A DNA stretch of 64,000 nt from Salinicola peritrichatus (GTDB lineage Bacteria > Pseudomonadota > Gammaproteobacteria > Pseudomonadales > Halomonadaceae), in assembly GCF_003206715.1 (NCBI RefSeq), contig NZ_PZJU01000049.1, forward strand, positions 62,001 to 126,000, read 5' to 3'. The stretch's first letter is position 1. Every line of letters starts with the position of its first letter. The position numbers were made by a program, and so were the translations under genes. This document shows, piece after piece, positions 1-64,000 of the stretch. The notes under the pieces are model-generated. The model had not been told where the DNA came from, did no database searches, and saw only the letters and a program-made list of their open reading frames with translations.

Positions 1-149
1 TCACTCACCGCGCCAGCGGCGAGCGGGTCGTGGCGGCCTCGCTGACCTTCGTGCTGCTCGACCAGAAAAGCGGCCAGGTGATCCCGTTGGCAGGCGAGTG
101 GCATGAACGCCTGGCGCCGCTGGTGGTGGAAGACCCCGACGCGGCGTAG
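1..149 (+). CDS. C-terminal end of a hotdog-fold thioesterase-like protein (partial)
   Basis: The window opens inside a reading frame (codons in phase from base 3) that ends at TAG 147-149 and gives 48 residues. The strand ASLTFVLLDQKSGQVIPL followed by a short charged tail resembles the last beta-strands of acyl-CoA thioesterases of the 4HBT/hotdog family, which often end with a D-x-x-(T/S)-G-x-x-x-P-L turn. The active-site part lies upstream of the window and cannot be judged. Identity rests on this tail only, so another small beta-rich enzyme is possible. It is co-directional with gyrA, 159 bases upstream. Confidence 0.4.
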   Translation, partial: THRASGERVVAASLTFVLLDQKSGQVIPLAGEWHERLAPLVVEDPDAA

Positions 150-196
150 AAAACCCATTCAAAGCGCGTCAATGCCTGCCTTTGGAAGCCCTGAAA

Positions 197-205
197 TGGT
201 ATGAT
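197..205 (+). promoter_or_regulatory. Putative extended -10 promoter of gyrA
   Basis: TGGTATGAT fits an extended -10 element (TGnTATAAT-like), about 104 bases upstream of the gyrA ATG. The -35 region (TGCCTT, 17 bp upstream) is weak, which is usual for extended -10 promoters. Seen in sequence; promoter activity is inferred. Confidence 0.4.
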
Positions 206-308
206 CCCGTGATTGCGCGGCTGCATCAGGCAGCCACGTTGTCGGGCTTTATTAACGTTGCCGTGGCCGCTTTGGGTCATGGCAGCGGTGCAAAGGATTT
301 GACGACCC

Positions 309-3020
<2,712 letters not shown>

Positions 3021-3027
3021 GATGGCA

Positions 3028-3058
3028 ACGCCCCGGAAACTCTCCGGGGCGTGCTTTT
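3028..3058 (+). terminator. Rho-independent terminator after gyrA
   Basis: A perfect 10-bp stem (ACGCCCCGGA at 3028-3037, TCCGGGGCGT at 3043-3052) with a 5-nt loop is followed by GCTTTT. It lies between the gyrA stop and serC, so gyrA and serC are probably mostly separate transcripts, with some read-through possible given the short U-tract. Confidence 0.75.
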
Positions 3059-3083
3059 GGGAAGTTCATAGGAAATCCTGACA

Positions 3084-4217
3084 ATGACACGTCTGCACAA
3101 CTTCTGTGCCGGTCCGGCGGCGATGCCGACGGCGGTTCTGGAGCGCGCCCGCGAGGAACTGCTCGACTATCAGGGGCGCGGCCTGTCGGTGATGGAAATG
3201 AGTCACCGCAGTCCAACGTTCGAGGCGATCGCCGCCAAGGCCGAGCAGGATCTGCGCGAGTTGCTGGCGATTCCCGATAACTACCGCGTGTTGTTCATGC
3301 AGGGCGGCGCCACCATGCAGTTCGCCTGCGTGCCGCTCAATCTGCTGGGCAACGGCGGTACGCCCAACTATCTGGATACCGGCATCTGGTCGACCAAGGC
3401 GATCAAGGAAGCGCAGCATCTGGCTACTGTCGATTCTCCTTTGGCTAACGCGCACATTGCGGGTTCCACGCGCGACAGCGGCTACGTCCACGTGCCGCGT
3501 CCGGACGAAGTCTCGCTTTCCGACGATGCCGCCTACCTCCATTACTGCCACAACGAGACCATCGGCGGCCTGGCCTACGACTATGTTCCGGAAGTACGTG
3601 TTCCGGAAGTACGTGTTCCCGAAGCCGACGTACCTCTGGTGTGCGACATGTCGTCGTCGATCCTGTCGACGCCGCTGGATGTCAGCCGCTATGGCGTGAT
3701 CTATGCCGGCGCGCAGAAGAACATCGGTCCGGCGGGCATCACCGTGGTCATCGTGCGCGACGACCTGCTCGATCGCGCGATGCCGCAAACCCCTTCGTTG
3801 CTGGGCTGGAAGGTTTACGCCGACAACGACTCGATGATCAACACACCGCCGACCTACGCCTGGTATCTGGCAGGGCTGGTGTTCGAGTGGCTCAAGCACG
3901 ACATCGGCGGGCTGGCGGAGATGGAAGCGATCAACCGGCGCAAGTGCGAGGCGCTCTACGCCGCGATCGACTCGAGCGACTTCTATGCCAATCCGATCGA
4001 GCCGGCCAACCGTTCGATCATGAACGTGCCGTTCACGCTGGCCGACGAGTCGCTCAATGCGACCTTCCTCGACGAGGCGGAATCGGCGGGGCTGCTCAAC
4101 CTCAAGGGGCATCGCAGCGTCGGCGGTATGCGCGCGAGCCTTTACAACGCGGTCAGCGAGGCCGACGTGCAGGCCCTGATCACTTTCATGCAAGACTTCG
4201 AGCGCCGTCGCGGCTAA
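3084..4217 (+). CDS. serC: Phosphoserine aminotransferase
   Basis: PLP enzyme of serine biosynthesis (3-phosphohydroxypyruvate to phosphoserine), also used for pyridoxal phosphate synthesis. The 377-aa protein matches class V aminotransferase SerC: N-terminal NFCAGPAAMP, the Schiff-base lysine in AGAQKNIGPAG, and a C-terminal GGMRASLYNAVS block. The ATG at 3084 gives the conserved N-terminus and sits behind AGGAAA. Residues about 168-177 contain a perfect 15-bp tandem duplication (3585-3599 and 3600-3614), giving VPEVRVPEVR followed by VPEAD. E. coli SerC is shorter in this surface loop, so the loop appears expanded. Next gene pheA follows after 36 bases. Confidence 0.97.
   Translation: MTRLHNFCAGPAAMPTAVLERAREELLDYQGRGLSVMEMSHRSPTFEAIAAKAEQDLRELLAIPDNYRVLFMQGGATMQFACVPLNLLGNGGTPNYLDTGIWSTKAIKEAQHLATVDSPLANAHIAGSTRDSGYVHVPRPDEVSLSDDAAYLHYCHNETIGGLAYDYVPEVRVPEVRVPEADVPLVCDMSSSILSTPLDVSRYGVIYAGAQKNIGPAGITVVIVRDDLLDRAMPQTPSLLGWKVYADNDSMINTPPTYAWYLAGLVFEWLKHDIGGLAEMEAINRRKCEALYAAIDSSDFYANPIEPANRSIMNVPFTLADESLNATFLDEAESAGLLNLKGHRSVGGMRASLYNAVSEADVQALITFMQDFERRRG
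3585..3629 (+). repeat. 15-bp tandem repeat inside serC
   Basis: GTTCCGGAAGTACGT occurs twice back to back (3585-3599, 3600-3614), with a third diverged unit GTTCCCGAAGCCGAC at 3615-3629. It is in frame and encodes VPEVR, VPEVR, VPEAD. Confidence 0.9.
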
Positions 4218-4253
4218 GCGTGGCGCCGGCCATCATGCAGCCAGGAAACGCTC

Positions 4254-5354
4254 ATGAGTGATACTTCCAAGCCGCCGCAGGATCTCGCCGCCCTGCGTCA
4301 ACGCATCGATACCATCGACAGCGAACTGCTGCGCCTGATCAGCGAACGCGCCGACTGCGCGCAGCAGGTTGCCCATGTCAAGACGGCCGACGATCCGAAT
4401 GCCGTCTTCTATCGCCCGGAACGCGAGGCCCAAGTGTTGCGCCGGGTGATGGAGAACAACCCCGGGCCGCTCCACAGCGAAGAAGTGGCGCGGCTGTTCC
4501 GCGAGATCATGTCGGCCTGCCTGGCGCTGGAGAAGCCGATCAAGGTGGCCTATCTCGGCCCGGAAGGAACCTTCACGCAACAGGCGGCGCTCAAGCATTT
4601 CGGCCATAGCGCGATCAGCCTGCCGATGGCCGCGATCGACGAAGTCTTCCGCGAAGTCGAGGCGGGCGCGGTCAACTATGGCGTGGTGCCGGTGGAGAAT
4701 TCCACCGAGGGCGTGGTCAATCATACCCTCGATTCGTTCATGGACTCGGGGCTGCACATCAGCGGCGAGGTGGTACTGCGTATCCATCATCACCTGCTGA
4801 TTTCCCACATCACGCGCCAGGACAAGATTTCGCGGATCTACTCGCATCCGCAATCCTTCGCCCAGTGTCGCAAGTGGCTCGACGCCCACTATCCGCACGC
4901 CGAGCGGGTGGCGGTCTCCTCCAACGCCGAGGCGGCGCGACTGGTCAAGACCGAGTGGCACAGCGCCGCCATCGCCGGCGACATGGCGGCCCAGCTCTAC
5001 GGACTCGACCGCGTGGCGGAGAAGATCGAGGACCGCCCCGACAACTCGACGCGCTTTCTGATCATCGGCAACGAATCGGTGCCGCCATCGGGTACCGACA
5101 AGACCTCGATCGTGGTTGCCATGCGCAATCAGCCCGGGGTGCTGCACGATCTGCTCGAGCCGTTTCATCGTCATCACATCGACCTGACGCGTCTCGAGAC
5201 GCGTCCGTCGCGCACCGGTGCCTGGAACTACGTGTTCTTCATCGACTTCAAGGGCCACATCGACCAGCCGGAGATCGCCAGCGTGCTCGAAGAGGTCCGC
5301 GGGCACGCCTCCGACATGAAGGTGCTGGGCTCCTATCCGGTGGGTGTGCTCTGA
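4254..5354 (+). CDS. pheA: Bifunctional chorismate mutase / prephenate dehydratase (P-protein)
   Basis: Converts chorismate to prephenate and then to phenylpyruvate, committing carbon to phenylalanine. Three domains are visible in 366 aa. An AroQ-type chorismate mutase (about 1-90, LAALRQRIDTIDSELLRLI) is followed by the prephenate dehydratase core (about 95-275, AYLGPEGTFTQQAA, and ENSTEG). A C-terminal ACT regulatory domain (about 285-360) has GVLHDLLEPF and an ETRPS variant of the phenylalanine-binding ESRP motif. Feedback inhibition by phenylalanine is therefore likely (family knowledge). The ATG at 4254 follows GGAAACGCTC. Its stop lies directly at the tyrA-aroA start, so translation is probably coupled. 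Confidence 0.97.
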   Translation: MSDTSKPPQDLAALRQRIDTIDSELLRLISERADCAQQVAHVKTADDPNAVFYRPEREAQVLRRVMENNPGPLHSEEVARLFREIMSACLALEKPIKVAYLGPEGTFTQQAALKHFGHSAISLPMAAIDEVFREVEAGAVNYGVVPVENSTEGVVNHTLDSFMDSGLHISGEVVLRIHHHLLISHITRQDKISRIYSHPQSFAQCRKWLDAHYPHAERVAVSSNAEAARLVKTEWHSAAIAGDMAAQLYGLDRVAEKIEDRPDNSTRFLIIGNESVPPSGTDKTSIVVAMRNQPGVLHDLLEPFHRHHIDLTRLETRPSRTGAWNYVFFIDFKGHIDQPEIASVLEEVRGHASDMKVLGSYPVGVL

Positions 5355-5355
5355 G

Positions 5356-7617
5356 ATGGGAGTGAGCCAGAACCCGGATCGGGATTCGACCCTGTTGATC
5401 GTCGGGCTCGGCATGATCGGCGGCTCGTTGGCCGCCGCGCTCAAGGCCGGTGGCTACGGCGGGCGCATCCTGGGGTGCGACCGCGACGCCGACGAGATCG
5501 CCACCGGCCTCGAAATGGGGCTGATCGACGAAGGGGGCCGCGAGATGGCACCGCTGGTCGAGCGCAGCGATGTCGTCGTGCTGGCGGTGCCGGTGCTGGC
5601 AATGGAGCCGGTGCTCAAGCAGTTGGCGCCGTTGGTCGGCGAACGCGTCCTGACCGATGTGGGCAGCACCAAGCGCGTGGTCTGCGACGCGGCGCGTGCG
5701 GCCTTCGGGCGCATGCCGGCGAATTTCGTGCCCGGCCATCCGATCGCCGGCTCCGAAAAGAGCGGCGTGGCTGCCGCCAATCCGGCGCTTTTCCGTCATC
5801 ATAAGGTCATTCTCACCCCCGAGGCTGATACCGACCCTGGCGCACTCGGCCGGGTGCGGGCGCTCTGGCAGCGCTGCGGCGCGGAAGTGCTCGAGATGCC
5901 GGTGGATCGTCACGATCAGGTGCTGGCGCGTACCAGTCATCTGCCGCATCTGCTGGCGTTCTCGCTGGTCGACACACTGGCGCGTCAGGACGAACGCCTG
6001 GAGATCTTTCGCTACGCCGCTGGCGGTTTTCGCGATTTCACCCGCATCGCCGGCAGCGATCCGGTGATGTGGCGTGACATCTTCACCGCCAATCGCGATG
6101 CACTGCTGGCGGCGTTGGATGATTTCGAAAACGGGCTGGCGCGGCTGCGGGCTGCGGTGGCGAAGGGCGATAGCGACGCCATGCTGGGGACTTTCGATCG
6201 TGCCAGCCACGCGCGACACTATTTCGAAACGTTGTTGAATCAGACGAGTTATCAAACCATGGAAGCACGACAGGTTCAGTACCGGGTATCGCCCGGCGGT
6301 TCGGTCAGTGGCCGGATTCGCGTGCCCGGCGACAAGTCCATCTCGCATCGCTCGATCATGCTCGGCGCGCTTGCCGACGGCGTTACTGAGGTCAAGGGCT
6401 TTCTCGAGGGCGAGGACAGTCTGGCGACACTGCAGGCGTTTCGCGACATGGGCGTGGCGATCGAGGGCCCGTACCAGGGCCGGGTGACGATCCATGGCGT
6501 CGGCTTGCATGGACTGAAGAAGCCGGCTGGACCGCTTTACGTGGGTAATTCCGGGACGGCGATGCGGTTGTTCGCCGGCCTGCTGGCGGGGCAGGCGTTC
6601 GATACCGAACTGACCGGCGACGCGTCGTTGACCAAGCGGCCCATGGCGCGGGTGGCCGATCCGCTGAGATTGATGGGCGCGAGGATCGACACCGCCGAGG
6701 GCGGACGTCCGCCGCTCAGGATGCATGGCGGCCAGAAGCTCAAGGGCATCGACTACGACATGCCGATGGCCAGCGCTCAGGTCAAGTCCTGCCTGTTGTT
6801 GGCCGGGCTCTACGCCGAAGGTGAAACCCGTGTTCGCGAGCCGGCGCCGACCCGCGACCATACCGAGCGCATGCTCAACGGCTTCGGCTACGCGGTCGAG
6901 CGCGACGGCGACGTGGCACGCCTGCGGGGCGGCGGCAAGTTGACCAGCGCGCCGATCGACGTGCCCTCCGATATCTCCTCGGCCGCCTTCTTCCTGGTCG
7001 CCGCGGCGATCACGCCGGGCTCGGACCTGGTGCTGGAGCATGTCGGCGTCAACCCGACGCGCATCGGCGTGATCAATATCCTCAAGGCGATGGGGGCCGA
7101 TCTGCGCTTGGAGAATTCGCGCGAAGTCGGTGGAGAACCGGTCGCCGATCTGCACATCCGTTACGCGCCGCTCAAGGGCATCGACATTCCCATCGACCAG
7201 GTACCGCTGGCGATCGATGAATTCCCGGTATTGTTCGTCGCCGCCGCCAACGCCGAGGGCACGACGCGTCTGCGCGGGGCGGAGGAGCTGCGGGTCAAGG
7301 AGTCCGACCGCATCCAGGCGATGGCCGATGGCCTGAGCGTGCTCGGCGTCGAGACTACCGTCTACGACGACGGTATCGATGTGGTGGGGCGCGGTGGCGG
7401 CGAACCGAACGATACACAGAATCGTGCCACGAGCTATGCGGGCGGTCAGGTCGATAGTCTGGGCGATCACCGTATCGCCATGGCCTTCGCGGTGGCGGCG
7501 CTGCGCGCACGCGAGCCGATCGTGATCGATGACTGCGCCAACGTGGCGACATCCTTCCCGGGTTTTGTCGCGCTGGCCAACAAGGTGGGGCTCGAGCTGA
7601 TGGAGACCTCGATATGA
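5356..7617 (+). CDS. tyrA-aroA: Fused prephenate dehydrogenase / EPSP synthase
   Basis: One 753-aa frame joins two enzymes. Residues 1-300 are a TyrA-type NAD(P)-dependent cyclohexadienyl dehydrogenase, with Rossmann motif [14 protein letters not shown] and [11 protein letters not shown]. From about residue 302 (Met encoded at 6259) it is class I 3-phosphoshikimate 1-carboxyvinyltransferase, with [30 protein letters not shown] and RVKESDRI. TyrA leads to tyrosine; AroA makes EPSP upstream of chorismate. This fusion is known in pseudomonads and Halomonadaceae. I chose ATG 5356, just after the pheA stop; a GTG at 5344 would overlap pheA and add four unlikely residues. The stop overlaps the cmk start by ATGA. 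Confidence 0.95.
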
Positions 7618-8294
7618 GCCGGACAGCGCCGATTCTGACCATCGATGGCCCCGGTGGGGCCGGCAAGGGCACCATCAGCCGGATGATCGCCGAACGTCTC
7701 GGTTGGCACCTGCTGGATTCCGGCGCACTCTATCGGCTGACGGCACTGGCGGCGTTGCGCAAGGGCGTGGCGATCGACGATGCCGAGGCGCTCTCGAAGC
7801 AGGCGCAGACGCTGGACGTGGTGTTCGCGGTCGACGACGGCACGGCGCGCATCCTGCTCGAGGGCGATGACGTGACCGCCGCGATTCGTCGCGAGGCGGT
7901 CGGCAACGCCGCTTCCCAGGTGGCGGCGCTACCGCCGGTACGCGATGCGTTGCTGCAGCGCCAGCGCGACTTCTGCCGCTCGCCGGGCCTGGTCGCCGAT
8001 GGCCGCGACATGGGAACGGTCGTCTTCCCCGAGGCGCCGCTCAAGATCTATCTGACCGCCTCGGCCGAGGAACGGGCGAAGCGTCGGCAGCTACAATTGC
8101 GTCAAGGGGGCGAAGATGCTAGACTTTCGACCCTTTTGGAAGAAATCCAAGCGCGCGATGCGCGCGATATGCAGCGTGCCGTGGCCCCGCTCAAACCGGC
8201 TGAAGATGCCATCGAGCTGGACACCACGCAGTTGGATATACCGGAAGTCGTGGAGCGTATCGAAACGCTGCTCGCCGAGCGCAACCTGGCCTGA
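7614..8294 (+). CDS. cmk: Cytidylate kinase
   Basis: Phosphorylates CMP and dCMP with ATP for nucleotide supply. The 226-aa protein starts with the P-loop [14 protein letters not shown] (A/GxxGxGKG type). It has the CMP-specific insert with [10 protein letters not shown] and the [11 protein letters not shown] block, and ends with a helix typical of bacterial Cmk. ATG 7614 overlaps the tyrA-aroA stop by four bases, indicating translational coupling. The cmk-rpsA pairing is widely conserved in gammaproteobacteria. Confidence 0.96.
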
Positions 8295-8501
8295 GGCCCG
8301 GTTCACGGCACTGGCCGACGACACACTTCCGCTCCCGGGGCCCCTGGCAAGATGTCATGACGTGCGATGACCCGACTGGCTAGTCGTTGCAGGTCGAACC
8401 AGCGCCAACATCCCCAGGGATATGTCGATAAGGCCCGCACTCGCTGGTGGTGCGGAGGAAGGCGGTCCGACCGTCATCAACGTTGATCACGTAGGAATCA
8501 C
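8295..8501 (+). promoter_or_regulatory. Structured rpsA leader
   Basis: This 207-base gap before rpsA contains a hairpin CCGCAC/GTGCGG (8435-8440 with 8450-8455) and a perfect palindrome ATCAACGTTGAT (8476-8487), which ends 14 bases before the rpsA ATG and next to a weak AGGAA. In E. coli the rpsA initiation region is folded, has a poor Shine-Dalgarno and mediates S1 autoregulation (established). A similar role here is inferred from position and structure. Confidence 0.4.
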
Positions 8502-10178
8502 ATGAGCGAAAGCTTTGCTGAACTGTTTGAACAATCTCTCCAGGACATCAACATGGAGCCCGGTGCCATCGTCATGGCAACCGTGGTCGACATCGAAGGC
8601 GACTGGATTACCGTCAACGCCGGCCTGAAGTCCGAAGGGCAGATCCCCGCGGCGCAGTTCCGCGACGATAACGGTGAAATGACCATCGCGGTCGGTGACG
8701 AAGTCAAGGTCGCGCTGGAGGCCGTCGAAGATGGTTTCGGCGAAACCCGCCTGTCACGCGAGAAGGCCAAGCGCGCCGAAGCGTGGAAGGAACTGGAAGC
8801 GGCCTTCGAGAAGGACGAGATCGTCAAGGGCGTGATCAACGGCAAGGTCAAGGGCGGCTTTACCGTCGACGTTTCCTCCATTCGTGCCTTCCTGCCGGGC
8901 TCCCTGGTCGACGTGCGCCCGGTTCGCGATACCGCGCACCTGGAGCACAAAGAACTCGACTTCAAGGTCATCAAGCTCGATCCGAAGCGCAACAACGTCG
9001 TCGTTTCCCGTCGTGCCGTGCTCGAAGCCGAGAACAGCGCCGAGCGTGAAGCGCTGCTCGCCACCCTGCAGGAAGGCCAGCAGATCAACGGTATCGTCAA
9101 GAACCTGACCGACTACGGTGCCTTCGTCGACCTCGGTGGCGTCGACGGCCTGCTGCACATCACCGACATGGCCTGGAAGCGCATCAAGCATCCGAGCGAG
9201 ATCGTGGCCGTTGGCGACGAGATCAACGTCAAGGTGCTCAAGTTCGACCGCGAGCGCAACCGCGTCTCTCTGGGCCTGAAGCAGTTGGGCGAAGACCCGT
9301 GGGTCAACATCGTCGACCGTTATCCGGAAGGCACCAAGGTCAAGGCCCGCGTTACCAATCTGACCGACTACGGCTGCTTCGCCGAGCTGGAAGAGGGTGT
9401 CGAAGGTCTGGTTCACGTCTCCGAAATGGACTGGACCAACAAGAATATCCATCCGTCCAAGGTGGTTCAGGTCGGTGACGAAGTCGAAGTCATGGTTCTC
9501 GACATCGACGAAGAGCGTCGTCGTATCTCCCTGGGTATCAAGCAGTGCACCACCAACCCGTGGGAAGACTTCAGCGCACGCTACAACAAGGGCGATCGCG
9601 TTTCCGGCACCATCAAGTCGATCACTGATTTCGGTATCTTCATCGGTCTGGAAGGCGGCATCGACGGACTGGTTCACCTCTCGGACATCTCCTGGAGCGA
9701 AACCGGCGAAGAGGCCGTGCGCCAGTTCAAGAAGGGCGACGAAGCGGAAGCCGTCATCCTGTCGATCGACCCCGAGCGCGAGCGTATCTCGCTGGGTATC
9801 AAGCAGCTCGAAACCGACCCGGTTTCCGAGTTCCTGGCGGTCAACGACAAGGGTTCGATCGTTACCGGTCGCGTCGTCGAAGTCGACGCCAAGGAAGCTC
9901 ACGTCGAGCTGGCGACCGATGTCATCGGCGTGCTCAAGGCCTCCGAAATCAGTGCCGACCGTGTCGAAGACGCGCGTAACGTGCTGAACGAAGGCGATAG
10001 CGTCGAAGCCAAGATCGTCAACGTCGATCGCAAGAGCCGTGCCATCAACCTCTCCATCAAGGCCAAGGAGCAGGGCGATACGCGCCGCAACCTGAACAAG
10101 CTGCGCGAGCAGGAAGTCGAGACCAGCGGTCCGACCACCATTGGTGATCTGATCAAGCAGCAGATGGGCCAAGAGTGA
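8502..10178 (+). CDS. rpsA: 30S ribosomal protein S1
   Basis: mRNA-binding ribosomal protein needed for initiation on structured or weak Shine-Dalgarno messages. The 558-aa protein has the six S1 (OB-fold) repeats of the enterobacterial-type S1, visible as repeated blocks [58 protein letters not shown] and [20 protein letters not shown]. Length matches the E. coli protein (557 aa). The conserved N-terminus [13 protein letters not shown] fixes the start. It is the last gene of the gyrA-to-rpsA train and is closed by a strong terminator. In E. coli ihfB follows rpsA; here ihfB lies about 8 kb away on the other strand. Confidence 0.98.
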
Positions 10179-10212
10179 TCTGATTCTATAAGATCTTCTT
10201 CTCCCTATGAAA

Positions 10213-10240
10213 AACAGCGCCTCCGGGCGTTGTTTTTTTA
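10213..10240 (+). terminator. Rho-independent terminator after rpsA
   Basis: The stem AACAGCGCC / GGCGTTGTT (10213-10221, 10226-10234, one G-T pair) has a TCCG tetraloop, and the stem's closing TT continues into a run of seven T. Classic intrinsic terminator 35 bases past the rpsA stop. Confidence 0.9.
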
Positions 10241-10302
10241 TATCCATCTACCTTCTGATATGAAATATGACGTTGATCGTTCCCGGCATCAGCGAAGGAA
10301 AT

Positions 10303-10701
10303 TCAACGTCTGAACCAGTTTCTCAAGCGCCGGCCCGCCGAGCTGGGAGGTGCCGTGGCGGGCTCATGCCCGGACAGCCGTGCGACGGCCTCGCGCAACG
10401 GCAGAATGATCGCTTCCAGATGATAGTGGCAGAGCTGGCAATCCAATGCTCCCGGACATTGCGCCATGAGCAGGCCGCAATGGTAGGTGGCGGTATCGAG
10501 CGCGGCGTGGACATCGGCGAAAGGCGAAGCGACCTGCCGGCAGCGCTTGAGCTCACGCAGCAGCATTTTCAGCATCCGTGCATCCAGCCAGCAGGGACTG
10601 GTCGCGGTGGGTGAGACAGTGGGGATCGAGTTCTGCACGGCCTGAAAAGAGACGTGTAGAAAAACGCAGGTGTAATAGAGTTGCGAGCGCTCCGAAGTCA
10701 C
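10303..10701 (-). CDS. Small Cys-rich hypothetical protein behind a Fur-box-like promoter
   Basis: A 132-aa frame that I do not recognise. The start GTG at 10701 is supported by AAAGGAG nine bases upstream. Residues 70-130 are mostly helical, with a cysteine/histidine cluster CPGALDCQLCHYH that contains CQLCH, a CXXCH pattern. No signal peptide is evident, so covalent heme is unlikely and a metal or Fe-S role is only a possibility. The C-terminus is basic (GRRLRNWFRR). A sigma70-type promoter whose -10 is overlapped by a Fur-box-like palindrome lies just upstream (10721-10762), pointing to iron-responsive expression. A small Fur-controlled accessory protein would fit, but this is inference. 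Confidence 0.6.
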   Translation of the reverse strand: MTSERSQLYYTCVFLHVSFQAVQNSIPTVSPTATSPCWLDARMLKMLLRELKRCRQVASPFADVHAALDTATYHCGLLMAQCPGALDCQLCHYHLEAIILPLREAVARLSGHEPATAPPSSAGRRLRNWFRR

Positions 10702-10720
10702 CGGTCTCGACTCCTTTGAT

Positions 10721-10762
10721 GAGAGAGATTCCCATTCTCTTTCCTGCGCTGTGCTTTGTCAA
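10721..10762 (-). promoter_or_regulatory. Sigma70 promoter with overlapping Fur-box-like palindrome
   Basis: On the minus strand TTGACA (10757-10762) is followed after 17 bp by GAGAAT (10734-10739). The 19-mer over the -10 (10721-10739) reads GAGAATGGGAATCTCTCTC and matches 13 of 19 positions of the E. coli Fur consensus by my count. Overlap with the -10 is the usual position for Fur repression. Confidence 0.55.
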
Positions 10763-10804
10763 AACCGCTTCGAGGTCAAACCGTCTCGGGTCTGGCTCGC
10801 GGAA

Positions 10805-11542
10805 CTAGCCGTCGTGCCTTTGGGTTTCCAAGTCTGGGTTTTTCAGGGCGTTGAGTACGCCACGTAGAATCGATAACTCCTTGCGGCTGGGTTCGGCGCG
10901 GGCGAACAGGGCGCGCAGGTGGGCTTCGGTCTTGGCATGCGGTTGGGTCAGGAAACCGGCGCTGTCGAGCGCACGGTGCAGGTGCGCATAGAAATGCTCG
11001 AGCTGTTCGACGGTCGGATAGGGCGCGCTTGCCCTGGGCATTGGCTCCAGGGGCCGACGAGATTGTCGGAACGCCTCGTAAGCCACGATCTGGACGGCTT
11101 GGGAGAGATTGAGCACGCCATATTCGGGATTGGCCGGAATCTGCAACTGATGGGTGCAGTGGCCGATCTCCTCGTTGGTGAGGCCGTAGCGCTCACGGCC
11201 GAAGACGATTGCTACCGGGCCGTCGGGCAGGCGTTTCCATGCCTCCCGGAGCATGACATCGGGAGCGTGATAGCAGGGCAGCGGCAGGCTGCGCAGGCGG
11301 GCGCTGGCGCCGATCACCTGGACACAATCGCCGATTGCGTCGGGCAGCGAGTCCACGACGCGACAGTTCTCGACGAGATCGCTGGCCCCTGCGGCGAGGC
11401 GTGTCGCCTCCTCATCGGGAAACCGGCGTGGCGATACCAGTACCAGATCGCTCAAGCCCATGGTTTTCATTGCCCGGGCGCTGGCGCCAATGTTGCCGGG
11501 ATGAAAGGTCTGGACCAGCACAATACGAAGTCGATCCAGCAT
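10805..11542 (-). CDS. trmJ: tRNA (cytidine/uridine-2'-O-)-methyltransferase TrmJ
   Basis: SPOUT-class methyltransferase that modifies the ribose of C32/U32 in tRNA anticodon loops. The 245-aa product begins MLDRLRIVLVQTFHPGNIG and carries VLVSPRRFPDEEA, IVFGRERYGLTNEE and the knot-forming NLSQAVQIVAYE, the three SPOUT motifs of the TrmJ/YfiF group. ATG 11542 is chosen because it gives this N-terminus; an upstream TTG at 11689 would add 49 residues that overlap the next gene. The GNAT gene upstream ends three bases before this start, so the two are probably one transcript. Confidence 0.93.
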   Translation of the reverse strand: MLDRLRIVLVQTFHPGNIGASARAMKTMGLSDLVLVSPRRFPDEEATRLAAGASDLVENCRVVDSLPDAIGDCVQVIGASARLRSLPLPCYHAPDVMLREAWKRLPDGPVAIVFGRERYGLTNEEIGHCTHQLQIPANPEYGVLNLSQAVQIVAYEAFRQSRRPLEPMPRASAPYPTVEQLEHFYAHLHRALDSAGFLTQPHAKTEAHLRALFARAEPSRKELSILRGVLNALKNPDLETQRHDG

Positions 11543-11544
11543 GC

Positions 11545-12027
11545 TCAACTCTCCCCGGCGAAGCGCTCGAGCGCCTCGCCCTCCAATCGATAGGGTAGCC
11601 AGGTCTCCTGATGCCGGGCGCCGAGCGAACGATAGAAATCGATCGCCGGCTGGTTCCAGTCGAGCACCTGCCAATCGACGCGTCGGCAACCCTTGGCAAT
11701 GGCGACTCTGGCCACGCCGCGCAGCAGGGCCAGGCCGGCACCGGCACCGCGAGCTTGAGGCTCGACGAACAGATCCTCGAGATAGATGCCATGGCGACCC
11801 AGCCAGGTCGAGTAATTGAAGAAATAGGCGGCAAAACCGACCGGCTTGCCTGCCTGTTCGGCGATCAGGGCATGTACCTGAGGGCGATCGGCAAAGAGTG
11901 TCTGATGAATGTCGGCTAATGTGGCCTCGACCTGGTCGCTGGCCTTCTCGTAGTCGGCCAGTTGCTGAATGAAATCGAGCAACAAAGGAGCATCAGGGCG
12001 TTCGGCGGGGCGGATGGTAACGGTCAT
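11545..12027 (-). CDS. GNAT-family N-acetyltransferase
   Basis: 160-aa acetyl-CoA-dependent acetyltransferase. The acetyl-CoA-binding motif A is visible in LFVEPQARGAGAGLALL (R/Q-x-x-G-x-G/A type), and the motif B region is DWQVLDWNQPAIDFYRSLGA. The overall pattern, including GIYLEDLFVEP, is close to diamine/thialysine acetyltransferases, so a polyamine or amino-acid amine is a plausible substrate (inference). The start at 12027 gives MTVTIRPAERPDA; an upstream in-frame start at 12093 lacks family-like sequence. It lies immediately upstream of trmJ. Confidence 0.85.
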   Translation of the reverse strand: MTVTIRPAERPDAPLLLDFIQQLADYEKASDQVEATLADIHQTLFADRPQVHALIAEQAGKPVGFAAYFFNYSTWLGRHGIYLEDLFVEPQARGAGAGLALLRGVARVAIAKGCRRVDWQVLDWNQPAIDFYRSLGARHQETWLPYRLEGEALERFAGES

Positions 12028-12151
12028 GACGGTGAGCGTCGCCTGTAGCAGAAATGAAAAAGCCTGGAAGCGATGCCATCCAGATGCAAACAATCAATCG
12101 TCCGGAACGATTTTGTCGCCGCGCGGCGGCGGTGACCATCGTGACGATCAC

Positions 12152-12182
12152 AAAAAAAGCCCCGCCAATGGCGGGGCTTTCC
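12152..12182 (-). terminator. Terminator of the groES-groEL operon
   Basis: GAAAGCCCCGCC ATT GGCGGGGC followed by TTTTTTT on the minus strand, about 55 bases past the groEL stop. Because the stem is flanked by A-rich sequence on one side and T-rich on the other, it may also stop the GNAT-side transcript weakly. Confidence 0.85.
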
Positions 12183-12236
12183 ATGATACCTGAACCTTTC
12201 GATAGTCTGAAAAAAATCAGGTGATGGCGGGGGCTA

Positions 12237-13889
<1,653 letters not shown>

Positions 13890-13937
13890 CTAATCTAATG
13901 CGTGGAAACGTGATGGATCTGTGCGTACTTAAGCGAC

Positions 13938-14231
13938 TCAGCCTTCGACGACGGCCAGGATGTCGCTCTCGCTCATGATCAGGACCTCTTCGCCGTCGAC
14001 TTTCTGCTTCTCGACGCCGAAGCCTTCCTTGAAGATGACGGTATCGCCGACCTTGACATCCAAGGCGCGCACTTCGCCGCTGTCGAGGATTCGGCCGTTG
14101 CCCACTGCCAAGACTTCACCGCGAGTCGGCTTTTCCTGGGCGTTGCCCGGAAGCACGATGCCGCCGGCAGTTTTCTGCTCTTCTTCTTTGCGACGTACGA
14201 TGACGCGATCGTGCAAGGGACGGATTTTCAT
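13938..14231 (-). CDS. groS: 10 kDa co-chaperonin GroES
   Basis: Heptameric lid of the GroEL chamber. The 97-aa protein has [18 protein letters not shown], the mobile-loop segment [16 protein letters not shown] with its IVL contact to GroEL, and a C-terminal ESDILAVVE strand. Length equals that of E. coli GroES. It is the first gene of the groESL operon. Confidence 0.98.
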
Positions 14232-14356
14232 TGCTCACGTTCTCCTGATGGTTGCATGTTGCAAATGCACGTTCCCCTCATGAGCGAGGCTCAAGGGGCG
14301 AAGGCTAAAGCCTTCCGGTTAATGGGCCTGATGGCCTAAAGCTATCGCTGCTGCCT

Positions 14357-14387
14357 TGATTGGGTCGTGAGGGCCGGTTTCAAGGGG
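14357..14387 (-). promoter_or_regulatory. Sigma32-type heat-shock promoter for groESL
   Basis: On the minus strand CTTGAAA (14378-14384, preceded by CCC) is followed after 13 bp by CCCAAT (14359-14364), close to the sigma32 consensus CTTGAAA-N11-16-CCCCATnT. It lies about 130 bases upstream of the groES start. No CIRCE element was seen. Confidence 0.65.
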
Positions 14388-14475
14388 TTAGCGAAAAATT
14401 TTTTTTATATTTTCCATCCATGATGGATCGCTGTCGGCCGCCGCTGCGCGGCGCTAAAAATCGCTCCAGCAACTT

Positions 14476-14979
14476 TCAGTGGCGGTAGCTGTCGTCCTTG
14501 CCCAGATAATCGCCCTCGATAGGCGAGTCGCCACCACGACCACGCTGATGACCCGTTGATGCGCGTTCCGCGGTGCGTTGGTTGCTCTGCCACCCGGCGC
14601 CTTCGCCGGCGACGCGAGCGTCGTAAACACGAGATTTAGAGCCATTACCAAACCAGCGACGCATCAACTGGCCGCTGCCCGGGAGCAGGCACAATAGCCC
14701 AACGATGTCCGAGAGAAAACCGGGTGCCATCAACAACACGCCAGCGAGTACGAACGAAGCGCCGGCCATCAGTTCGTCGGAGGGAATCTCTCCAAGGGCC
14801 AAGCGTTCGCGGGCACGCTGCAAGGTGAGGAAACTTTCACGGCGGATGAGGTGCAGACCGAAGGCGGCGCTGACGACCATCCAGACCAGGGTCGCTAGCA
14901 GGCCGATCTTGGCACCGATCGCAAACAGCATGGCGAAGTCCGCGATCGTGAATAGGGCCAGCAGAAAAAGCAGGGGCAT
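14476..14979 (-). CDS. fxsA: FxsA family cytoplasmic membrane protein
   Basis: 167-aa inner-membrane protein with three to four hydrophobic segments (MPLLFLLALFTIADFAMLF, IGLLATLVWMVVSAAFGLHL, and one ending MAPGFLSDIVGLLCLLPG). The MAPGFLSDIVG block is characteristic of FxsA, whose overproduction in E. coli relieves F-plasmid exclusion of phage T7 (established); its normal role is unclear. The tail after residue about 120 is polar and probably cytoplasmic. ATG 14979 has GGAGA seven bases upstream; an in-frame ATG at 14997 lacks a ribosome site. E. coli fxsA also neighbours groES, so the linkage is conserved. Confidence 0.9.
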   Translation of the reverse strand: MPLLFLLALFTIADFAMLFAIGAKIGLLATLVWMVVSAAFGLHLIRRESFLTLQRARERLALGEIPSDELMAGASFVLAGVLLMAPGFLSDIVGLLCLLPGSGQLMRRWFGNGSKSRVYDARVAGEGAGWQSNQRTAERASTGHQRGRGGDSPIEGDYLGKDDSYRH

Positions 14980-15047
14980 GACGTCTCCATAGTTCACTCT
15001 GCCTGACTAGGCAAGATGGAGACGTTTTACGGGATTACAAGCAGCTA

Positions 15048-15073
15048 CCCCGAAGCCGGTTTCGACTTCGGGG
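15048..15073 (-). terminator. Terminator-like hairpin after the ComEA-like gene
   Basis: Perfect 8-bp stem CCCCGAAG / CTTCGGGG (15048-15055, 15066-15073) with a 10-nt loop, eight bases past the comEA-like stop. There is no T-run, so termination efficiency is uncertain. Confidence 0.4.
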
Positions 15074-15080
15074 CGCTGGT

Positions 15081-15341
15081 TTACAACGTAGCGTCATCGC
15101 CCAGGTTGGCGACGGTGGTCTCGCCGATGCCGTCAACACGGGTGAGGTCTTCGACGCTGGCATAGGGTCCGTTGGCCTCCCGGTCGTCGATGATCGCTTG
15201 CGCCTTCACTTCGCCAATGCCAGGAAGTGTTGTCAGTTCTTCTGCCGAGGCGCTATTGATATTGACCGGATCCTGGGCGACGGCGGGCAGGGTGATCAAC
15301 AGAATCGAGAGCAGTGCGATTGTTTGAATGATACTGCGCAT
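15081..15341 (-). CDS. ComEA-like helix-hairpin-helix protein
   Basis: 86-aa protein with a signal peptide ([23 protein letters not shown]) followed by tandem helix-hairpin-helix motifs in [20 protein letters not shown] and [16 protein letters not shown]. This is the C-terminal domain of ComEA, the periplasmic DNA-binding protein of natural transformation. Short stand-alone forms are common in gammaproteobacteria (YbaV-like), and a DNA-uptake role is plausible but not shown here. ATG 15341 has GAGGAAAC upstream. It is divergent from pyrF. Confidence 0.85.
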
Positions 15342-15449
15342 GGATGTTTCCTCAACGAGTCGAGTTTTTTGACCGAGTTGACTTGTTCGGCCTCCAGCAT
15401 CTTTATCGGCGGGTCAGTCGCCCTGTTGATTGGAAAAAACGCGACGATT

Positions 15450-15471
15450 ATTGTAGGAAAAAGCTTACAAT
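15450..15471. promoter_or_regulatory. Inverted repeat in the comEA-like/pyrF divergent region
   Basis: ATTGTAGG-AAAAAG-CTTACAAT, a 7-of-8 inverted repeat, whose right arm TACAAT could serve as a -10 for pyrF about 90 bases downstream. No clear -35 was seen. Confidence 0.3.
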
Positions 15472-15559
15472 AGCCGTGAACGCATTTTCCCCGGCGAAGA
15501 CTCCGTCGTGTGAACAACTTCGGTATACTCCGGCGCGAACTCGACCTCGGAGACATCTC

Positions 15560-16273
15560 ATGGCCGCCACTCGCTCGCCGCTCATCATCGCTCTCGATTA
15601 TGCCGACCTGTCCTCGGCACTGGCGCTGGCCGATGCGCTGGATCCGACCCGTTGTCGCGTCAAGATCGGCAAGGAGCTGTTTACCCGAGTGGGGCCAGCA
15701 GCGATCGAGGCAATGCATCGTCGCGGCTTCGAGGTCTTCCTCGATCTGAAATTCCACGACATTCCCAACACGGTGGCCGGCGCCGTCGAGGCGGCCGCCG
15801 ACCAAGGGGTATGGATGGTCAACGTCCACGCTGCGGGGGGGCGGCGGATGATGGAGGCGAGCGTCGAGCGCCTCGCCAAGCTCGGCCTGAAAACCCATCT
15901 GATCGCAGTGACGGTACTGACCAGCATGTCGGATGCGGCGCTCCAGGAAACCGGCGTCGCCGCGAATGCCGCAACCCAGGTCGAGCGCCTGGCGCGCCTG
16001 ACCCAGGAGAGCGGACTCGATGGCGTGGTGTGCTCGGCGAGAGAGAGCGCTCGGCTACGCGAACTGTGCGGGGATGCCTTTCTCAAGGTGACGCCTGGGA
16101 TCCGTCCGGCGGCGGCCGATGTCGGCGATCAGCATCGGGTGATGACGCCCGAAGCCGCCATGGCCGCCGGCAGCACCCATCTGGTCGTCGGGCGGGCGGT
16201 GACTCAGGCACCGGAACCGATGGCGGCGCTGGCGGCCATCGAACATTCACTTGCCCAGGGACGTGACGAGTAG
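15560..16273 (+). CDS. pyrF: Orotidine 5'-phosphate decarboxylase
   Basis: Last step of de novo UMP synthesis. The 237-aa TIM-barrel protein shows the catalytic block [13 protein letters not shown] (D-x-K-x-x-D), [15 protein letters not shown] and the phosphate-binding TPGIRP plus [12 protein letters not shown] 15560 is in the conserved N-terminal context ([11 protein letters not shown]) behind GGAG. In E. coli pyrF is the last gene after lapA-lapB; here it is on the opposite strand and converges on lapB with a gap of nine bases. Confidence 0.97.
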
Positions 16274-16282
16274 GCGCGCGAC

Positions 16283-17470
16283 TCATTCGCCCTCGAGGCC
16301 GGTGATCGGCTTGCTGGTGCCCCAACTGTGGCAGCGGGGGCACTGCCAATGTAGCTGCTCGGCGCCGAAACCGCAGCGCTGACAGCGGTAGCGAGGGCGT
16401 ACGCTCAATAGCTGATGGGTATGCTGCTTGAGCAGTTCCAGGCGATCGCGCTCCCCGGGATCGCTGTCTTCGAGATAGAGATCCATCAGGTAGTCGACGC
16501 CGCGCAGGCTAGGATGCTCGCGCAGCTGATCGCTGACGAACGCGCAGGCGATCTCCGCGCCTTGGCGTCGTTTCAGCGTATCCGCCGCCATGATGACGAC
16601 GGTGGTTTGGGGATTTTGCTGAAGCTGCGTTTCGAGAAACTGCCACCAACCGGCCTCGTCGTCGAGTAGCCGATAGGCGTTGCGCAGGGGCTCGAGAACG
16701 ATCGTGGTGAAACTCCCGTCCTGTTCCGGGATGCGCTCCCAGTAGCGGGCCGCATCGCGATACTGGCCAATGTCCCATTCGAGCTGGCCAAGAATCCAGT
16801 TGGCACGGACGCACTGCTCATCGATGTGAAGGGCTTGGCGCAGTGCCTTGCGTGCCAGCGATGGACTCGCATTGCGGCGGTGCATGAGCGCCATTTCGCA
16901 GTGCCAGTGGGCGGCGGCGCGGCGCATGTCCGGATCCTGGCGAACCAAGTGCGGCTGGGCGACTTCGAGAGCCCGAGCCCACTCCTTCTCGCGCTGGAAC
17001 AGATCGACCAATAGCCGTTTTGCCGCCAATTTCTGCGTATCGTCGACGTTGGCTTTCTGCAGCGACAGCAGCAGCCGCTCGGCACGATCCAGCAATCCCA
17101 GGTTGAGAAAGTCTCGGGACAGCTCGAGTTGGACCTGACCGCTCTGGGCGGCGGTCAGTGCCGGGCGCGCCAGCAAGTTCTGATGAATGCGAACGGCGCG
17201 ATCGGCCTCTCCGCGGGAACGATAGAGATTGCCCAGCGCGATATGAGTTTCCACCGTATCGCTGTTGACCTCGAGCGCTTGCGTAAAAGTCTCGATGGCT
17301 CGGTCGGGTTGCTCATTGAGCAGATAATTGAGGCCGACGAAATAGTCGCGAGGCAGTGAGCCCGGAACGCCGTGAGTGCGCGTACGGCGGCGGCTTCCCT
17401 CCCAGCGTCCCAGCCACCAGCCGATGGCGATGGCTGCCACCAGCAAGGCCAGTAGCAGAACATCGGTCAT
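16283..17470 (-). CDS. lapB: Lipopolysaccharide assembly protein B (YciM)
   Basis: Inner-membrane-anchored adaptor that presents LpxC to FtsH and so limits LPS synthesis (established in E. coli). The 395-aa product has one N-terminal membrane helix (LLLALLVAAIAIGWWLG) and a run of TPR helices facing the cytoplasm. It ends in a rubredoxin-type zinc knuckle with C363, C366, C377 and C380. ATG 17470 follows the lapA stop by one base, so translation is coupled; an upstream start at 17548 would overlap lapA. Confidence 0.95.
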   Translation of the reverse strand: MTDVLLLALLVAAIAIGWWLGRWEGSRRRTRTHGVPGSLPRDYFVGLNYLLNEQPDRAIETFTQALEVNSDTVETHIALGNLYRSRGEADRAVRIHQNLLARPALTAAQSGQVQLELSRDFLNLGLLDRAERLLLSLQKANVDDTQKLAAKRLLVDLFQREKEWARALEVAQPHLVRQDPDMRRAAAHWHCEMALMHRRNASPSLARKALRQALHIDEQCVRANWILGQLEWDIGQYRDAARYWERIPEQDGSFTTIVLEPLRNAYRLLDDEAGWWQFLETQLQQNPQTTVVIMAADTLKRRQGAEIACAFVSDQLREHPSLRGVDYLMDLYLEDSDPGERDRLELLKQHTHQLLSVRPRYRCQRCGFGAEQLHWQCPRCHSWGTSKPITGLEGE

Positions 17471-17471
17471 A

Positions 17472-17777
17472 TCAGGTGCTTTCCTTGAACTCCTGCGTCC
17501 GCAGACGATCGAGTTCCTTGCGCTGTTGCTGATTGTGTCGCTGGGCACGAGTGAGCAGCGTGCGCAGGCGCAAGTACATGCCGGTCATGGCCAGCATGCC
17601 CAGAATCACGCCACAGGCGAGGGCTACCAACAGCCATAAGGAGAGCGAGGCGGGCGGCAGTTCAACCCAGATCAGATCCAATGGCAGCGGCTGCTGGTTG
17701 TTGACTGCGAACAAAATGCCGAGTAGCAGCACGACGATCAAGATAATGGCGAGGATGACGCCTTTTAACCAGCGCAT
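17472..17777 (-). CDS. lapA: Lipopolysaccharide assembly protein A
   Basis: 101-aa membrane protein with two transmembrane helices (GVILAIILIVVLLLGILFAV and LSLWLLVALACGVILGMLAM) and a basic coiled C-terminus. The N-Q-Q-P-L-P-L-D-L turn between the helices is typical of LapA (DUF1049). It partners with LapB in regulating LPS assembly. It lies between ihfB and lapB in a single minus-strand cluster. Confidence 0.93.
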   Translation of the reverse strand: MRWLKGVILAIILIVVLLLGILFAVNNQQPLPLDLIWVELPPASLSLWLLVALACGVILGMLAMTGMYLRLRTLLTRAQRHNQQQRKELDRLRTQEFKEST

Positions 17778-17872
17778 AGCAATTCCCGATGATGGACCGT
17801 GGTGGCGACTCCCTCAGCCGTTCCTACCGACGGTGTGCCCAACGACGATCGCCAGGCACGGTGACTGAGGGG

Positions 17873-18169
17873 TCAATAACCCAGCGCACGGCTGGCATTG
17901 ACCTGTTCGCGCAACTCCTTTCCCGGCTTGAAATGCGGCACGTACTTGCCGTCGAGGTCGACGGGATCGCCGGTTTTGGGATTGCGACCGGTACGGGGTT
18001 CGCGAAAGTGCAGCGAAAAGCTGCCGAAGCCCCGTATTTCCACGCGTCCGCCCCCGGCCAGCGCATTGGTGATGTCGTCAAGAATGACACGCACCGCAGC
18101 TTCGACCTCTTTCGCCGACAATTCGGGACGGCGGGTGGCAATCTGCTCGATCAGTTCAGACTTGGTCAT
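17873..18169 (-). CDS. ihfB: Integration host factor subunit beta
   Basis: DNA-bending nucleoid protein that pairs with IhfA. The 98-aa sequence is close to E. coli Ihf[14 protein letters not shown], the beta-arm [20 protein letters not shown] with the DNA-intercalating Pro in NPKTGDPV, and [17 protein letters not shown] 18169 has GGAGA at good spacing; the ATG at 18175 is too close to it. It heads the ihfB-lapA-lapB cluster, with lapA starting 95 bases downstream. Confidence 0.96.
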
Positions 18170-18364
18170 CGACATTCTCCGTGAGGCGAGAGCCTGGCGG
18201 TGAGGGACGCTGCAATTGACGTCCGACCTCAGTTGTTGTCGATTCAGCATACTTCGCAACTTTCGAGAAAACAACGCATTAGCCGGATGAAGGCGGATTG
18301 TGAATAGTGGCCGCTCAGCGCCTTGGTTATAATGCCGCGCAACGCCCCCAATCGAGGAAAGCCC

Positions 18365-18649
18365 GTGTCCGACAACGAAGCCATCGCGCGCAAACGTCTT
18401 TACTGGCATTCCCGTCGCGGGATGTGGGAGCTGGACCTGCTGCTGGTGCCGTTTCTCGAGGCCCGTTACGACCAGTTGTCGGTCGAGGATCAGGCTCGCT
18501 ATCGCGAATTGATCGCCGGCGAGGATCAGGATCTATTCGTCTGGCTGATGCGTCGCGAGTGGCCCGAGGATCCGGAATTGCGTCGCATCGTCAAGATGAT
18601 CGTCGAGCATGCCGAAACCACTGATCGCAGTCGTCGTCAGGCGCTCTAG
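18365..18649 (+). CDS. sdhE: FAD assembly factor SdhE
   Basis: Promotes covalent flavinylation of succinate dehydrogenase (and fumarate reductase) in the cytoplasm. The 94-aa protein has the invariant RGxxE motif as RGMWE (residues 18-22) within [18 protein letters not shown], then the helical ARYDQLS and LFVWLMRR segments. GTG 18365 is preferred because GAGGAAA lies seven bases upstream; an ATG at 18332 lacks one. The 3' end overlaps ygfX by 41 bases. Confidence 0.94.
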
Positions 18650-19025
18650 CCTGGCCTGCGTCGCGCAGATGGTCGTCGCCTTCGGGCTGGCGGCCTATGC
18701 GGCGTTCTTCGTCAGCTTCCTGGTCGCCGTGGCCCTGGTCTGCTCGACCCTTGTGCTGGTCGTGTTGCAGCACAGAGCGACGCCCAGGCGTTGGCATCTT
18801 CGCTGTCGCTTCGAGAACGAACATGCAATCTGGGAAGTTGCCGAAGACGCCGGAACCTGGCGTGGCGTGACGTGCCGTCTGGTGCGGCTGGCGCCGCAGC
18901 TTTCGGCCATCGAGATCGATGGCCGCCGCATCTGGCTCTGGCCGGACAGCAGCGATGCCCAATCAATGCGGCGCTTGCGGGAAGTTCTCGGCGAACAGGC
19001 CGCCATTCCATCCCACACACCGTAG
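18609..19025 (+). CDS. YgfX/CptA-like membrane protein
   Basis: 138-aa protein with two adjoining hydrophobic helices (about 15-52) and a soluble tail containing W-x-W motifs (RRIWLWPDS). Position directly after and overlapping sdhE, plus the short two-helix plan, identify it as the YgfX family. In E. coli YgfX was described as a toxin acting on FtsZ/MreB with SdhE/CptB as partner, but SdhE is now known as a flavinylation factor, so the toxin label is doubtful. The 41-base overlap implies tight coupling. Confidence 0.8.
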   Translation: MPKPLIAVVVRRSSLACVAQMVVAFGLAAYAAFFVSFLVAVALVCSTLVLVVLQHRATPRRWHLRCRFENEHAIWEVAEDAGTWRGVTCRLVRLAPQLSAIEIDGRRIWLWPDSSDAQSMRRLREVLGEQAAIPSHTP

Positions 19026-19036
19026 CGAGTGCTTCC

Positions 19037-19228
19037 ATGCCTATCGTCACCATTCAGCAATTTCCGCGCAGCCTCGAACAGAAGCGCCTTCTCGCCGAGA
19101 AGGTAACCGATGCCTTCGTCGAGGCCTATGGCGCGGCGCCGGATTCGGTGCAGATCTTCTTCCAGGAAACCTCGAAGGAAGACTGGGCCAGGGGAGGCCA
19201 ACTGGGTAGCGACCGCGATCCGAGCTAA
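19037..19228 (+). CDS. 4-oxalocrotonate tautomerase family protein
   Basis: 63-aa protein of the tautomerase superfamily. After Met removal the N-terminal Pro (MPIVTIQQF) would be the catalytic base, and the helix LAEKVTDAFVEAYGAAPDSVQIFF fits the beta-alpha-beta fold. It is about the length of 4-OT monomers, which form hexamers. Substrate is unknown, since no aromatic meta-cleavage genes are nearby. It lies 11 bases after the ygfX stop and may be co-transcribed. Confidence 0.88.
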   Translation: MPIVTIQQFPRSLEQKRLLAEKVTDAFVEAYGAAPDSVQIFFQETSKEDWARGGQLGSDRDPS

Positions 19229-19281
19229 TTGCCGTCCGCGTATGACGCTTACCGAAGCGATTCTCTCTAGCACAACGCTAT

Positions 19282-19319
19282 ACGACATCGGCCCCGCTCG
19301 ATGGCGGGGCCGATGTCGT
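19282..19319. terminator. Long perfect hairpin between convergent genes
   Basis: A 16-bp perfect stem (19282-19297 with 19304-19319) and a 6-nt loop lie between the tautomerase gene (+) and a DUF883 gene (-). Neither side has a T-run. Position suggests a bidirectional transcript-end structure. Confidence 0.5.
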
Positions 19320-19333
19320 GCGTGGGAGCGATA

Positions 19334-19570
19334 TCAACGCCGGCCGACGAGAAAGCCAATGGCAAATCCGGCCAACGCGGCAATACCCATGCCGCTCCAG
19401 GCATTACGGTGGACGTAGTCATCGGTTTCGCGCCACGCTTCCTCGGCCTGTTCCACCAGATCCTGACCGACATCGTCGGCGCGCTGGCGTGCGCGCTTGA
19501 AGCTCCGGCTGCCACGGCGTTTGGCATCCCGATAATAATGACGGGCGTCGTCTCGATAGTTTCGGCTCAT
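19334..19570 (-). CDS. DUF883 (YqjD/ElaB-like) membrane-anchored protein
   Basis: 78-aa protein: a basic, Arg/Tyr-rich N-terminus, an amphipathic helix (about 28-50), then the family's C-terminal anchor DDYVHRNAWSGMGIAALAGF and a final GRR. E. coli relatives YqjD and ElaB are tail-anchored, stationary-phase proteins that bind ribosomes (YqjD). It is one of three DUF883 paralogues in this window. It follows a longer relative with a 59-base gap. Confidence 0.85.
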   Translation of the reverse strand: MSRNYRDDARHYYRDAKRRGSRSFKRARQRADDVGQDLVEQAEEAWRETDDYVHRNAWSGMGIAALAGFAIGFLVGRR

Positions 19571-19629
19571 GGATCATCCTTAATCGAGGTGATGGTGTTG
19601 AACGAGATGGATGGTGACAACATGGCGTG

Positions 19630-19977
19630 TCAACGGCGTCTCAGCAATAGCGTCAGGAAGGCGCCGCCGAGCGCCGCGATACCGACGCTCTGCCATGGCT
19701 TGCGTTGTACGAAAGCGTCGCAGCTTTCGCAAGTATCGGCGATCTGGTCGTTCAGGCGCCGGCGCGAGCGCGCGGCCCAGTCATCCGTCTGTGCCAGGTA
19801 GCGGGTCGCGTACGCCGGCGGCTCATCGATGCTCTCCTCCAACGGTTCTTCCATGGAAGAGGACGGAATGGCCGGGGCGTCATCGCTCAAGCGGCTGCCG
19901 GCATCCGCCGCGGCCGCCATGTCCTCGTCGATGCGGTTGACCTGAGGTTCCTTGTCATCGCGATGAAAAAGACTCAC
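19630..19977 (-). CDS. Longer DUF883-related membrane-anchored protein
   Basis: 115 aa with an acidic, Ser/Pro-rich first half (APAIPSSSMEEPLEESIDEP). The second half resembles DUF883: helix WAARSRRRLNDQIADTCESC, then DAFVQRKPWQSVGIAALGG and a terminal RRR. I chose GTG 19977 because GGAG lies eight bases upstream; a GTG at 19986 would add three residues. The cysteine pair CESC is not seen in the other two paralogues. Function unknown. Confidence 0.7.
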   Translation of the reverse strand: MSLFHRDDKEPQVNRIDEDMAAAADAGSRLSDDAPAIPSSSMEEPLEESIDEPPAYATRYLAQTDDWAARSRRRLNDQIADTCESCDAFVQRKPWQSVGIAALGGAFLTLLLRRR

Positions 19978-20042
19978 GGCACACACTCCTGTATTGGCTT
20001 CGACGTGGTGAAGGTCATTTCTTCAGTGTAGCCGTATTCCCG

Positions 20043-23000
20043 TTACTCGCGAGCCGCATCGTCAGCGTTGTCGCTATGGCGTATTTCATGCTCGAGGCGG
20101 CGGCTCACGTCACCGGGAGAGCCGGTGCGCCGGGCAATGAGATCGTAGGCCACCGGCACGATGAATAGCGTCAGTAGCGTCGCCATGGCGACGCCGCAGA
20201 AGATCACGGTGCCGATCACCACGCGCGACTCCGCGCCGGGACCGAACGCTAGGATCAACGGTACGGCACCCGCCATGGTGGTGACCGTGGTCATCAGTAT
20301 CGGACGTAGCCGGGTGACGGCTGCGTCGACCAGCGCCGTATGGAAGTCATGGCCCTCGTCGCGCAACTGGTTGGCGAATTCGACGATCAGTATCCCGTTC
20401 TTGGCGGCGAGGCCGACCAGCATGACCAGGCCTACCTGGCTGTAGATGTTGAGCGACTGTCCGCTGGCCCAGAGGCCGAGCAGGGCGCCGCTGATCGCCA
20501 GCGGTACCGTCAGCATGATCACCAACGGATGCACGAAGCTCTCGAACTGGGCCGCCAGCACCAGGAACACCACGACGAAGCCGAGGAGCAATAGAAAGGT
20601 CGTGGCGCCACTGGCTTCCTGGTAGTCCCGCGACGGTCCCTTGTAGTCGATGACCGCTTCGCTGGGGAGTTCCTCGTCGGCAATCCGCTGCAGGTAGGCG
20701 AGGGCATCGCCGATTGCGACGCCGTCGGCGAGATTGGCCTCCAGCGTGATCGCGCGCATTCGATTGAAGCGGTTGAGTTCGCTGGCGCCGGCGAATTCCG
20801 AGATCGAGACCAGGCTTGCCAGTGGAATCAAGGCCCCGCTGGTGGCGGAGCGCACCTGGACGTTGTCCAAGGCGCTCGGGCTGCGCTGACGCTCGCGCTC
20901 GCCTTCCAGGACTACGTCGTACTCCTCGCCTTCGTCGACATAGGTGGTGACATTGCGGCCACCGAACAGTGTCTCCAGGGTATTGCCGATCGTGCTGACG
21001 GTGACGCCGAGCGTGGCGGCGCGATTGTAGTCGATCTCGATGCGCAGCTGTGGCTGCGTCTCCTTGTAGTCGCTGTCGACGGCCTCGAGCCCGATATCGC
21101 CATCATCGCGAATGCGCGTCAGCATGCGATCGCGCCAGTCGACCAGCTGTTCGTAGGTGCTGCCGCCGATGACGAACTGGATCGGCTTCTCCACCCGCCC
21201 GCCGAAGCCCTGGCGCATCACCGGCGTGGCGGTCACGCCGGGGAGGTCCGAGAGCTCGCGCCTGACATCGGCCATGATGTCCCAGGCCGAGCGCCGCTCG
21301 CCCCAGTCGTTGAGGGTGACGACGGCCATGCCGTCGTTGAAGTTCTCGACGTTGCCGAAGCCGCGCGGTCCTCGAATCGAGACCTGCTTGATGTCGCCGG
21401 CATCGACCAGCGTCATCAGGCGAGCTTCGATCTCGTCGTAGTAATCCTGCATATAGCGGAAGGTGGCACCGGGCGGCCCCTCGATCAGCACGAAGAAAGC
21501 GCCGCGATCCTCCTGGGGCGTGTACTCGTTGGGCAACTGCTGGAACAGCCACGCGGTCAGCGCCAGCATGGCCGCGAACAGGCCGACGACGGCCCAGCGC
21601 CAGCGCAGTGCGCCGAGCAGGCAGCGCCGATAGATCGCCTGGGATCGGTCCAGCAGCCAGTGCACGCCATGGCTGATCCGGCTTTCGTGCATTCGGGCGC
21701 TGAGCAGCTTGGAGCACAGCATCGGGGCCAGCGACAGGGCGACGAGGCACGACAGACCGACCGCGGCAGCGAGCGTCAGCGCGAACTCGGAAAACAGCCG
21801 CCCGATGTCGCCCTGCAACAAGCTCAGCGGGATGAAGACGGTGATCAGTACCAGGGTCGTGGCGATGACGGCGAAACCGATCTGCCGGGTACCGCGAAAG
21901 GCGGCGACCAGTGGCGTCTCTGCATGGACCACCATGCGCCGGTGGACGTTCTCGATCACCACGATGGCGTCGTCCACCACCAGCCCGATCGCCAGCACCA
22001 GGGCCAGCAGGGTCAGCAGATTGAGGGTGAAACCGAACAGCGCCAGAAAGATGAAGGTGCCGATCAGCGAAATGGGGACCGTCACCGCCGGCACCAGGGT
22101 TGTGCGGAAGTTGCCGAGGAACAGAAAGATCACCATCACCACCAGCGCCATGGCGATGAACAGCGTCGATACCACTTCGTGAAGCGCACCGGAGACGAAC
22201 ACCGACGAGTCGAAGTTGAGCGAGAGCCGCATGCCGTCGGGCAGCGTCGACTGCAGCCTCGCCATCTCCGCCTTGGCGCCATTGGCCACTTCGAGCACGC
22301 TGGCGGTCGACTGCTTGATCATGCCCAAGCCGACCATGGGCACTTCGTTGCCGCGATAGAGCGAGCGCTCTTCCACCGAGCCCACTTCGACTCGCGCGAC
22401 ATCGGCGAGTCTTACCAGATAGCCGTCGCTGCCGCGGGCGATGACCAGGTTCCGGAAGTCTTCGGCGGTGGTGAAGCTGCGTGGCAGGCGCAGCGTGAAC
22501 TGGCGGTCGCGGGACTCCAGAAAACCGGCCGGGAGCTCGACGTTCTCGGACTCCAGGGCATCGGCGACGTCATCCACGGTCAGTTGCCGCGCGGCCAGCG
22601 CGTTGCGGTCGAGCCAGACCCGCATGGCATACTCCTTGCCGCCGCTGAGTCGGACCCGGGCCACGCCATTTTGGGTCGAGAAGCGGTCGACCAGATAGCG
22701 GTTGGCGTAGTCGGTGAGTTCGGGAATGGTATAGCCCTCGCCGGAGAGCGACAGCCAGATGATGACATCGTCGCTGCTATCGCTCTTCTCGATCTCCGGC
22801 GGCTCCGCCTGATCGGGCAAGTTGTCGGCCACCGACGAAATGCGGTCGCGAATATCGTTGGCGGCGCCGTCGATGTCGCGGTCCAGCGAGAATTCGACAT
22901 CGATTTCCGATTCGCCGTCGGCGCTGCTCGACTCGATCGAGACGATACCTTCGATGCCGGCGATGCGGTCCTCCAGCAACTGGGTGATGCGCGTCTCGAC

Positions 23001-23174
23001 CACGTTGGCGGAGGCGCCCGGATAGTTGGTCTCGATGCTGACGATCGGCGGATCGATCGCCGGGTATTCCTGCAATGGCAGGCGCTCCATGGCGAGCAGG
23101 CCGAAAGCGATCAGCAGCAGCGAGACGACCGTGGCGAAGACCGGACGGCGAATGGAAAGGTCGGAAATCCGCAT
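20043..23174 (-). CDS. RND efflux transporter permease (HAE1/AcrB family)
   Basis: Proton-driven inner-membrane trimer that exports hydrophobic compounds. The 1043-aa protein shows N-terminal SIRRPVFATVVSLLLIAFG, the proton-relay pair in TM4 (GLVVDDAIVVIENV), the TM10 lysine in AKNGILIVEFANQL, and two large periplasmic loops. The second half repeats the first, as in all RND pumps. It overlaps the adaptor gene stop by one base. No TolC/OprM-like gene is adjacent, so it must use an outer-membrane channel encoded elsewhere. Substrates cannot be predicted. Confidence 0.95.
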   Translation of the reverse strand: MRISDLSIRRPVFATVVSLLLIAFGLLAMERLPLQEYPAIDPPIVSIETNYPGASANVVETRITQLLEDRIAGIEGIVSIESSSADGESEIDVEFSLDRDIDGAANDIRDRISSVADNLPDQAEPPEIEKSDSSDDVIIWLSLSGEGYTIPELTDYANRYLVDRFSTQNGVARVRLSGGKEYAMRVWLDRNALAARQLTVDDVADALESENVELPAGFLESRDRQFTLRLPRSFTTAEDFRNLVIARGSDGYLVRLADVARVEVGSVEERSLYRGNEVPMVGLGMIKQSTASVLEVANGAKAEMARLQSTLPDGMRLSLNFDSSVFVSGALHEVVSTLFIAMALVVMVIFLFLGNFRTTLVPAVTVPISLIGTFIFLALFGFTLNLLTLLALVLAIGLVVDDAIVVIENVHRRMVVHAETPLVAAFRGTRQIGFAVIATTLVLITVFIPLSLLQGDIGRLFSEFALTLAAAVGLSCLVALSLAPMLCSKLLSARMHESRISHGVHWLLDRSQAIYRRCLLGALRWRWAVVGLFAAMLALTAWLFQQLPNEYTPQEDRGAFFVLIEGPPGATFRYMQDYYDEIEARLMTLVDAGDIKQVSIRGPRGFGNVENFNDGMAVVTLNDWGERRSAWDIMADVRRELSDLPGVTATPVMRQGFGGRVEKPIQFVIGGSTYEQLVDWRDRMLTRIRDDGDIGLEAVDSDYKETQPQLRIEIDYNRAATLGVTVSTIGNTLETLFGGRNVTTYVDEGEEYDVVLEGERERQRSPSALDNVQVRSATSGALIPLASLVSISEFAGASELNRFNRMRAITLEANLADGVAIGDALAYLQRIADEELPSEAVIDYKGPSRDYQEASGATTFLLLLGFVVVFLVLAAQFESFVHPLVIMLTVPLAISGALLGLWASGQSLNIYSQVGLVMLVGLAAKNGILIVEFANQLRDEGHDFHTALVDAAVTRLRPILMTTVTTMAGAVPLILAFGPGAESRVVIGTVIFCGVAMATLLTLFIVPVAYDLIARRTGSPGDVSRRLEHEIRHSDNADDAARE

Positions 23175-24328
23175 CAGTCATCCGCCTGGGACTGGGTGGC
23201 TTTGCGCTGGCGCTCGAGAACGCCTTCGATGTCTCCTTCGCCGACGTTCTCGGTGATCAGCTCGACGGTGTCGCCCTCGCGAACCTTGAGCGTGCCGTGG
23301 GTGACGATGCGGTCGCCGCTGGCGAGCCCCTGCGTGACTTCGACCTCGCCTTCGCGACGCTCGCCTATCGTCACTTCGCGCTGGGTCACGCGAGCGGGTT
23401 CGTCGCCTTCGATCAGCCATACCGTCTGGCGCTCGCCATCGGGCACCAGGGCGCTCTCCGGAACCGTCAGGGCATGGCGCGGCGGTCGATTCAACTGTAC
23501 CTCCATCAACATGCCCGACAGCAGCCTGCCATCGGCATTGTCGAGGTTGGCGCGTACCACCAGGCTGCGCGACACCGGATCGATGCGGGTACCCAGCGTG
23601 GCGACCTCGGCGCGGAAGGTCTCGCCGGGGTAGCTGGGTGTGGTGGCGCTGAGTGTCAGGCCGGGATGCAGCACGGAAAGCAGCGTCGCCGGTACCGTGA
23701 AGTCGAGCTTCATCGTGTCGAGCTTGTCGAGCGTGACCAGCTCGGTGCCGGGGGTGACCAATGCGCCGACGCTGATCTCGCGAAGGCCGACGGTGCCGGC
23801 AAAGGGCGCCGTGAGGCGATGATCGGCGATACTGGCCCGAATGGCGTCGATCTCGGCCTCGCTTTGCTTGACCAGCGCCGCGTTGTCCTCGAGCGTGGCG
23901 CGCACGCCGAGATTCCTGTCCTGGAGTTGCTGGGCCCGGTCGAGCGCGCTCTGACGCTGACCGAGCAACGCCTGGGCCGCGCGTAGCTCCGCCTGGGCCT
24001 GATCGTCGTCGAGTTGGATCAGCCACTGGCCCGCCTCGACCGTGGCGCCGTCTTCGAAATTGATGGCGTCGATGGTGGCGGTCAGCGTCGACGAGAGCGT
24101 GACGCTCTCATCCGCCCGCAGCGTTCCCAGTGCCTCGACCGGATCCTGCCATGTCGATTGCTTGACGCTGGCGCCAATGACGGCAATGGGGGCGGCTTCC
24201 TGGGCGGTTGCGGCGGTGCCATCGCCCAGCAGCAGGGAGAGGACGCACAGACCCAGTCGGATTGTCGCCGATAGGCAGTGTCGCAGCCGAATCGTGAACG
24301 ATAAGCGGGTGGCCGATTTCATTGTCAT
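23174..24328 (-). CDS. RND efflux periplasmic adaptor (membrane fusion protein)
   Basis: 384-aa HlyD/AcrA-type adaptor. It has a signal-like N-terminus ending near TAATAQEA, a lipoyl half-motif (DGATVEAGQWLIQLDDDQAQAE split around the hairpin), a short alpha-helical hairpin (about 95-140), the second lipoyl half LTAPFAGTVGLREISVG, and a beta-barrel with SRSLVVRANLDN. There is no lipobox Cys, so it is probably anchored by an uncleaved helix or is periplasmic. The ribosome site is weak and ATG 24322 is an alternative start. First gene of a two-gene efflux operon, divergent from the HI0933-type flavoprotein. Confidence 0.92.
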   Translation of the reverse strand: MTMKSATRLSFTIRLRHCLSATIRLGLCVLSLLLGDGTAATAQEAAPIAVIGASVKQSTWQDPVEALGTLRADESVTLSSTLTATIDAINFEDGATVEAGQWLIQLDDDQAQAELRAAQALLGQRQSALDRAQQLQDRNLGVRATLEDNAALVKQSEAEIDAIRASIADHRLTAPFAGTVGLREISVGALVTPGTELVTLDKLDTMKLDFTVPATLLSVLHPGLTLSATTPSYPGETFRAEVATLGTRIDPVSRSLVVRANLDNADGRLLSGMLMEVQLNRPPRHALTVPESALVPDGERQTVWLIEGDEPARVTQREVTIGERREGEVEVTQGLASGDRIVTHGTLKVREGDTVELITENVGEGDIEGVLERQRKATQSQADD

Positions 24329-24473
24329 GGTCGAGTTGGCGTCTTGGCAGCGTCACGGTGGGTTGGCTCCGGCTATTCGTTACTACCTGAACGTTGGATG
24401 AATGAAAAGACCGTCTGGATAAACGGCTCTGTTAGAATGCCCGGCCACTTTCCAAGGCTGGGTCGAGGCGGAC

Positions 24474-25655
24474 ATGAAAACCTACGACGTCGTTATTATC
24501 GGCGCCGGCGCGGCTGGCTTGATGTGCGCGCTCACCGCTGGCTACCGCGGCCTACGGGTACACGTCATCGATCATGCCAATAAAGCCGGGAAGAAGATCC
24601 TGATGTCCGGCGGCGGCCGCTGCAATTTCACTAACCTGGCGACTTCGCCCGCACACTTCTTTTCCGGCAATCCCCGCTTCGCGATCTCGGCCCTGAAGCG
24701 TTATACACCCCAGCATTTCGTCGAGTTGGTCGAACGCCATGGGATCGATTACGTCGAGAAGGCGCCCGGGCAGTTGTTTTGCGCTCACTCTGCCAAAGAG
24801 ATCGTCGCCATGCTGCTGACGGAGTGTGAATGGGCCGGTGTGGAGGTTTCGCTCTCCACACCGGTGACAGGCGTCAAGCGGTTGGGCGAGAGCATGCAAT
24901 TGGCGACGGCCGACGGTCGGCTCGAAGCCGGCGTTGTGGTGGTCGCCAGCGGTGGATTGTCGATCCCGACCCTTGGCGCCAGTGGCTTCGGTTATGATCT
25001 GGCCCGCCAGTTTGGGCTGGCGGTGACCGAGACCCGCGCTGCGCTGGTGCCGTTTACGGTGACCTCCCGATGGAAGGCGGCGCTGGCGGAGCTGTCGGGG
25101 CTGTCTTGTCCGGTGGCGGTGAGCTGCGGCGATGGCCACTACCGTGAGCCGCTGCTGTTCACCCACCGGGGGCTCTCGGGACCGGCGATGCTGCAGGCTT
25201 CCAGTCACTGGCAGCCGGGCATGGCGGTGGAGATCGACTGGCTGCCCGCGGTCTCGGTTGGCGAGACGCTGACGGCATTACGCCGCGCTTCGCCCAAACG
25301 GCGGCTGGCAACCTGGCTGGGCGAGAATCTGCCCAAGCGGCTGGCTCAGGCGCTGATGACCTGGCAGGAATGGCGGGATCGCCCCTTGGCCGAGTTGTCG
25401 AATTCGGACATCGCCGCGATCGAAGCCGTGCTGAAGGCCTGGCGGTTCAAGCCGGCGGGCACCGAGGGCTGGCGTACCGCCGAAGTCACCATGGGCGGTG
25501 TCGATACGGCGGCAATTTCTTCGAAGACGTTTGCCGTCAATGCGTTGCCACAGCTTCGTTTCATCGGGGAAGTATTGGATGTCACCGGCCAGTTGGGCGG
25601 TTTCAACTTCCAATGGGCCTGGGCATCGGGCGTGGCTTGCGGCCAGGCTGTTTGA
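24474..25655 (+). CDS. HI0933/YhiN-type FAD-dependent oxidoreductase
   Basis: 393-aa flavoprotein. The N-terminal dinucleotide-binding fold is clear in DVVIIGAGAAGLMCALTAGY, and the family signature GKKILMSGGGRCNFTN follows. The C-terminus has FIGEVLDVTGQLGGFNFQWA, the second FAD contact. Proteins of this family (YhiN, BaiN-like) have mostly unknown substrates. ATG 24474 is preceded by GAGGCGG. It stands alone, divergent from the RND genes and convergent with the TetR gene. Confidence 0.9.
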   Translation: MKTYDVVIIGAGAAGLMCALTAGYRGLRVHVIDHANKAGKKILMSGGGRCNFTNLATSPAHFFSGNPRFAISALKRYTPQHFVELVERHGIDYVEKAPGQLFCAHSAKEIVAMLLTECEWAGVEVSLSTPVTGVKRLGESMQLATADGRLEAGVVVVASGGLSIPTLGASGFGYDLARQFGLAVTETRAALVPFTVTSRWKAALAELSGLSCPVAVSCGDGHYREPLLFTHRGLSGPAMLQASSHWQPGMAVEIDWLPAVSVGETLTALRRASPKRRLATWLGENLPKRLAQALMTWQEWRDRPLAELSNSDIAAIEAVLKAWRFKPAGTEGWRTAEVTMGGVDTAAISSKTFAVNALPQLRFIGEVLDVTGQLGGFNFQWAWASGVACGQAV

Positions 25656-25665
25656 GCTACGGACT

Positions 25666-25702
25666 TGCGCCGGATTCAGGGGCTGTAAAAGCGGCTACGG
25701 GC
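25666..25702 (+). repeat. Gene-end repeat, copy A
   Basis: CTTGCGCCGGATTCAGGGGC followed by TGTAAAAGCGG lies just after the flavoprotein stop. A near-identical stretch lies just after the mscK stop at about 34430-34460. Confidence 0.4.
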
Positions 25703-25745
25703 TATGACCACCCAGGATGCCGAGCAGCGGAGCCTGTTTCATTCG

Positions 25746-26393
25746 TCATCTCCTGTTGAGCAGCGGCCAGTTCTTCGGAAGAGAACTGGCCGCGTGCCGT
25801 GAGGCGAAACGCTCCAGGTCAGCGGGGGTGCAAGGTTGCCCGGTGAATATATCGACGTACTGTGCAACCCGGCTGATCCGGGTGTCCTTGGTCTCCTGGG
25901 TATGCATCGAGATGTAGCCGATCTGAAGCAGATAGACGGTTCTGGCGCGAGTGTCAGCCTCCAGGATGTCGTAACCGTAACGGATGAACATCGCCCTTAG
26001 CGCTTCGAGGCGCCGTTCATCGGCGCGGCGAACCCGCTCGGCCACCGCGCTATCCTGCAGGCTCCAACTTCTAATGGCGTACTCGAACTCCGAGTCGAAA
26101 AGGGAGGAGTCAAACCAGCAGTCGAAGACATTCAGTGTGGCCTCAACAATCGATGAAGCATACTTTTCGGTCTGCAGGACCAAGGCGTTGGTATTCTGGC
26201 TTTCCCAGCGCTCCAGTAGAGCTGCAAGCACCTCTTCACGGTCCTTGAACAACCAGTAGAAACTGGTGCGCGACGTCCCCAGCTTCTTGGCCAGCGGCAC
26301 GATCTTGACCGCGCTGATACCCGCGCTAATCAGCAGGTCGTATGCCGCATCGATCCAGGCCATCCGGTTGATATTGGAATGGTCATTTTTCAC
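25746..26393 (-). CDS. TetR/AcrR family transcriptional regulator
   Basis: 215-aa repressor-type protein with an N-terminal TetR helix-turn-helix (AGISAVKIVPLAKKLGTSRT, then SFYWLFKDREEVL) and a helical ligand-binding domain. GTG 26393 gives the start; the gene is divergent from the large demethylase-like flavoprotein 145 bases away, and two nested dyads lie between them. Regulation of the neighbour and of itself is therefore likely. The last codons contain a perfect 12-bp inverted repeat (25763-25793). Confidence 0.9.
   Translation of the reverse strand: MKNDHSNINRMAWIDAAYDLLISAGISAVKIVPLAKKLGTSRTSFYWLFKDREEVLAALLERWESQNTNALVLQTEKYASSIVEATLNVFDCWFDSSLFDSEFEYAIRSWSLQDSAVAERVRRADERRLEALRAMFIRYGYDILEADTRARTVYLLQIGYISMHTQETKDTRISRVAQYVDIFTGQPCTPADLERFASRHAASSLPKNWPLLNRR
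25763..25793. terminator. Perfect hairpin in the 3' end of the tetR gene
   Basis: GCGGCCAGTTCT (25763-25774), 7-nt loop, AGAACTGGCCGC (25782-25793). It lies inside the last codons of the TetR gene and downstream of the convergent flavoprotein gene. No T-run on either side. Confidence 0.45.
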
Positions 26394-26440
26394 GCAGTTC
26401 TCTCTAAGTCATTGGGCACGACGCGGATGATATCAGGAAG

Positions 26441-26492
26441 CCTTGTCGTCGTTCTGTACATCGATGTCATGTTTATTGACAAGGATGTACAG
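26441..26492. promoter_or_regulatory. Nested dyads between TetR and the demethylase-like gene
   Basis: Two perfect inverted repeats interlock: CCTTGTC (26441-26447) with GACAAGG (26478-26484), and CTGTACATC (26454-26462) with GATGTACAG (26484-26492). Such dyads in a divergent region are typical TetR operators. Binding is inferred. Confidence 0.5.
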
Positions 26493-26538
26493 CGAAGGCT
26501 AGCTTGAGTCAACACTAAAACAACAAGGGAGTCTCACC

Positions 26539-28575
26539 GTGAAAAACGATCCGTTGTTGCAGCCCCTGCAACTCAAGCACCTGACGCTGAAAAATCGGGT
26601 CATGCTTACCTCGCACGAACCTGCCTACCCGGAAGACGGCATGCCCAAGGCGCTGTACCGGGCCTATCATGTCGAGCGTGCCAAGGCCGGCGTGGCGTTG
26701 ACCATGACTGCGGGCTCCGCATCGGTCTCCAAGGACAGCCCACCGGTCTTCAACAACATTCTCGCCTACAAGGACGAGGTGGTGCCGTGGATGCGTGAGC
26801 TGACCGAAGCCTGTCATGAGCACGGCACGGCGGTCATGATCCAGCTGACACACCTGGGGCGCCGCACCCGCTGGGACAAAGCGGATTGGTTGCCGGTCAT
26901 TTCGGCTTCGAATCACCGTGAGGCCGCCCACCGCGCCTACCCCAAGAAGGCGGAACTCTGGGATATCGAGCGCCTGATCCGGGATTACACCGATGCCGCC
27001 GAGCGCATGCATGCCGCCGGCCTGGATGGACTCGAGATCCAGGCCTATGGGCATCTGATGGATCAGTTCTGGTCGCCGCTGACCAATGAACTCGACGGGC
27101 CTTACGGCGGCAGTCTGGAAAATCGGCTGCGCTTTACCTTCGAGGTGCTGGCGAGCATCCGCGAGCGGGTCGGCGAGAGGTTCCTGCTGGGCGTGCGCTA
27201 CACCGGCGACGAATGCCTGCCGGGAGGCTTCGACGCGCGCGATGGCATGGAGATATCGCACCGGCTGAAGGACAGCGGCCTGGTGGATTTCCTCAACGTC
27301 GTGAAGGGACATATCGATACCGACCCGGGCCTGACGGATGTCATTCCGATCCAGGGCATGCCCAGTGCGCCGCATCTGGATTTCGCCGGCGAGATCAAGC
27401 GCGAAGTCGACTTTCCCACCTTCCACGGCGCCAAGATTCAGGATGTCGCCACGGCGCGTCACGCGATCGCCTCCGGCAAGGTGGACATGATCGGCATGAC
27501 GCGTGCCCATATGGCCGACCCGCACCTGATGAAGAGGGTCATGGAGGGGCGCGAAGAGGAAATTCGCCCCTGTGTCGGTGCCAACTACTGTCTCGACCGC
27601 ATCTACCAGGGCGGGGCGGCCTACTGCATCCACAACGCGGCGACCGGCCGCGAGACCACCATGCCGCATACCATTGTACCGGCCGACACCCGGCGGAAAG
27701 TCGTGGTGATCGGCACCGGGCCTGGCGGCCTGGAAGCGGCGCGAGTGGCGGCCGAGCGCGGACACGAAGTGGTCGTATTCGAAGCCGCCGACGCGCCCGG
27801 TGGCCAGATTCGCCTGACGGCACAGAGCGAACGTCGTCGTGAAATGATGGGTATCGTCGACTGGCGTTACGAGCGCTGCCAGAAGATGGGCGTTACCTTC
27901 CATTTCAATGTCTTCGCGGAACAGGACGAGGTGCTCGCGGAATCGCCGGATGTCGTCATCGTGGCGACCGGCGGCCTGCCCAACGAGCAGGCGCTGGCGG
28001 AAGGCAACGAACTGGCGGTGACGGGCTGGGATATTCTCTCCGGTCACGCTAAACCGGGCAGCAACGTGCTCGTTTACGATGACGCCGGCGATCATACCGC
28101 ACTGCAGGCGGCGGAAATCGTCGCCAAGGCGGGCGGGAAGGTCGAGTACATGACCGCTGACCGGACGCTGGCGTCGGAAGTCATGGCCATGAATCTGGTG
28201 CCGTACATGCGCTCTCTGCAGGTGCGAGACGTTACCTTCACGCCCACCTTCCGGTTAAAGGGCATTCGCCGCGATGGTAACGATCTGGTGGCCTCAGTCA
28301 GCAGCGACTACACCCAGGTCGAGAAGGAACGGCGAGTCGATCAAGTGATCGTGAACTTCGGCACTCTGCCCATGGCGGACCTCTACGAAGAGCTGAAGCC
28401 GTTATCGAGCAATCTGGGCGCGGTCGACTACGACAACCTGATCGTCGGCAGCCCGCAATCGCTCGATACCAACCCGGACGGCAAGTTTCAGTTATTCAGA
28501 GTCGGCGATGCGATTTCTCATAGAAACACGCATGCGGCGATCTATGATTCGCTGCGGTTGGTAAAAGATCTGTAA
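26539..28575 (+). CDS. DgcA/StcD-like NADH:flavin oxidoreductase (N-methylproline/dimethylglycine demethylase type)
   Basis: 678-aa protein of the 2,4-dienoyl-CoA reductase / trimethylamine dehydrogenase family. It has an FMN TIM barrel (about 1-375; QLKHLTLKNRVMLTSHEPAY, MIQLTHLGRRTRW), an iron-sulfur segment, then a dinucleotide-binding domain (VVVIGTGPGGLEAARVAAERG). Overall pattern and length fit the DgcA / StcD branch that demethylates dimethylglycine or N-methylproline in betaine catabolism, attractive in a halophile that handles compatible solutes. Of the four cluster cysteines in trimethylamine dehydrogenase, the second is Ala348 here, with C345, C351 and C363 present. No electron-transfer partners or other betaine genes adjoin it. 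GTG start; likely controlled by the TetR neighbour. Confidence 0.8.
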   Translation: MKNDPLLQPLQLKHLTLKNRVMLTSHEPAYPEDGMPKALYRAYHVERAKAGVALTMTAGSASVSKDSPPVFNNILAYKDEVVPWMRELTEACHEHGTAVMIQLTHLGRRTRWDKADWLPVISASNHREAAHRAYPKKAELWDIERLIRDYTDAAERMHAAGLDGLEIQAYGHLMDQFWSPLTNELDGPYGGSLENRLRFTFEVLASIRERVGERFLLGVRYTGDECLPGGFDARDGMEISHRLKDSGLVDFLNVVKGHIDTDPGLTDVIPIQGMPSAPHLDFAGEIKREVDFPTFHGAKIQDVATARHAIASGKVDMIGMTRAHMADPHLMKRVMEGREEEIRPCVGANYCLDRIYQGGAAYCIHNAATGRETTMPHTIVPADTRRKVVVIGTGPGGLEAARVAAERGHEVVVFEAADAPGGQIRLTAQSERRREMMGIVDWRYERCQKMGVTFHFNVFAEQDEVLAESPDVVIVATGGLPNEQALAEGNELAVTGWDILSGHAKPGSNVLVYDDAGDHTALQAAEIVAKAGGKVEYMTADRTLASEVMAMNLVPYMRSLQVRDVTFTPTFRLKGIRRDGNDLVASVSSDYTQVEKERRVDQVIVNFGTLPMADLYEELKPLSSNLGAVDYDNLIVGSPQSLDTNPDGKFQLFRVGDAISHRNTHAAIYDSLRLVKDL

Positions 28576-28616
28576 AGTTCCCACGGCTGCGTCCGGCAAA
28601 TGAAGTTCGCCATCGA

Positions 28617-28644
28617 GCACAGGCCACCGATCGGTGGCCTGTGC
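28617..28644. terminator. 28-bp perfect palindrome between convergent genes
   Basis: GCACAGGCCACC (28617-28628), GATC, GGTGGCCTGTGC (28633-28644): the whole 28 bases are a perfect palindrome. It lies between the demethylase-like gene (+, ends 28575) and the yqjK-like gene (-, ends 28650). Probable bidirectional terminator, although there is no T-run. Confidence 0.6.
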
Positions 28645-28649
28645 GAAGA

Positions 28650-28943
28650 TCAGCGCCCGCGCATCGCGCGATAGAGCGCTTTCCCGCGGTTGACCATCAT
28701 CAGGCCGGTGAGGGCGCGCTTGAGCCAGCGCCCGGTCGAACGCGGCTTGCGCGCGCCGCGCATAGCGAAGAGGCCGCCGACGGCCATCAATGGAATGCGC
28801 CACTGCATCAGCTTGTTCCATCCCGCGTCGATCGGGGCCGTGGCCTCGCGCCACTCCCGCATCGCCGCCGTCATGTCCAGACGCTGCTGCAGGATCTCGT
28901 CTTCGAGGTCGTCGATCTGCTGTTGGCGGCTGCGCTCAGTCAT
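28650..28943 (-). CDS. yqjK: YqjK-like protein
   Basis: 97-aa basic protein with an acidic helical start (MTERSRQQQIDDLEDEILQQ), a short hydrophobic stretch (WRIPLMAVGGLFAM) and an Arg/Lys-rich end. Identified as YqjK-like from sequence character and its position as third gene after yqjD and yqjE, the same order as in E. coli yqjD-yqjE-yqjK. Function unknown. ATG 28943 overlaps the yqjE stop by eight bases. Confidence 0.75.
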   Translation of the reverse strand: MTERSRQQQIDDLEDEILQQRLDMTAAMREWREATAPIDAGWNKLMQWRIPLMAVGGLFAMRGARKPRSTGRWLKRALTGLMMVNRGKALYRAMRGR

Positions 28944-29316
28944 GGGACGGCTCCAGGGCCTGGCGATCACGCTCGAGATGATGCAGCGTGGCGGCCATCA
29001 GTTTGCGGCGCTTGGCGATGCGCTTGGCTGCCAGCAGCAGAATGGCCGATACCACGAACAGGATCCCCGAGCAGATGGCAATCGCCTGGAGACGGTGCTG
29101 CTCCCAATACACCACCACGATCAGCAACAACAACATGCCGACGGCGAAGGAGAGCATGATCAGCCCTGCGCCGGCCAGCAGCAGCAGCGTCAGCATGCGG
29201 TCGCGTTCCGCTTCCCATTCCACCACGGCGAGACGCAAACGCGTCTCGCCGCTGGCAATGAGATTGGCGATCAGGCGCCGCGCGGCGTTGATCACATTTT
29301 CCGCCGGCCCCGCCAT
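28936..29316 (-). CDS. yqjE: YqjE-like phage-holin-family membrane protein
   Basis: 126 aa with two central transmembrane helices (LTLLLLAGAGLIMLSFAVGM and LQAIAICSGILFVVSAILLL) between charged cytoplasmic ends. This plan is that of the YqjE / holin superfamily III group. The start overlaps the yqjD stop by one base and the end overlaps yqjK, so the three are one translational unit. Role unknown; in E. coli the operon is expressed in stationary phase and under osmotic stress. Confidence 0.82.
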   Translation of the reverse strand: MAGPAENVINAARRLIANLIASGETRLRLAVVEWEAERDRMLTLLLLAGAGLIMLSFAVGMLLLLIVVVYWEQHRLQAIAICSGILFVVSAILLLAAKRIAKRRKLMAATLHHLERDRQALEPSHD

Positions 29317-29657
29317 CAACGACGCCCCAGCAGCAGCCCCAACACGACGCCGACAGCCGCACCGATGCCGATACTGGCCCACGGGTTTTCATGTACATAG
29401 CGGTCGGTGGCATCCATCTGCTCCCTGGCGCTGGCATAGAGCTTTTCACCGCGCGCTTCGAAGCGCTCCCGTGTCGCCTGCAGACGCTGCTGGGCTCGCT
29501 TGCGCATCTCTGCGACATTGCCGCGGGAGTCGTCCGCAGTGGCTTGAATCAGCTCCTCCACCGTATGCGACAGGTTGCGAAGGTCTTCCTTGAGCTGCTC
29601 GGTCGAGGCTTCGCGCTCGCGCTCGGAGTGATTGTCACCGACGGGTTGCATGGTCAT
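29316..29657 (-). CDS. yqjD: YqjD-like DUF883 protein
   Basis: 113-aa tail-anchored protein. Long charged helices (STEQLKEDLRNLSHTVEELI; QQRLQATRERFEARGEKLYA) precede the family anchor DRYVHENPWASIGIGAAVG and the terminal GRR. E. coli YqjD binds ribosomes at the membrane and inhibits growth on overexpression (established). ATG 29657 has AGGAAG at good spacing. First gene of the yqjDEK unit. Confidence 0.88.
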   Translation of the reverse strand: MTMQPVGDNHSEREREASTEQLKEDLRNLSHTVEELIQATADDSRGNVAEMRKRAQQRLQATRERFEARGEKLYASAREQMDATDRYVHENPWASIGIGAAVGVVLGLLLGRR

Positions 29658-29716
29658 GGTGTCTTCCTTTGACAGTCAATTAACATGAATCAGCATAGAC
29701 AGGCTATCTGCAGGGA

Positions 29717-30640
29717 TCAACGCGTGCCGGGAATGCCGGCGAGAAAGGTGTTGATGCTGAAGCCCAGCCCGATGCGCTGAACGTCGTGGTCGTAATCGAT
29801 CAGGCTTTCGCCATAGCCCTTGTAATACTGCACATAACCGCGGACCTTGCCGAACAGCGGAAAGGAGTAGTCGAGCTGACCGCCGTAATGGGCCTTGCCC
29901 GGATTGCCGCGTACCATCAACGAGACTTCCTGGTCACCGAATGCGCGCACCAAGGTCAGATCGCCATAGCCGATGTAATTTTCCAGATCGGGGTTGTCGT
30001 CGTCTTCATCGTTTTCCGGAATGCGCCAGTGCGGCATGATGCTGAACGCCCAGTCTCCACGCTGAAAGATCGACTCGGCATATATCCGGTTCCAGCTGCG
30101 TGACAGCGGATCCGAGCGGCCGTTGGATTGATGCGCGAAGCCGACCCGGTTGATGGTGTTGATCCAGCCCCACAGCGTCCGGTTGTTGTCGAAACTGACG
30201 AAGGCTTCCGGTTCATAGTTGGTCTCGCGGAAGGGCGAGGAGGCTTCCGAATTGTAGGCCTGCCACCAGCTGCGCTGGGTGTAGGCAAAAAAGAGATCGC
30301 CATTGTCGCCGAAGATGTCCTCGATCAGCTTCACCTTGAAGCTGATCTGGAATTTCATCTCGGCATTGTCGACATCGCCTTCCGAGGAGATTTCACGGAA
30401 GTCGGCTTCGTCCGGATCGGTATTGTAGGTCCACGGCATGAGGTAATTGCGACGATAGGCAGTGATGGCGAGAGGATTCTCCACCGTCTCCGCTTCGAGA
30501 TCGCGACGCACTTCCGCCTGCTCGTTCGCCTTCTGTACGGGATCGTTATCGTCAGTGGTCGACTGCGCGGTTGCCACGGGTATGGTGAACATTCCAAGCA
30601 GTGAAAGGCCGATATAGCGCAGCGAACGAGTTGGCGTCAT
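29717..30640 (-). CDS. pldA: Outer-membrane phospholipase A1
   Basis: 307-aa OMPLA-type beta-barrel lipase that removes mislocalised phospholipids from the outer leaflet. The Sec signal peptide ends near TIPVATAQ. Catalytic residues are all present: His170 and Ser172 in FAHQSNGRSDP and Asn184 in RSWNR, with the same spacing as E. coli His142-Ser144-Asn156. Calcium and dimerisation normally activate it. The N-terminal 50 residues after the signal are polar and acidic. It is divergent from the mscK gene. Confidence 0.95.
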   Translation of the reverse strand: MTPTRSLRYIGLSLLGMFTIPVATAQSTTDDNDPVQKANEQAEVRRDLEAETVENPLAITAYRRNYLMPWTYNTDPDEADFREISSEGDVDNAEMKFQISFKVKLIEDIFGDNGDLFFAYTQRSWWQAYNSEASSPFRETNYEPEAFVSFDNNRTLWGWINTINRVGFAHQSNGRSDPLSRSWNRIYAESIFQRGDWAFSIMPHWRIPENDEDDDNPDLENYIGYGDLTLVRAFGDQEVSLMVRGNPGKAHYGGQLDYSFPLFGKVRGYVQYYKGYGESLIDYDHDVQRIGLGFSINTFLAGIPGTR

Positions 30641-30902
30641 AAGACTATCCTGTCGGAATGATCCTGTAGTGGGAAACCGGGTCGGACTCGGTGCGACAGG
30701 TTTCCGATGAGTTAGCGACGATTTCTAGCATGTCGTCGGATTAAATCAAACTGAGGCCAAGGCGTCGGCGGATGCCTGAGCCGGCCGATAGGCGACAACT
30801 CGGAATCCGTTCGCTCCGGCGGTAAACTCCGAAGCCGATAGGGAATCGCGCCGCTCCGAAAGGCAGCAGCCGTGTGGATGGATACAGTAACGAGGAGTCT
30901 GC

Positions 30903-33900
30903 ATGTCGGATTACCCGGCCGGGGAAACGCCTTTCGGGCAGCAAGGTCCACGATTTCGCGGGGTGTTGCAATCATTGAATGATGTGGTCCTCGGCACGAC
31001 CCTTGGCAAAGTGGCTCAGCGTATCATTTTCCCTGCATTGGCATTGTGCATACTGATGACAAGCGCCCTGGCACTGGCGCAGTCGCAGGACGAACTCCCC
31101 AGCCGCGGCACGCTTCAGGCCGAGCAGGAGAAGCTCGAGCAGATCGATTCGCCCGATGAGCAACAGCAGTCCGATCTCGAGCAACTCAGGATCGCGCTAC
31201 AGACGATGGACACGCTCGAGGCGACCCGCAAGGACCTGCAGGCGCTCGAACGCAACGTGCAGCAGGCTCCGCAGCAGATTCGCGAGCTCGAGCGCCAGCT
31301 GGCGGCGCTGAGTGACGAGCATCCTCCCGAAGCCGATGCCCTCGACCGGCTCTCGGTCGAGACGCTGGCCAAGCGCACCAGCGAGTCGCTCGATCAGCTG
31401 GAGACGTTGCAGAATCAGCTCGCTTCCGTCAACGCCCGCCTGATCAGCGCCGAGACGCTTCCGGAGCGCGCGCAGTCGGCCATGGCCGACGCCATGACAC
31501 GGGCCGAGCAGGCCCGCTCCCGGTTGCAATCTCCCAGCGAGGACGACAGCGCGACCTTCGATCCCGAGCAGGCGCGCTACCAGCTAGAGCTGGCGTTGGC
31601 CGAACTGCAGGCCGAATACCATCGTCGCGAGTTGGCGAACAACACCCAACTGCGTGAGCTCAACGTCCAGCGGCGCGACTTGCTGGCGCGCCAGGTGGCG
31701 ATGGAAGAGGCCCAGCTCGATGCGCTGCAGGCGGCGCTCGACCGCGCCCGGCGCGCTGAGTCGGAGCGCGCCGTCGCCGACATCAGCAAGGAGGACGCCG
31801 AGACGCTTGCCGAGCACCCGGTGCTGCGCGACATCCAGCAAACCAATCGCGAGTTGAGCGACCGCTTGCTGGAAGTCACCGACCGCACCAACGTTCTGAT
31901 TCGTCAGGCGATCGATACCCGCTCGCAACTCGACCAGGTGCGCCAGATCAAACGCACCCTGGATGAGCAGATCGAGGCCGTTCGCGGCAGCCCGCTGTTC
32001 TCGCGAATTCTCAATGAGCAGCGCCGTTCGCTGCCGGAACTCGATACGCTGGGAGGCCTGCAGGAAGAGATCGCCCAGACGCGACTGAGCCAGTTCGATC
32101 TGGTGGATCAGCGCGACGCCCTGAGTCATCCGCGCGAACTCGCCGAGAAGAGCCTGGCCGACACCGACATCGCGGTGACGCCGTCGCTGGTCGATGCGCT
32201 GGTCAAGCTGTTCCAGTCGCGCAGCGAGATCCTCGAACAGCTCGACAAGGAGTACGGCAACCTGCTGACCGTGGCGATCGATCTGCATCTCAATCAGGAG
32301 CAGCTGGCGGAGATCACGACGTCGCTGCGCGCGGCCATCGAGGAGCAGCTGTTCTGGGTCGCCAGTGCCCGGCCGCTGACGCTGAGCTGGTGGCGCGACG
32401 TGCCCGTCAACCTGGCGCACCAGGTCAGCGACGGTGCGTGGCAGCGGGCCGTGATGAGTCTATGGCGGGTGCCCGACCTGCGCGCTCTGGCTGTCATTCC
32501 GGGGCTCCTGATTCCGGTGGTGCTGCTGCTGTTGAGGCGCCGGATCAAGGTCCGGCTGCTCAACCTGCACGAGCAGATCGGTCGTCTCAAGCGCGACACC
32601 CAGATGCACACGCCGCGGGCGATTTTCTACAATGCGCTGCTGGCGGCGCATGGGCCGCTACTGCTGGCGGTGGTGGGCGGTCTGCTGCGGTTGGGAGAGG
32701 GCGATTTCGCCGAACGGTTCGGCGACACCCTGCTGCGATTGGCGCTGGCCTGGGGCGTGCTGGGCTGGGCGCGTCGGCTGTTGGTCCCGGATGGCGTGGC
32801 GACGCGCCATTTTCACTGGTCCATGGGCTATGTGGCGCGGTTGCGCCGGCTGCTGTTCTGGCTCGGTATTGCATTGATCCCGGTCATCCTGATCAGCGGT
32901 GTCTCGCCGGGGAGCCAGGCCGAACTCTCCAGCCGGCCGCTGTCGATGTTGCTGTTGCTGGCGGGCCTGCTGGCGATGAGCTGGATTCTGGTGCGTCTGA
33001 TCCTGGCGCATGTTCCCTATTTCGGCCTCAAGCTGTTTCGTTTGTTGCTGGGACTCGGACTGGCGCTGGTGCCGCTGATCCTCGGCGGATTGATTGCGCT
33101 GGGCTACGAGTACGCGGCGTTGCGCCTGATCGGACGCTTCATCAACTCGCTATACGTGTTCGGGCTGTGGATTCTGGTCGAGGCGACTGTGGTTCGCGGT
33201 CTCGCCGTGGCTCAGCGTCGGCTGGCCTACCGGCGTGCGGTGGCGCGTCGGCGAGCCCAGATTCAGGAGGGCGCCGAGGGCGGGCTCGAAGTCATCGAGG
33301 AACCGCCGCTCGACATGGAGCAGGTCAATCAGCAATCGCTGAGACTGTCCAAGCTGATTCTGTTCATCGGCTTCACCTTTACCTTCTATCTGATCTGGTC
33401 GGACCTGCTCGAGGTGTTCTCGTATCTCGATCACGTCAGCGTCTGGGAGATCGAACATGGTCAGGGCGAGGCGATGACCCTCGATCCGATCACCATCGCC
33501 GACGTCCTCATTGCGTTGGTGACCGTGGCGCTGACCCTGGTGATGGCACGCAACCTGCCGGGCCTGCTCGAGGTCATGGTGCTCTCCCGGCTCAAGCTCA
33601 AGCAGGGCAGTGCCTACGCCATCTCTTCGCTGCTCTCCTACACCATCATCGGCACCGGGATCGTGGTATCGCTGGGGACGCTCGGGGTGTCGTGGGACAA
33701 GCTGCAATGGCTGGTGGCGGCCCTCGGCGTGGGGCTGGGCTTCGGTCTGCAGGAGATCTTCGCCAACTTCATCTCCGGTCTGATCATCCTGTTCGAGCGC
33801 CCGATGCGCATCGGCGACACCATCACGCTGGGCCAGCTCCACGGCTCGGTCAGCCGGATCCGTATCCGTGCCACCACGGTGACCGACTTCGACCGCAAGG

Positions 33901-34424
33901 AGATCATCATCCCCAACAAGACCTTCGTCACCGATCAACTGATCAACTGGTCGCTGTCGGACAATGTGACGCGGGTGGTGTTGACCTATGGCGTCGCCCA
34001 CGGCTCCGACCTCGACGAGGTCCACCGCTTGCTACGCCAGGCGGCCGACGAAAATCGACGCGTGCTTCGCGACCCCGAGCCGCAAGTGTTCTGCATCAGC
34101 TATGGCCCGACGGCGTTCAATTTCGAGCTGCGCATTTTCGTCAACGATCTGCTCGACCGGCTCTACGCCAGCGACGAGATCAATCGCCGCCTGGACCAGT
34201 TGTTCCGCGAACACGGCATTCGGGTGGCGTTCAACCAGATGGATGTCTGGCTGCACAACGACAGTGGTCAGTCGGCGCGGGTGCAACGGTCGACGGGCCG
34301 GTCGGTGGAGTTGGGTACGCCGTCCGCGCGCGAGGCCCGCAGCGGCGATGACGGCCATCTGGGCGACAGCGACGTGGGCGGCGCCGGGCCGGACGGCGAC
34401 GGTGGCGGAGACGCCGGGCGTTGA
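30903..34424 (+). CDS. MscK/MscM-type mechanosensitive channel
   Basis: 1173-aa large MscS-superfamily channel protecting against hypo-osmotic shock. Order: N-terminal export signal (ending near LALAQSQDE), a long Gln/Glu/Arg-rich periplasmic coiled-coil domain (about 60-510), several transmembrane helices (about 530-890), then the MscS pore and vestibule (about 890-1115; GLGFGLQEIFANFISGLIIL, IGDTITLG, IIIPNKTFVT). It ends in a Gly/Asp-rich tail. Length and periplasmic domain match KefA/MscK or YjeP/MscM, not small MscS; which of the two cannot be settled here. GAGGAG precedes ATG 30903. Confidence 0.92.
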   Translation: MSDYPAGETPFGQQGPRFRGVLQSLNDVVLGTTLGKVAQRIIFPALALCILMTSALALAQSQDELPSRGTLQAEQEKLEQIDSPDEQQQSDLEQLRIALQTMDTLEATRKDLQALERNVQQAPQQIRELERQLAALSDEHPPEADALDRLSVETLAKRTSESLDQLETLQNQLASVNARLISAETLPERAQSAMADAMTRAEQARSRLQSPSEDDSATFDPEQARYQLELALAELQAEYHRRELANNTQLRELNVQRRDLLARQVAMEEAQLDALQAALDRARRAESERAVADISKEDAETLAEHPVLRDIQQTNRELSDRLLEVTDRTNVLIRQAIDTRSQLDQVRQIKRTLDEQIEAVRGSPLFSRILNEQRRSLPELDTLGGLQEEIAQTRLSQFDLVDQRDALSHPRELAEKSLADTDIAVTPSLVDALVKLFQSRSEILEQLDKEYGNLLTVAIDLHLNQEQLAEITTSLRAAIEEQLFWVASARPLTLSWWRDVPVNLAHQVSDGAWQRAVMSLWRVPDLRALAVIPGLLIPVVLLLLRRRIKVRLLNLHEQIGRLKRDTQMHTPRAIFYNALLAAHGPLLLAVVGGLLRLGEGDFAERFGDTLLRLALAWGVLGWARRLLVPDGVATRHFHWSMGYVARLRRLLFWLGIALIPVILISGVSPGSQAELSSRPLSMLLLLAGLLAMSWILVRLILAHVPYFGLKLFRLLLGLGLALVPLILGGLIALGYEYAALRLIGRFINSLYVFGLWILVEATVVRGLAVAQRRLAYRRAVARRRAQIQEGAEGGLEVIEEPPLDMEQVNQQSLRLSKLILFIGFTFTFYLIWSDLLEVFSYLDHVSVWEIEHGQGEAMTLDPITIADVLIALVTVALTLVMARNLPGLLEVMVLSRLKLKQGSAYAISSLLSYTIIGTGIVVSLGTLGVSWDKLQWLVAALGVGLGFGLQEIFANFISGLIILFERPMRIGDTITLGQLHGSVSRIRIRATTVTDFDRKEIIIPNKTFVTDQLINWSLSDNVTRVVLTYGVAHGSDLDEVHRLLRQAADENRRVLRDPEPQVFCISYGPTAFNFELRIFVNDLLDRLYASDEINRRLDQLFREHGIRVAFNQMDVWLHNDSGQSARVQRSTGRSVELGTPSAREARSGDDGHLGDSDVGGAGPDGDGGGDAGR

Positions 34425-34429
34425 CCGGC

Positions 34430-34466
34430 CCTTGCGCCGGCTTCGGGGCGCTGTAAAAAGCGACTC
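34430..34466 (+). repeat. Gene-end repeat, copy B
   Basis: CTTGCGCCGGCTTCGGGGCG followed by CTGTAAAAAGCG, just after the mscK stop and before the convergent tlyA stop. Similar to copy A at 25666. A small GCGCC/GGCGC stem can form. Confidence 0.4.
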
Positions 34467-35214
34467 AATGCCTGATCGCGTGGAGCAGAAATTCGCGATT
34501 GCCGTCGCCGCCCTGGATCGGGCTTTCCTGCCAGTGGTCGATTTCGAGGCCGAGCGACTGGCAGGTCTGCCGCAGCGTGTCGGCGACGGTGTCGTAGAGC
34601 GCGCTGTCGCGGACGATGCCGCGAGCATCGACCTTGCCGGGGCCGACCTCGAACTGCGGCTTGACCAGCGAAAACAGCTCGCCGCCGGGACGCAGCAGCC
34701 GGGCGATCTCGGGCAGAATCAGCGTCTGCGAAATGAACGAGACATCCATCACCACCGCGTCGATGCCGTCGGGCGTGAGCGCCTGGAATCGCGCATATGG
34801 CAGCTGGCGCGCGTTCACGCCTTCCAGACAACAGACCCGCTCATCCTTGCGCAGTGACGCATCCAGCTGATCGTGGCCCACCTCGATGCCGATGACTCGC
34901 CGGGCGCCGAAGCGCAGGGCGCAGTCGGTGAAACCGCCGGTGGATTGTCCGATATCGAGTACGACCCGCCCATCGAGACGACGTTCCAGTGCGCTGAGCA
35001 TTGCCTCGAGCTTGAGTCCGGCGCGGGACACGTAGCGCTCCTCGGGCGCCTCGGTGATATCGAGCTCGATCGTTTCCGGCAGTTTCTCTCCCGGTTTGCT
35101 GGCGACTCGCCAGCGTTCGCCGTCGCGGATACGGACATAACCCTGGCGAATCAGGCGTTGGGCGCGCGTGCGCGAGCGCACATGCGCGGCGACCAGTTGG
35201 TCGAGGCGTTTCAT
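34465..35214 (-). CDS. tlyA: TlyA family rRNA 2'-O-methyltransferase / hemolysin-like
   Basis: 249 aa: an N-terminal S4 RNA-binding domain (MKRLDQLVAAHVRSRTRAQR) joined to an FtsJ-like methyltransferase. The SAM motif LDIGQSTGGFTDCAL and the K-D-K-E tetrad (K68, D157, K185, E241) are intact, so catalysis on 2'-OH of rRNA is expected; the hemolysin name is historical. It overlaps the solute-binding protein gene by ATGA and is thus the last gene of the tctD-tctE cluster, an unusual position for a ribosome-modification gene. Confidence 0.92.
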   Translation of the reverse strand: MKRLDQLVAAHVRSRTRAQRLIRQGYVRIRDGERWRVASKPGEKLPETIELDITEAPEERYVSRAGLKLEAMLSALERRLDGRVVLDIGQSTGGFTDCALRFGARRVIGIEVGHDQLDASLRKDERVCCLEGVNARQLPYARFQALTPDGIDAVVMDVSFISQTLILPEIARLLRPGGELFSLVKPQFEVGPGKVDARGIVRDSALYDTVADTLRQTCQSLGLEIDHWQESPIQGGDGNREFLLHAIRH

Positions 35215-36380
35215 GGGTTCGAAGGTTCCTGTGGCGAAGCGGGCAAGGGAGCCGGCAGAGGTGCGGGATCACCCAGCGGGCCGTCGGAAAAGGTTGCGCG
35301 GTTCTCGAACGCCTGTTGCCACTGTTCGAGCAAGGTCTGGCGCTTGAGCGTGTCCAGGGTCGCCAGCAACCCGGGGCCGATCTCGACCGGACGGATGGCA
35401 TCGCCCAGGCGCGCTCGCAGCGCCTGGGCGGTCCCTTCGCCGTCGACCCGTGGGTGCACGGCACCGAGCGTTGTCCGGGTGGCCAGCAACGTTTGCGCCG
35501 CGCTGCTCAGCAGATAGTCGATGAAGCGTGCGGCGGTGTCCGGATGCGGGGCGTTGCGCATCATCATGACCAGGCGCTGGAGAACCAACGCGTAATCCTG
35601 CGGTACCACCATGACGAGTTCCGGGTGGGTGGCAACGTAATTCTGCACATAAGAGCCGATCAGGTTGTAGCCGATCCAGTAGCGTCCGTCGCTGAGCCCT
35701 TCGAGCATCGCCTGTGTCGTGGTCTCCAGGGCGGCGTCGCTGCGCCCCAGCGCCTCGACCAGATCCCAATAGCGTGCCGAGATGCGTGCATCCTCGATGG
35801 CATAGGTATAGCCGGCACCGCTCAAGCGGGGATCGTAGGTGACTACACGGCCGTGCAGTGTGTCGGAATGGTCGTTCAACCGGGCGAGCAGGTCGGCGTG
35901 GCTTTGCGGCGGCGCCATTCGTTCGGCCAGATCACGACGGTAGACCATCACGATCGGCTCGAAGGTGACGCCGAAGAGTTCATGGCGCCAGCGTGCCCAA
36001 CTCGGCCAGGCTTCGGCGGCCACGGAATCCACCCCCGCGGAGAGCCCTTCGTTGGCCAACTGGTACTGCCATGGCATGGCCGGTGACATGATCACGTCCG
36101 CTTGCGGTGCGTCGCGCTCCTGCAGCACCCGGGTATGCAGCGCGAGGGTTTCGAGGTTGTGATAGTCGATCGCGATATCCGGATTGCGACGATGGAAGTC
36201 CTCGAGTAGCGGACGCATCTGCGGCGGATCGAGCACACCGTAAATGCTCAGTGGGCGTGCAGTGTCACCCTGGGCCCCGAAATGCAGCGTGGTCGCGCTC
36301 GCGCCGACCGGCATCAGTGCCAGTAGCCCCGTGATCAGCGACCACAGCGCGAAGCCAAGTGTGCCAGCGGCACGCGGCAT
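35211..36380 (-). CDS. Periplasmic solute-binding protein (iron/thiamine-type) linked to TctDE
   Basis: 389-aa periplasmic-binding-protein fold of the ABC type, with signal peptide TLGFALWSLITGLLALMPVG cleaved near GASA. It carries PLSIYGVLDPPQMRPLLEDF, VIMSPAMPWQYQLANEG and a hinge-like GYTYAIEDARI. No ABC permease or ATPase is nearby. It sits between tctE and tlyA with three-base spacing or overlap on each side, so it probably presents a ligand to the TctE sensor instead of feeding a transporter (inference). An alternative ATG at 36416 would overlap tctE. Confidence 0.8.
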   Translation of the reverse strand: MPRAAGTLGFALWSLITGLLALMPVGASATTLHFGAQGDTARPLSIYGVLDPPQMRPLLEDFHRRNPDIAIDYHNLETLALHTRVLQERDAPQADVIMSPAMPWQYQLANEGLSAGVDSVAAEAWPSWARWRHELFGVTFEPIVMVYRRDLAERMAPPQSHADLLARLNDHSDTLHGRVVTYDPRLSGAGYTYAIEDARISARYWDLVEALGRSDAALETTTQAMLEGLSDGRYWIGYNLIGSYVQNYVATHPELVMVVPQDYALVLQRLVMMMRNAPHPDTAARFIDYLLSSAAQTLLATRTTLGAVHPRVDGEGTAQALRARLGDAIRPVEIGPGLLATLDTLKRQTLLEQWQQAFENRATFSDGPLGDPAPLPAPLPASPQEPSNP

Positions 36381-36382
36381 TT

Positions 36383-37777
36383 TCAGCCGCCGGAGGGAAA
36401 CGTCAGAACGATGCATAGGCCGGGACGCTCGGGATGATCGGGATGGGTGTCATGAAGACTCAGTCGAATATCGTGGGCGCGGGCGATGCCATCGACGATG
36501 GCCAGGCCGAGACCGGTGCCCGAGCCGCTTTCCTGGCCGCGATGGAAGGGGCGCAGTACCAGCAGGCGCTGGGATTCTGGAATGCCCGGGCCATCGTCCT
36601 CGACCATCAGGCACAGCGGATCGGCGGTCACGCGCACGGTGATTCGGCTGGCGCCATAGAGCGAGGCATTCTCGATCAGATTGTTTAGCGCCTCTTCCAG
36701 TTGCCACTCCGTCGCCGCTACCCGGAGGTTGCCATCGGGCACTTCCACGCCCAGGTCGATGCCGCGCCGGTGGCAGCGGGAAAACGCCTCGCGCACGCAG
36801 CGCTGGGCGAGGGCGACCAGATCCACCGACTGACTGGCCGGCGTCGCTTCCGGGTTGTTGAGGCGCGTCAGCGACAGCAGCTGACCTGCCAGGCGTGCGG
36901 TCTTGGCCGCGCTGTCATGCATGGTGTCGAGCGCTTCGCGCCAGGCCTTGGGGTCGTCCTGGCGCAGCGCCAGCTCGGCCCGCGCGGACAGCCCGGCCAG
37001 CGGCGTGCGCAACTGGTGGGAGGCATCGCCGATGAAGCGCTCCTGGTTGGCGCGCACGCGGCGCATGCGTGCCAGCAACTCGTTGAGGGCCTGGCGCAAT
37101 TCCGCGAGTTCCCGCGGCAGCTTCAGCTCGAGCGGGGCCAAGGTGCGCGGGTCGCGTTGACGGATCGCCCGGCGCAGTCGGGTCAGCGGTTCGAGGGCGA
37201 AACGTGCCGACAGCAGCACCACGACCATGGCGAGCAGGGCGATGAGCGCGATATTGACGAAGCTGGACAGGAACAGCTGGTTGGCCAGCGCCTCGCGACC
37301 TTCCCGGGTCTGCGCCACCCGGACTTCGAAGCGATCGCTGCGATCCCAGCCCTCGAGCCGCGAGCGCAGCACGCCCAGGCGTACCGACATGCCCCGGGAG
37401 TCGACATCGCCATAGCTCATCTGGCCGCTGTCGCCGGGGGGCAGAGAAGGGAGCGAGCGATTGCCGGTGACGAATTGCCCCCGGGCATCGTAAAGGGCAT
37501 AGAACACGCGCTCCCGGGCGTCGGTGGCCAGCATCTCGAGGGCGGAAGGCGGCAGGTCCATCCATAGCCGGCTCTGCTGCCAGCGAACCTGTTCGGCGAT
37601 CGACAGCGATGCGGCGTCGAGCAGGCGGTCGAAGGCGCGATCGGCGGCCTCGCGCGAGGCGAACCAGGCCTGGAGCAGCATGATCGCCACCAGTATCAGC
37701 AGCGGACAGAGCAGCCAGATCATCAGCCGCCGATAGAGGCTCAGATGCGATAGGCGCAGGCGTCGCGCAACGCTCAC
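36383..37777 (-). CDS. tctE: TctE-type sensor histidine kinase
   Basis: 464-aa inner-membrane sensor. TM1 at about 18-39 and TM2 at about 172-190 flank a 130-residue periplasmic domain. A HAMP-like stretch and the DHp box DASHQLRTPLAGLS (His254) follow, then the ATPase with NNLIENASLYG (N box), VEDDGPGIPE (G1) and GSGTGLGLAIV (G2). GTG 37777 overlaps the tctD stop (GTGA), the usual coupling of kinase to regulator. It belongs to the TctE/TctD pair that controls tricarboxylate uptake; the tctCBA genes lie divergently upstream. Confidence 0.9.
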   Translation of the reverse strand: MSVARRLRLSHLSLYRRLMIWLLCPLLILVAIMLLQAWFASREAADRAFDRLLDAASLSIAEQVRWQQSRLWMDLPPSALEMLATDARERVFYALYDARGQFVTGNRSLPSLPPGDSGQMSYGDVDSRGMSVRLGVLRSRLEGWDRSDRFEVRVAQTREGREALANQLFLSSFVNIALIALLAMVVVLLSARFALEPLTRLRRAIRQRDPRTLAPLELKLPRELAELRQALNELLARMRRVRANQERFIGDASHQLRTPLAGLSARAELALRQDDPKAWREALDTMHDSAAKTARLAGQLLSLTRLNNPEATPASQSVDLVALAQRCVREAFSRCHRRGIDLGVEVPDGNLRVAATEWQLEEALNNLIENASLYGASRITVRVTADPLCLMVEDDGPGIPESQRLLVLRPFHRGQESGSGTGLGLAIVDGIARAHDIRLSLHDTHPDHPERPGLCIVLTFPSGG

Positions 37778-38445
37778 TGTGCCTCCAGCAGGTAACCAAT
37801 GCCGCGCACCGTGCGCAAACCGACATCGGAGCCCGACAGCCGCCGGCGCAGGCGATGGACGTAGACTTCGATGGCGTTGTCGCCCATCGCTTCGCCGGCG
37901 AAGGCTTCGTCGAGCAGGCGTGCCTTGTCGACCGGCTCGTTGGCATAACGGATCAGGCACGCCAGCAGGCGGTGTTCACGCGGCGGCAGCGACAGCGTTT
38001 GGCTGCCCAGGGTAAAGCGTTGGCGCTGTGGGTCCAGGCGTAGCGAACCCAGCGAGAGCGGATCGTCCCGGTCGTTCTGGCGCCGGCGCAGCAGCGCCCG
38101 CACACGGGCTTCCAGTTCGTCGAGCGCGAAGGGCTTGGCGAGATAGTCGTCGGCACCGAAATCGAGTCCCCTGACGCGATCTTCGATCGCCGCGCGGGCG
38201 GTCAGGATGAGCACCGGGGTTTGGCGATCATGAGCGCGCAGCGTGGCCAACACGTCGAGACCGCTGCGGGTGGGCAGGTTGAGATCGAGCAGGATCAGAT
38301 CATAGCCATGTTCCTGTGACAGCCGGCTGTCGGCCTCGCCGCCGTCGCCGATACCTTCGACGACCTGGTTCTCGAGCGTCAGCGTCTCGGTGAGAGTACT
38401 GGCCAGCAAGGGGTCGTCCTCGACCAGCAGCAGCTTCGTTCCCAT
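37774..38445 (-). CDS. tctD: TctD-type response regulator
   Basis: 223-aa OmpR-family regulator. The receiver domain has acidic pocket D10-D11, phospho-acceptor Asp54 (LILLDLNLP) and Lys104 (YLAKPF). The C-terminal winged helix ends with IEVYVHRLRRRL and VRGIGYLLEAQ. ATG 38445 is preceded by GGAG; a TTG at 38460 is less likely. First gene of the operon and divergent from tctC across 208 bases that hold an inverted and a direct repeat. Confidence 0.92.
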   Translation of the reverse strand: MGTKLLLVEDDPLLASTLTETLTLENQVVEGIGDGGEADSRLSQEHGYDLILLDLNLPTRSGLDVLATLRAHDRQTPVLILTARAAIEDRVRGLDFGADDYLAKPFALDELEARVRALLRRRQNDRDDPLSLGSLRLDPQRQRFTLGSQTLSLPPREHRLLACLIRYANEPVDKARLLDEAFAGEAMGDNAIEVYVHRLRRRLSGSDVGLRTVRGIGYLLEAQ

Positions 38446-38587
38446 TGCGGCAGGCTCCAATCATCGCGAGGCAGGGAATTGTAAACGAAAGCGATACGGG
38501 CGCATTGAACTTTAGTCGACTTTTGCGCTCGGGCCGTTGACCGTTACAGGCGCTAACCCTAATTTCCGCACACAGGAACAAAGTTCT

Positions 38588-38607
38588 ACCTTACGAAACT
38601 GTAAGGT
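38588..38607. promoter_or_regulatory. Inverted repeat in the tctD-tctC divergent region
   Basis: ACCTTAC-GAAACT-GTAAGGT, perfect 7-bp arms. Candidate TctD operator or hairpin in the tctC leader. Confidence 0.4.
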
Positions 38608-38615
38608 TGGTGTCA

Positions 38616-38639
38616 GCTTCGATCATCCTGCTTCGATCA
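38616..38639. promoter_or_regulatory. Direct repeat upstream of tctC
   Basis: GCTTCGATCA occurs at 38616-38625 and again at 38630-38639, spaced by TCCT. Tandem direct repeats are the usual binding pattern of OmpR-type regulators, so TctD is a candidate, although they lie close to the tctC ribosome site. Confidence 0.4.
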
Positions 38640-38653
38640 ACAAGGAGAAACCC

Positions 38654-39640
38654 ATGATTTCCGCCAAGACGCTGAAATGGGTAGCCGCCGCAGCGCTAAC
38701 GCTGACAGCATCGAGTGCCATGGCCTTCGAGCCGTCCGGCAAAGTCGAGTGTATCGCGCCCTCCGATCCGGGCGGCGGCTGGGATTTTACCTGCCGTAGC
38801 GTGGGTAATGTCCTGGAAGAGTTGGATTTGGTTCCGGCCAGCGTTCAGACCATCAACATGGCGGGGGCCGGTGGCGGGGTGGCGTTCGCGCATACCGTGA
38901 GCAAACGTGCCGGTGATGACCAACTGCTGGTGGCGGCTTCCACGGCGACCACTACACGCCTGGCACAGGACCAGTTCCCCGGCATGGATGCTGACATGGT
39001 CAACTGGATCGGGGCCGTCGGTGCCGACTACGGCATCATCGGTGTCGCCAAGGATTCGCCCTACCACAATCTCAACGAACTGATGGACGCGATGAAGGAC
39101 GATCCTCGCGCGGTCAAGTTCGCTGGTGGTAGCGCCAATGGCGGCTGGGATCATCTCAAAGTCTTGATCGCTGCCAAGGCCGCTGGCGTCGAGAACCTAC
39201 CACGCATCCCCTATCTTTCCTACAACAACGGTGGCGAAGCGATGACCCAGGTCATCGGCGGTCACGTCGATGCGTTTACCGGCGACATTTCCGAAGCCCA
39301 GGGTTTCATGGAGTCTGGCGATCTGCGTGTGCTGGCGGTGCTCTCCGATGAGCGTCTGCCTGGCGATCTCTCCGACATCCCGACCGCCAAGGAGCAAGGG
39401 ATCGACGCCGTCGGCCCGAACTGGCGTGGTTTCTACATGCCGGCGGACATCGACGACGACGCCAAGCAATACTGGGTCGACGCCATGGACAAGCTCTATA
39501 ACAGTGACCAGTGGAAGAAGGTCATGAAGAGCAACGGATTGATGCCGTTCCATCCGGAATCCGGTGAGTTCGATGCCTTCGTCCAGCAGCAGATCGAGGA
39601 TATCCATTCACTGTCGCAGGAAATCGGGCTGATTCAATGA
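38654..39640 (+). CDS. tctC: Tripartite tricarboxylate transporter substrate-binding protein
   Basis: 328-aa periplasmic receptor of a TTT system. The signal peptide ends near TASSAMAF; the mature part begins EPSGKVECIAPSDPGGGWDF and has NMAGAGGGVAF, typical ligand-loop segments of the TctC/Bug family, followed by VKFAGGSANGGWDHL. It delivers citrate-like or other carboxylates to TctAB. AAGGAG lies seven bases before ATG 38654. The stop overlaps tctB by ATGA. Confidence 0.95.
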   Translation: MISAKTLKWVAAAALTLTASSAMAFEPSGKVECIAPSDPGGGWDFTCRSVGNVLEELDLVPASVQTINMAGAGGGVAFAHTVSKRAGDDQLLVAASTATTTRLAQDQFPGMDADMVNWIGAVGADYGIIGVAKDSPYHNLNELMDAMKDDPRAVKFAGGSANGGWDHLKVLIAAKAAGVENLPRIPYLSYNNGGEAMTQVIGGHVDAFTGDISEAQGFMESGDLRVLAVLSDERLPGDLSDIPTAKEQGIDAVGPNWRGFYMPADIDDDAKQYWVDAMDKLYNSDQWKKVMKSNGLMPFHPESGEFDAFVQQQIEDIHSLSQEIGLIQ

Positions 39641-40083
39641 GCAAACTCAATGACCGCGTCTTCGGCCTGGTCATGTTGGCGGTGGCCGTTGCCTACTACT
39701 ATGGCGCCACCCAGTTTCCGGTCCCCTTCGGGGGATCGGAAGCCGTTGGGCCGGAGACGTTTCCCAAGATCCTTGGCGTCGTGCTGGCCATTTGCAGTCT
39801 GTACATGATCGTCAAACCCGACCCGGACAATCCTTGGCCGGCGGCGCGAACCTTCGTCGAACTGGGCGTTGCGGTCGTCGTGCTGATTCTCTACGCACTG
39901 TTACTCGAGCCGCTCGGTTTCATCATCGCCACCACCCTGGCGATCGGCACGCTGTGCTGGCGCATGGGAGCGAAACCGCTGCGTGCCTATCTGACCGGCT
40001 TGATCAGCGGCATCGTGGTCTTCGTGCTGTTCACCTATGGCCTGGAATTGCCGCTGCCGCTCGGCCTGCTGGAGATGAGCTGA
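39637..40083 (+). CDS. tctB: Tripartite tricarboxylate transporter TctB
   Basis: 148-aa small membrane subunit with four helices (RVFGLVMLAVAVAYYYGA, FPKILGVVLAICSLYMIV, ELGVAVVVLILYALLLEPLG, LTGLISGIVVFVLFTYGLEL), as in other TctB proteins. Its start overlaps tctC and its stop overlaps tctA (TGATG), so the three genes are translationally coupled. Confidence 0.92.
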   Translation: MSKLNDRVFGLVMLAVAVAYYYGATQFPVPFGGSEAVGPETFPKILGVVLAICSLYMIVKPDPDNPWPAARTFVELGVAVVVLILYALLLEPLGFIIATTLAIGTLCWRMGAKPLRAYLTGLISGIVVFVLFTYGLELPLPLGLLEMS

Positions 40084-41600
40084 TGGAAACGCTTCACTAT
40101 CTTGCGCTCGGCTTCGGCGTGGCGCTGCAGCCCGAGAACCTGATGTTCGCGCTGATGGGCTGTTTCATCGGCACGCTGATCGGCGCACTGCCCGGCCTGG
40201 GACCGGCCAATGGCGTGGCGATTCTGATCCCGCTCGCCTTCACCCTCGGGCTCAAGCCGGAAACCGCGCTGATCATGCTGACCGCCGTCTATGCCGGCGC
40301 CATGTATGGCGGGCGTATCTCGTCGATTCTGCTCAATATTCCCGGCGATGAGCCGGCGATGATGACCTGCCTCGACGGCTATCCCATGGCGCGCAACGGC
40401 AAGGCCGCCGAGGCACTGGCAATCTCCGCCATCGCCTCCTTCATGGGCAGTTTGATCGCCACCGTCGGCCTGATTCTGCTGGCGCCGCTGCTGGCCCGGT
40501 TCGCGCTGACCTTCGGTCCGGCGGAATATTTCGCGTTGTTCGTGCTGGCCTTTGCCACCCTGGGTGGCATTACCGGCAAGAATCCGATGAAGACGCTGAT
40601 GGCCGCGGCCATCGGCCTGATCATTGCGACTGTCGGCATCGATCTCTCCACCGGTACGCAGCGCTACACCTTCGGCGTGCTGGAGCTTTACGAGGGTGTC
40701 GATTTCATTATTGCGATCGTCGGCCTGTTTGCGGTGTCGGAACTGCTGTTCTTCATCGAGGAGAAAGCAGGCAAGGGCCGCGAGATGATCAAGGTCAATC
40801 CGCTCAAACTGAAGTGGCGCGAGATCCTGTCGATCTTCCCGACCTCGATCCGCGGTGGCGTGCTCGGGTTCATCGCCGGCGTCCTGCCGGGGGCCGGGGC
40901 ATCACTGGGTAGTTTCATCACCTACACGCTGGAGAAGAAGATCGTCGGCCAGAAGGGCTATTTCGGCGAGGGTGATCCGCGCGGTGTCGCCGCGCCGGAG
41001 TCCGGCAACAACGGGGCTTCCAGCGGGGCACTGGTGCCGATGCTGACGCTGGGTGTGCCGGGTAGTGGCACCACGGCGGTGCTGCTGGCAATGCTGGTGT
41101 CGCTCAACATCACCCCCGGACCGCTGATGTTCACCCAGAACGCCGAACTGGTGTGGGGCGTGATCGCCGCACTGCTGGTCGGTAATTTCATCCTTCTGCT
41201 GCTCAACATCCCACTGGTCGGGGTGTTCGTGAAGATCCTCTCGGTACCACCGATGTATCTGCTGCCGATCGTGACCATGGTCGCGTTCGTGGGCATCTAC
41301 TCGATCAGCCACTCGACCTTCGATCTTGACTTCATGATCGCCTTCGGGGTTGCCGGGTACATCCTACGCAAGCTGGAGATTCCGCTGGTACCGGTGATTC
41401 TCGGACTGCTGCTGGGGCCGGAGATGGAGAAGAACCTGCGCCATGCGATGCAGATCTCCGACGGCGACTGGTCGATCCTGTGGAGCAGCCCGCTGTCGAT
41501 CGGTCTATGGTTGGTGGCGATCATCGGACTGGTGTTGCCGGTGATCGTGGGGCCGATCCTGCGACGTCGAATGCAGGCGGCCAAGGAGAAGGTTGGCTAG
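40083..41600 (+). CDS. tctA: Tripartite tricarboxylate transporter TctA
   Basis: 505-aa permease with about 12 helices. Family motifs are clear: GTLIGALPGLGPANGVAILI, MYGGRISSILLNIPGD and a second-half copy GVLPGAGASLGSFITY. It uses an ion gradient to import the TctC-bound carboxylate. ATG 40083 is in the TGATG overlap with tctB. After its stop the sequence changes from conserved operon to accessory DNA. Confidence 0.95.
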   Translation: METLHYLALGFGVALQPENLMFALMGCFIGTLIGALPGLGPANGVAILIPLAFTLGLKPETALIMLTAVYAGAMYGGRISSILLNIPGDEPAMMTCLDGYPMARNGKAAEALAISAIASFMGSLIATVGLILLAPLLARFALTFGPAEYFALFVLAFATLGGITGKNPMKTLMAAAIGLIIATVGIDLSTGTQRYTFGVLELYEGVDFIIAIVGLFAVSELLFFIEEKAGKGREMIKVNPLKLKWREILSIFPTSIRGGVLGFIAGVLPGAGASLGSFITYTLEKKIVGQKGYFGEGDPRGVAAPESGNNGASSGALVPMLTLGVPGSGTTAVLLAMLVSLNITPGPLMFTQNAELVWGVIAALLVGNFILLLLNIPLVGVFVKILSVPPMYLLPIVTMVAFVGIYSISHSTFDLDFMIAFGVAGYILRKLEIPLVPVILGLLLGPEMEKNLRHAMQISDGDWSILWSSPLSIGLWLVAIIGLVLPVIVGPILRRRMQAAKEKVG

Positions 41601-41689
41601 GAACCGATGGTGGCGACGAATGCCTCGTCGGGTCTTTATCGGCCTGACGGGGCATCTTTTTTTGTATCTTACGATGATTCCTGTTCGGC

Positions 41690-41930
41690 ATTGTGGCAAA
41701 GCCCATCCGCAGGTCGCCAAGGACATTGCCGCCGAAACCGGACTGGCCCATCGGCCCGTCACGGACGGGCCGATCTACCTGCACAGCGTCATGCTCGCCA
41801 GTGGGCGCTACGCGATGCTCGATGACGGCATGGGGTTCTCGCTGGTGCCGTGGAAGCCGGTAATCGGACCGAAGCTGGGGCAACTCGCCGCCACGGTACG
41901 CGGCGATGACCGTGATTTACGCGGTGCGCT
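41690..41930 (+). pseudogene. Relic of a conjugative relaxase C-terminus (DUF3363-like)
   Basis: About 80 in-frame residues (AKDIAAETGLAHRPVTDG, then SVMLASGRYAMLDDGMGFSL and VPWKPVIGPKLGQLAATVRG) match what I recall as the C-terminal end of DUF3363 relaxases of integrative conjugative elements. The N-terminal relaxase domain is absent, a few residues are missing between TDG and SVML, and the end runs into unrelated sequence. It lies 90 bases past tctA and marks the left side of an accessory segment. The assignment is from memory of the family motif. Confidence 0.6.
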
Positions 41931-41945
41931 CCTGGTTCCGAACCG

Positions 41946-42311
41946 TCAAGCGCCGGTGCGATCGCCATCGACGCCATCCAGAAAACCGGCGACGATTCTC
42001 CGGCTCTCGCCCAGGTCGTGCAGCTTTTCGTCCAGCTTCTCGACTTCCCGCCGCAAGGCGGCTCGGACTTCCCGGCAGGGATGAAAGCGTGGCTGGTTGT
42101 CGAGGATACAAGGCAGCAGGATGCGGATGGTGTCGATCTTCAGCCCCGCCGCGCTCAGCATGCGGATGCGTCCGGCGGCCTGAACCTCGGCTTCGCGGTA
42201 GTCGCGGTAGCCGGATTCGCTGCGCGGCGGATGCAGCAGCCCCTCCTGCTCGTAGTAGCGCAGCATGCGTACGCTGACGCCGGTGCGTTTCGAGAGTTCG
42301 CCAATTCGCAT
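41946..42311 (-). CDS. MerR family transcriptional regulator
   Basis: 121-aa regulator with an N-terminal winged helix-turn-helix (MRIGELSKRTGVSVRMLRYY, then EQEGLLHPPRSESGYRDYRE) and a C-terminal dimerisation coil (RREVEKLDEKLHDLGESRRI). Its single Cys (in NQPRFHPCRE) does not give a mercury-type site, so an organic drug or redox signal is more likely. It is divergent from the hydrolase-MFS pair, and the intervening promoter has the 19-bp spacer and central dyad of MerR-controlled promoters. Confidence 0.9.
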   Translation of the reverse strand: MRIGELSKRTGVSVRMLRYYEQEGLLHPPRSESGYRDYREAEVQAAGRIRMLSAAGLKIDTIRILLPCILDNQPRFHPCREVRAALRREVEKLDEKLHDLGESRRIVAGFLDGVDGDRTGA

Positions 42312-42321
42312 GTCCTGATCC

Positions 42322-42352
42322 TTGACTCTGACAGTGCTGTCAGACTTTAGCA
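42322..42352 (+). promoter_or_regulatory. MerR-type promoter/operator of the hydrolase-MFS operon
   Basis: TTGACT (42322-42327), a 19-bp spacer and TTAGCA (42347-42352). The spacer holds TCTGACAG-TG-CTGTCAGA (42327-42344), a perfect 8-bp dyad. A 19-bp spacer with a centred dyad is the hallmark of MerR-activated promoters. Confidence 0.7.
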
Positions 42353-42386
42353 TGTGGCAACGGTTGGAACAGTAAGGAGTTGCCGA

Positions 42387-43196
42387 ATGCCATATGCCGA
42401 TCTTCAAGAGGCAAGGGTTGCGTACAAGGTCGATGGAAGCGGGTCGCCACTGGTGTTGGTACATGGCACAGGGGGCGATGCGGAATCGAATTGGGGCGCA
42501 TTCGTCGAACCGCTTGGGCGGGAATGGACGCTGATCCGGCCCGACTATTCGGGTTCCGGGGCGACCACGGACGATGGTCATGCGCTTGCCGCTGAGGACC
42601 TGACCAGGCAGATTCTTGCAGCCGCCGATGCGGCGGGTGCACAGACTTTTCACCTTCTGGGTTTCTCGCTCGGTGCGGCGCTGGCCGCCAAGATTGCGGG
42701 CGATTACCCTGAGTGCGTGCGCTCGCTGATTCTGATGGCAGGCTTCGCCTCCTCGAAGGACCCACGTCAGAAGCTCCAGTTCGAGCTGTGGCGTGACCTA
42801 ATCGCCATGGATCGGAACGCGATGGCCCGCCTGATCCTGTTGACGGGGTTCAGCCCGGACGCGCTGGTGGTGCTCGGCACCGAAGGCGTCAGGCAAGCGA
42901 TGGCAGGGACGCTCACGGGTACCGATTGGGAGGGCATGGCGCGACAGGTCGAATTGGATCTGTCGATCGATGTGACCGAGAGTATCGCCCGCATCGCCGC
43001 GCCGACGCTGGTCATTGGCTGCACGCACGACCAGATGGTACCGCCCTCGCACGCGAAGGCATTGGCGGCGGCAATCCCTTCCGCGCGCTATGTAGAACTG
43101 CCGACGGGCCACCTGGCGCCAATGGAACAACCGCAGGCGTTCATGAATCTGATCGTCCCGTTCTTGCGCGAGCAGGCGCGAGCGCAGGAACGGTGA
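42387..43196 (+). CDS. Alpha/beta-hydrolase
   Basis: 269-aa serine hydrolase of the alpha/beta fold. It has oxyanion-hole motif VLVHGTGGD, nucleophile elbow GFSLGA, acid in CTHDQMVP and His in PTGHLAPMEQP. Substrate unknown; paired with an exporter and a MerR regulator it may modify a toxic compound or a signal (inference). AAGGAG precedes ATG 42387. Its stop overlaps the MFS start by one base. Confidence 0.88.
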   Translation: MPYADLQEARVAYKVDGSGSPLVLVHGTGGDAESNWGAFVEPLGREWTLIRPDYSGSGATTDDGHALAAEDLTRQILAAADAAGAQTFHLLGFSLGAALAAKIAGDYPECVRSLILMAGFASSKDPRQKLQFELWRDLIAMDRNAMARLILLTGFSPDALVVLGTEGVRQAMAGTLTGTDWEGMARQVELDLSIDVTESIARIAAPTLVIGCTHDQMVPPSHAKALAAAIPSARYVELPTGHLAPMEQPQAFMNLIVPFLREQARAQER

Positions 43197-44326
43197 TGTG
43201 GCGTTTGGTTCTGCTCTCCGTAGGTGCCTTCGTTGCCCAGACCAGCGAGTATCTGCCGATCAGCGTCATGCCTGCGATCCAGGATGACCTGTCGATATCG
43301 GAAGCGGCCGTCGGTGGTCTCGTCACCGGCTATGCCTGGATCGCAGCGTTGTCCGCGACGCCGTTGACGATGCTGACGGCACGGTGGGATCGCAAGACCC
43401 TGTTCCTGTCCTTGCTTGGCACCATAGCCGTAGCCGGTAGCCTCGGTGCGGTGGCGCCAAGTTATGAACTGTTAGCCGCTTCGCGCGTACTCATGGCGCT
43501 CGCGCACGGCGTTTTCTGGGCGATGCTGGCGGTCCTCGCCGTCCGCCTGGCGCCCCGCATGCCAAGAACGCAAGTGCTGGCCGTTGTCTTCGCCGGCATC
43601 TCGCTGGCGGGCGTGGCCGGGGTGCCACTTTGCGCCTTCATCGCGCAGACGGTGGGATGGCGCTGGGCTTTCGCCGGCTTTGCCTCCATGGCAGCGGCGC
43701 TGTCGCTGGCTGGCCTCCTCGCGCTTCCAGGCGTGCCTTCCCGGCGCATGGATGAACAGCCGCCCATTGCGTCTCTGCGCGATCAGCGTCTGCGCCGGGT
43801 CGTGGCTGCCACGACGATCGTCGTGGCAGGCCATTTCTGCGCCTATACCTACATCGTGCCGCTGCTCGAGCAGACAGCAGGCATGCCGGGCAGGTGGATG
43901 CCGGCGCTCCTTTTCGTGTTCGGCATGGCGGGCGCTCTCGGCGTGTTGCTATCGGGTTGGCTATCCTGGCCGGCCATCCGTTTGGCGATGGCGGCAACGG
44001 CGGGAATCGCAGTGAGCCAGGCGTGCTTCGGCTTTGCTGGCGGATGGATGCCAACACTGGGGCCCATCCTTGCATTGTGGGGAGCATCGAGCGCCGCGCT
44101 GGTCGTCGGCCTGCAGGGCGCGGCCATCGACAGCGTGCCAGACCATGCGGACATGGCGTCCGCGTTCTATGTCGCGGCTTTCAACATTGGCATTGGTGCT
44201 GGAGCGATGGTCGGCGGTTTGCTGACAGCGATAACGCCGTTCGTGGCCTTGCTTTGGGTTGGGGCGGCACTGGCAACCTTGGGGCTGCTGATCCTGCGCT
44301 CCAACCGGCTTCCGGCAGGTGATTAG
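43196..44326 (+). CDS. MFS transporter
   Basis: 376-aa major-facilitator protein with 12 predicted helices, of the drug/sugar efflux (AraJ/SotB-like) type. It has N-terminal SVGAFVAQTSEYLPISVMPA, the loop-2 region LTMLTARWDRKTLF and the motif-C-like stretch GISLAGVAGVPL. ATG 43196 overlaps the hydrolase stop (TGATG). Likely exports the compound sensed by the MerR neighbour; the substrate is not evident. Confidence 0.88.
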   Translation: MWRLVLLSVGAFVAQTSEYLPISVMPAIQDDLSISEAAVGGLVTGYAWIAALSATPLTMLTARWDRKTLFLSLLGTIAVAGSLGAVAPSYELLAASRVLMALAHGVFWAMLAVLAVRLAPRMPRTQVLAVVFAGISLAGVAGVPLCAFIAQTVGWRWAFAGFASMAAALSLAGLLALPGVPSRRMDEQPPIASLRDQRLRRVVAATTIVVAGHFCAYTYIVPLLEQTAGMPGRWMPALLFVFGMAGALGVLLSGWLSWPAIRLAMAATAGIAVSQACFGFAGGWMPTLGPILALWGASSAALVVGLQGAAIDSVPDHADMASAFYVAAFNIGIGAGAMVGGLLTAITPFVALLWVGAALATLGLLILRSNRLPAGD

Positions 44327-44394
44327 CGATATGAACCACTATTTGTCCAGTTTTCAGCATGACGTTTCATATTCACGGGCCACGACCGTTCCGA

Positions 44395-44796
44395 TTACCG
44401 CTCCAGGTTGGCGCTATTCTGCCACCGCGCATACACCTCCAGCCGCAGGTGGCGGTCGCCGTCGAGGGTCAACGAGGTGTGTTCGAACGGCTCGGCCTGG
44501 CCGTCGATGACCAGCTTGCGCACGCCGTTGCAGGGCGCATGCACGTCGTGCCGTCGACATCATGCCTTGAACTCCGGCGACACCCGTTCCAGCTCGTCCA
44601 CCAGTGTGTGAATGTCGGCTTCCTGCGTGGCGCGGGCGAAGTCGCGGCGGAAACTCGACAGCATCAGTGGGGCTTGTTCTTCCCAGGCATCCATGCGGGC
44701 GTGCAGCGCCGGGTCGGTGAACAGCAGCCAGAGCAGGTTGCGCCGAAGTTGGTGGCGCGCTGGTCTATGCGATATCCATCGGGCTGCTGATCGCAT
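44395..44796 (-). pseudogene. Decayed helix-turn-helix regulator, MmyB-like C-terminal domain
   Basis: On the minus strand the frame reads RRNLLWLLFTDPALHARMDA through ADIHTLVDELERVSPEFKA. After an in-frame TGA (44564-44566) it continues in the same frame with CRRHDVHAPCNGVRKLVIDG, EHTSLTLDGDRHLRLEVYAR and WQNSANLER, ending at TAA 44395-44397. These are the conserved blocks of the MmyB-like ligand domain found after XRE helix-turn-helix domains. The N-terminal DNA-binding half is missing before about 44765. A broken gene with a nonsense mutation and 5' truncation. Confidence 0.65.
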
Positions 44797-44799
44797 AGG

Positions 44800-44968
44800 T
44801 CGGGCACGGAGCTGGTGCCCACGCGGCTATCGGGGCACGGATCTCATCAAGGTGGGATATCGGCCATTCGGATACTCATCCGCGCAAGGCGTGGGCATGC
44901 CTGACCTGCGCGGAGGAACCGCTTCTAGACTGTCTATTCGAGGGGATAGGGCTGTCACAGGTTTATGA
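44800..44968. other. Non-coding remainder of the accessory segment
   Basis: No gene recognised between the regulator relic and the toxin-antitoxin operator. A plus-strand frame ending at TAG 44797-44799 (GGALVYAISIGLLIA) looks like the last helix of an unrelated membrane protein, suggesting a recombination junction near 44765. Confidence 0.3.
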
Positions 44969-44990
44969 GTACAATTCGTACAAAACGTAC
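44969..44990. promoter_or_regulatory. GTAC-repeat operator upstream of the antitoxin
   Basis: GTAC occurs three times with 9-bp periodicity (44969, 44978, 44987), as GTACAATTCGTACAAAACGT followed by AC. YefM/Phd antitoxins autoregulate through palindromes with a TGTACA-like core (established for YefM), so this is a likely antitoxin operator. Confidence 0.5.
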
Positions 44991-45002
44991 ATTGAGGCGC
45001 GT

Positions 45003-45254
45003 ATGCGTACTGTGTCAGCAAGCGAGGCACGGCAAGGCTGGGCAGAAGTGCTGGAGGCAGCTCGGCACGAACCCGTCGTCATCCAGCGGCAACGGCGAGA
45101 CGTGGCGGTTGTCATGTCGATGGATGAATACGAGCGCCTGGTCAATCTGAATGTGGCGGAGTTCCAGCGCTTCTGCAACCGCGTCGGAGCCAAGGCGCAA
45201 GAAACAGGCATGACTGAAGAGGTGCTGGAAGGATTGCTCTCCAGTGAGGACTGA
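45003..45254 (+). CDS. Phd/YefM family antitoxin
   Basis: 83-aa antitoxin. The N-terminal DNA-binding part MRTVSASEARQGWAEVLEAA and VAVVMSMDEYERLV are typical of Phd/YefM; the C-terminal half (FQRFCNRVGAKAQETGMTEE) would wrap the toxin. It overlaps the PIN gene by 11 bases, the usual coupling that keeps antitoxin in excess. Neutralises the adjacent RNase and represses the operon with it (family knowledge). Confidence 0.88.
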   Translation: MRTVSASEARQGWAEVLEAARHEPVVIQRQRRDVAVVMSMDEYERLVNLNVAEFQRFCNRVGAKAQETGMTEEVLEGLLSSED

Positions 45255-45663
45255 TCGCAAGCTGGTGATCGACACCAACCTCTGGATCAGCCGTCTGTTG
45301 GTGCCGTATGGGCCAGCGGCCAGGGCTGTGGATCATGGCTTGACGTGGGGTATTGCGCTGTTGTCCGAGGAGACGCTGACAGAATTGAGCGACGTGCTGT
45401 CCCGGCCCAAGTTCGACCGCTATGTTTCCCGCGACGACAGGCAAAACTTCCTGCGATTGCTAGGAGGCATCGTCAGACTCATCCCGATCACGCAGCGAAT
45501 CTCCGCGTGTCGGGACCCGAAGGACGACAAATTCCTCGATGTCGCTCTGAACGGCGAAGCACAACTTCTCCTGGCGGGAGATCAGGATCTGCTGGAACTG
45601 CATCCCTTCCATGGGATCGAGATACTCAGACCTGCCGATTTTCTCGAACGGCCAATAGATTGA
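45244..45663 (+). CDS. PIN-domain toxin
   Basis: 139-aa PIN-fold ribonuclease of the COG1569 toxin group. Acidic active-site residues are present: Asp10 (VIDTNLWISRLL), Glu in LLSEETLTELSDVL, Asp in CRDPKDDKFLDVA and Asp113 in LLAGDQDLLEL. GTG 45244 lies inside the antitoxin gene. Both ends are intact, so the toxin-antitoxin pair looks functional, in contrast with the relics to its left. Confidence 0.88.
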   Translation: MRTDRKLVIDTNLWISRLLVPYGPAARAVDHGLTWGIALLSEETLTELSDVLSRPKFDRYVSRDDRQNFLRLLGGIVRLIPITQRISACRDPKDDKFLDVALNGEAQLLLAGDQDLLELHPFHGIEILRPADFLERPID

Positions 45664-45667
45664 AACA

Positions 45668-45823
45668 TTGGGCCTATCTACCCGAGCAACTGAAGCAACA
45701 CTGGAACCGCTGCACAGTGCAGCAGCGGACCGGGGTGAGATTAAGCTCGCTGTTCTGGGGCTCTACGCGGTGTTCTGGCTTGCCTTAGCTGCTCAGCAAA
45801 TTGGGACGACGGTGATTTTGTGA
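45668..45823 (+). CDS. Tiny hypothetical membrane peptide
   Basis: About 51 codons from a possible TTG start to TGA 45821-45823, with one hydrophobic helix (KLAVLGLYAVFWLALAAQQI). No family recognised and no good ribosome site. Its stop overlaps the GTG of the next ORF by GTGA, which hints at coupling, but it could equally be a remnant. Confidence 0.25.
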   Translation: MGLSTRATEATLEPLHSAAADRGEIKLAVLGLYAVFWLALAAQQIGTTVIL

Positions 45824-46044
45824 ACTGGAAGGCCGAGGAAAGGGATCGCCTGCAGAGCCTGTTCTACGATCCGATCAACTACAACGATATTCCCGTTCCC
45901 GCTTCGACGATCATTGGGCCGGGCGCTTGGTTTGTCTTGCCTCCCTTTGGCGGCTTGACCTTCGTACTCTTCCACGAGTTGGCCACGGCCCCCGGCCTGG
46001 CAACCCAACGCGTCAGTTGGAACCAGAAGATGGTGTCTGCCTAA
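45820..46044 (+). CDS. Hypothetical small protein
   Basis: 74 aa from GTG 45820, coupled by GTGA to the preceding tiny ORF. It has a charged start, then a Gly/Pro/Phe-rich hydrophobic stretch (IIGPGAWFVLPPFGGLTFVL). No known family. It lies between the toxin-antitoxin pair and the convergent LysR gene. Confidence 0.3.
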   Translation: MNWKAEERDRLQSLFYDPINYNDIPVPASTIIGPGAWFVLPPFGGLTFVLFHELATAPGLATQRVSWNQKMVSA

Positions 46045-46081
46045 CGTATGGTGTCCGGGCATTCCGATCATCTACCACGCT

Positions 46082-46999
46082 TTACTGATCCCACGGAGCT
46101 TTCGGCACGAACCGCTCGGTGAGCAGGTCGACGACATGCCGGATCTTGGCCGACAGGTGTTGGTTCTTCTGCCACACCGCATAGATGGGAAATCCCTGTG
46201 TTCTGATCCTGGGCAGCACACGTTTCAGATGCCCTGAACTCAAATGTTTGGCGACCAGCCAGTCCGGTAGTAGCGCGATCCCGTGCCCGGCCAGCGCCGC
46301 GTCCAGGATGGCCTCGCTGTGATTCAGGCCCAGGCGCCCACGTACCGCCAGCGGCTGACTGCGGCCGTGGCGATCGCGGAAGTACCAGGGGCGAGCCTGT
46401 CCGCCGCTGCCGAGGGTGATGCAAGCGTGCCGTTGCAGGTCGTCCTGGGTGTGTGGCGCGCCGTGCCGGGTCAAGTAGTCCGGATGGGCGACCAGTACCG
46501 TCTGCTGCACGCCCAAGGGTTTGGCGACCAGGGTGGCGCTGTCTTGTAGCGGTCCGATACGGATCACCAGATCGATACCATCCTCGACGAGATCGCTATG
46601 GCGGTCGGTCAGGTTGACGTCCAGCTCGAGCCTGGGATGCATCGAGGCAATGTCCAGCAACGCTGGCAGTACCCAGCGTCGGCCGAAGACCATCGGCAGA
46701 GCGATGCGCAGACGCCCGGCCAACTCATGCCGCTGAGTCGTCATCTGTGCCTGCGCGCCTTCCAGCTCCGCCAAGGCCCGCAGGCAACCATCGCTGAATC
46801 GGTGGCCTTCGTCGGTCAGGCTCAGCCGGCGTGTGGTACGTTGGAACAGTTGAATCCCCAGTCTGTCTTCCAGGCAGCTAATGCTCTTGGCGACGCCCGA
46901 TTTGCTCATGTCCAGCCGTTCGGCCGCGTGCGTGAAGCTGCCGGCCTGGACGACCTGCAGGAAGATGGCGATGCCGCGGAAAGGATCTGTCGTATTCAT
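46082..46999 (-). CDS. LysR family transcriptional regulator
   Basis: 305-aa regulator with N-terminal helix-turn-helix (FLQVVQAGSFTHAAERLDMS then KSGVAKSISCLEDRLGIQLF) and a PBP2-like effector domain. Belongs to the CrgA/YhjC-like group judged by the N-terminal pattern. ATG 46999 is preferred (AGG about ten bases upstream); GTG 47005 is possible. It is divergent from the aldo-keto reductase gene, with two nested dyads between them, so it probably regulates that gene. Confidence 0.92.
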   Translation of the reverse strand: MNTTDPFRGIAIFLQVVQAGSFTHAAERLDMSKSGVAKSISCLEDRLGIQLFQRTTRRLSLTDEGHRFSDGCLRALAELEGAQAQMTTQRHELAGRLRIALPMVFGRRWVLPALLDIASMHPRLELDVNLTDRHSDLVEDGIDLVIRIGPLQDSATLVAKPLGVQQTVLVAHPDYLTRHGAPHTQDDLQRHACITLGSGGQARPWYFRDRHGRSQPLAVRGRLGLNHSEAILDAALAGHGIALLPDWLVAKHLSSGHLKRVLPRIRTQGFPIYAVWQKNQHLSAKIRHVVDLLTERFVPKAPWDQ

Positions 47000-47009
47000 G
47001 GGCACCTAC

Positions 47010-47070
47010 TGACGAATTGGAGTCAACTCTGTTGCGATTTTTTCCGCATATATCGCATCTCGATTCGTCA
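47010..47070. promoter_or_regulatory. Nested dyads between LysR and the aldo-keto reductase
   Basis: TGACGAAT (47010-47017) pairs with ATTCGTCA (47063-47070), and inside it TGCGAT (47033-47038) pairs with ATCGCA (47052-47057). LysR operators are interrupted dyads in divergent regions, so these are candidate regulatory sites. Confidence 0.45.
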
Positions 47071-47141
47071 ATAAAATGAACTCCCCGAGGGGATCGATGC
47101 AACGGCTGTCGATCCACAGACAAACATTCGGAGCGATAGAT

Positions 47142-48032
47142 ATGAGTCAAAGTCCGTCCTATACCCTGAATAACGGCGTGCAGATGCCAGCTCTGGGGCT
47201 CGGCGTTTTCCAGAGTTCTCCCGAGGAAACCACTGGCGCGGTCTCTACGGCCATTGCCGACGGTTATCGCCTGATCGACACCGCAGCCAGATATGCCAAC
47301 GAGCGCGAAGTGGGCGAGGGCATCCGCCGCAGTGGCATCGATCGCAGCCAGGTCTTCGTCACCACCAAGTTGTGGTTCACCGACTACGGCTACGACGCGG
47401 CGCTGCGTGCCTTCGAGCAGAGCCTGACGCTGCTCGGCCTGGAATACCTGGACCTGTACCTGCTGCATTGGCCGGTTCCCAGCGCCTTCGACGACACCGT
47501 CGCGGCCTGGCGGGCGCTGGAGAAACTGCTGTCTGAAGGGCGTGCGCACGCCATCGGCGTCAGCAACTTCAGTCCGAGCCATCTGGAGCGACTTGCCGCG
47601 CGGGCGACGGTGGTGCCAGCGGTGAACCAGATCGAGCTGCACCCGTTCTTCGCGCAGCCGCAACTGCGCCAGGTCGATGCGGAACGCGGCATCGTGACCC
47701 AGGCCTGGTCGCCCATCGGTAGCATTCGCCGCTACTGGAAGGGCGAGCAAGTGCGGCAGGAGCCGCTGAGCCATCCGGTGATCACCGCGCTGGCGCAGAA
47801 GTACGCCAAGACCCCGGCGCAGATCGTGCTGCGCTGGCACATCGAACTCGGCGTTTCCGCCATTCCCAAGTCGGTCAAGCCGGCGCGCATCGCCGAGAAC
47901 GTCGACATCTTCGACTTCAGCCTCTCCGCCGACGAGGTGGCGGCCATCTCTGCCCTGGACACGGGCGAGCGCGGCGGCCCCGATCCGGAAAAGGTCAGCG
48001 CGCAGTTCTTCGGCACCAAGGACAAGAGCTAG
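47142..48032 (+). CDS. Aldo/keto reductase (2,5-diketo-gluconate reductase type)
   Basis: 296-aa NADPH-dependent carbonyl reductase. The catalytic tetrad is visible: Asp in RLIDTAARYANE with its Tyr, Lys in VTTKLWF and His in LLHWPVP. Cofactor-binding IPKSVKPARIAEN is present near the C-terminus. ATG 47142 has GGAG nine bases upstream. The substrate cannot be named; control by the divergent LysR protein is likely. Confidence 0.93.
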   Translation: MSQSPSYTLNNGVQMPALGLGVFQSSPEETTGAVSTAIADGYRLIDTAARYANEREVGEGIRRSGIDRSQVFVTTKLWFTDYGYDAALRAFEQSLTLLGLEYLDLYLLHWPVPSAFDDTVAAWRALEKLLSEGRAHAIGVSNFSPSHLERLAARATVVPAVNQIELHPFFAQPQLRQVDAERGIVTQAWSPIGSIRRYWKGEQVRQEPLSHPVITALAQKYAKTPAQIVLRWHIELGVSAIPKSVKPARIAENVDIFDFSLSADEVAAISALDTGERGGPDPEKVSAQFFGTKDKS

Positions 48033-48339
48033 TTCCCGGAAAATGGTGCGTGGTGTGTGCTGCTTGGGGACTCTCTTCTCGGCACGACTGCCTGTCTTGC
48101 TGATGCCGAGCCGGCAGGTTTCGCCTCCGATTTGACGGATTCCCGAGCACATCGTGAGGGGCCTGGACGTCGGCAGGGCCGTTTGCCGCCGCACCTCTCG
48201 TTTTGTGTCTTTCTGCCGATACGCCGGTTGCCCGGCTTCGGTGACATTGGTATAGTGCCGCCTCGCTCGACAACGCCTTGATGGCACGGACTTTGTCGGC
48301 AAGCCGATATGTCGCCTGACGATGACATGTCGCGTTTAT
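48033..48339. other. Intergenic stretch with ffs promoter
   Basis: About 300 bases without a gene. The only element recognised is a sigma70-type promoter: TTGCCC (48228-48233), 17 bp, TATAGT (48251-48256), which would start a transcript near 48263, about 77 bases before mature 4.5S RNA. Confidence 0.5.
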
Positions 48340-48451
48340 GGTGGCCCTTGCCGGTCCTCCCGCAACGCTAAACCGCAAACCCCGCCAGGCCCGGAAGGGA
48401 GCAACGGTAGTGGTGGCCGCGTGTGCCGGGATGTGGCTGGTGAGGGCCGCC
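48340..48451 (+). ncRNA. ffs: Signal recognition particle 4.5S RNA
   Basis: The conserved core of bacterial SRP RNA is present: GGTCCTCCCGCAACGCTA, GGCCCGGAAGGGAGCAACGG (the GGAA tetraloop with the asymmetric bulge that binds Ffh) and GCGTGTGCCGGGATGTGGCT. Outer ends pair as GGTGGCCCT (48340-48348) with AGGGCCGCC (48443-48451). The roughly 112-nt length equals that of E. coli 4.5S RNA. Mature ends are set by this pairing; a longer 5' precursor is likely. Binds Ffh for co-translational targeting. Confidence 0.95.
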
Positions 48452-48466
48452 TCCATTTCAGAACCC

Positions 48467-48595
48467 GTCTACGATCTGCTGCGCGTCGGCAAAACTTTGT
48501 TGAAAACATTTTCGGAATGCTCATTTAACTCCATGTAAACTCCGCTTTCTCAAGTGTTTTCGCCTCGTTTGGCTCTAGCTCGCGAGATTGTAGAC
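48467..48595 (+). repeat. Dispersed palindromic element, copy 1
   Basis: 129-bp imperfect palindrome right after ffs. Terminal inverted repeats GTCTACGATCT / AGATTGTAGAC bracket further nested arms (CGCG/CGCG; GAAAACA/TGTTTTC; TTTA/TAAA) around CTCATTTAACTCCATGTAAA. A near-identical copy lies at 53969-54090. REP/MITE-like; may end ffs transcription. Confidence 0.85.
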
Positions 48596-48803
48596 TGATC
48601 TCTGACCTTCTTGGCCTTTCCCCTCTACATTCCAGCGTCGGGTGGCCGAGATCGCCGCTTTCTGCCTCGTCACCTTTCTCCCGACCCTGCTAGAATGGTC
48701 CGATCATTATGGTCTTGCCGCTCCGGTCGTCTCGTCCAAGCGCGTGCCGGGAGCCATCGATCAAGTTCAGCCGCGAGCCTATTTGCGAGGAGTGCCGCGC
48801 CGC

Positions 48804-50963
48804 ATGAGTTATCAGGTTCTGGCCCGTAAATGGCGCCCGCGTACCTTCCATGAATTGGTCGGTCAGGAACATGTCAGCCGTGCACTGGTCAATGCGCTCG
48901 ATCAAGGGCGGCTGCATCACGCCTATCTGTTCACCGGTACCCGTGGCGTTGGCAAGACCACGCTGGCGCGGATCCTGGCCAAGTGCCTGAATTGCGAACA
49001 GGGCGTGACTTCCAAGCCGTGCGGTGAATGCCAGACCTGCCGCGCTATCGACAGCGGCCGCTTCGTCGATCTGATCGAGGTCGACGCCGCCTCGCGCACC
49101 AAGGTCGAGGACACCCGCGAGCTACTCGACAACGTGCAATACGCGCCGACCCAGGGGCGTTTCAAGGTGTATCTCATCGATGAGGTACACATGCTCTCGA
49201 CTCACAGCTTCAACGCGCTGCTGAAGACGCTGGAAGAGCCGCCGCCCCACGTCAAGTTCCTGCTTGCCACCACCGATCCGCAGAAACTGCCGGTGACGGT
49301 GCTGTCGCGCTGCCTGCAGTTCACGCTCAAGAACATGCCGCCGGAGCGGGTGGTCGAGCATCTGACCCGTGTGCTCGAAGCCGAGAATGTCGCCTTCGAA
49401 CCCCAGGCGCTGTGGCTGCTGGGCAAGGCGGCGGACGGTTCGATGCGCGACGCCATGAGTCTGACCGACCAGGCGATCGCTTTCGGCCAGGGCGAGATCC
49501 GGCGTGACGATGTCGCCGCGATGCTGGGGACGCTGGACCATGCCCACCTGATCGCGTTGGCCGAGGCACTGGCCGAGGTGGATGCCGAGCGGCTGTTAGC
49601 CGAGGTCGCGGCGCTGGCCGAGCAGGGCCCCGATTTCGCCGGCGTGCTCGACGAGCTTGCCGGCTTGATGCACCGGCTGGCGATCGCGCAGATGGTGCCC
49701 AATGCGCTGGACAACGGCCACGGCGACCGCGAGCAGCTGCTGGCGCTGGCGGGGCGCTTCACCGCCGAGGACGTGCAGCTCTACTATCAGATCGCGCTGC
49801 AGGGGCGTGGCGATATCGACAGCGCGCCGGATACGCGCACCGCGCTGGAAATGACGCTGCTGCGCATGCTGGCATTCCGGCCGCAGGGCGTGCCCACGCC
49901 GCCGCAGACCGAGCTGCCGTTGCGTGGCAGCCAGGAAAGTTCACCGCCTGCGACGACGCCGGCCGAGGCCAACGCTGCCGCCGCGCCGGATACCGCCGCC
50001 GATAGCGTCGCTAGGTCTGGCTCCGCGGGCGATGCGGGACAGGCGCCGGCTGGCGGGGGATTCGTGCCATCGGCGATACCTGAAAATGAGCCGGTCACGC
50101 AGGCGGGCGACCCAGCGGCCGACGACGGCCCGCCCTGGTCGACGGCGCCCGAGCCGGCGGCGGCTGCGCCGGAGCAAGCGATCGGGCAGGAAAAGCCCCC
50201 GGCACCCGAACGGCAGCCCTCGACGGTCGAACCCGTGCCGCCGCCGCCGGACTTCGAAACCATCCAGGCGACGCCGGCGCGCGGGTTCGAGTCCGATGCA
50301 GCACCGGCATCGCCCGCCGTGTCCGGCGGCGACGACGCGTCGGCTTGGACCGCCGAGTCCTGGAGTTCGCAGTCGCAGGGATGGGAAGCGGCCGACAACG
50401 CTACCGACGCAGAGGCGTGGGAGTCGGACGCCCCGGTGTCCGCCGCCTCCCCGGATGCCGGCGCCGCCGAGGAAGCGGTCGATTCGCCCGAGACGCCACA
50501 AGCATCCATGCCGGTTGCGCCGAGTCCGGAAAGCGAAAGCCCCGATCGACTCCCTGGCAGCGCCGAAGGTTCTCTATCGCATGCGCTGTGGCTCGAGCAT
50601 TTCGATAGCCTCGACATCGGTGGTCTGACACGCAACCTGGCCGCCCACTGCGTGGTGGCCGGCGACGATGGCCGAGTGCTGCGATTGACCCTCGATCCCG
50701 GCCAGTCGGCGATGCTGTCGGAGCTGCACGTGGAGCGTATCGCCAAGGCGCTGGAAGCGCTTGGCTATGCGCGCCGCGTCGATATCGAGGTGGCGGCGCT
50801 CGACGGCCGGCTCGAAACCGCCAAGGCCAAGCGCGACCGTGAGGCGCGCGAACGCCATGCCCGCGCCGTTGAAGCACTGCGCGGTGACCCGCATGTCCAG
50901 GAACTGGAGGCGCGTTTCGGCGCCCGCTTGTTGGAAGAGAGCGTCACTGCCAGCCGGGCTTGA
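48804..50963 (+). CDS. dnaX: DNA polymerase III subunits tau/gamma
   Basis: 719-aa clamp-loader ATPase that loads the sliding clamp and links polymerase cores. Walker A GTRGVGKT (45-52), zinc cysteines C64, C73, C76 and C79, and DEVHMLS (Walker B) are present. Domain III is followed by a long acidic, Ala/Pro-rich linker (about 375-595) and then a folded tau-specific C-terminus. No A-AAA-AAG-type slippery run was seen, so a separate gamma form is not indicated. ATG 48804 gives the conserved [12 protein letters not shown]; an upstream in-frame ATG at 48642 adds unrelated sequence. First gene of dnaX-ebfC-recR. Confidence 0.97.
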
Positions 50964-51037
50964 GACCGTCGAGTGTCGTCAGCCTCATTCGGAAGCGACA
51001 CCCCATTCGAACGAACATCCATTCTAAGGAGCACGTC

Positions 51038-51364
51038 ATGTTCAAAGGTGGCATGGGCAACCTGATGAAGCAGGCCCAGGAAATGCAGGAAAAGATGCAG
51101 AAGGTCCAGGAAGAGATCGCGCAGATGGAAGTCACCGGCGAGGCCGGCGCCGGCATGATCAAGGTGACCATGAACGGCCGCCACGACGTCAGCCGTGTCG
51201 AGATCGATCCATCGGTGATGGAGGAGGACAAGGAGCTGCTCGAGGATCTGCTGGCGGCTGCCGTCAATGACGCCGCACGCAAGGTCGAAAGCCAGTCCAA
51301 GGCGCGTATGGAAGAGGTCTCCTCCGGACTCAACCTGCCACCAGGAATGAAGCTTCCTTTCTGA
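51038..51364 (+). CDS. YbaB/EbfC nucleoid-associated protein
   Basis: 108-aa DNA-binding dimer. It shows the N-terminal [20 protein letters not shown] helix, the central beta-sheet ([19 protein letters not shown]) and a C-terminal helix ending [11 protein letters not shown], all typical of YbaB/EbfC. AAGGAG precedes ATG 51038. It sits between dnaX and recR as in most gammaproteobacteria and shares a TGATG overlap with recR. Confidence 0.95.
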
Positions 51365-51969
51365 TGAGTTTTTCGCCGCTGGTAGAACAGCTACTGGATA
51401 GCCTGCGGGTATTGCCCGGGGTTGGCCCCAAGACCGCGCAGCGCATGGCGTTGCACTTGCTCGAACGGGATCGCGAAGGCGGGCGACGTCTGTCCGAGGC
51501 GCTGCTCCGCGCGATCGACGAGGTCGGCTACTGTGAACGTTGTCGCACGCTGACGGAGGAGACGCTGTGTGGCGTGTGCCAGGACGCACGCCGCGATTCG
51601 AGCCTGCTGTGTGTGGTCGAATCGCCGGCGGACATGCTGGCGATCGAACAGGCGGGGGGCTATCGCGGTCACTATTTCGTGCTCCATGGCCATCTTTCGC
51701 CACTCGATGGTATCGGCCCCGACGATATCGGGCTGGACCAGCTCGAAGCGCGGCTGGCCAACCAGGGCGTTGGCGAGATCATCCTCGCCACCAACCCCAC
51801 CATCGAGGGCGAGGCGACCGCACACTATATTGCCGAGCATCTGGTCGGGCAGGAGGTCAAGGTCTCTCGACTGGCCTATGGTGTTCCCATGGGAGGCGAG
51901 TTGGAGTATGTCGATGGCGGTACGCTCAGCCGCGCCTTTCAGGGGCGTCAGCCATTCTCTCGCGAGTGA
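51364..51969 (+). CDS. recR: Recombination protein RecR
   Basis: 201-aa RecFOR component that helps load RecA at gaps. The N-terminal HhH motif ([20 protein letters not shown]), the C4 zinc finger ([17 protein letters not shown]) and the Toprim domain ([40 protein letters not shown]) are intact. Start codon overlaps the ebfC stop. Confidence 0.97.
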
Positions 51970-52052
51970 CGCCGGATCGACATCCGTCGCCCTTGCTGTT
52001 CCCCCGTACCCGATATCGATGGCCACGTCCGGTGGCCGGAAGGATTTTCCGC

Positions 52053-53195
52053 ATGCCTGTCAAAGATAGCCCAGTCGAATACAGCCTGAACTGGGTCGAT
52101 ACGCCCGATAGCCTGGCCGCGGCCTGTGCCGCGCTGTCATCAGCCGAGGTGCTGGCGCTGGATACGGAATTCTTCCGTGAATCGAGCTTTTTCCCCATCC
52201 CGGCGCTGATCCAGCTCACCGCCGGAACCACCGTCCATCTGATCGATCCGCAGGCGGTCGACGTCAGCGACGATTTCCGACGCTTGCTGGCCGCGGGGCC
52301 GACAAAGCTCCTCCATGCCTGCAGCGAGGACCTCGAGGTGCTGTCGATGTGGGCCGGTGTGGAAGTCGCGCCGATCGTCGATACCCAGATCGCCGAATCG
52401 CTGCTCGGTAACGATCCCGCGATCGGCTATCGCCGCTTGGTACAGGAGCGCTGCGGGGTCGACCTGCCCAAGGACGAGACGCGTTCGAACTGGCTCGAAC
52501 GCCCGCTGAGTCAGACGCAGCTCGACTACGCCGCGCTCGACGTCGTGTTCCTGCCGATCATCTGGCGACAGCAGCACGAAGTGCTCGAACGGCTGGGGCG
52601 TCAGGCCTGGCTGATGGAGGAGTGCCAGGCGCTGGGCGCTGCCCGGAATGCCGTCTCCAGCGATCGCTGGTATGCGCGCAATCGTCAGCTGTGGCGTTTG
52701 AAGCCGCGCCAGATCGAGGCCTACCGGTTGCTGACCACGTGGCGTGAAGAGGAAGTGCGCCGGCGCGACATGCCGCGGGGCTGGCTGGCGAAAGACAATC
52801 TGTTGTATGCCATCGCCGAGGCCATGCCGAAGAACCGCTTCGAACTGGCGGCGGTGGATGGCGTCACGCCGTCGCTGGTCAAGCGCGAAGGCGACAGCCT
52901 GCTGGCGCTGGTACGAGAGGCGCGTCAACGGGATGAGGCGGCACTGCCGGAGGCACTGCCGATGCCGACTGCGCCACCGTTCAAGCGCCGCATGAAAGCC
53001 CTGAAGCGAGTCGTGCAGGCGCACGCCGAGGCGCTTGGCATCGCGCCGGAGCGTCTGGCCAACCGCGCCGAAATGGAAGCGGTGGTCTGCGCCCACCTCA
53101 AGCAGACGACATTGCCGCTGCCGAGCGGATGGCGCGGGCGCTGCCTGGCCGAAGATTGGCGTCGGGCGCTGGCGGAGCAGGAGGCGCTCGCCTGA
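52053..53195 (+). CDS. rnd: Ribonuclease D
   Basis: 380-aa 3'-5' exoribonuclease for tRNA 3' maturation. The DEDD exonuclease residues are visible in LALDTEFFRE, LLHACSEDLEVL and LDYAALDVVFL. It is followed by the HRDC domain (LLTTWREEEVRRRDMPRGWL) and a second HRDC-like C-terminal region. GGAAGGA lies upstream of ATG 52053. It overlaps ycgL by TGATG. Confidence 0.95.
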   Translation: MPVKDSPVEYSLNWVDTPDSLAAACAALSSAEVLALDTEFFRESSFFPIPALIQLTAGTTVHLIDPQAVDVSDDFRRLLAAGPTKLLHACSEDLEVLSMWAGVEVAPIVDTQIAESLLGNDPAIGYRRLVQERCGVDLPKDETRSNWLERPLSQTQLDYAALDVVFLPIIWRQQHEVLERLGRQAWLMEECQALGAARNAVSSDRWYARNRQLWRLKPRQIEAYRLLTTWREEEVRRRDMPRGWLAKDNLLYAIAEAMPKNRFELAAVDGVTPSLVKREGDSLLALVREARQRDEAALPEALPMPTAPPFKRRMKALKRVVQAHAEALGIAPERLANRAEMEAVVCAHLKQTTLPLPSGWRGRCLAEDWRRALAEQEALA

Positions 53196-53500
53196 TGGAA
53201 ACGTCGCGACTGTTGTGCGAGAGGGTATTGTACCAGGTGGTCAAGAGTCCTCGGCACGACGAGATGTATCTCTATCTCGACAAGGGGCAGGGCATGGCGC
53301 CGGTGCCGGAGGCGCTCAAGCAGCGCTTCGGCACGCCGATTCCGGTGATGACCCTGCTGCTGCGACCGGAACGGCCGCTGGCGCGGGTCGACGTGACCAG
53401 GGTCATGGCATCGATCCGCGAGCAAGGATTCTATCTGCAGATGCCGCCGGCCAAGGACGCTTATCTGCTCGACCTGTTCACTCCCCGTGACGAGGCTTGA
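53195..53500 (+). CDS. ycgL: YcgL domain protein
   Basis: 101-aa conserved protein of unknown function (YcgL family), with VYQ-like core VLYQVVKSPRHDEMYLYLDK and the C-terminal QGFYLQMPP. Rnd-YcgL-YcgN is a conserved gammaproteobacterial gene order, hinting at an RNA-related role, not shown directly. Start overlaps the rnd stop. Confidence 0.9.
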   Translation: METSRLLCERVLYQVVKSPRHDEMYLYLDKGQGMAPVPEALKQRFGTPIPVMTLLLRPERPLARVDVTRVMASIREQGFYLQMPPAKDAYLLDLFTPRDEA

Positions 53501-53503
53501 GCC

Positions 53504-53959
53504 ATGCGCGAGCGATTCTGGGAACGTTTCGCCCTCGAGGAGCTGACCCAGGAAGAGTGGGAGGCGCTGTGCGACGGTTGCGGCAAGTGCTGCCTGGTGA
53601 AGATGGAGGACCCCGACAGCGGCGACGTGGCCACGCTGAACGTGGCCTGCCGCCTGCTCGATATCGGCAGTTGCCGCTGCAGCGACTACGACAATCGCTT
53701 TCAGCGGGTACCGGAATGCACCCAACTCGGTCTGGACAACCTGCACGACTTCCACTGGCTACCGCATAGTTGCGCCTATCGCCGCCTCGCCGAAGGACGC
53801 AAGCTGGCCAGCTGGCATCCGCTGCGTAGCGGCAGCGACCGGCGCATGCACGAGCGCCGGATGAGCGTGCGTCACTTCGCGGTCAGCGAAACCGAGGTCG
53901 ACGCCGCCGATTACGAAGAGCACATTATCGAGGTCATTCCGCTGGACGATCGCCGCTAG
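53504..53959 (+). CDS. ycgN: YcgN family cysteine-cluster protein
   Basis: 151-aa UPF0260/YkgJ-type protein. The clustered cysteines CDGCGKCC and later Cys (in GSCRCSDYDNRF, VPECTQ and HSCAYRRLA) suggest a bound Zn or Fe-S centre. No enzymatic motif is recognised. It starts three bases after ycgL and is followed directly by copy 2 of the palindromic element. Confidence 0.9.
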   Translation: MRERFWERFALEELTQEEWEALCDGCGKCCLVKMEDPDSGDVATLNVACRLLDIGSCRCSDYDNRFQRVPECTQLGLDNLHDFHWLPHSCAYRRLAEGRKLASWHPLRSGSDRRMHERRMSVRHFAVSETEVDAADYEEHIIEVIPLDDRR

Positions 53960-53968
53960 AACTCATTG

Positions 53969-54090
53969 ACGATCTGCTGCGCGTCGGCCAAACATCGTTG
54001 AAAACACTTTCGGAATGCTCATTTAACCCCATGTAAACTCCGCTTCCTCAAGCGTTTTCGCCTTGTTTGGCTCTAGCTCGCGAGATCGTA
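53969..54090 (+). repeat. Dispersed palindromic element, copy 2
   Basis: 122 bp aligning without gaps to 48471-48592, same orientation. Differences from copy 1 include AGATCGT in place of AGATTGT, which turns a G-T pair into G-C, so the outer stem is kept. It fills the whole gap between convergent ycgN (+) and the S9 peptidase gene (-). Confidence 0.85.
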
Positions 54091-54100
54091 AAGCAGATGC

Positions 54101-56170
54101 TTAGAACCCGCCGCTCTCTAAAGCCCACAGGATAAAGGCGTCCTGCCGGGCGCCATCCCGCCACGCCTTGAATCTCCCCGACGCACCGCCATGCCCGGCG
54201 GCCATGTCGGTGCGCAGCAGCACCGGCCCGCGAGCGCTGCCCAGCTCGGTCATTCGCGCATAGAGCTTGGCCGGTTCCCAGTAGGGCACGCGGGAATCGT
54301 GCCAGCTGCCCTGGAGCAGGACGCTGGGATAGGGCTGATTGGTGAGATTGTCGAGCGGCGAGTAGTCGCGGATGCGCCGCCGCGCCGCCGGTTCGTTCGG
54401 GTTGCCCCACTCGCCATATTCCGCCGTGGTGAGCGGCAGGTCCGGGTTTTCCATCGTGCGCAGGACATCGACGAAGGGGACGTCGAGTACCGCCGCGCAG
54501 AACGCTTGCGGTTCGAGATTGAGACTTGCGCCGACCAACAGGCCGCCGGCGCTGGCGCCATAGGCGGCGATACGCGCCGGATCCGACAGGCCTTCCTCGA
54601 CCAGCGCATGGCGCGCGGCGAGGAAGTCGCGGAAGCTGTTCTGCTTGTGTTCGAGCTTGCCGGCCAGATACCACGGTTCACCGCGGTCGCCGCCGCCGCG
54701 AACGTGGGCCACGGCGAAGGCGATGCCGCGGGAAAGCAGCTCCAGGCGGGCAATCGAAAACCACGGATCGAGCACTTCACCGTAGGCGCCGTAGCCGTAG
54801 AGCAGCGTCGGCATCGGCGCCTGGCCGAGACGATCGGCGCGGGCGACGACCGAGACCGGAATGCGCTCGCCGTCGTGTCCTTGGGCCCACAGGCGCCGGC
54901 AGGTCAGGTCCTCGGGTTGCAAGTCGCCATGCAGCGGCTGCGCCTTGAGCAGCCGCTGCTCGCCGCTGTCCAGATCGTGCTCGACCCAACGTACCGGCAG
55001 CGTGAAGGATTCCTCCCGCAAACGCAGTTTGCGCGTGGCGAAATCCGGCGTATCGCCGAGCGCCACGCTGCACGGCGTCTCCGGCAGCGGCAGGCGGCGT
55101 CCCGCCGGCGTTCCGGTCGGGCCGACTTGCTGGTCCAACTCGAGGATGCGCAGATGAACCTGCGCCTCGTTGTGATCGCGTTCGCTGATGACCAGCCCCC
55201 AGGCGAAGGCATCGACTCCCTCCAGCGTGACGTCGTCGCGGTGGGCGATCAGCGGCGTCCATTCGTCGGGCCGTTCGACGGGGGCGCTGTCCAGGCGGAA
55301 ATGCGGCGCTTCGCGATTGTGCAACACGTAAAAGGTGTTGCTGCGATGTTCGAGCGCGTATTCGACACCGGGTTCGCGAGGGCGCACGCAGCGCGGCGGT
55401 GTCTCGGGGCTGGCGGCCGGGATCAGATGACACTCGGCGGTATCCTTGGAGGCCGTCTCCAGCACGATCCATTGGCGGGATCGGGTCTTGCCCAGGCCGA
55501 TCCAGAACTCGGCATCGGTCTCCTCGAAGACTTTGTTCTCCTCGAGAACTTCGCCGCAGCGGTCGTCTTCGGGTCGCAGGCGCCACACGCTGGCGGGCCT
55601 TTGGGTGGCGTCGTAGCGGGTGAACAACAGCGTGCGGTTGTCTTCCGCCCAGACCAGCTCGGGGCCGAGGCGTCGGCGCAGACGCCTCGGCTCGCCATCC
55701 GGCAGGCGCTTGAGATAGAGGTCGAAGTATTCGTTGCCGCTGACATCCTCGGTCCACGCCAGCCACCGTTCGTCAGGCGAGATCGCCAGGTCGCCGAGTT
55801 CCAGATAGTCGTGCGACCGTGAACGCGCCCCGAGGTCCAGCAACAGTTGCGGCGCCTCGCTACCCTCCAGTGCCTGGCGCCACCACAGCGGGTAATCGGC
55901 GTCGGCGGCGGTCTCGCTCCAGTAGCGGAAGCGTTCCAGTGCCGTCGGCAGCCCTGTGACCGCCAGCTCCCGGCGCGCCAGGTGTCCCTCGTAGAGCGCC
56001 GTTTCGAGCGGCGCAAGCGGCACGAAGAAGCGGTCGCTCTCGCGATTGGCCGCGCGCAGGAACGCTTTGACTTGCGGATCGTCGCGGGATTCCAGCCAAT
56101 GCCATTCAGGGTCGTCACGACGACGGAAATGGGTGACGGGGGAGACTTCGGTGGTCTGAGTCGAGGGCAT
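54101..56170 (-). CDS. Oligopeptidase B-like S9 serine peptidase
   Basis: 689-aa prolyl-oligopeptidase-family enzyme cleaving short peptides, probably after Arg/Lys as in oligopeptidase B. An N-terminal beta-propeller (about 70-410) covers the catalytic alpha/beta-hydrolase domain with Ser540 (YGASAGG), Asp625 (SWHDSRVPYWEP) and His660 (AAGHGGASG). No signal peptide, so it is cytoplasmic. ATG 56170 gives a length close to that of E. coli PtrB (about 686); starts further upstream add non-conserved sequence. The divergent membrane-protein gene lies 157 bases away. Confidence 0.9.
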   Translation of the reverse strand: MPSTQTTEVSPVTHFRRRDDPEWHWLESRDDPQVKAFLRAANRESDRFFVPLAPLETALYEGHLARRELAVTGLPTALERFRYWSETAADADYPLWWRQALEGSEAPQLLLDLGARSRSHDYLELGDLAISPDERWLAWTEDVSGNEYFDLYLKRLPDGEPRRLRRRLGPELVWAEDNRTLLFTRYDATQRPASVWRLRPEDDRCGEVLEENKVFEETDAEFWIGLGKTRSRQWIVLETASKDTAECHLIPAASPETPPRCVRPREPGVEYALEHRSNTFYVLHNREAPHFRLDSAPVERPDEWTPLIAHRDDVTLEGVDAFAWGLVISERDHNEAQVHLRILELDQQVGPTGTPAGRRLPLPETPCSVALGDTPDFATRKLRLREESFTLPVRWVEHDLDSGEQRLLKAQPLHGDLQPEDLTCRRLWAQGHDGERIPVSVVARADRLGQAPMPTLLYGYGAYGEVLDPWFSIARLELLSRGIAFAVAHVRGGGDRGEPWYLAGKLEHKQNSFRDFLAARHALVEEGLSDPARIAAYGASAGGLLVGASLNLEPQAFCAAVLDVPFVDVLRTMENPDLPLTTAEYGEWGNPNEPAARRRIRDYSPLDNLTNQPYPSVLLQGSWHDSRVPYWEPAKLYARMTELGSARGPVLLRTDMAAGHGGASGRFKAWRDGARQDAFILWALESGGF

Positions 56171-56327
56171 AATCGGAGCGTGTCGAGACGAACGGAAGAA
56201 GGCGGGCCGGAATCGATCGTGCATGGCGGAAACGTCGCCGTTTTCGCGCCTCTCTCGGCCGGGCGGCTGTGCTTTCGGGGTGTGGAGTGTACCATGTCCC
56301 AAATCGTATGAATCGAGAGCCTTTACC

Positions 56328-56822
56328 ATGCTGTTTTCCGATTCCTTGCCGCAACTTTGGCTGAGTTATGGTGTGTTGTCATTGGTGGTCCTGGTGACCG
56401 GTTATCTCGGCGTGCGTTTGCTGCCGCTGTTGCCGCGCCTGGTCCTGGTCGGTGTCGTGGCCGGCGGGCTATGGATGGTGGCGCCGTTTTCGCTGCCGTT
56501 GCTGCAGCCCGGGGAGACCTACTCGGGGCTGGCCCCGGCCATCGTGGTGATGGCGGTCGGCGTGCTGCAGCGAGATGGCGGACAGGTGGCGGGTGCATTT
56601 CCGCTGCTGCTGGTCGGCGCGGCCGTTGGGGCGGCCCTGGGCGTGCTGGCGTGGCGATTGCTGCGTCGCCGTCGGGATGACGGCGATGACGATCGTGGTG
56701 CGGGTAAGCGTGCCAGTACCCCGCCTGGTCGATCGGCACCACCGCGGCGGTCGTCCGCGCCCGCCAAGCGCGGTGATTCACGCCGCAAGCCGGGCGGGCG
56801 TCGTGAGCCGGTGGTCGGTTAA
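56328..56822 (+). CDS. Hypothetical membrane protein with basic tail
   Basis: 164 aa, family not recognised. It has four hydrophobic helices in the first 110 residues (LWLSYGVLSLVVLVTGYLGV, LLPRLVLVGVVAGGLWMVAP, LAPAIVVMAVGVLQ, FPLLLVGAAVGAALGVLAWR), then about 50 residues rich in Arg, Asp, Pro and Ser (RRRRDDGDDDRGAGKRAS), probably cytoplasmic and disordered. It is co-directional with the VWA gene 131 bases downstream. Confidence 0.75.
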   Translation: MLFSDSLPQLWLSYGVLSLVVLVTGYLGVRLLPLLPRLVLVGVVAGGLWMVAPFSLPLLQPGETYSGLAPAIVVMAVGVLQRDGGQVAGAFPLLLVGAAVGAALGVLAWRLLRRRRDDGDDDRGAGKRASTPPGRSAPPRRSSAPAKRGDSRRKPGGRREPVVG

Positions 56823-56865
56823 AAGACACTGTATGAATGCTTACGCGGTGTTTCCCTGGAGCCGG

Positions 56866-56927
56866 TTTACGATCTGCCGCGTGTCGGCCACGCGGCGTTG
56901 AAAGGTGGACGCGGCGTTGAAAGGTGG
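56866..56927 (+). repeat. Fragment of the palindromic element with a 19-bp tandem duplication
   Basis: TTTACGATCTGCCGCGTGTC matches the left arm of the 48467/53969 element, but the rest is lost. It leads into two exact 19-bp units ACGCGGCGTTGAAAGGTGG at 56890-56908 and 56909-56927, just before the VWA gene. Confidence 0.65.
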
Positions 56928-56953
56928 TATGTGTTTCGACAAGGAAGCGAGAA

Positions 56954-58750
56954 ATGCGTGCGTTGAGGTTATTGCTGGTCTTGGTTGGCTGTCTGATCCC
57001 GCCCCTGGCATTGGCCCAGTCGGCACCGGACGTACGTATCGTGGTCGATGTGTCCGGCAGTATGAAACAGAACGATCCCCAGAACCTGCGTGCCAGTGCC
57101 CTGGGTTTCGCCGCCACGCTGCTGCCGCCGAGCGCCCGGAGTTCGATCTGGACTTTCGGCACGACGGTGGCCAACCCGCTGCCGAGCGGCGGGGTCGATG
57201 ACCAATGGCGCGAACGTGCCGGCGGACTGGCCTCCCAGCTTACCGACTACCAGCAGTTCACCGATATCGAACGCGCGCTGCGTCAGGCGGCCGGTGCGGG
57301 GCCGGACAGCCCCGATCGCCATCTTATCCTGCTGACCGACGGCATGGTCGACCTGCCGGCGTCGGGGGCGGAGAAATCCCGTCTCGACACGGCGTCGCGC
57401 CAGCGCATCATCGAGGAACTGGCACCGGACCTGGCATCGCGCAACGTGGTCGTGCATCCCATCGCGCTCTCCGACAACGTCGATCTGCCGCTGCTCGAGC
57501 AGGTGGCACAGACGACCGGCGGGCTGGCGGCCATTGCCAATACGCCGGAAGAGTTGTTGCGCGCCTTTCTCGATGTGCTCGACCGCATTCTTCCCGGCGA
57601 CCAGATTCCCATCGACGACCAGCAGCGCTTCACCATCGATGACGATATCGACGAATTCAATGCGCTGCTGTTCCATGCCTCCGGTAGCGACTCTCCCGTC
57701 CTGGTCGGCCCGCAGGGTCAACGCTATTCGCACGACGATCATCCCGGTTCGGTGGAGTGGCTGGGCAACGATCGTTACGACTTGATCACCGTGCCCAACC
57801 CAATGCCCGGCGAGTGGCGTATCGAGGGGGAGGTCGGCAGCGACAGCCGGATCGGGATTCATGCCGATATCGTGCTACGCAGTCAATCGTTGCCGGCCAC
57901 GCTCTACCGGGGCTTCAGCACGCCGCTGGACGTCTGGCTGGAGGAGGATGGACAGACGCTGGCCGCCGACGAACTGCCGGCGGGTTTGAGCGTGCGCGCC
58001 GAATTGCGCGATATGGACGGTGGCATCCTGGCGCAGACGACGCTGGCGCCGAAGCAAGCACATTTTCGCGGCGAGTTGCCGGGCGCCGACCAACTCGGTA
58101 ACGCGCGCCTGGCGATCATTGCTCGCAGCGACCGTTTGATTCGCCAGCAGGTCCAGACCGTCAACGTGGTGGCGGCGATGAGCGCCGAGCTCAGCCAGGA
58201 CGGTACCCGGATCGTGGTCCGCGCCAATCATCCCGACCTCAACGCCGACAACACTCGGCTTAGCGCGAGCCTGACCGGCAATCCGCTCGATGTGCGCCAG
58301 AGCGGCGAACGTGAGTGGACGATCGAAGTACCGCAGACCGATCCCAACGAATCCCTGCCGGTCGAGATCACCGCCGAGGCGCAGATCGACGGCCGCACGC
58401 TGCATTTCGACCTGCCCATTGTGCGGCTCAATCCCGACGCTGCCGTCGACCTGAGTGGAGCGGATCTCGAACGTGGCGTCGCCAGCCAGTCCCGAGAACG
58501 GGACGACAGCGCCAGCAACGACGACAGCGAAGCCTTCAGCGACGGCCTTACTCCCTCGCAGATGGCCGATGTTGCGGTCGACAAGGCGCACCAGGGTTGG
58601 CAATTCGCGCGTCCTTACGTCGAGTCCTACGCGCAGCGCCCGGTGACCTGGCTGGTGATCGCGGCGATCCTGCTGCTCTGGTTGCTGCTGCGCTGGCGGC
58701 GCGCGGCCAGGCGGCGTCGACTGGCGCGGCGCTCGGAGCCGTCGCTGTAA
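56954..58750 (+). CDS. Membrane-anchored VWA-domain protein
   Basis: 598 aa. The signal peptide (LRLLLVLVGCLIPPLALA) is followed by a von Willebrand factor A domain (about 28-215) with MIDAS start DVSGSM and LILLTDGMVD, then beta-rich repeats (about 240-510). An acidic linker (SQSRERDDSASNDDSEAFSD) leads to one C-terminal helix (VTWLVIAAILLLWLLLRW) and a basic cytoplasmic tail. The bulk would face the periplasm. Metal-dependent binding is expected from the domain; partner unknown. AAGGAAG precedes ATG 56954. No MoxR-type ATPase is nearby. Confidence 0.85.
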   Translation: MRALRLLLVLVGCLIPPLALAQSAPDVRIVVDVSGSMKQNDPQNLRASALGFAATLLPPSARSSIWTFGTTVANPLPSGGVDDQWRERAGGLASQLTDYQQFTDIERALRQAAGAGPDSPDRHLILLTDGMVDLPASGAEKSRLDTASRQRIIEELAPDLASRNVVVHPIALSDNVDLPLLEQVAQTTGGLAAIANTPEELLRAFLDVLDRILPGDQIPIDDQQRFTIDDDIDEFNALLFHASGSDSPVLVGPQGQRYSHDDHPGSVEWLGNDRYDLITVPNPMPGEWRIEGEVGSDSRIGIHADIVLRSQSLPATLYRGFSTPLDVWLEEDGQTLAADELPAGLSVRAELRDMDGGILAQTTLAPKQAHFRGELPGADQLGNARLAIIARSDRLIRQQVQTVNVVAAMSAELSQDGTRIVVRANHPDLNADNTRLSASLTGNPLDVRQSGEREWTIEVPQTDPNESLPVEITAEAQIDGRTLHFDLPIVRLNPDAAVDLSGADLERGVASQSRERDDSASNDDSEAFSDGLTPSQMADVAVDKAHQGWQFARPYVESYAQRPVTWLVIAAILLLWLLLRWRRAARRRRLARRSEPSL

Positions 58751-58896
58751 CAGAACCCTCGATAGGCTCCGTCGGAGAAGTCGGCGGACGCAGCCGGTGT
58801 GCGGGCGGCGCCTGGCCCTACAACCTTGGTGGCAGCGCCGACGCCGGACGATCCTGCTATAAGGGAACACAACCCAAGCCGAATCAAGGAGTTCCC

Positions 58897-60576
58897 ATGA
58901 GCGATAGCGCCACCGCAGGCGTCGAATCGGGGCCGCCGCTGGAGGGGATGGATGCGTTCGAGTCGGTCGACGACATCATCACCGAAGCGTGCCGCCGGTT
59001 CGCCGACAAGCCGGCCTTCAGCTGCATGGGACAGAGCTTGAGCTACCGCGAGATCGACCGGCTATCCGATCGCTTCGCGGCCTGGCTGCAGCACGAGACG
59101 GATCTCGAGCCCGGCGACCGGATCGCCGTTCAGTTACCCAATGTACTGCAGTTTCCCGTCGCGGTTTTCGGGGCGCTGCGCGCGGGCCTGGTCGTAGTCA
59201 ACACCAACCCGCTCTATACCGAGCGCGAGATGAGCCACCAGTTTCATGACTCGGGGGCCAAGGCAATCGTGATATTGGCCAACATGGCCTACAAGCTGGA
59301 GAAGATCCTCGACCAGACCGAGATTCGCCACGTCTACGTCACCGAGATGGGCGATCTGCACGGCTGGCCGAAGCGGCCGCTGATCAACCTTGCGGTACGC
59401 CACGTCAAGAAAATGGTGCCGGCCTACTCGCTGCCCGGGGCGATCGGCTTTCGGCATACCCTGTCGGCCGGCAGCCGGCATCGGAGCGAGGTGGCCGCGG
59501 GGCGGGGCGACGAGACCGCGGTGCTGCAGTACACGGGTGGCACCACCGGCGTGGCCAAGGGGGCGATGCTGACCCACCGCAATCTGATCGCCAACATGCT
59601 GCAGACCCGGCAACTGCTCGGCACTACCCTCGATGAAGGCGCCGAGACGATCATTGCGCCGTTGCCGTGCTATCACATCTACACCTTCACCGTGAATTGC
59701 CTGTTCGCGATGATCACCGGCCAGCACAACGTGCTGATTCCCAACCCACGGGACCTCGCCGGTTTCGTCAAGGTGCTGGCCAAGACGCCCTTTAGCGTCT
59801 TCGTGGGGCTCAATACGTTATTCAACGCCCTGTGTCAGCGCGATGACTTCAAGGCGCTCGATTTTTCCCGACTCAAGCTGACGATATCCGGCGGCATGGC
59901 ATTGACCCAGGTCGTGGCCACACGCTGGCGGGAGACGACCGGTTGCGGCATCGTCGAGGGCTACGGGTTGACCGAGACCTCGCCCATCGCACTGGTCAAT
60001 CCGCCCGACGCGCCGAGAATCGGCACCATTGGCCAGCCGGTGCCCGGCACCTCGGTTCGGGTGATCGATGACGAGGGACGCCCGCTGCCCCGTGGCCAGA
60101 GTGGTGAACTTTGCATCAAGGGACCGCAGGTGATGAAAGGGTACTGGAATCGTCCCGAGGACACCTCCAATACGCTGGACGACGACGGTTGGCTGCGTAC
60201 CGGCGACATGGCCGTCGTGCAGGACGATGGTTATGTGAGGATCGTCGATCGCAAGAAGGACATGATTCTGGTCTCCGGTTTCAACGTCTATCCCAACGAA
60301 ATCGAGGAGGTGGTCGCCGGCCACCCCGATGTGGTCGAGGCCGCCGCCGTGGGCGTGCCGGACGAAGAGGCCGGCGAGGCGATCAAGCTGTTCGTGGTCG
60401 CACACCGCGATGGGCTCGATGCCCAGGCGCTGCGCCAGTGGTGCAAGAAGGAACTCACCGGCTACAAGGTGCCCAAGTTCGTCGAATTCCGCGACGAATT
60501 GCCGAAGAGCAACGTGGGCAAGGTGTTGCGGCGGGAGTTGCGCGACGAGAGCAAGGCCTCCAAGCCCCAGGCGTGA
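58897..60576 (+). CDS. fadD: Long-chain acyl-CoA ligase (FadD-like)
   Basis: 559-aa adenylate-forming enzyme that activates fatty acids to acyl-CoA. The P-loop YTGGTTGVAKGAMLTHRN, the GYGLTETSP motif, the ATP-binding DGWLRTGDMA and the fatty-acyl signature around DRKKDMILVSGFNVYPNEIE are all present, plus C-terminal Lys in PKSNVGKVLRREL. AAGGAG lies five bases before ATG 58897. Length is close to that of E. coli FadD (561). Which of several FadD paralogues it represents cannot be told. Confidence 0.93.
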   Translation: MSDSATAGVESGPPLEGMDAFESVDDIITEACRRFADKPAFSCMGQSLSYREIDRLSDRFAAWLQHETDLEPGDRIAVQLPNVLQFPVAVFGALRAGLVVVNTNPLYTEREMSHQFHDSGAKAIVILANMAYKLEKILDQTEIRHVYVTEMGDLHGWPKRPLINLAVRHVKKMVPAYSLPGAIGFRHTLSAGSRHRSEVAAGRGDETAVLQYTGGTTGVAKGAMLTHRNLIANMLQTRQLLGTTLDEGAETIIAPLPCYHIYTFTVNCLFAMITGQHNVLIPNPRDLAGFVKVLAKTPFSVFVGLNTLFNALCQRDDFKALDFSRLKLTISGGMALTQVVATRWRETTGCGIVEGYGLTETSPIALVNPPDAPRIGTIGQPVPGTSVRVIDDEGRPLPRGQSGELCIKGPQVMKGYWNRPEDTSNTLDDDGWLRTGDMAVVQDDGYVRIVDRKKDMILVSGFNVYPNEIEEVVAGHPDVVEAAAVGVPDEEAGEAIKLFVVAHRDGLDAQALRQWCKKELTGYKVPKFVEFRDELPKSNVGKVLRRELRDESKASKPQA

Positions 60577-60609
60577 GTTGAGGCGCCGACGGCGTTACAA
60601 TGACGGGTT

Positions 60610-60630
60610 CGCCACCGCCGTTCGGTGGCG
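60610..60630 (+). terminator. Hairpin between fadD and hrpA
   Basis: CGCCACCG-CCGTT-CGGTGGCG, perfect 8-bp stem, 33 bases past the fadD stop and 30 bases before the chosen hrpA start. The following sequence has few T residues. Confidence 0.45.
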
Positions 60631-60659
60631 TCCGTTATCCTGCCGATATCGAGGATCTC

Positions 60660-63600
60660 TTGAGCGCCACTGCTTCTCAATCCCTGCAAGCCCTGAACGA
60701 TCTGCAGCGCCGTCTCGATGCCTGCCTGCTGCGCGATGCCTTCGAGCAGCGCAAGCGCCTGGCGCGTCTGGCCAGGCGGGCACAGGAGGGCAAGCCGATC
60801 GATCGCTCGCTGCGCGAGATCGAGGCGCGTCTTGCGGCCTCGAGCGAGATCGTCGAGCGCCGGCGACGCCAGCCGGTGACGCTGGAGTATCCCGAATCGC
60901 TGCCGGTGGCCGCCAAGCGCGAGAGCATTCTCGAAGCGCTGCGCGAACATCCGGTGGTCATCGTCGCCGGCGAGACCGGCTCGGGCAAGACCACACAACT
61001 GCCCAAGCTCTGCCTGGAGCTGGGCCTGGGTCGCCGTGGCATGATCGGCCATACCCAACCGCGGCGGCTGGCGGCGCGTTCGGTGGCGTCGCGTGTGGCG
61101 GAAGAGCTGCGGGTGCCGCTCGGCGAGCAGGTCGGCTATCAGGTGCGCTTCACCGACCAGAGCAGCGACGATACCCTGGTCAAGCTGATAACCGACGGCA
61201 TTCTGCTGGCGGAGACCCAGCACGATCCCGATCTGCTGCGCTACGAGGCGATCATCATCGACGAGGCGCATGAGCGCAGCCTTAACATCGACTTCCTGCT
61301 CGGCTATCTCAAGCGGCTGACGGCGCGGCGCCCCGACCTCAAGGTGATCATCACCTCGGCGACCATCGACGTCGAGCGCCTCTCGCGACACTTTTCCATC
61401 GAACGGGCTGGCGAGACATGGCCGGCACCGGTGGTCGAGGTTTCCGGGCGCGCCTACCCGGTGGAGGTGCACTATCGGCCGCTGGTGCGTGAGACGCGGG
61501 AAGAGGACGATCTGACGCTACAGGAAGGCATTCTGGCCGCCGTCGACGAGATCGAGCGAATCGAGCGCGAGAAGCGCTGGTACAGCGGGCCGCGCGACAT
61601 CCTGATCTTTCTGCCCGGCGAGCGTGAAATCCGCGAGACCGCCGATACCCTGCGCCGGGCCGAGCTCAAGAGCACCGAGATTCTGCCGCTTTACGCGCGG
61701 CTCTCCAATGCCGAGCAGAACCGGGTATTCCAGTCCCACGCCGGGCGCCGCATCGTGCTGGCGACCAACGTCGCCGAGACTTCGCTGACGGTGCCGGGCA
61801 TTCGCTACGTGATCGACCCCGGACTGGTGCGCATGAGCCGCTACAGCTTTCGCGCCAAGGTGCAGCGGCTGCCGATCGAGCCGGTCAGCCAGGCCAGCGC
61901 CGACCAGCGTAAGGGACGCTGCGGGCGTGTCGCCGAGGGTGTCTGCATCCGCCTCTACAGCGAGGAGGACTTCCTTTCCCGACCCGAATTCACCGAACCG
62001 GAGATCCAGCGCACCAATCTGGCCTCGGTGATTTTGTCGATGCTGTCGCTGAAACTCGGCGATGTGCTGGAATTTCCCTTCGTCGATACGCCGGATGCGC
62101 GCTTCGTCAGGGATGGCTACCGGCTGTTGTTCGAACTCGGCGCGGTCGACGCCGGCGAACATTTGACCCAACTGGGCCGCCGGCTGGCGCGGCTGCCGAT
62201 CGATCCGCGCCTGGCGCGCATGGTGCTGGCGGGGGAGCAGTTCGGCTGCCTGCGCGAGACGCTGATCGTGGTCAGCGCGCTGGCGATCCAGGACCCTCGC
62301 GAGCGTCCGGCGGAGAAGCGCCAGGCCGCCGACCAGCGCCACAAGCAGTGGGACGACCCGAATTCCGACTTCGTCGCCTGGCTCAACCTGTGGCAGGGCT
62401 TCGAGGCCGCTCGCGAAGAGCTCTCCGGCAACCAGTTGCGGCGCTGGTGCCGCGACCAATATCTCAGCTATCTGCGCCTGCGCGAATGGCACGACACCTA
62501 TCGCCAGCTGCGCCAACTGACCCGCGAGATGAAGCTCGAACTCTCCAGCGCCATGCGCCCGGCCGAGGGCGAGGACGAGCCGCCGCGGGTCGATGCGCAG
62601 CGCCTGCACCAGGCGCTGCTGGCCGGGCTGCTTTCGAACCTGGGCCAGTTGCAGGAGAGCCGCGAGTTCCTCGGTGCGCGCAATCGCCGTTTTCTCATCC
62701 ATCCGTCGTCCGGGCTGTCCCGCAAGCCGCCCAAGTGGGTGATGGCGGGCGAGCTGGTGGAGACCAGCCGGCTGTATGCCCGCGACGTGGCACGGATCAA
62801 GCCGGAGTGGATCGAACCGCAGGCGGCGCACCTGATCAAACGTGCCTACAGCGATCCGCATTGGGAGCGCAAGCGGGCCCAGGTCGTGGCGCTGGAGCAG
62901 GTCACGCTGTTCGGGCTGCCGATCGTCAGCGGGCGCCGGGTCGATTACGCCAAGGTCGCGCCAACGGAGGCGCGCGAGCTGTTCATTCGGCGTGCGCTGG
63001 TGGAGGGCGATTACCAGACCCGGGCGCCGTTCTTCGAGCACAACCGGGCGATGATGGCCGAGGTCGAGGATCTGGAGGACCGGGCGCGCAAGCGCGACAT
63101 CCTGGTCGACGAGGAGACGCTGTTCGCGTTCTACGACGAGCGCATCCCCGCGGACGTCGCCGGCGGACGCAGCTTCGAGAACTGGCGCAAGCAGGCCGAG
63201 CGCGAGACGCCGGATATCCTCAAGCTCGACAAGGCGGCGCTGATGGCGCGGGAGGCCGACGAGGTCAGCGTCGAGCAGTACCCGGACGAGCTGGTGTACA
63301 ACGGGGTGCGCTATCCCTTGAGCTACCATTTCGCCCCCGGGGCGAGCGACGATGGCGTGACCCTGACCGTGCCGGCGGTGATGCTGGCGCAACTGCCGGA
63401 AGGGCGCCTGTCGTGGCTGGTGCCGGGGTTGTTGCGCGAGAAGTGCATCGCGCTGCTCAAGGCGCTGCCCAAGCCGCTGCGCCGCCAGGTGGTGCCGATT
63501 CCCGACTGGGTGGACGCCGCGCTGGCGACGTTGACCCCGGACGAGCGCCCGGTCGAGGAGGCGCTGGGCGAGTTCCTGCGCGTCAAGACCGGCATCCGCC

Positions 63601-64000
63601 TCGATCCGAGCGCCTGGCGCATCGATCAGCTCGAACCGCACCTGATCATGAACCTGCGCGTGGTCGACCACGAGGGCAAGACCCTGGGCGAGGGACGGGA
63701 CCTGCGTGCCTTGCGCGAGCGCTTCAGCGCGGCGGCGGCGGAGGGCGCCCGCGCCATGGCGCGGGAACAGCGCGACGACGCCGAAACCCTCGACGACCTG
63801 CCCGAGTCGGCGTTGCCGGATTCGCGTACCACCAGCCAGGCCGGGATTCAGGTCGAGGTCTATCCGGCATTGGTGGCGGAAGGCGACGAGCTGCGTATTG
63901 CCTGGTTCGACCATGCCGAGCGGGCGGCGGCGGCGCACCGCGACGGTATCGTGCGACTGGCGCGCCGGCGCTTGCCCGATACGGTGCGCTACATTCAGCG
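60660..64000 (+). CDS. hrpA: ATP-dependent RNA helicase HrpA (partial, runs off the window)
   Basis: DEAH-box helicase; in E. coli HrpA rescues stalled ribosomes and affects mRNA processing. The 1113 residues in view contain GETGSGKTT (104-112), HTQPRRLAARSVA, DEAH (201-204), SATID, the ATNVAETSLTVPGIRYVID segment and the QRKGRCGRVAEG arginine-finger block. The HA2/OB region and part of the long C-terminal domain follow. TTG 60660 is preferred for its GAGGAT ribosome site; an in-frame ATG at 60600 would translate through the hairpin. The C-terminus lies beyond 64000. Confidence 0.93.
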   Translation, partial: MSATASQSLQALNDLQRRLDACLLRDAFEQRKRLARLARRAQEGKPIDRSLREIEARLAASSEIVERRRRQPVTLEYPESLPVAAKRESILEALREHPVVIVAGETGSGKTTQLPKLCLELGLGRRGMIGHTQPRRLAARSVASRVAEELRVPLGEQVGYQVRFTDQSSDDTLVKLITDGILLAETQHDPDLLRYEAIIIDEAHERSLNIDFLLGYLKRLTARRPDLKVIITSATIDVERLSRHFSIERAGETWPAPVVEVSGRAYPVEVHYRPLVRETREEDDLTLQEGILAAVDEIERIEREKRWYSGPRDILIFLPGEREIRETADTLRRAELKSTEILPLYARLSNAEQNRVFQSHAGRRIVLATNVAETSLTVPGIRYVIDPGLVRMSRYSFRAKVQRLPIEPVSQASADQRKGRCGRVAEGVCIRLYSEEDFLSRPEFTEPEIQRTNLASVILSMLSLKLGDVLEFPFVDTPDARFVRDGYRLLFELGAVDAGEHLTQLGRRLARLPIDPRLARMVLAGEQFGCLRETLIVVSALAIQDPRERPAEKRQAADQRHKQWDDPNSDFVAWLNLWQGFEAAREELSGNQLRRWCRDQYLSYLRLREWHDTYRQLRQLTREMKLELSSAMRPAEGEDEPPRVDAQRLHQALLAGLLSNLGQLQESREFLGARNRRFLIHPSSGLSRKPPKWVMAGELVETSRLYARDVARIKPEWIEPQAAHLIKRAYSDPHWERKRAQVVALEQVTLFGLPIVSGRRVDYAKVAPTEARELFIRRALVEGDYQTRAPFFEHNRAMMAEVEDLEDRARKRDILVDEETLFAFYDERIPADVAGGRSFENWRKQAERETPDILKLDKAALMAREADEVSVEQYPDELVYNGVRYPLSYHFAPGASDDGVTLTVPAVMLAQLPEGRLSWLVPGLLREKCIALLKALPKPLRRQVVPIPDWVDAALATLTPDERPVEEALGEFLRVKTGIRLDPSAWRIDQLEPHLIMNLRVVDHEGKTLGEGRDLRALRERFSAAAAEGARAMAREQRDDAETLDDLPESALPDSRTTSQAGIQVEVYPALVAEGDELRIAWFDHAERAAAAHRDGIVRLARRRLPDTVRYIQ

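Follow-up and report, generated by a model that had tools for sequence, protein, structure and literature searches.

A Fur-boxed orphan gene of the Halomonadaceae encoding a predicted helical-bundle protein with three invariant cysteines

Among the members of Fur regulons are small proteins that have no known function. FagA of Pseudomonas is small and Fur-controlled, is encoded beside fumC and sodA, and has no known function. Bacterioferritin-associated ferredoxin (Bfd) is a small cysteine protein made under iron shortage. Here we describe a further protein of this kind, an orphan spread in the family Halomonadaceae, starting from a stretch of 64,000 nucleotides of Salinicola peritrichatus (contig NZ_PZJU01000049.1; hereafter the window). 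Taken as a whole, we consider it probable that the orphan gene is a monocistronic member of the Fur regulon whose product, a helical-bundle protein with a thiolate site, plays an iron-sparing role. In the excerpts seen of the open-licence literature on Fur in Halomonas, Chromohalobacter and Salinicola, we found no study of this gene.

The orphan gene lies on the minus strand at 10303-10701, with a GTG start at 10701 and a stop codon ending at 10303, and encodes 132 amino acids. Its neighbours are rpsA, for ribosomal protein S1 (8502-10178, plus strand), which is convergent with it, and a trmJ-like gene for a SpoU-family methylase (10805-11689, minus strand), which lies upstream on the same strand. 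A hairpin with T-runs on both strands at 10209-10238 (-18.7 kcal/mol on the plus strand and -11.4 on the minus strand) is the probable shared terminator of rpsA and the orphan gene, and is absent from the output of a simple terminator scan. The signals that a first-pass annotation of this DNA had read from the letters are all in place on the minus strand, namely a near-consensus promoter with TTGACA at 10762-10757 and GAGAAT at 10739-10734, separated by 17 bp, and an AAAGGAG ribosome-binding site at 10717-10711 ahead of the GTG and its 132-codon frame. A promoter scan returned two sites in 1.2 kb against 0.4 expected, the better one (10/12) being TTGACA-N17-GAGAAT. Strong AAAGGAG and GTG start alike are peculiar to this genome: its 15 same-genus relatives use ATG, mostly behind weaker ribosome sites. 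Elsewhere in the window, a 757-aa open reading frame at 5344-7617 (plus strand), by eye similar to a TyrA-AroA fusion, is overlapped almost completely by a 740-aa antisense frame at 5248-7470 (minus strand). Near-complete antisense overlaps of this sort are common in GC-rich genes.

The same annotation had noted over the -10 a 19-mer matching 13 of 19 Fur consensus positions. The match exists, at 10739-10721, when scored against what we take to be the E. coli-type Fur consensus, but taken alone it stands at chance level. A second palindromic place in the window reaches 13 as well, and when the window was simulated with a first-order Markov model, 5 of 10 runs contained at least one site of 13/19. 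The single-sequence evidence behind the claim is weaker than its reader believed and, the match alone not being significant, the claim is therefore settled by comparison across genomes. That comparison places the conserved Fur site at 10718-10736, three bases off the 19-mer, and in this register it rises far above chance. A match of 13/19 at chance level would also fit an open frame that arose by chance in a GC-rich gap, along with strings that resemble a promoter and a Fur box by accident, and so would the lack of the gene in 2 of 18 same-genus genomes. The distribution of the gene bears directly on this reading.

A search of 38 genomes with the single sequence recovered the gene in 16 of the 18 belonging to the genus (its own included) and in none of the 20 others. 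With an alignment of 16 members as query, it was detected in 173 of 275 Halomonadaceae genomes, representing 8 of 24 genera. Across 293 genomes sampled evenly from the order there were seven matches, all in the same family, and none outside it. The 37 named loci are from Salinicola, Billgrantia, Modicisalibacter, Halomonas and Franzmannia. In nine codon-aligned pairs, pN/pS ranges from 0.15 to 0.40. A chance open reading frame is ruled out by the conservation in 173 of 275 genomes together with pN/pS. Protein, promoter and box are moreover kept in several genera at unrelated genome places, and the antisense frame carries stops in relatives, so that the reading of chance strings is practically negligible, being already refuted by the family distribution, the independently derived motif described below and pN/pS. 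The antisense frame itself (10267-10614, plus strand) was rejected as a real gene, its frame being interrupted by stops in several relatives. Judged by sequence comparison, the orphan gene is thus a genuine gene of the Halomonadaceae. It is missing from 102 of the 275 family genomes, including two of the same genus, and is therefore dispensable.

The first-pass annotation knew no family for the product, and the searches bear this out. Pfam has no match for the window protein or for any of 27 members, NCBIfam and PDB sequences hold no relative, and PHROGs gave none for the three members queried. Among viral contigs, 52 stretches matched the pattern and none was a relative. Among plasmid records, one carries a copy, 46% identical: NZ_CP040452.1 of Halomonas sp. 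PA16-9, labelled as a 1.8-Mb plasmid. The gene table of this record lists a single feature in the whole record, and none at the orphan-gene copy; despite its label, it may be chromosomal.

The upstream region has been preserved along with the frame. Neither the -35 nor the spacing nor GAGAAT varies among the 16 same-genus promoters, and in 55 distinct upstream regions TTGACA is exact in 49 and a -10 stands at 17 bp in 53, counts that favour good promoters because the scan keeps the best one in 150 bp. A de novo motif derived from 26 orthologue upstream regions of other genera, a training set with no Salinicola sequence, is AATGAGAATGATTCTCATT. It agrees at all 16 specified positions with the published Vibrionaceae Fur box, AATGANAATNATTNTCATT (PMC5511505). 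Scored with the AATGAGAATGATTCTCATT matrix, the site at 10718-10736 comes first in the 64-kb window with 16.3 bits, the best elsewhere reaching 9.2. At least 12 of the 16 box positions are kept in 87 of 94 distinct upstream regions; when the box is reversed, only 3 of the 94 reach this level, and shuffles average 8.5. The other 7 regions are without a clear Fur box. The window's own box, with 12 of 16 positions, is among the weaker ones and is missed by a search allowing three mismatches. The conservation of open frame and palindrome in relatives, which the first-pass annotation had named as a test, was examined here, and both are kept across genera. The comparison of relatives thus establishes, at the level of sequence, the gene, its promoter, its Fur box and the invariant residues described below. 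The result is a clean Fur-box footprint on a gene whose genome place varies between genera, with the promoter carried along.

To place this box among others, the same genome offers a useful reference. Two of its proteins match the FUR family, one of them a strong Fur match (E 1.7e-40). With the AATGAGAATGATTCTCATT matrix, 6 of the 11 TonB receptor genes show sites of at least 14 bits around their start. Of the remaining five, one has a 12.5-bit site over 1 kb upstream, and no site in the other four exceeds 8 bits. By this matrix, neither FUR-family gene has such a site of its own. Searching 4.6 Mb with the published box at three mismatches yields 19 palindromic places, and the reversed control yields none. 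Ten proteins examined beside these places are five TonB receptors (some of them already among the 11 above), two Peripla_BP_2 proteins, one FTR1 iron permease, and MarR and LysR regulators. In the whole genome the E. coli consensus finds no site with up to three mismatches, a null result that would mislead if taken as absence of Fur boxes. A further Fur-type site precedes a gene that by eye resembles one for a sigma factor, adjoining a siderophore synthase. On contig C78 of this genome, near 109440-109492, two strong Fur-type sites (21.8 and 19.1 bits) stand side by side, flanked by the gene of an auxin-efflux-like transporter and by a methyltransferase-like gene convergent with it.

In an alternative scenario, the palindrome is read by another regulator, such as a Zur-like second FUR-family protein, and the gene answers zinc or some other signal. 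A second FUR-family gene does exist, and the window's own box is weak. Yet the motif coincides with the published Fur box (PMC5511505) in every one of the 16 specified positions, and within the same genome it marks TonB receptors, two Peripla_BP_2 genes and the FTR1 iron permease, so we regard control by another regulator as very unlikely. The earlier suggestion of a Fur-controlled iron-starvation gene is supported, its motif being the published Fur box and common to TonB receptors and iron-uptake genes. By its sequence the orphan gene appears to belong to the Fur regulon as a new member with an ordinary mode of control, and it is very probably Fur-regulated and induced by iron starvation. With sufficient iron, Fur-Fe2+ would bind 10718-10736, over the -10 and the expected transcription start, and block RNA polymerase. 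When iron is short, Fur would leave and the near-consensus promoter would fire. We infer binding at this site from its sequence, and repression in iron-rich cells because the TonB receptors carry the same box.

The genomic surroundings differ between genera. The gene lies between trmJ and rpsA in 14 of 14 Salinicola loci examined and in 0 of 42 others. The two Salinicola genomes that lack it have a short, empty trmJ-rpsA gap with intact flanks and no coding trace, which is a clean recent loss. From one genus to another the gene moves, as read from these loci, yet retains its Fur-boxed promoter. Within about 4 kb, a TonB receptor, ExbB/ExbD, SOD or NrdF was found in 24 of 41 non-Salinicola loci (20 of 37 without the four loci that supplied the marker sets) and in none of 21 control stretches, made up of 8 tiles of the window and 13 loci from other searches; the 41 loci are not independent, because several come from one genus. 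The other 17 of the 41 are without any iron-type neighbour. SOD is convergent with and downstream of the orphan gene in 10 of the 41 loci, NrdF is convergent in 4, and an ExbB-ExbD pair lies upstream on the other strand in 4. The marker proteins from these loci were confirmed by Pfam, and the neighbouring SOD we take, by its signature, to be of the manganese type. The orphan gene thus recurs near genes of the Mn-enzyme type (SOD, NrdF), with its own Fur-boxed promoter. Because iron-type neighbours recur near it, the orphan protein probably serves the iron-sparing response.

The product would be a 132-aa cytosolic protein. AlphaFold2, run with 32 sequences, predicts a four-helix bundle (pLDDT 84.2, pTM 0.75) with helices at 3-25, 41-57, 62-80 and 88-109 and a low-confidence tail from about residue 112. 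DSSP assigns strands at 36-37 and 86-87 of this model; if they pair, as we presume, C37 would adjoin the loop that separates C82 from C91. Foldseek gave no match to the predicted fold at E 0.001 or below, and a viral fold library no significant one. VIA-align, which speaks only for the fold families in its list, placed a designed helical protein first (Z 12.9, rmsd 2.5, 104 aligned residues) with many bundles close below, a Z score that has little meaning for helical bundles. Across Foldseek, VIA-align and PDB sequences, nothing related in fold or in sequence hints at a chemistry.

C37, W38, C82, P83 and C91 are identical in 94 of 94 distinct sequences, the cysteines standing in the contexts PCWLD (C37), CPG (C82) and LCxxH (C91). 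D40 varies once in 94, and C54 and C75 are kept in 87 and 81 of the 94. The first-pass annotation had drawn attention to CPGALDCQLCHYH; C82 and C91 of this segment are invariant, but C88 is not conserved and its histidines are not constant in the 94 sequences. C37, C82 and C91 probably meet at one end of the bundle, where their thiolates would bind Fe, Zn, an Fe-S cluster or haem. That the three cysteines hold a metal or cofactor in this way is a tentative proposal, and the Cys-Pro pair C82-P83 is a weak hint of haem. Alternatively, the protein is Fur-controlled, its cysteines are structural or redox-active, and it acts as an adaptor that binds a partner protein such as TonB-ExbBD, Mn-SOD, NrdEF or an iron enzyme, without a metal of its own. 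A small helical bundle with no enzyme relative suits such a role, the strictly invariant cysteines number only three, fewer than four ligands, with varying histidines, and the invariant W38 and P83, together with D40 (one exception in 94), could form an interface. However, no partner is known, and a cofactor site accounts at least as well for a cytosolic protein of iron starvation with three invariant cysteines, two of which stand in CPG and LC loops. We consider the adaptor reading possible and somewhat doubtful. The three invariant cysteines lend themselves to an immediate mutational test.

How does the orphan gene compare with described systems? As in gammaproteobacterial Fur regulon genes, the same box covers the -10 of its sigma-70 promoter, but its product is of no described family; Fur control in Halomonadaceae is in this way readable from genome comparison. 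Like Bfd, it encodes a small cysteine protein, and the iron-shortage expression of Bfd is part of that likeness, whereas the Pfam ferredoxin model Fer2_BFD matches 0 of 27 orphan members. Replacement of Bfd was also considered and rejected: with Fer2_BFD domains present in 270 of the 275 genomes of the family, co-occurrence is uninformative. Proteins with a haem regulatory motif share the Cys-Pro pair, C82-P83 being present in 94 of 94 sequences, but the orphan protein has no invariant histidine as second ligand, and a motif of two residues makes for a weak likeness.

The comparison with FagA was made against FagA-like proteins encoded upstream of fumC in genomes of the order. Candidates for fumC were lower-scoring matches to NF008909 (PRK12273), and a first set of candidate loci held no FagA-like gene. 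The FagA-like proteins found have a core of LL(L/M)(D/E)T ... WR..CL ... PL, and several of their genes stand behind Fur-like palindromes. Homology of the orphan protein to them finds no support in hhalign (probability 0.3% over 18 columns). In contrast to FagA in its fumC/sodA operon, the orphan gene is not beside fumC in any of 17 loci read, and SOD, though near it in 10 of 41 loci, is convergent. We also put forward, as an improbable extension, that the CWLD...CPG...LC bundle represents a new class of iron-starvation effector that uses C37, C82 and C91 to bind iron, an Fe-S cluster or haem and also acts as the Halomonadaceae counterpart of FagA, steering the cell from iron to manganese enzymes (Mn-SOD, NrdEF). 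Setting this extension aside, FagA is by analogy the described protein nearest in kind to the orphan protein, both being small and Fur-boxed, with other Fur-type and Mn-enzyme genes nearby.
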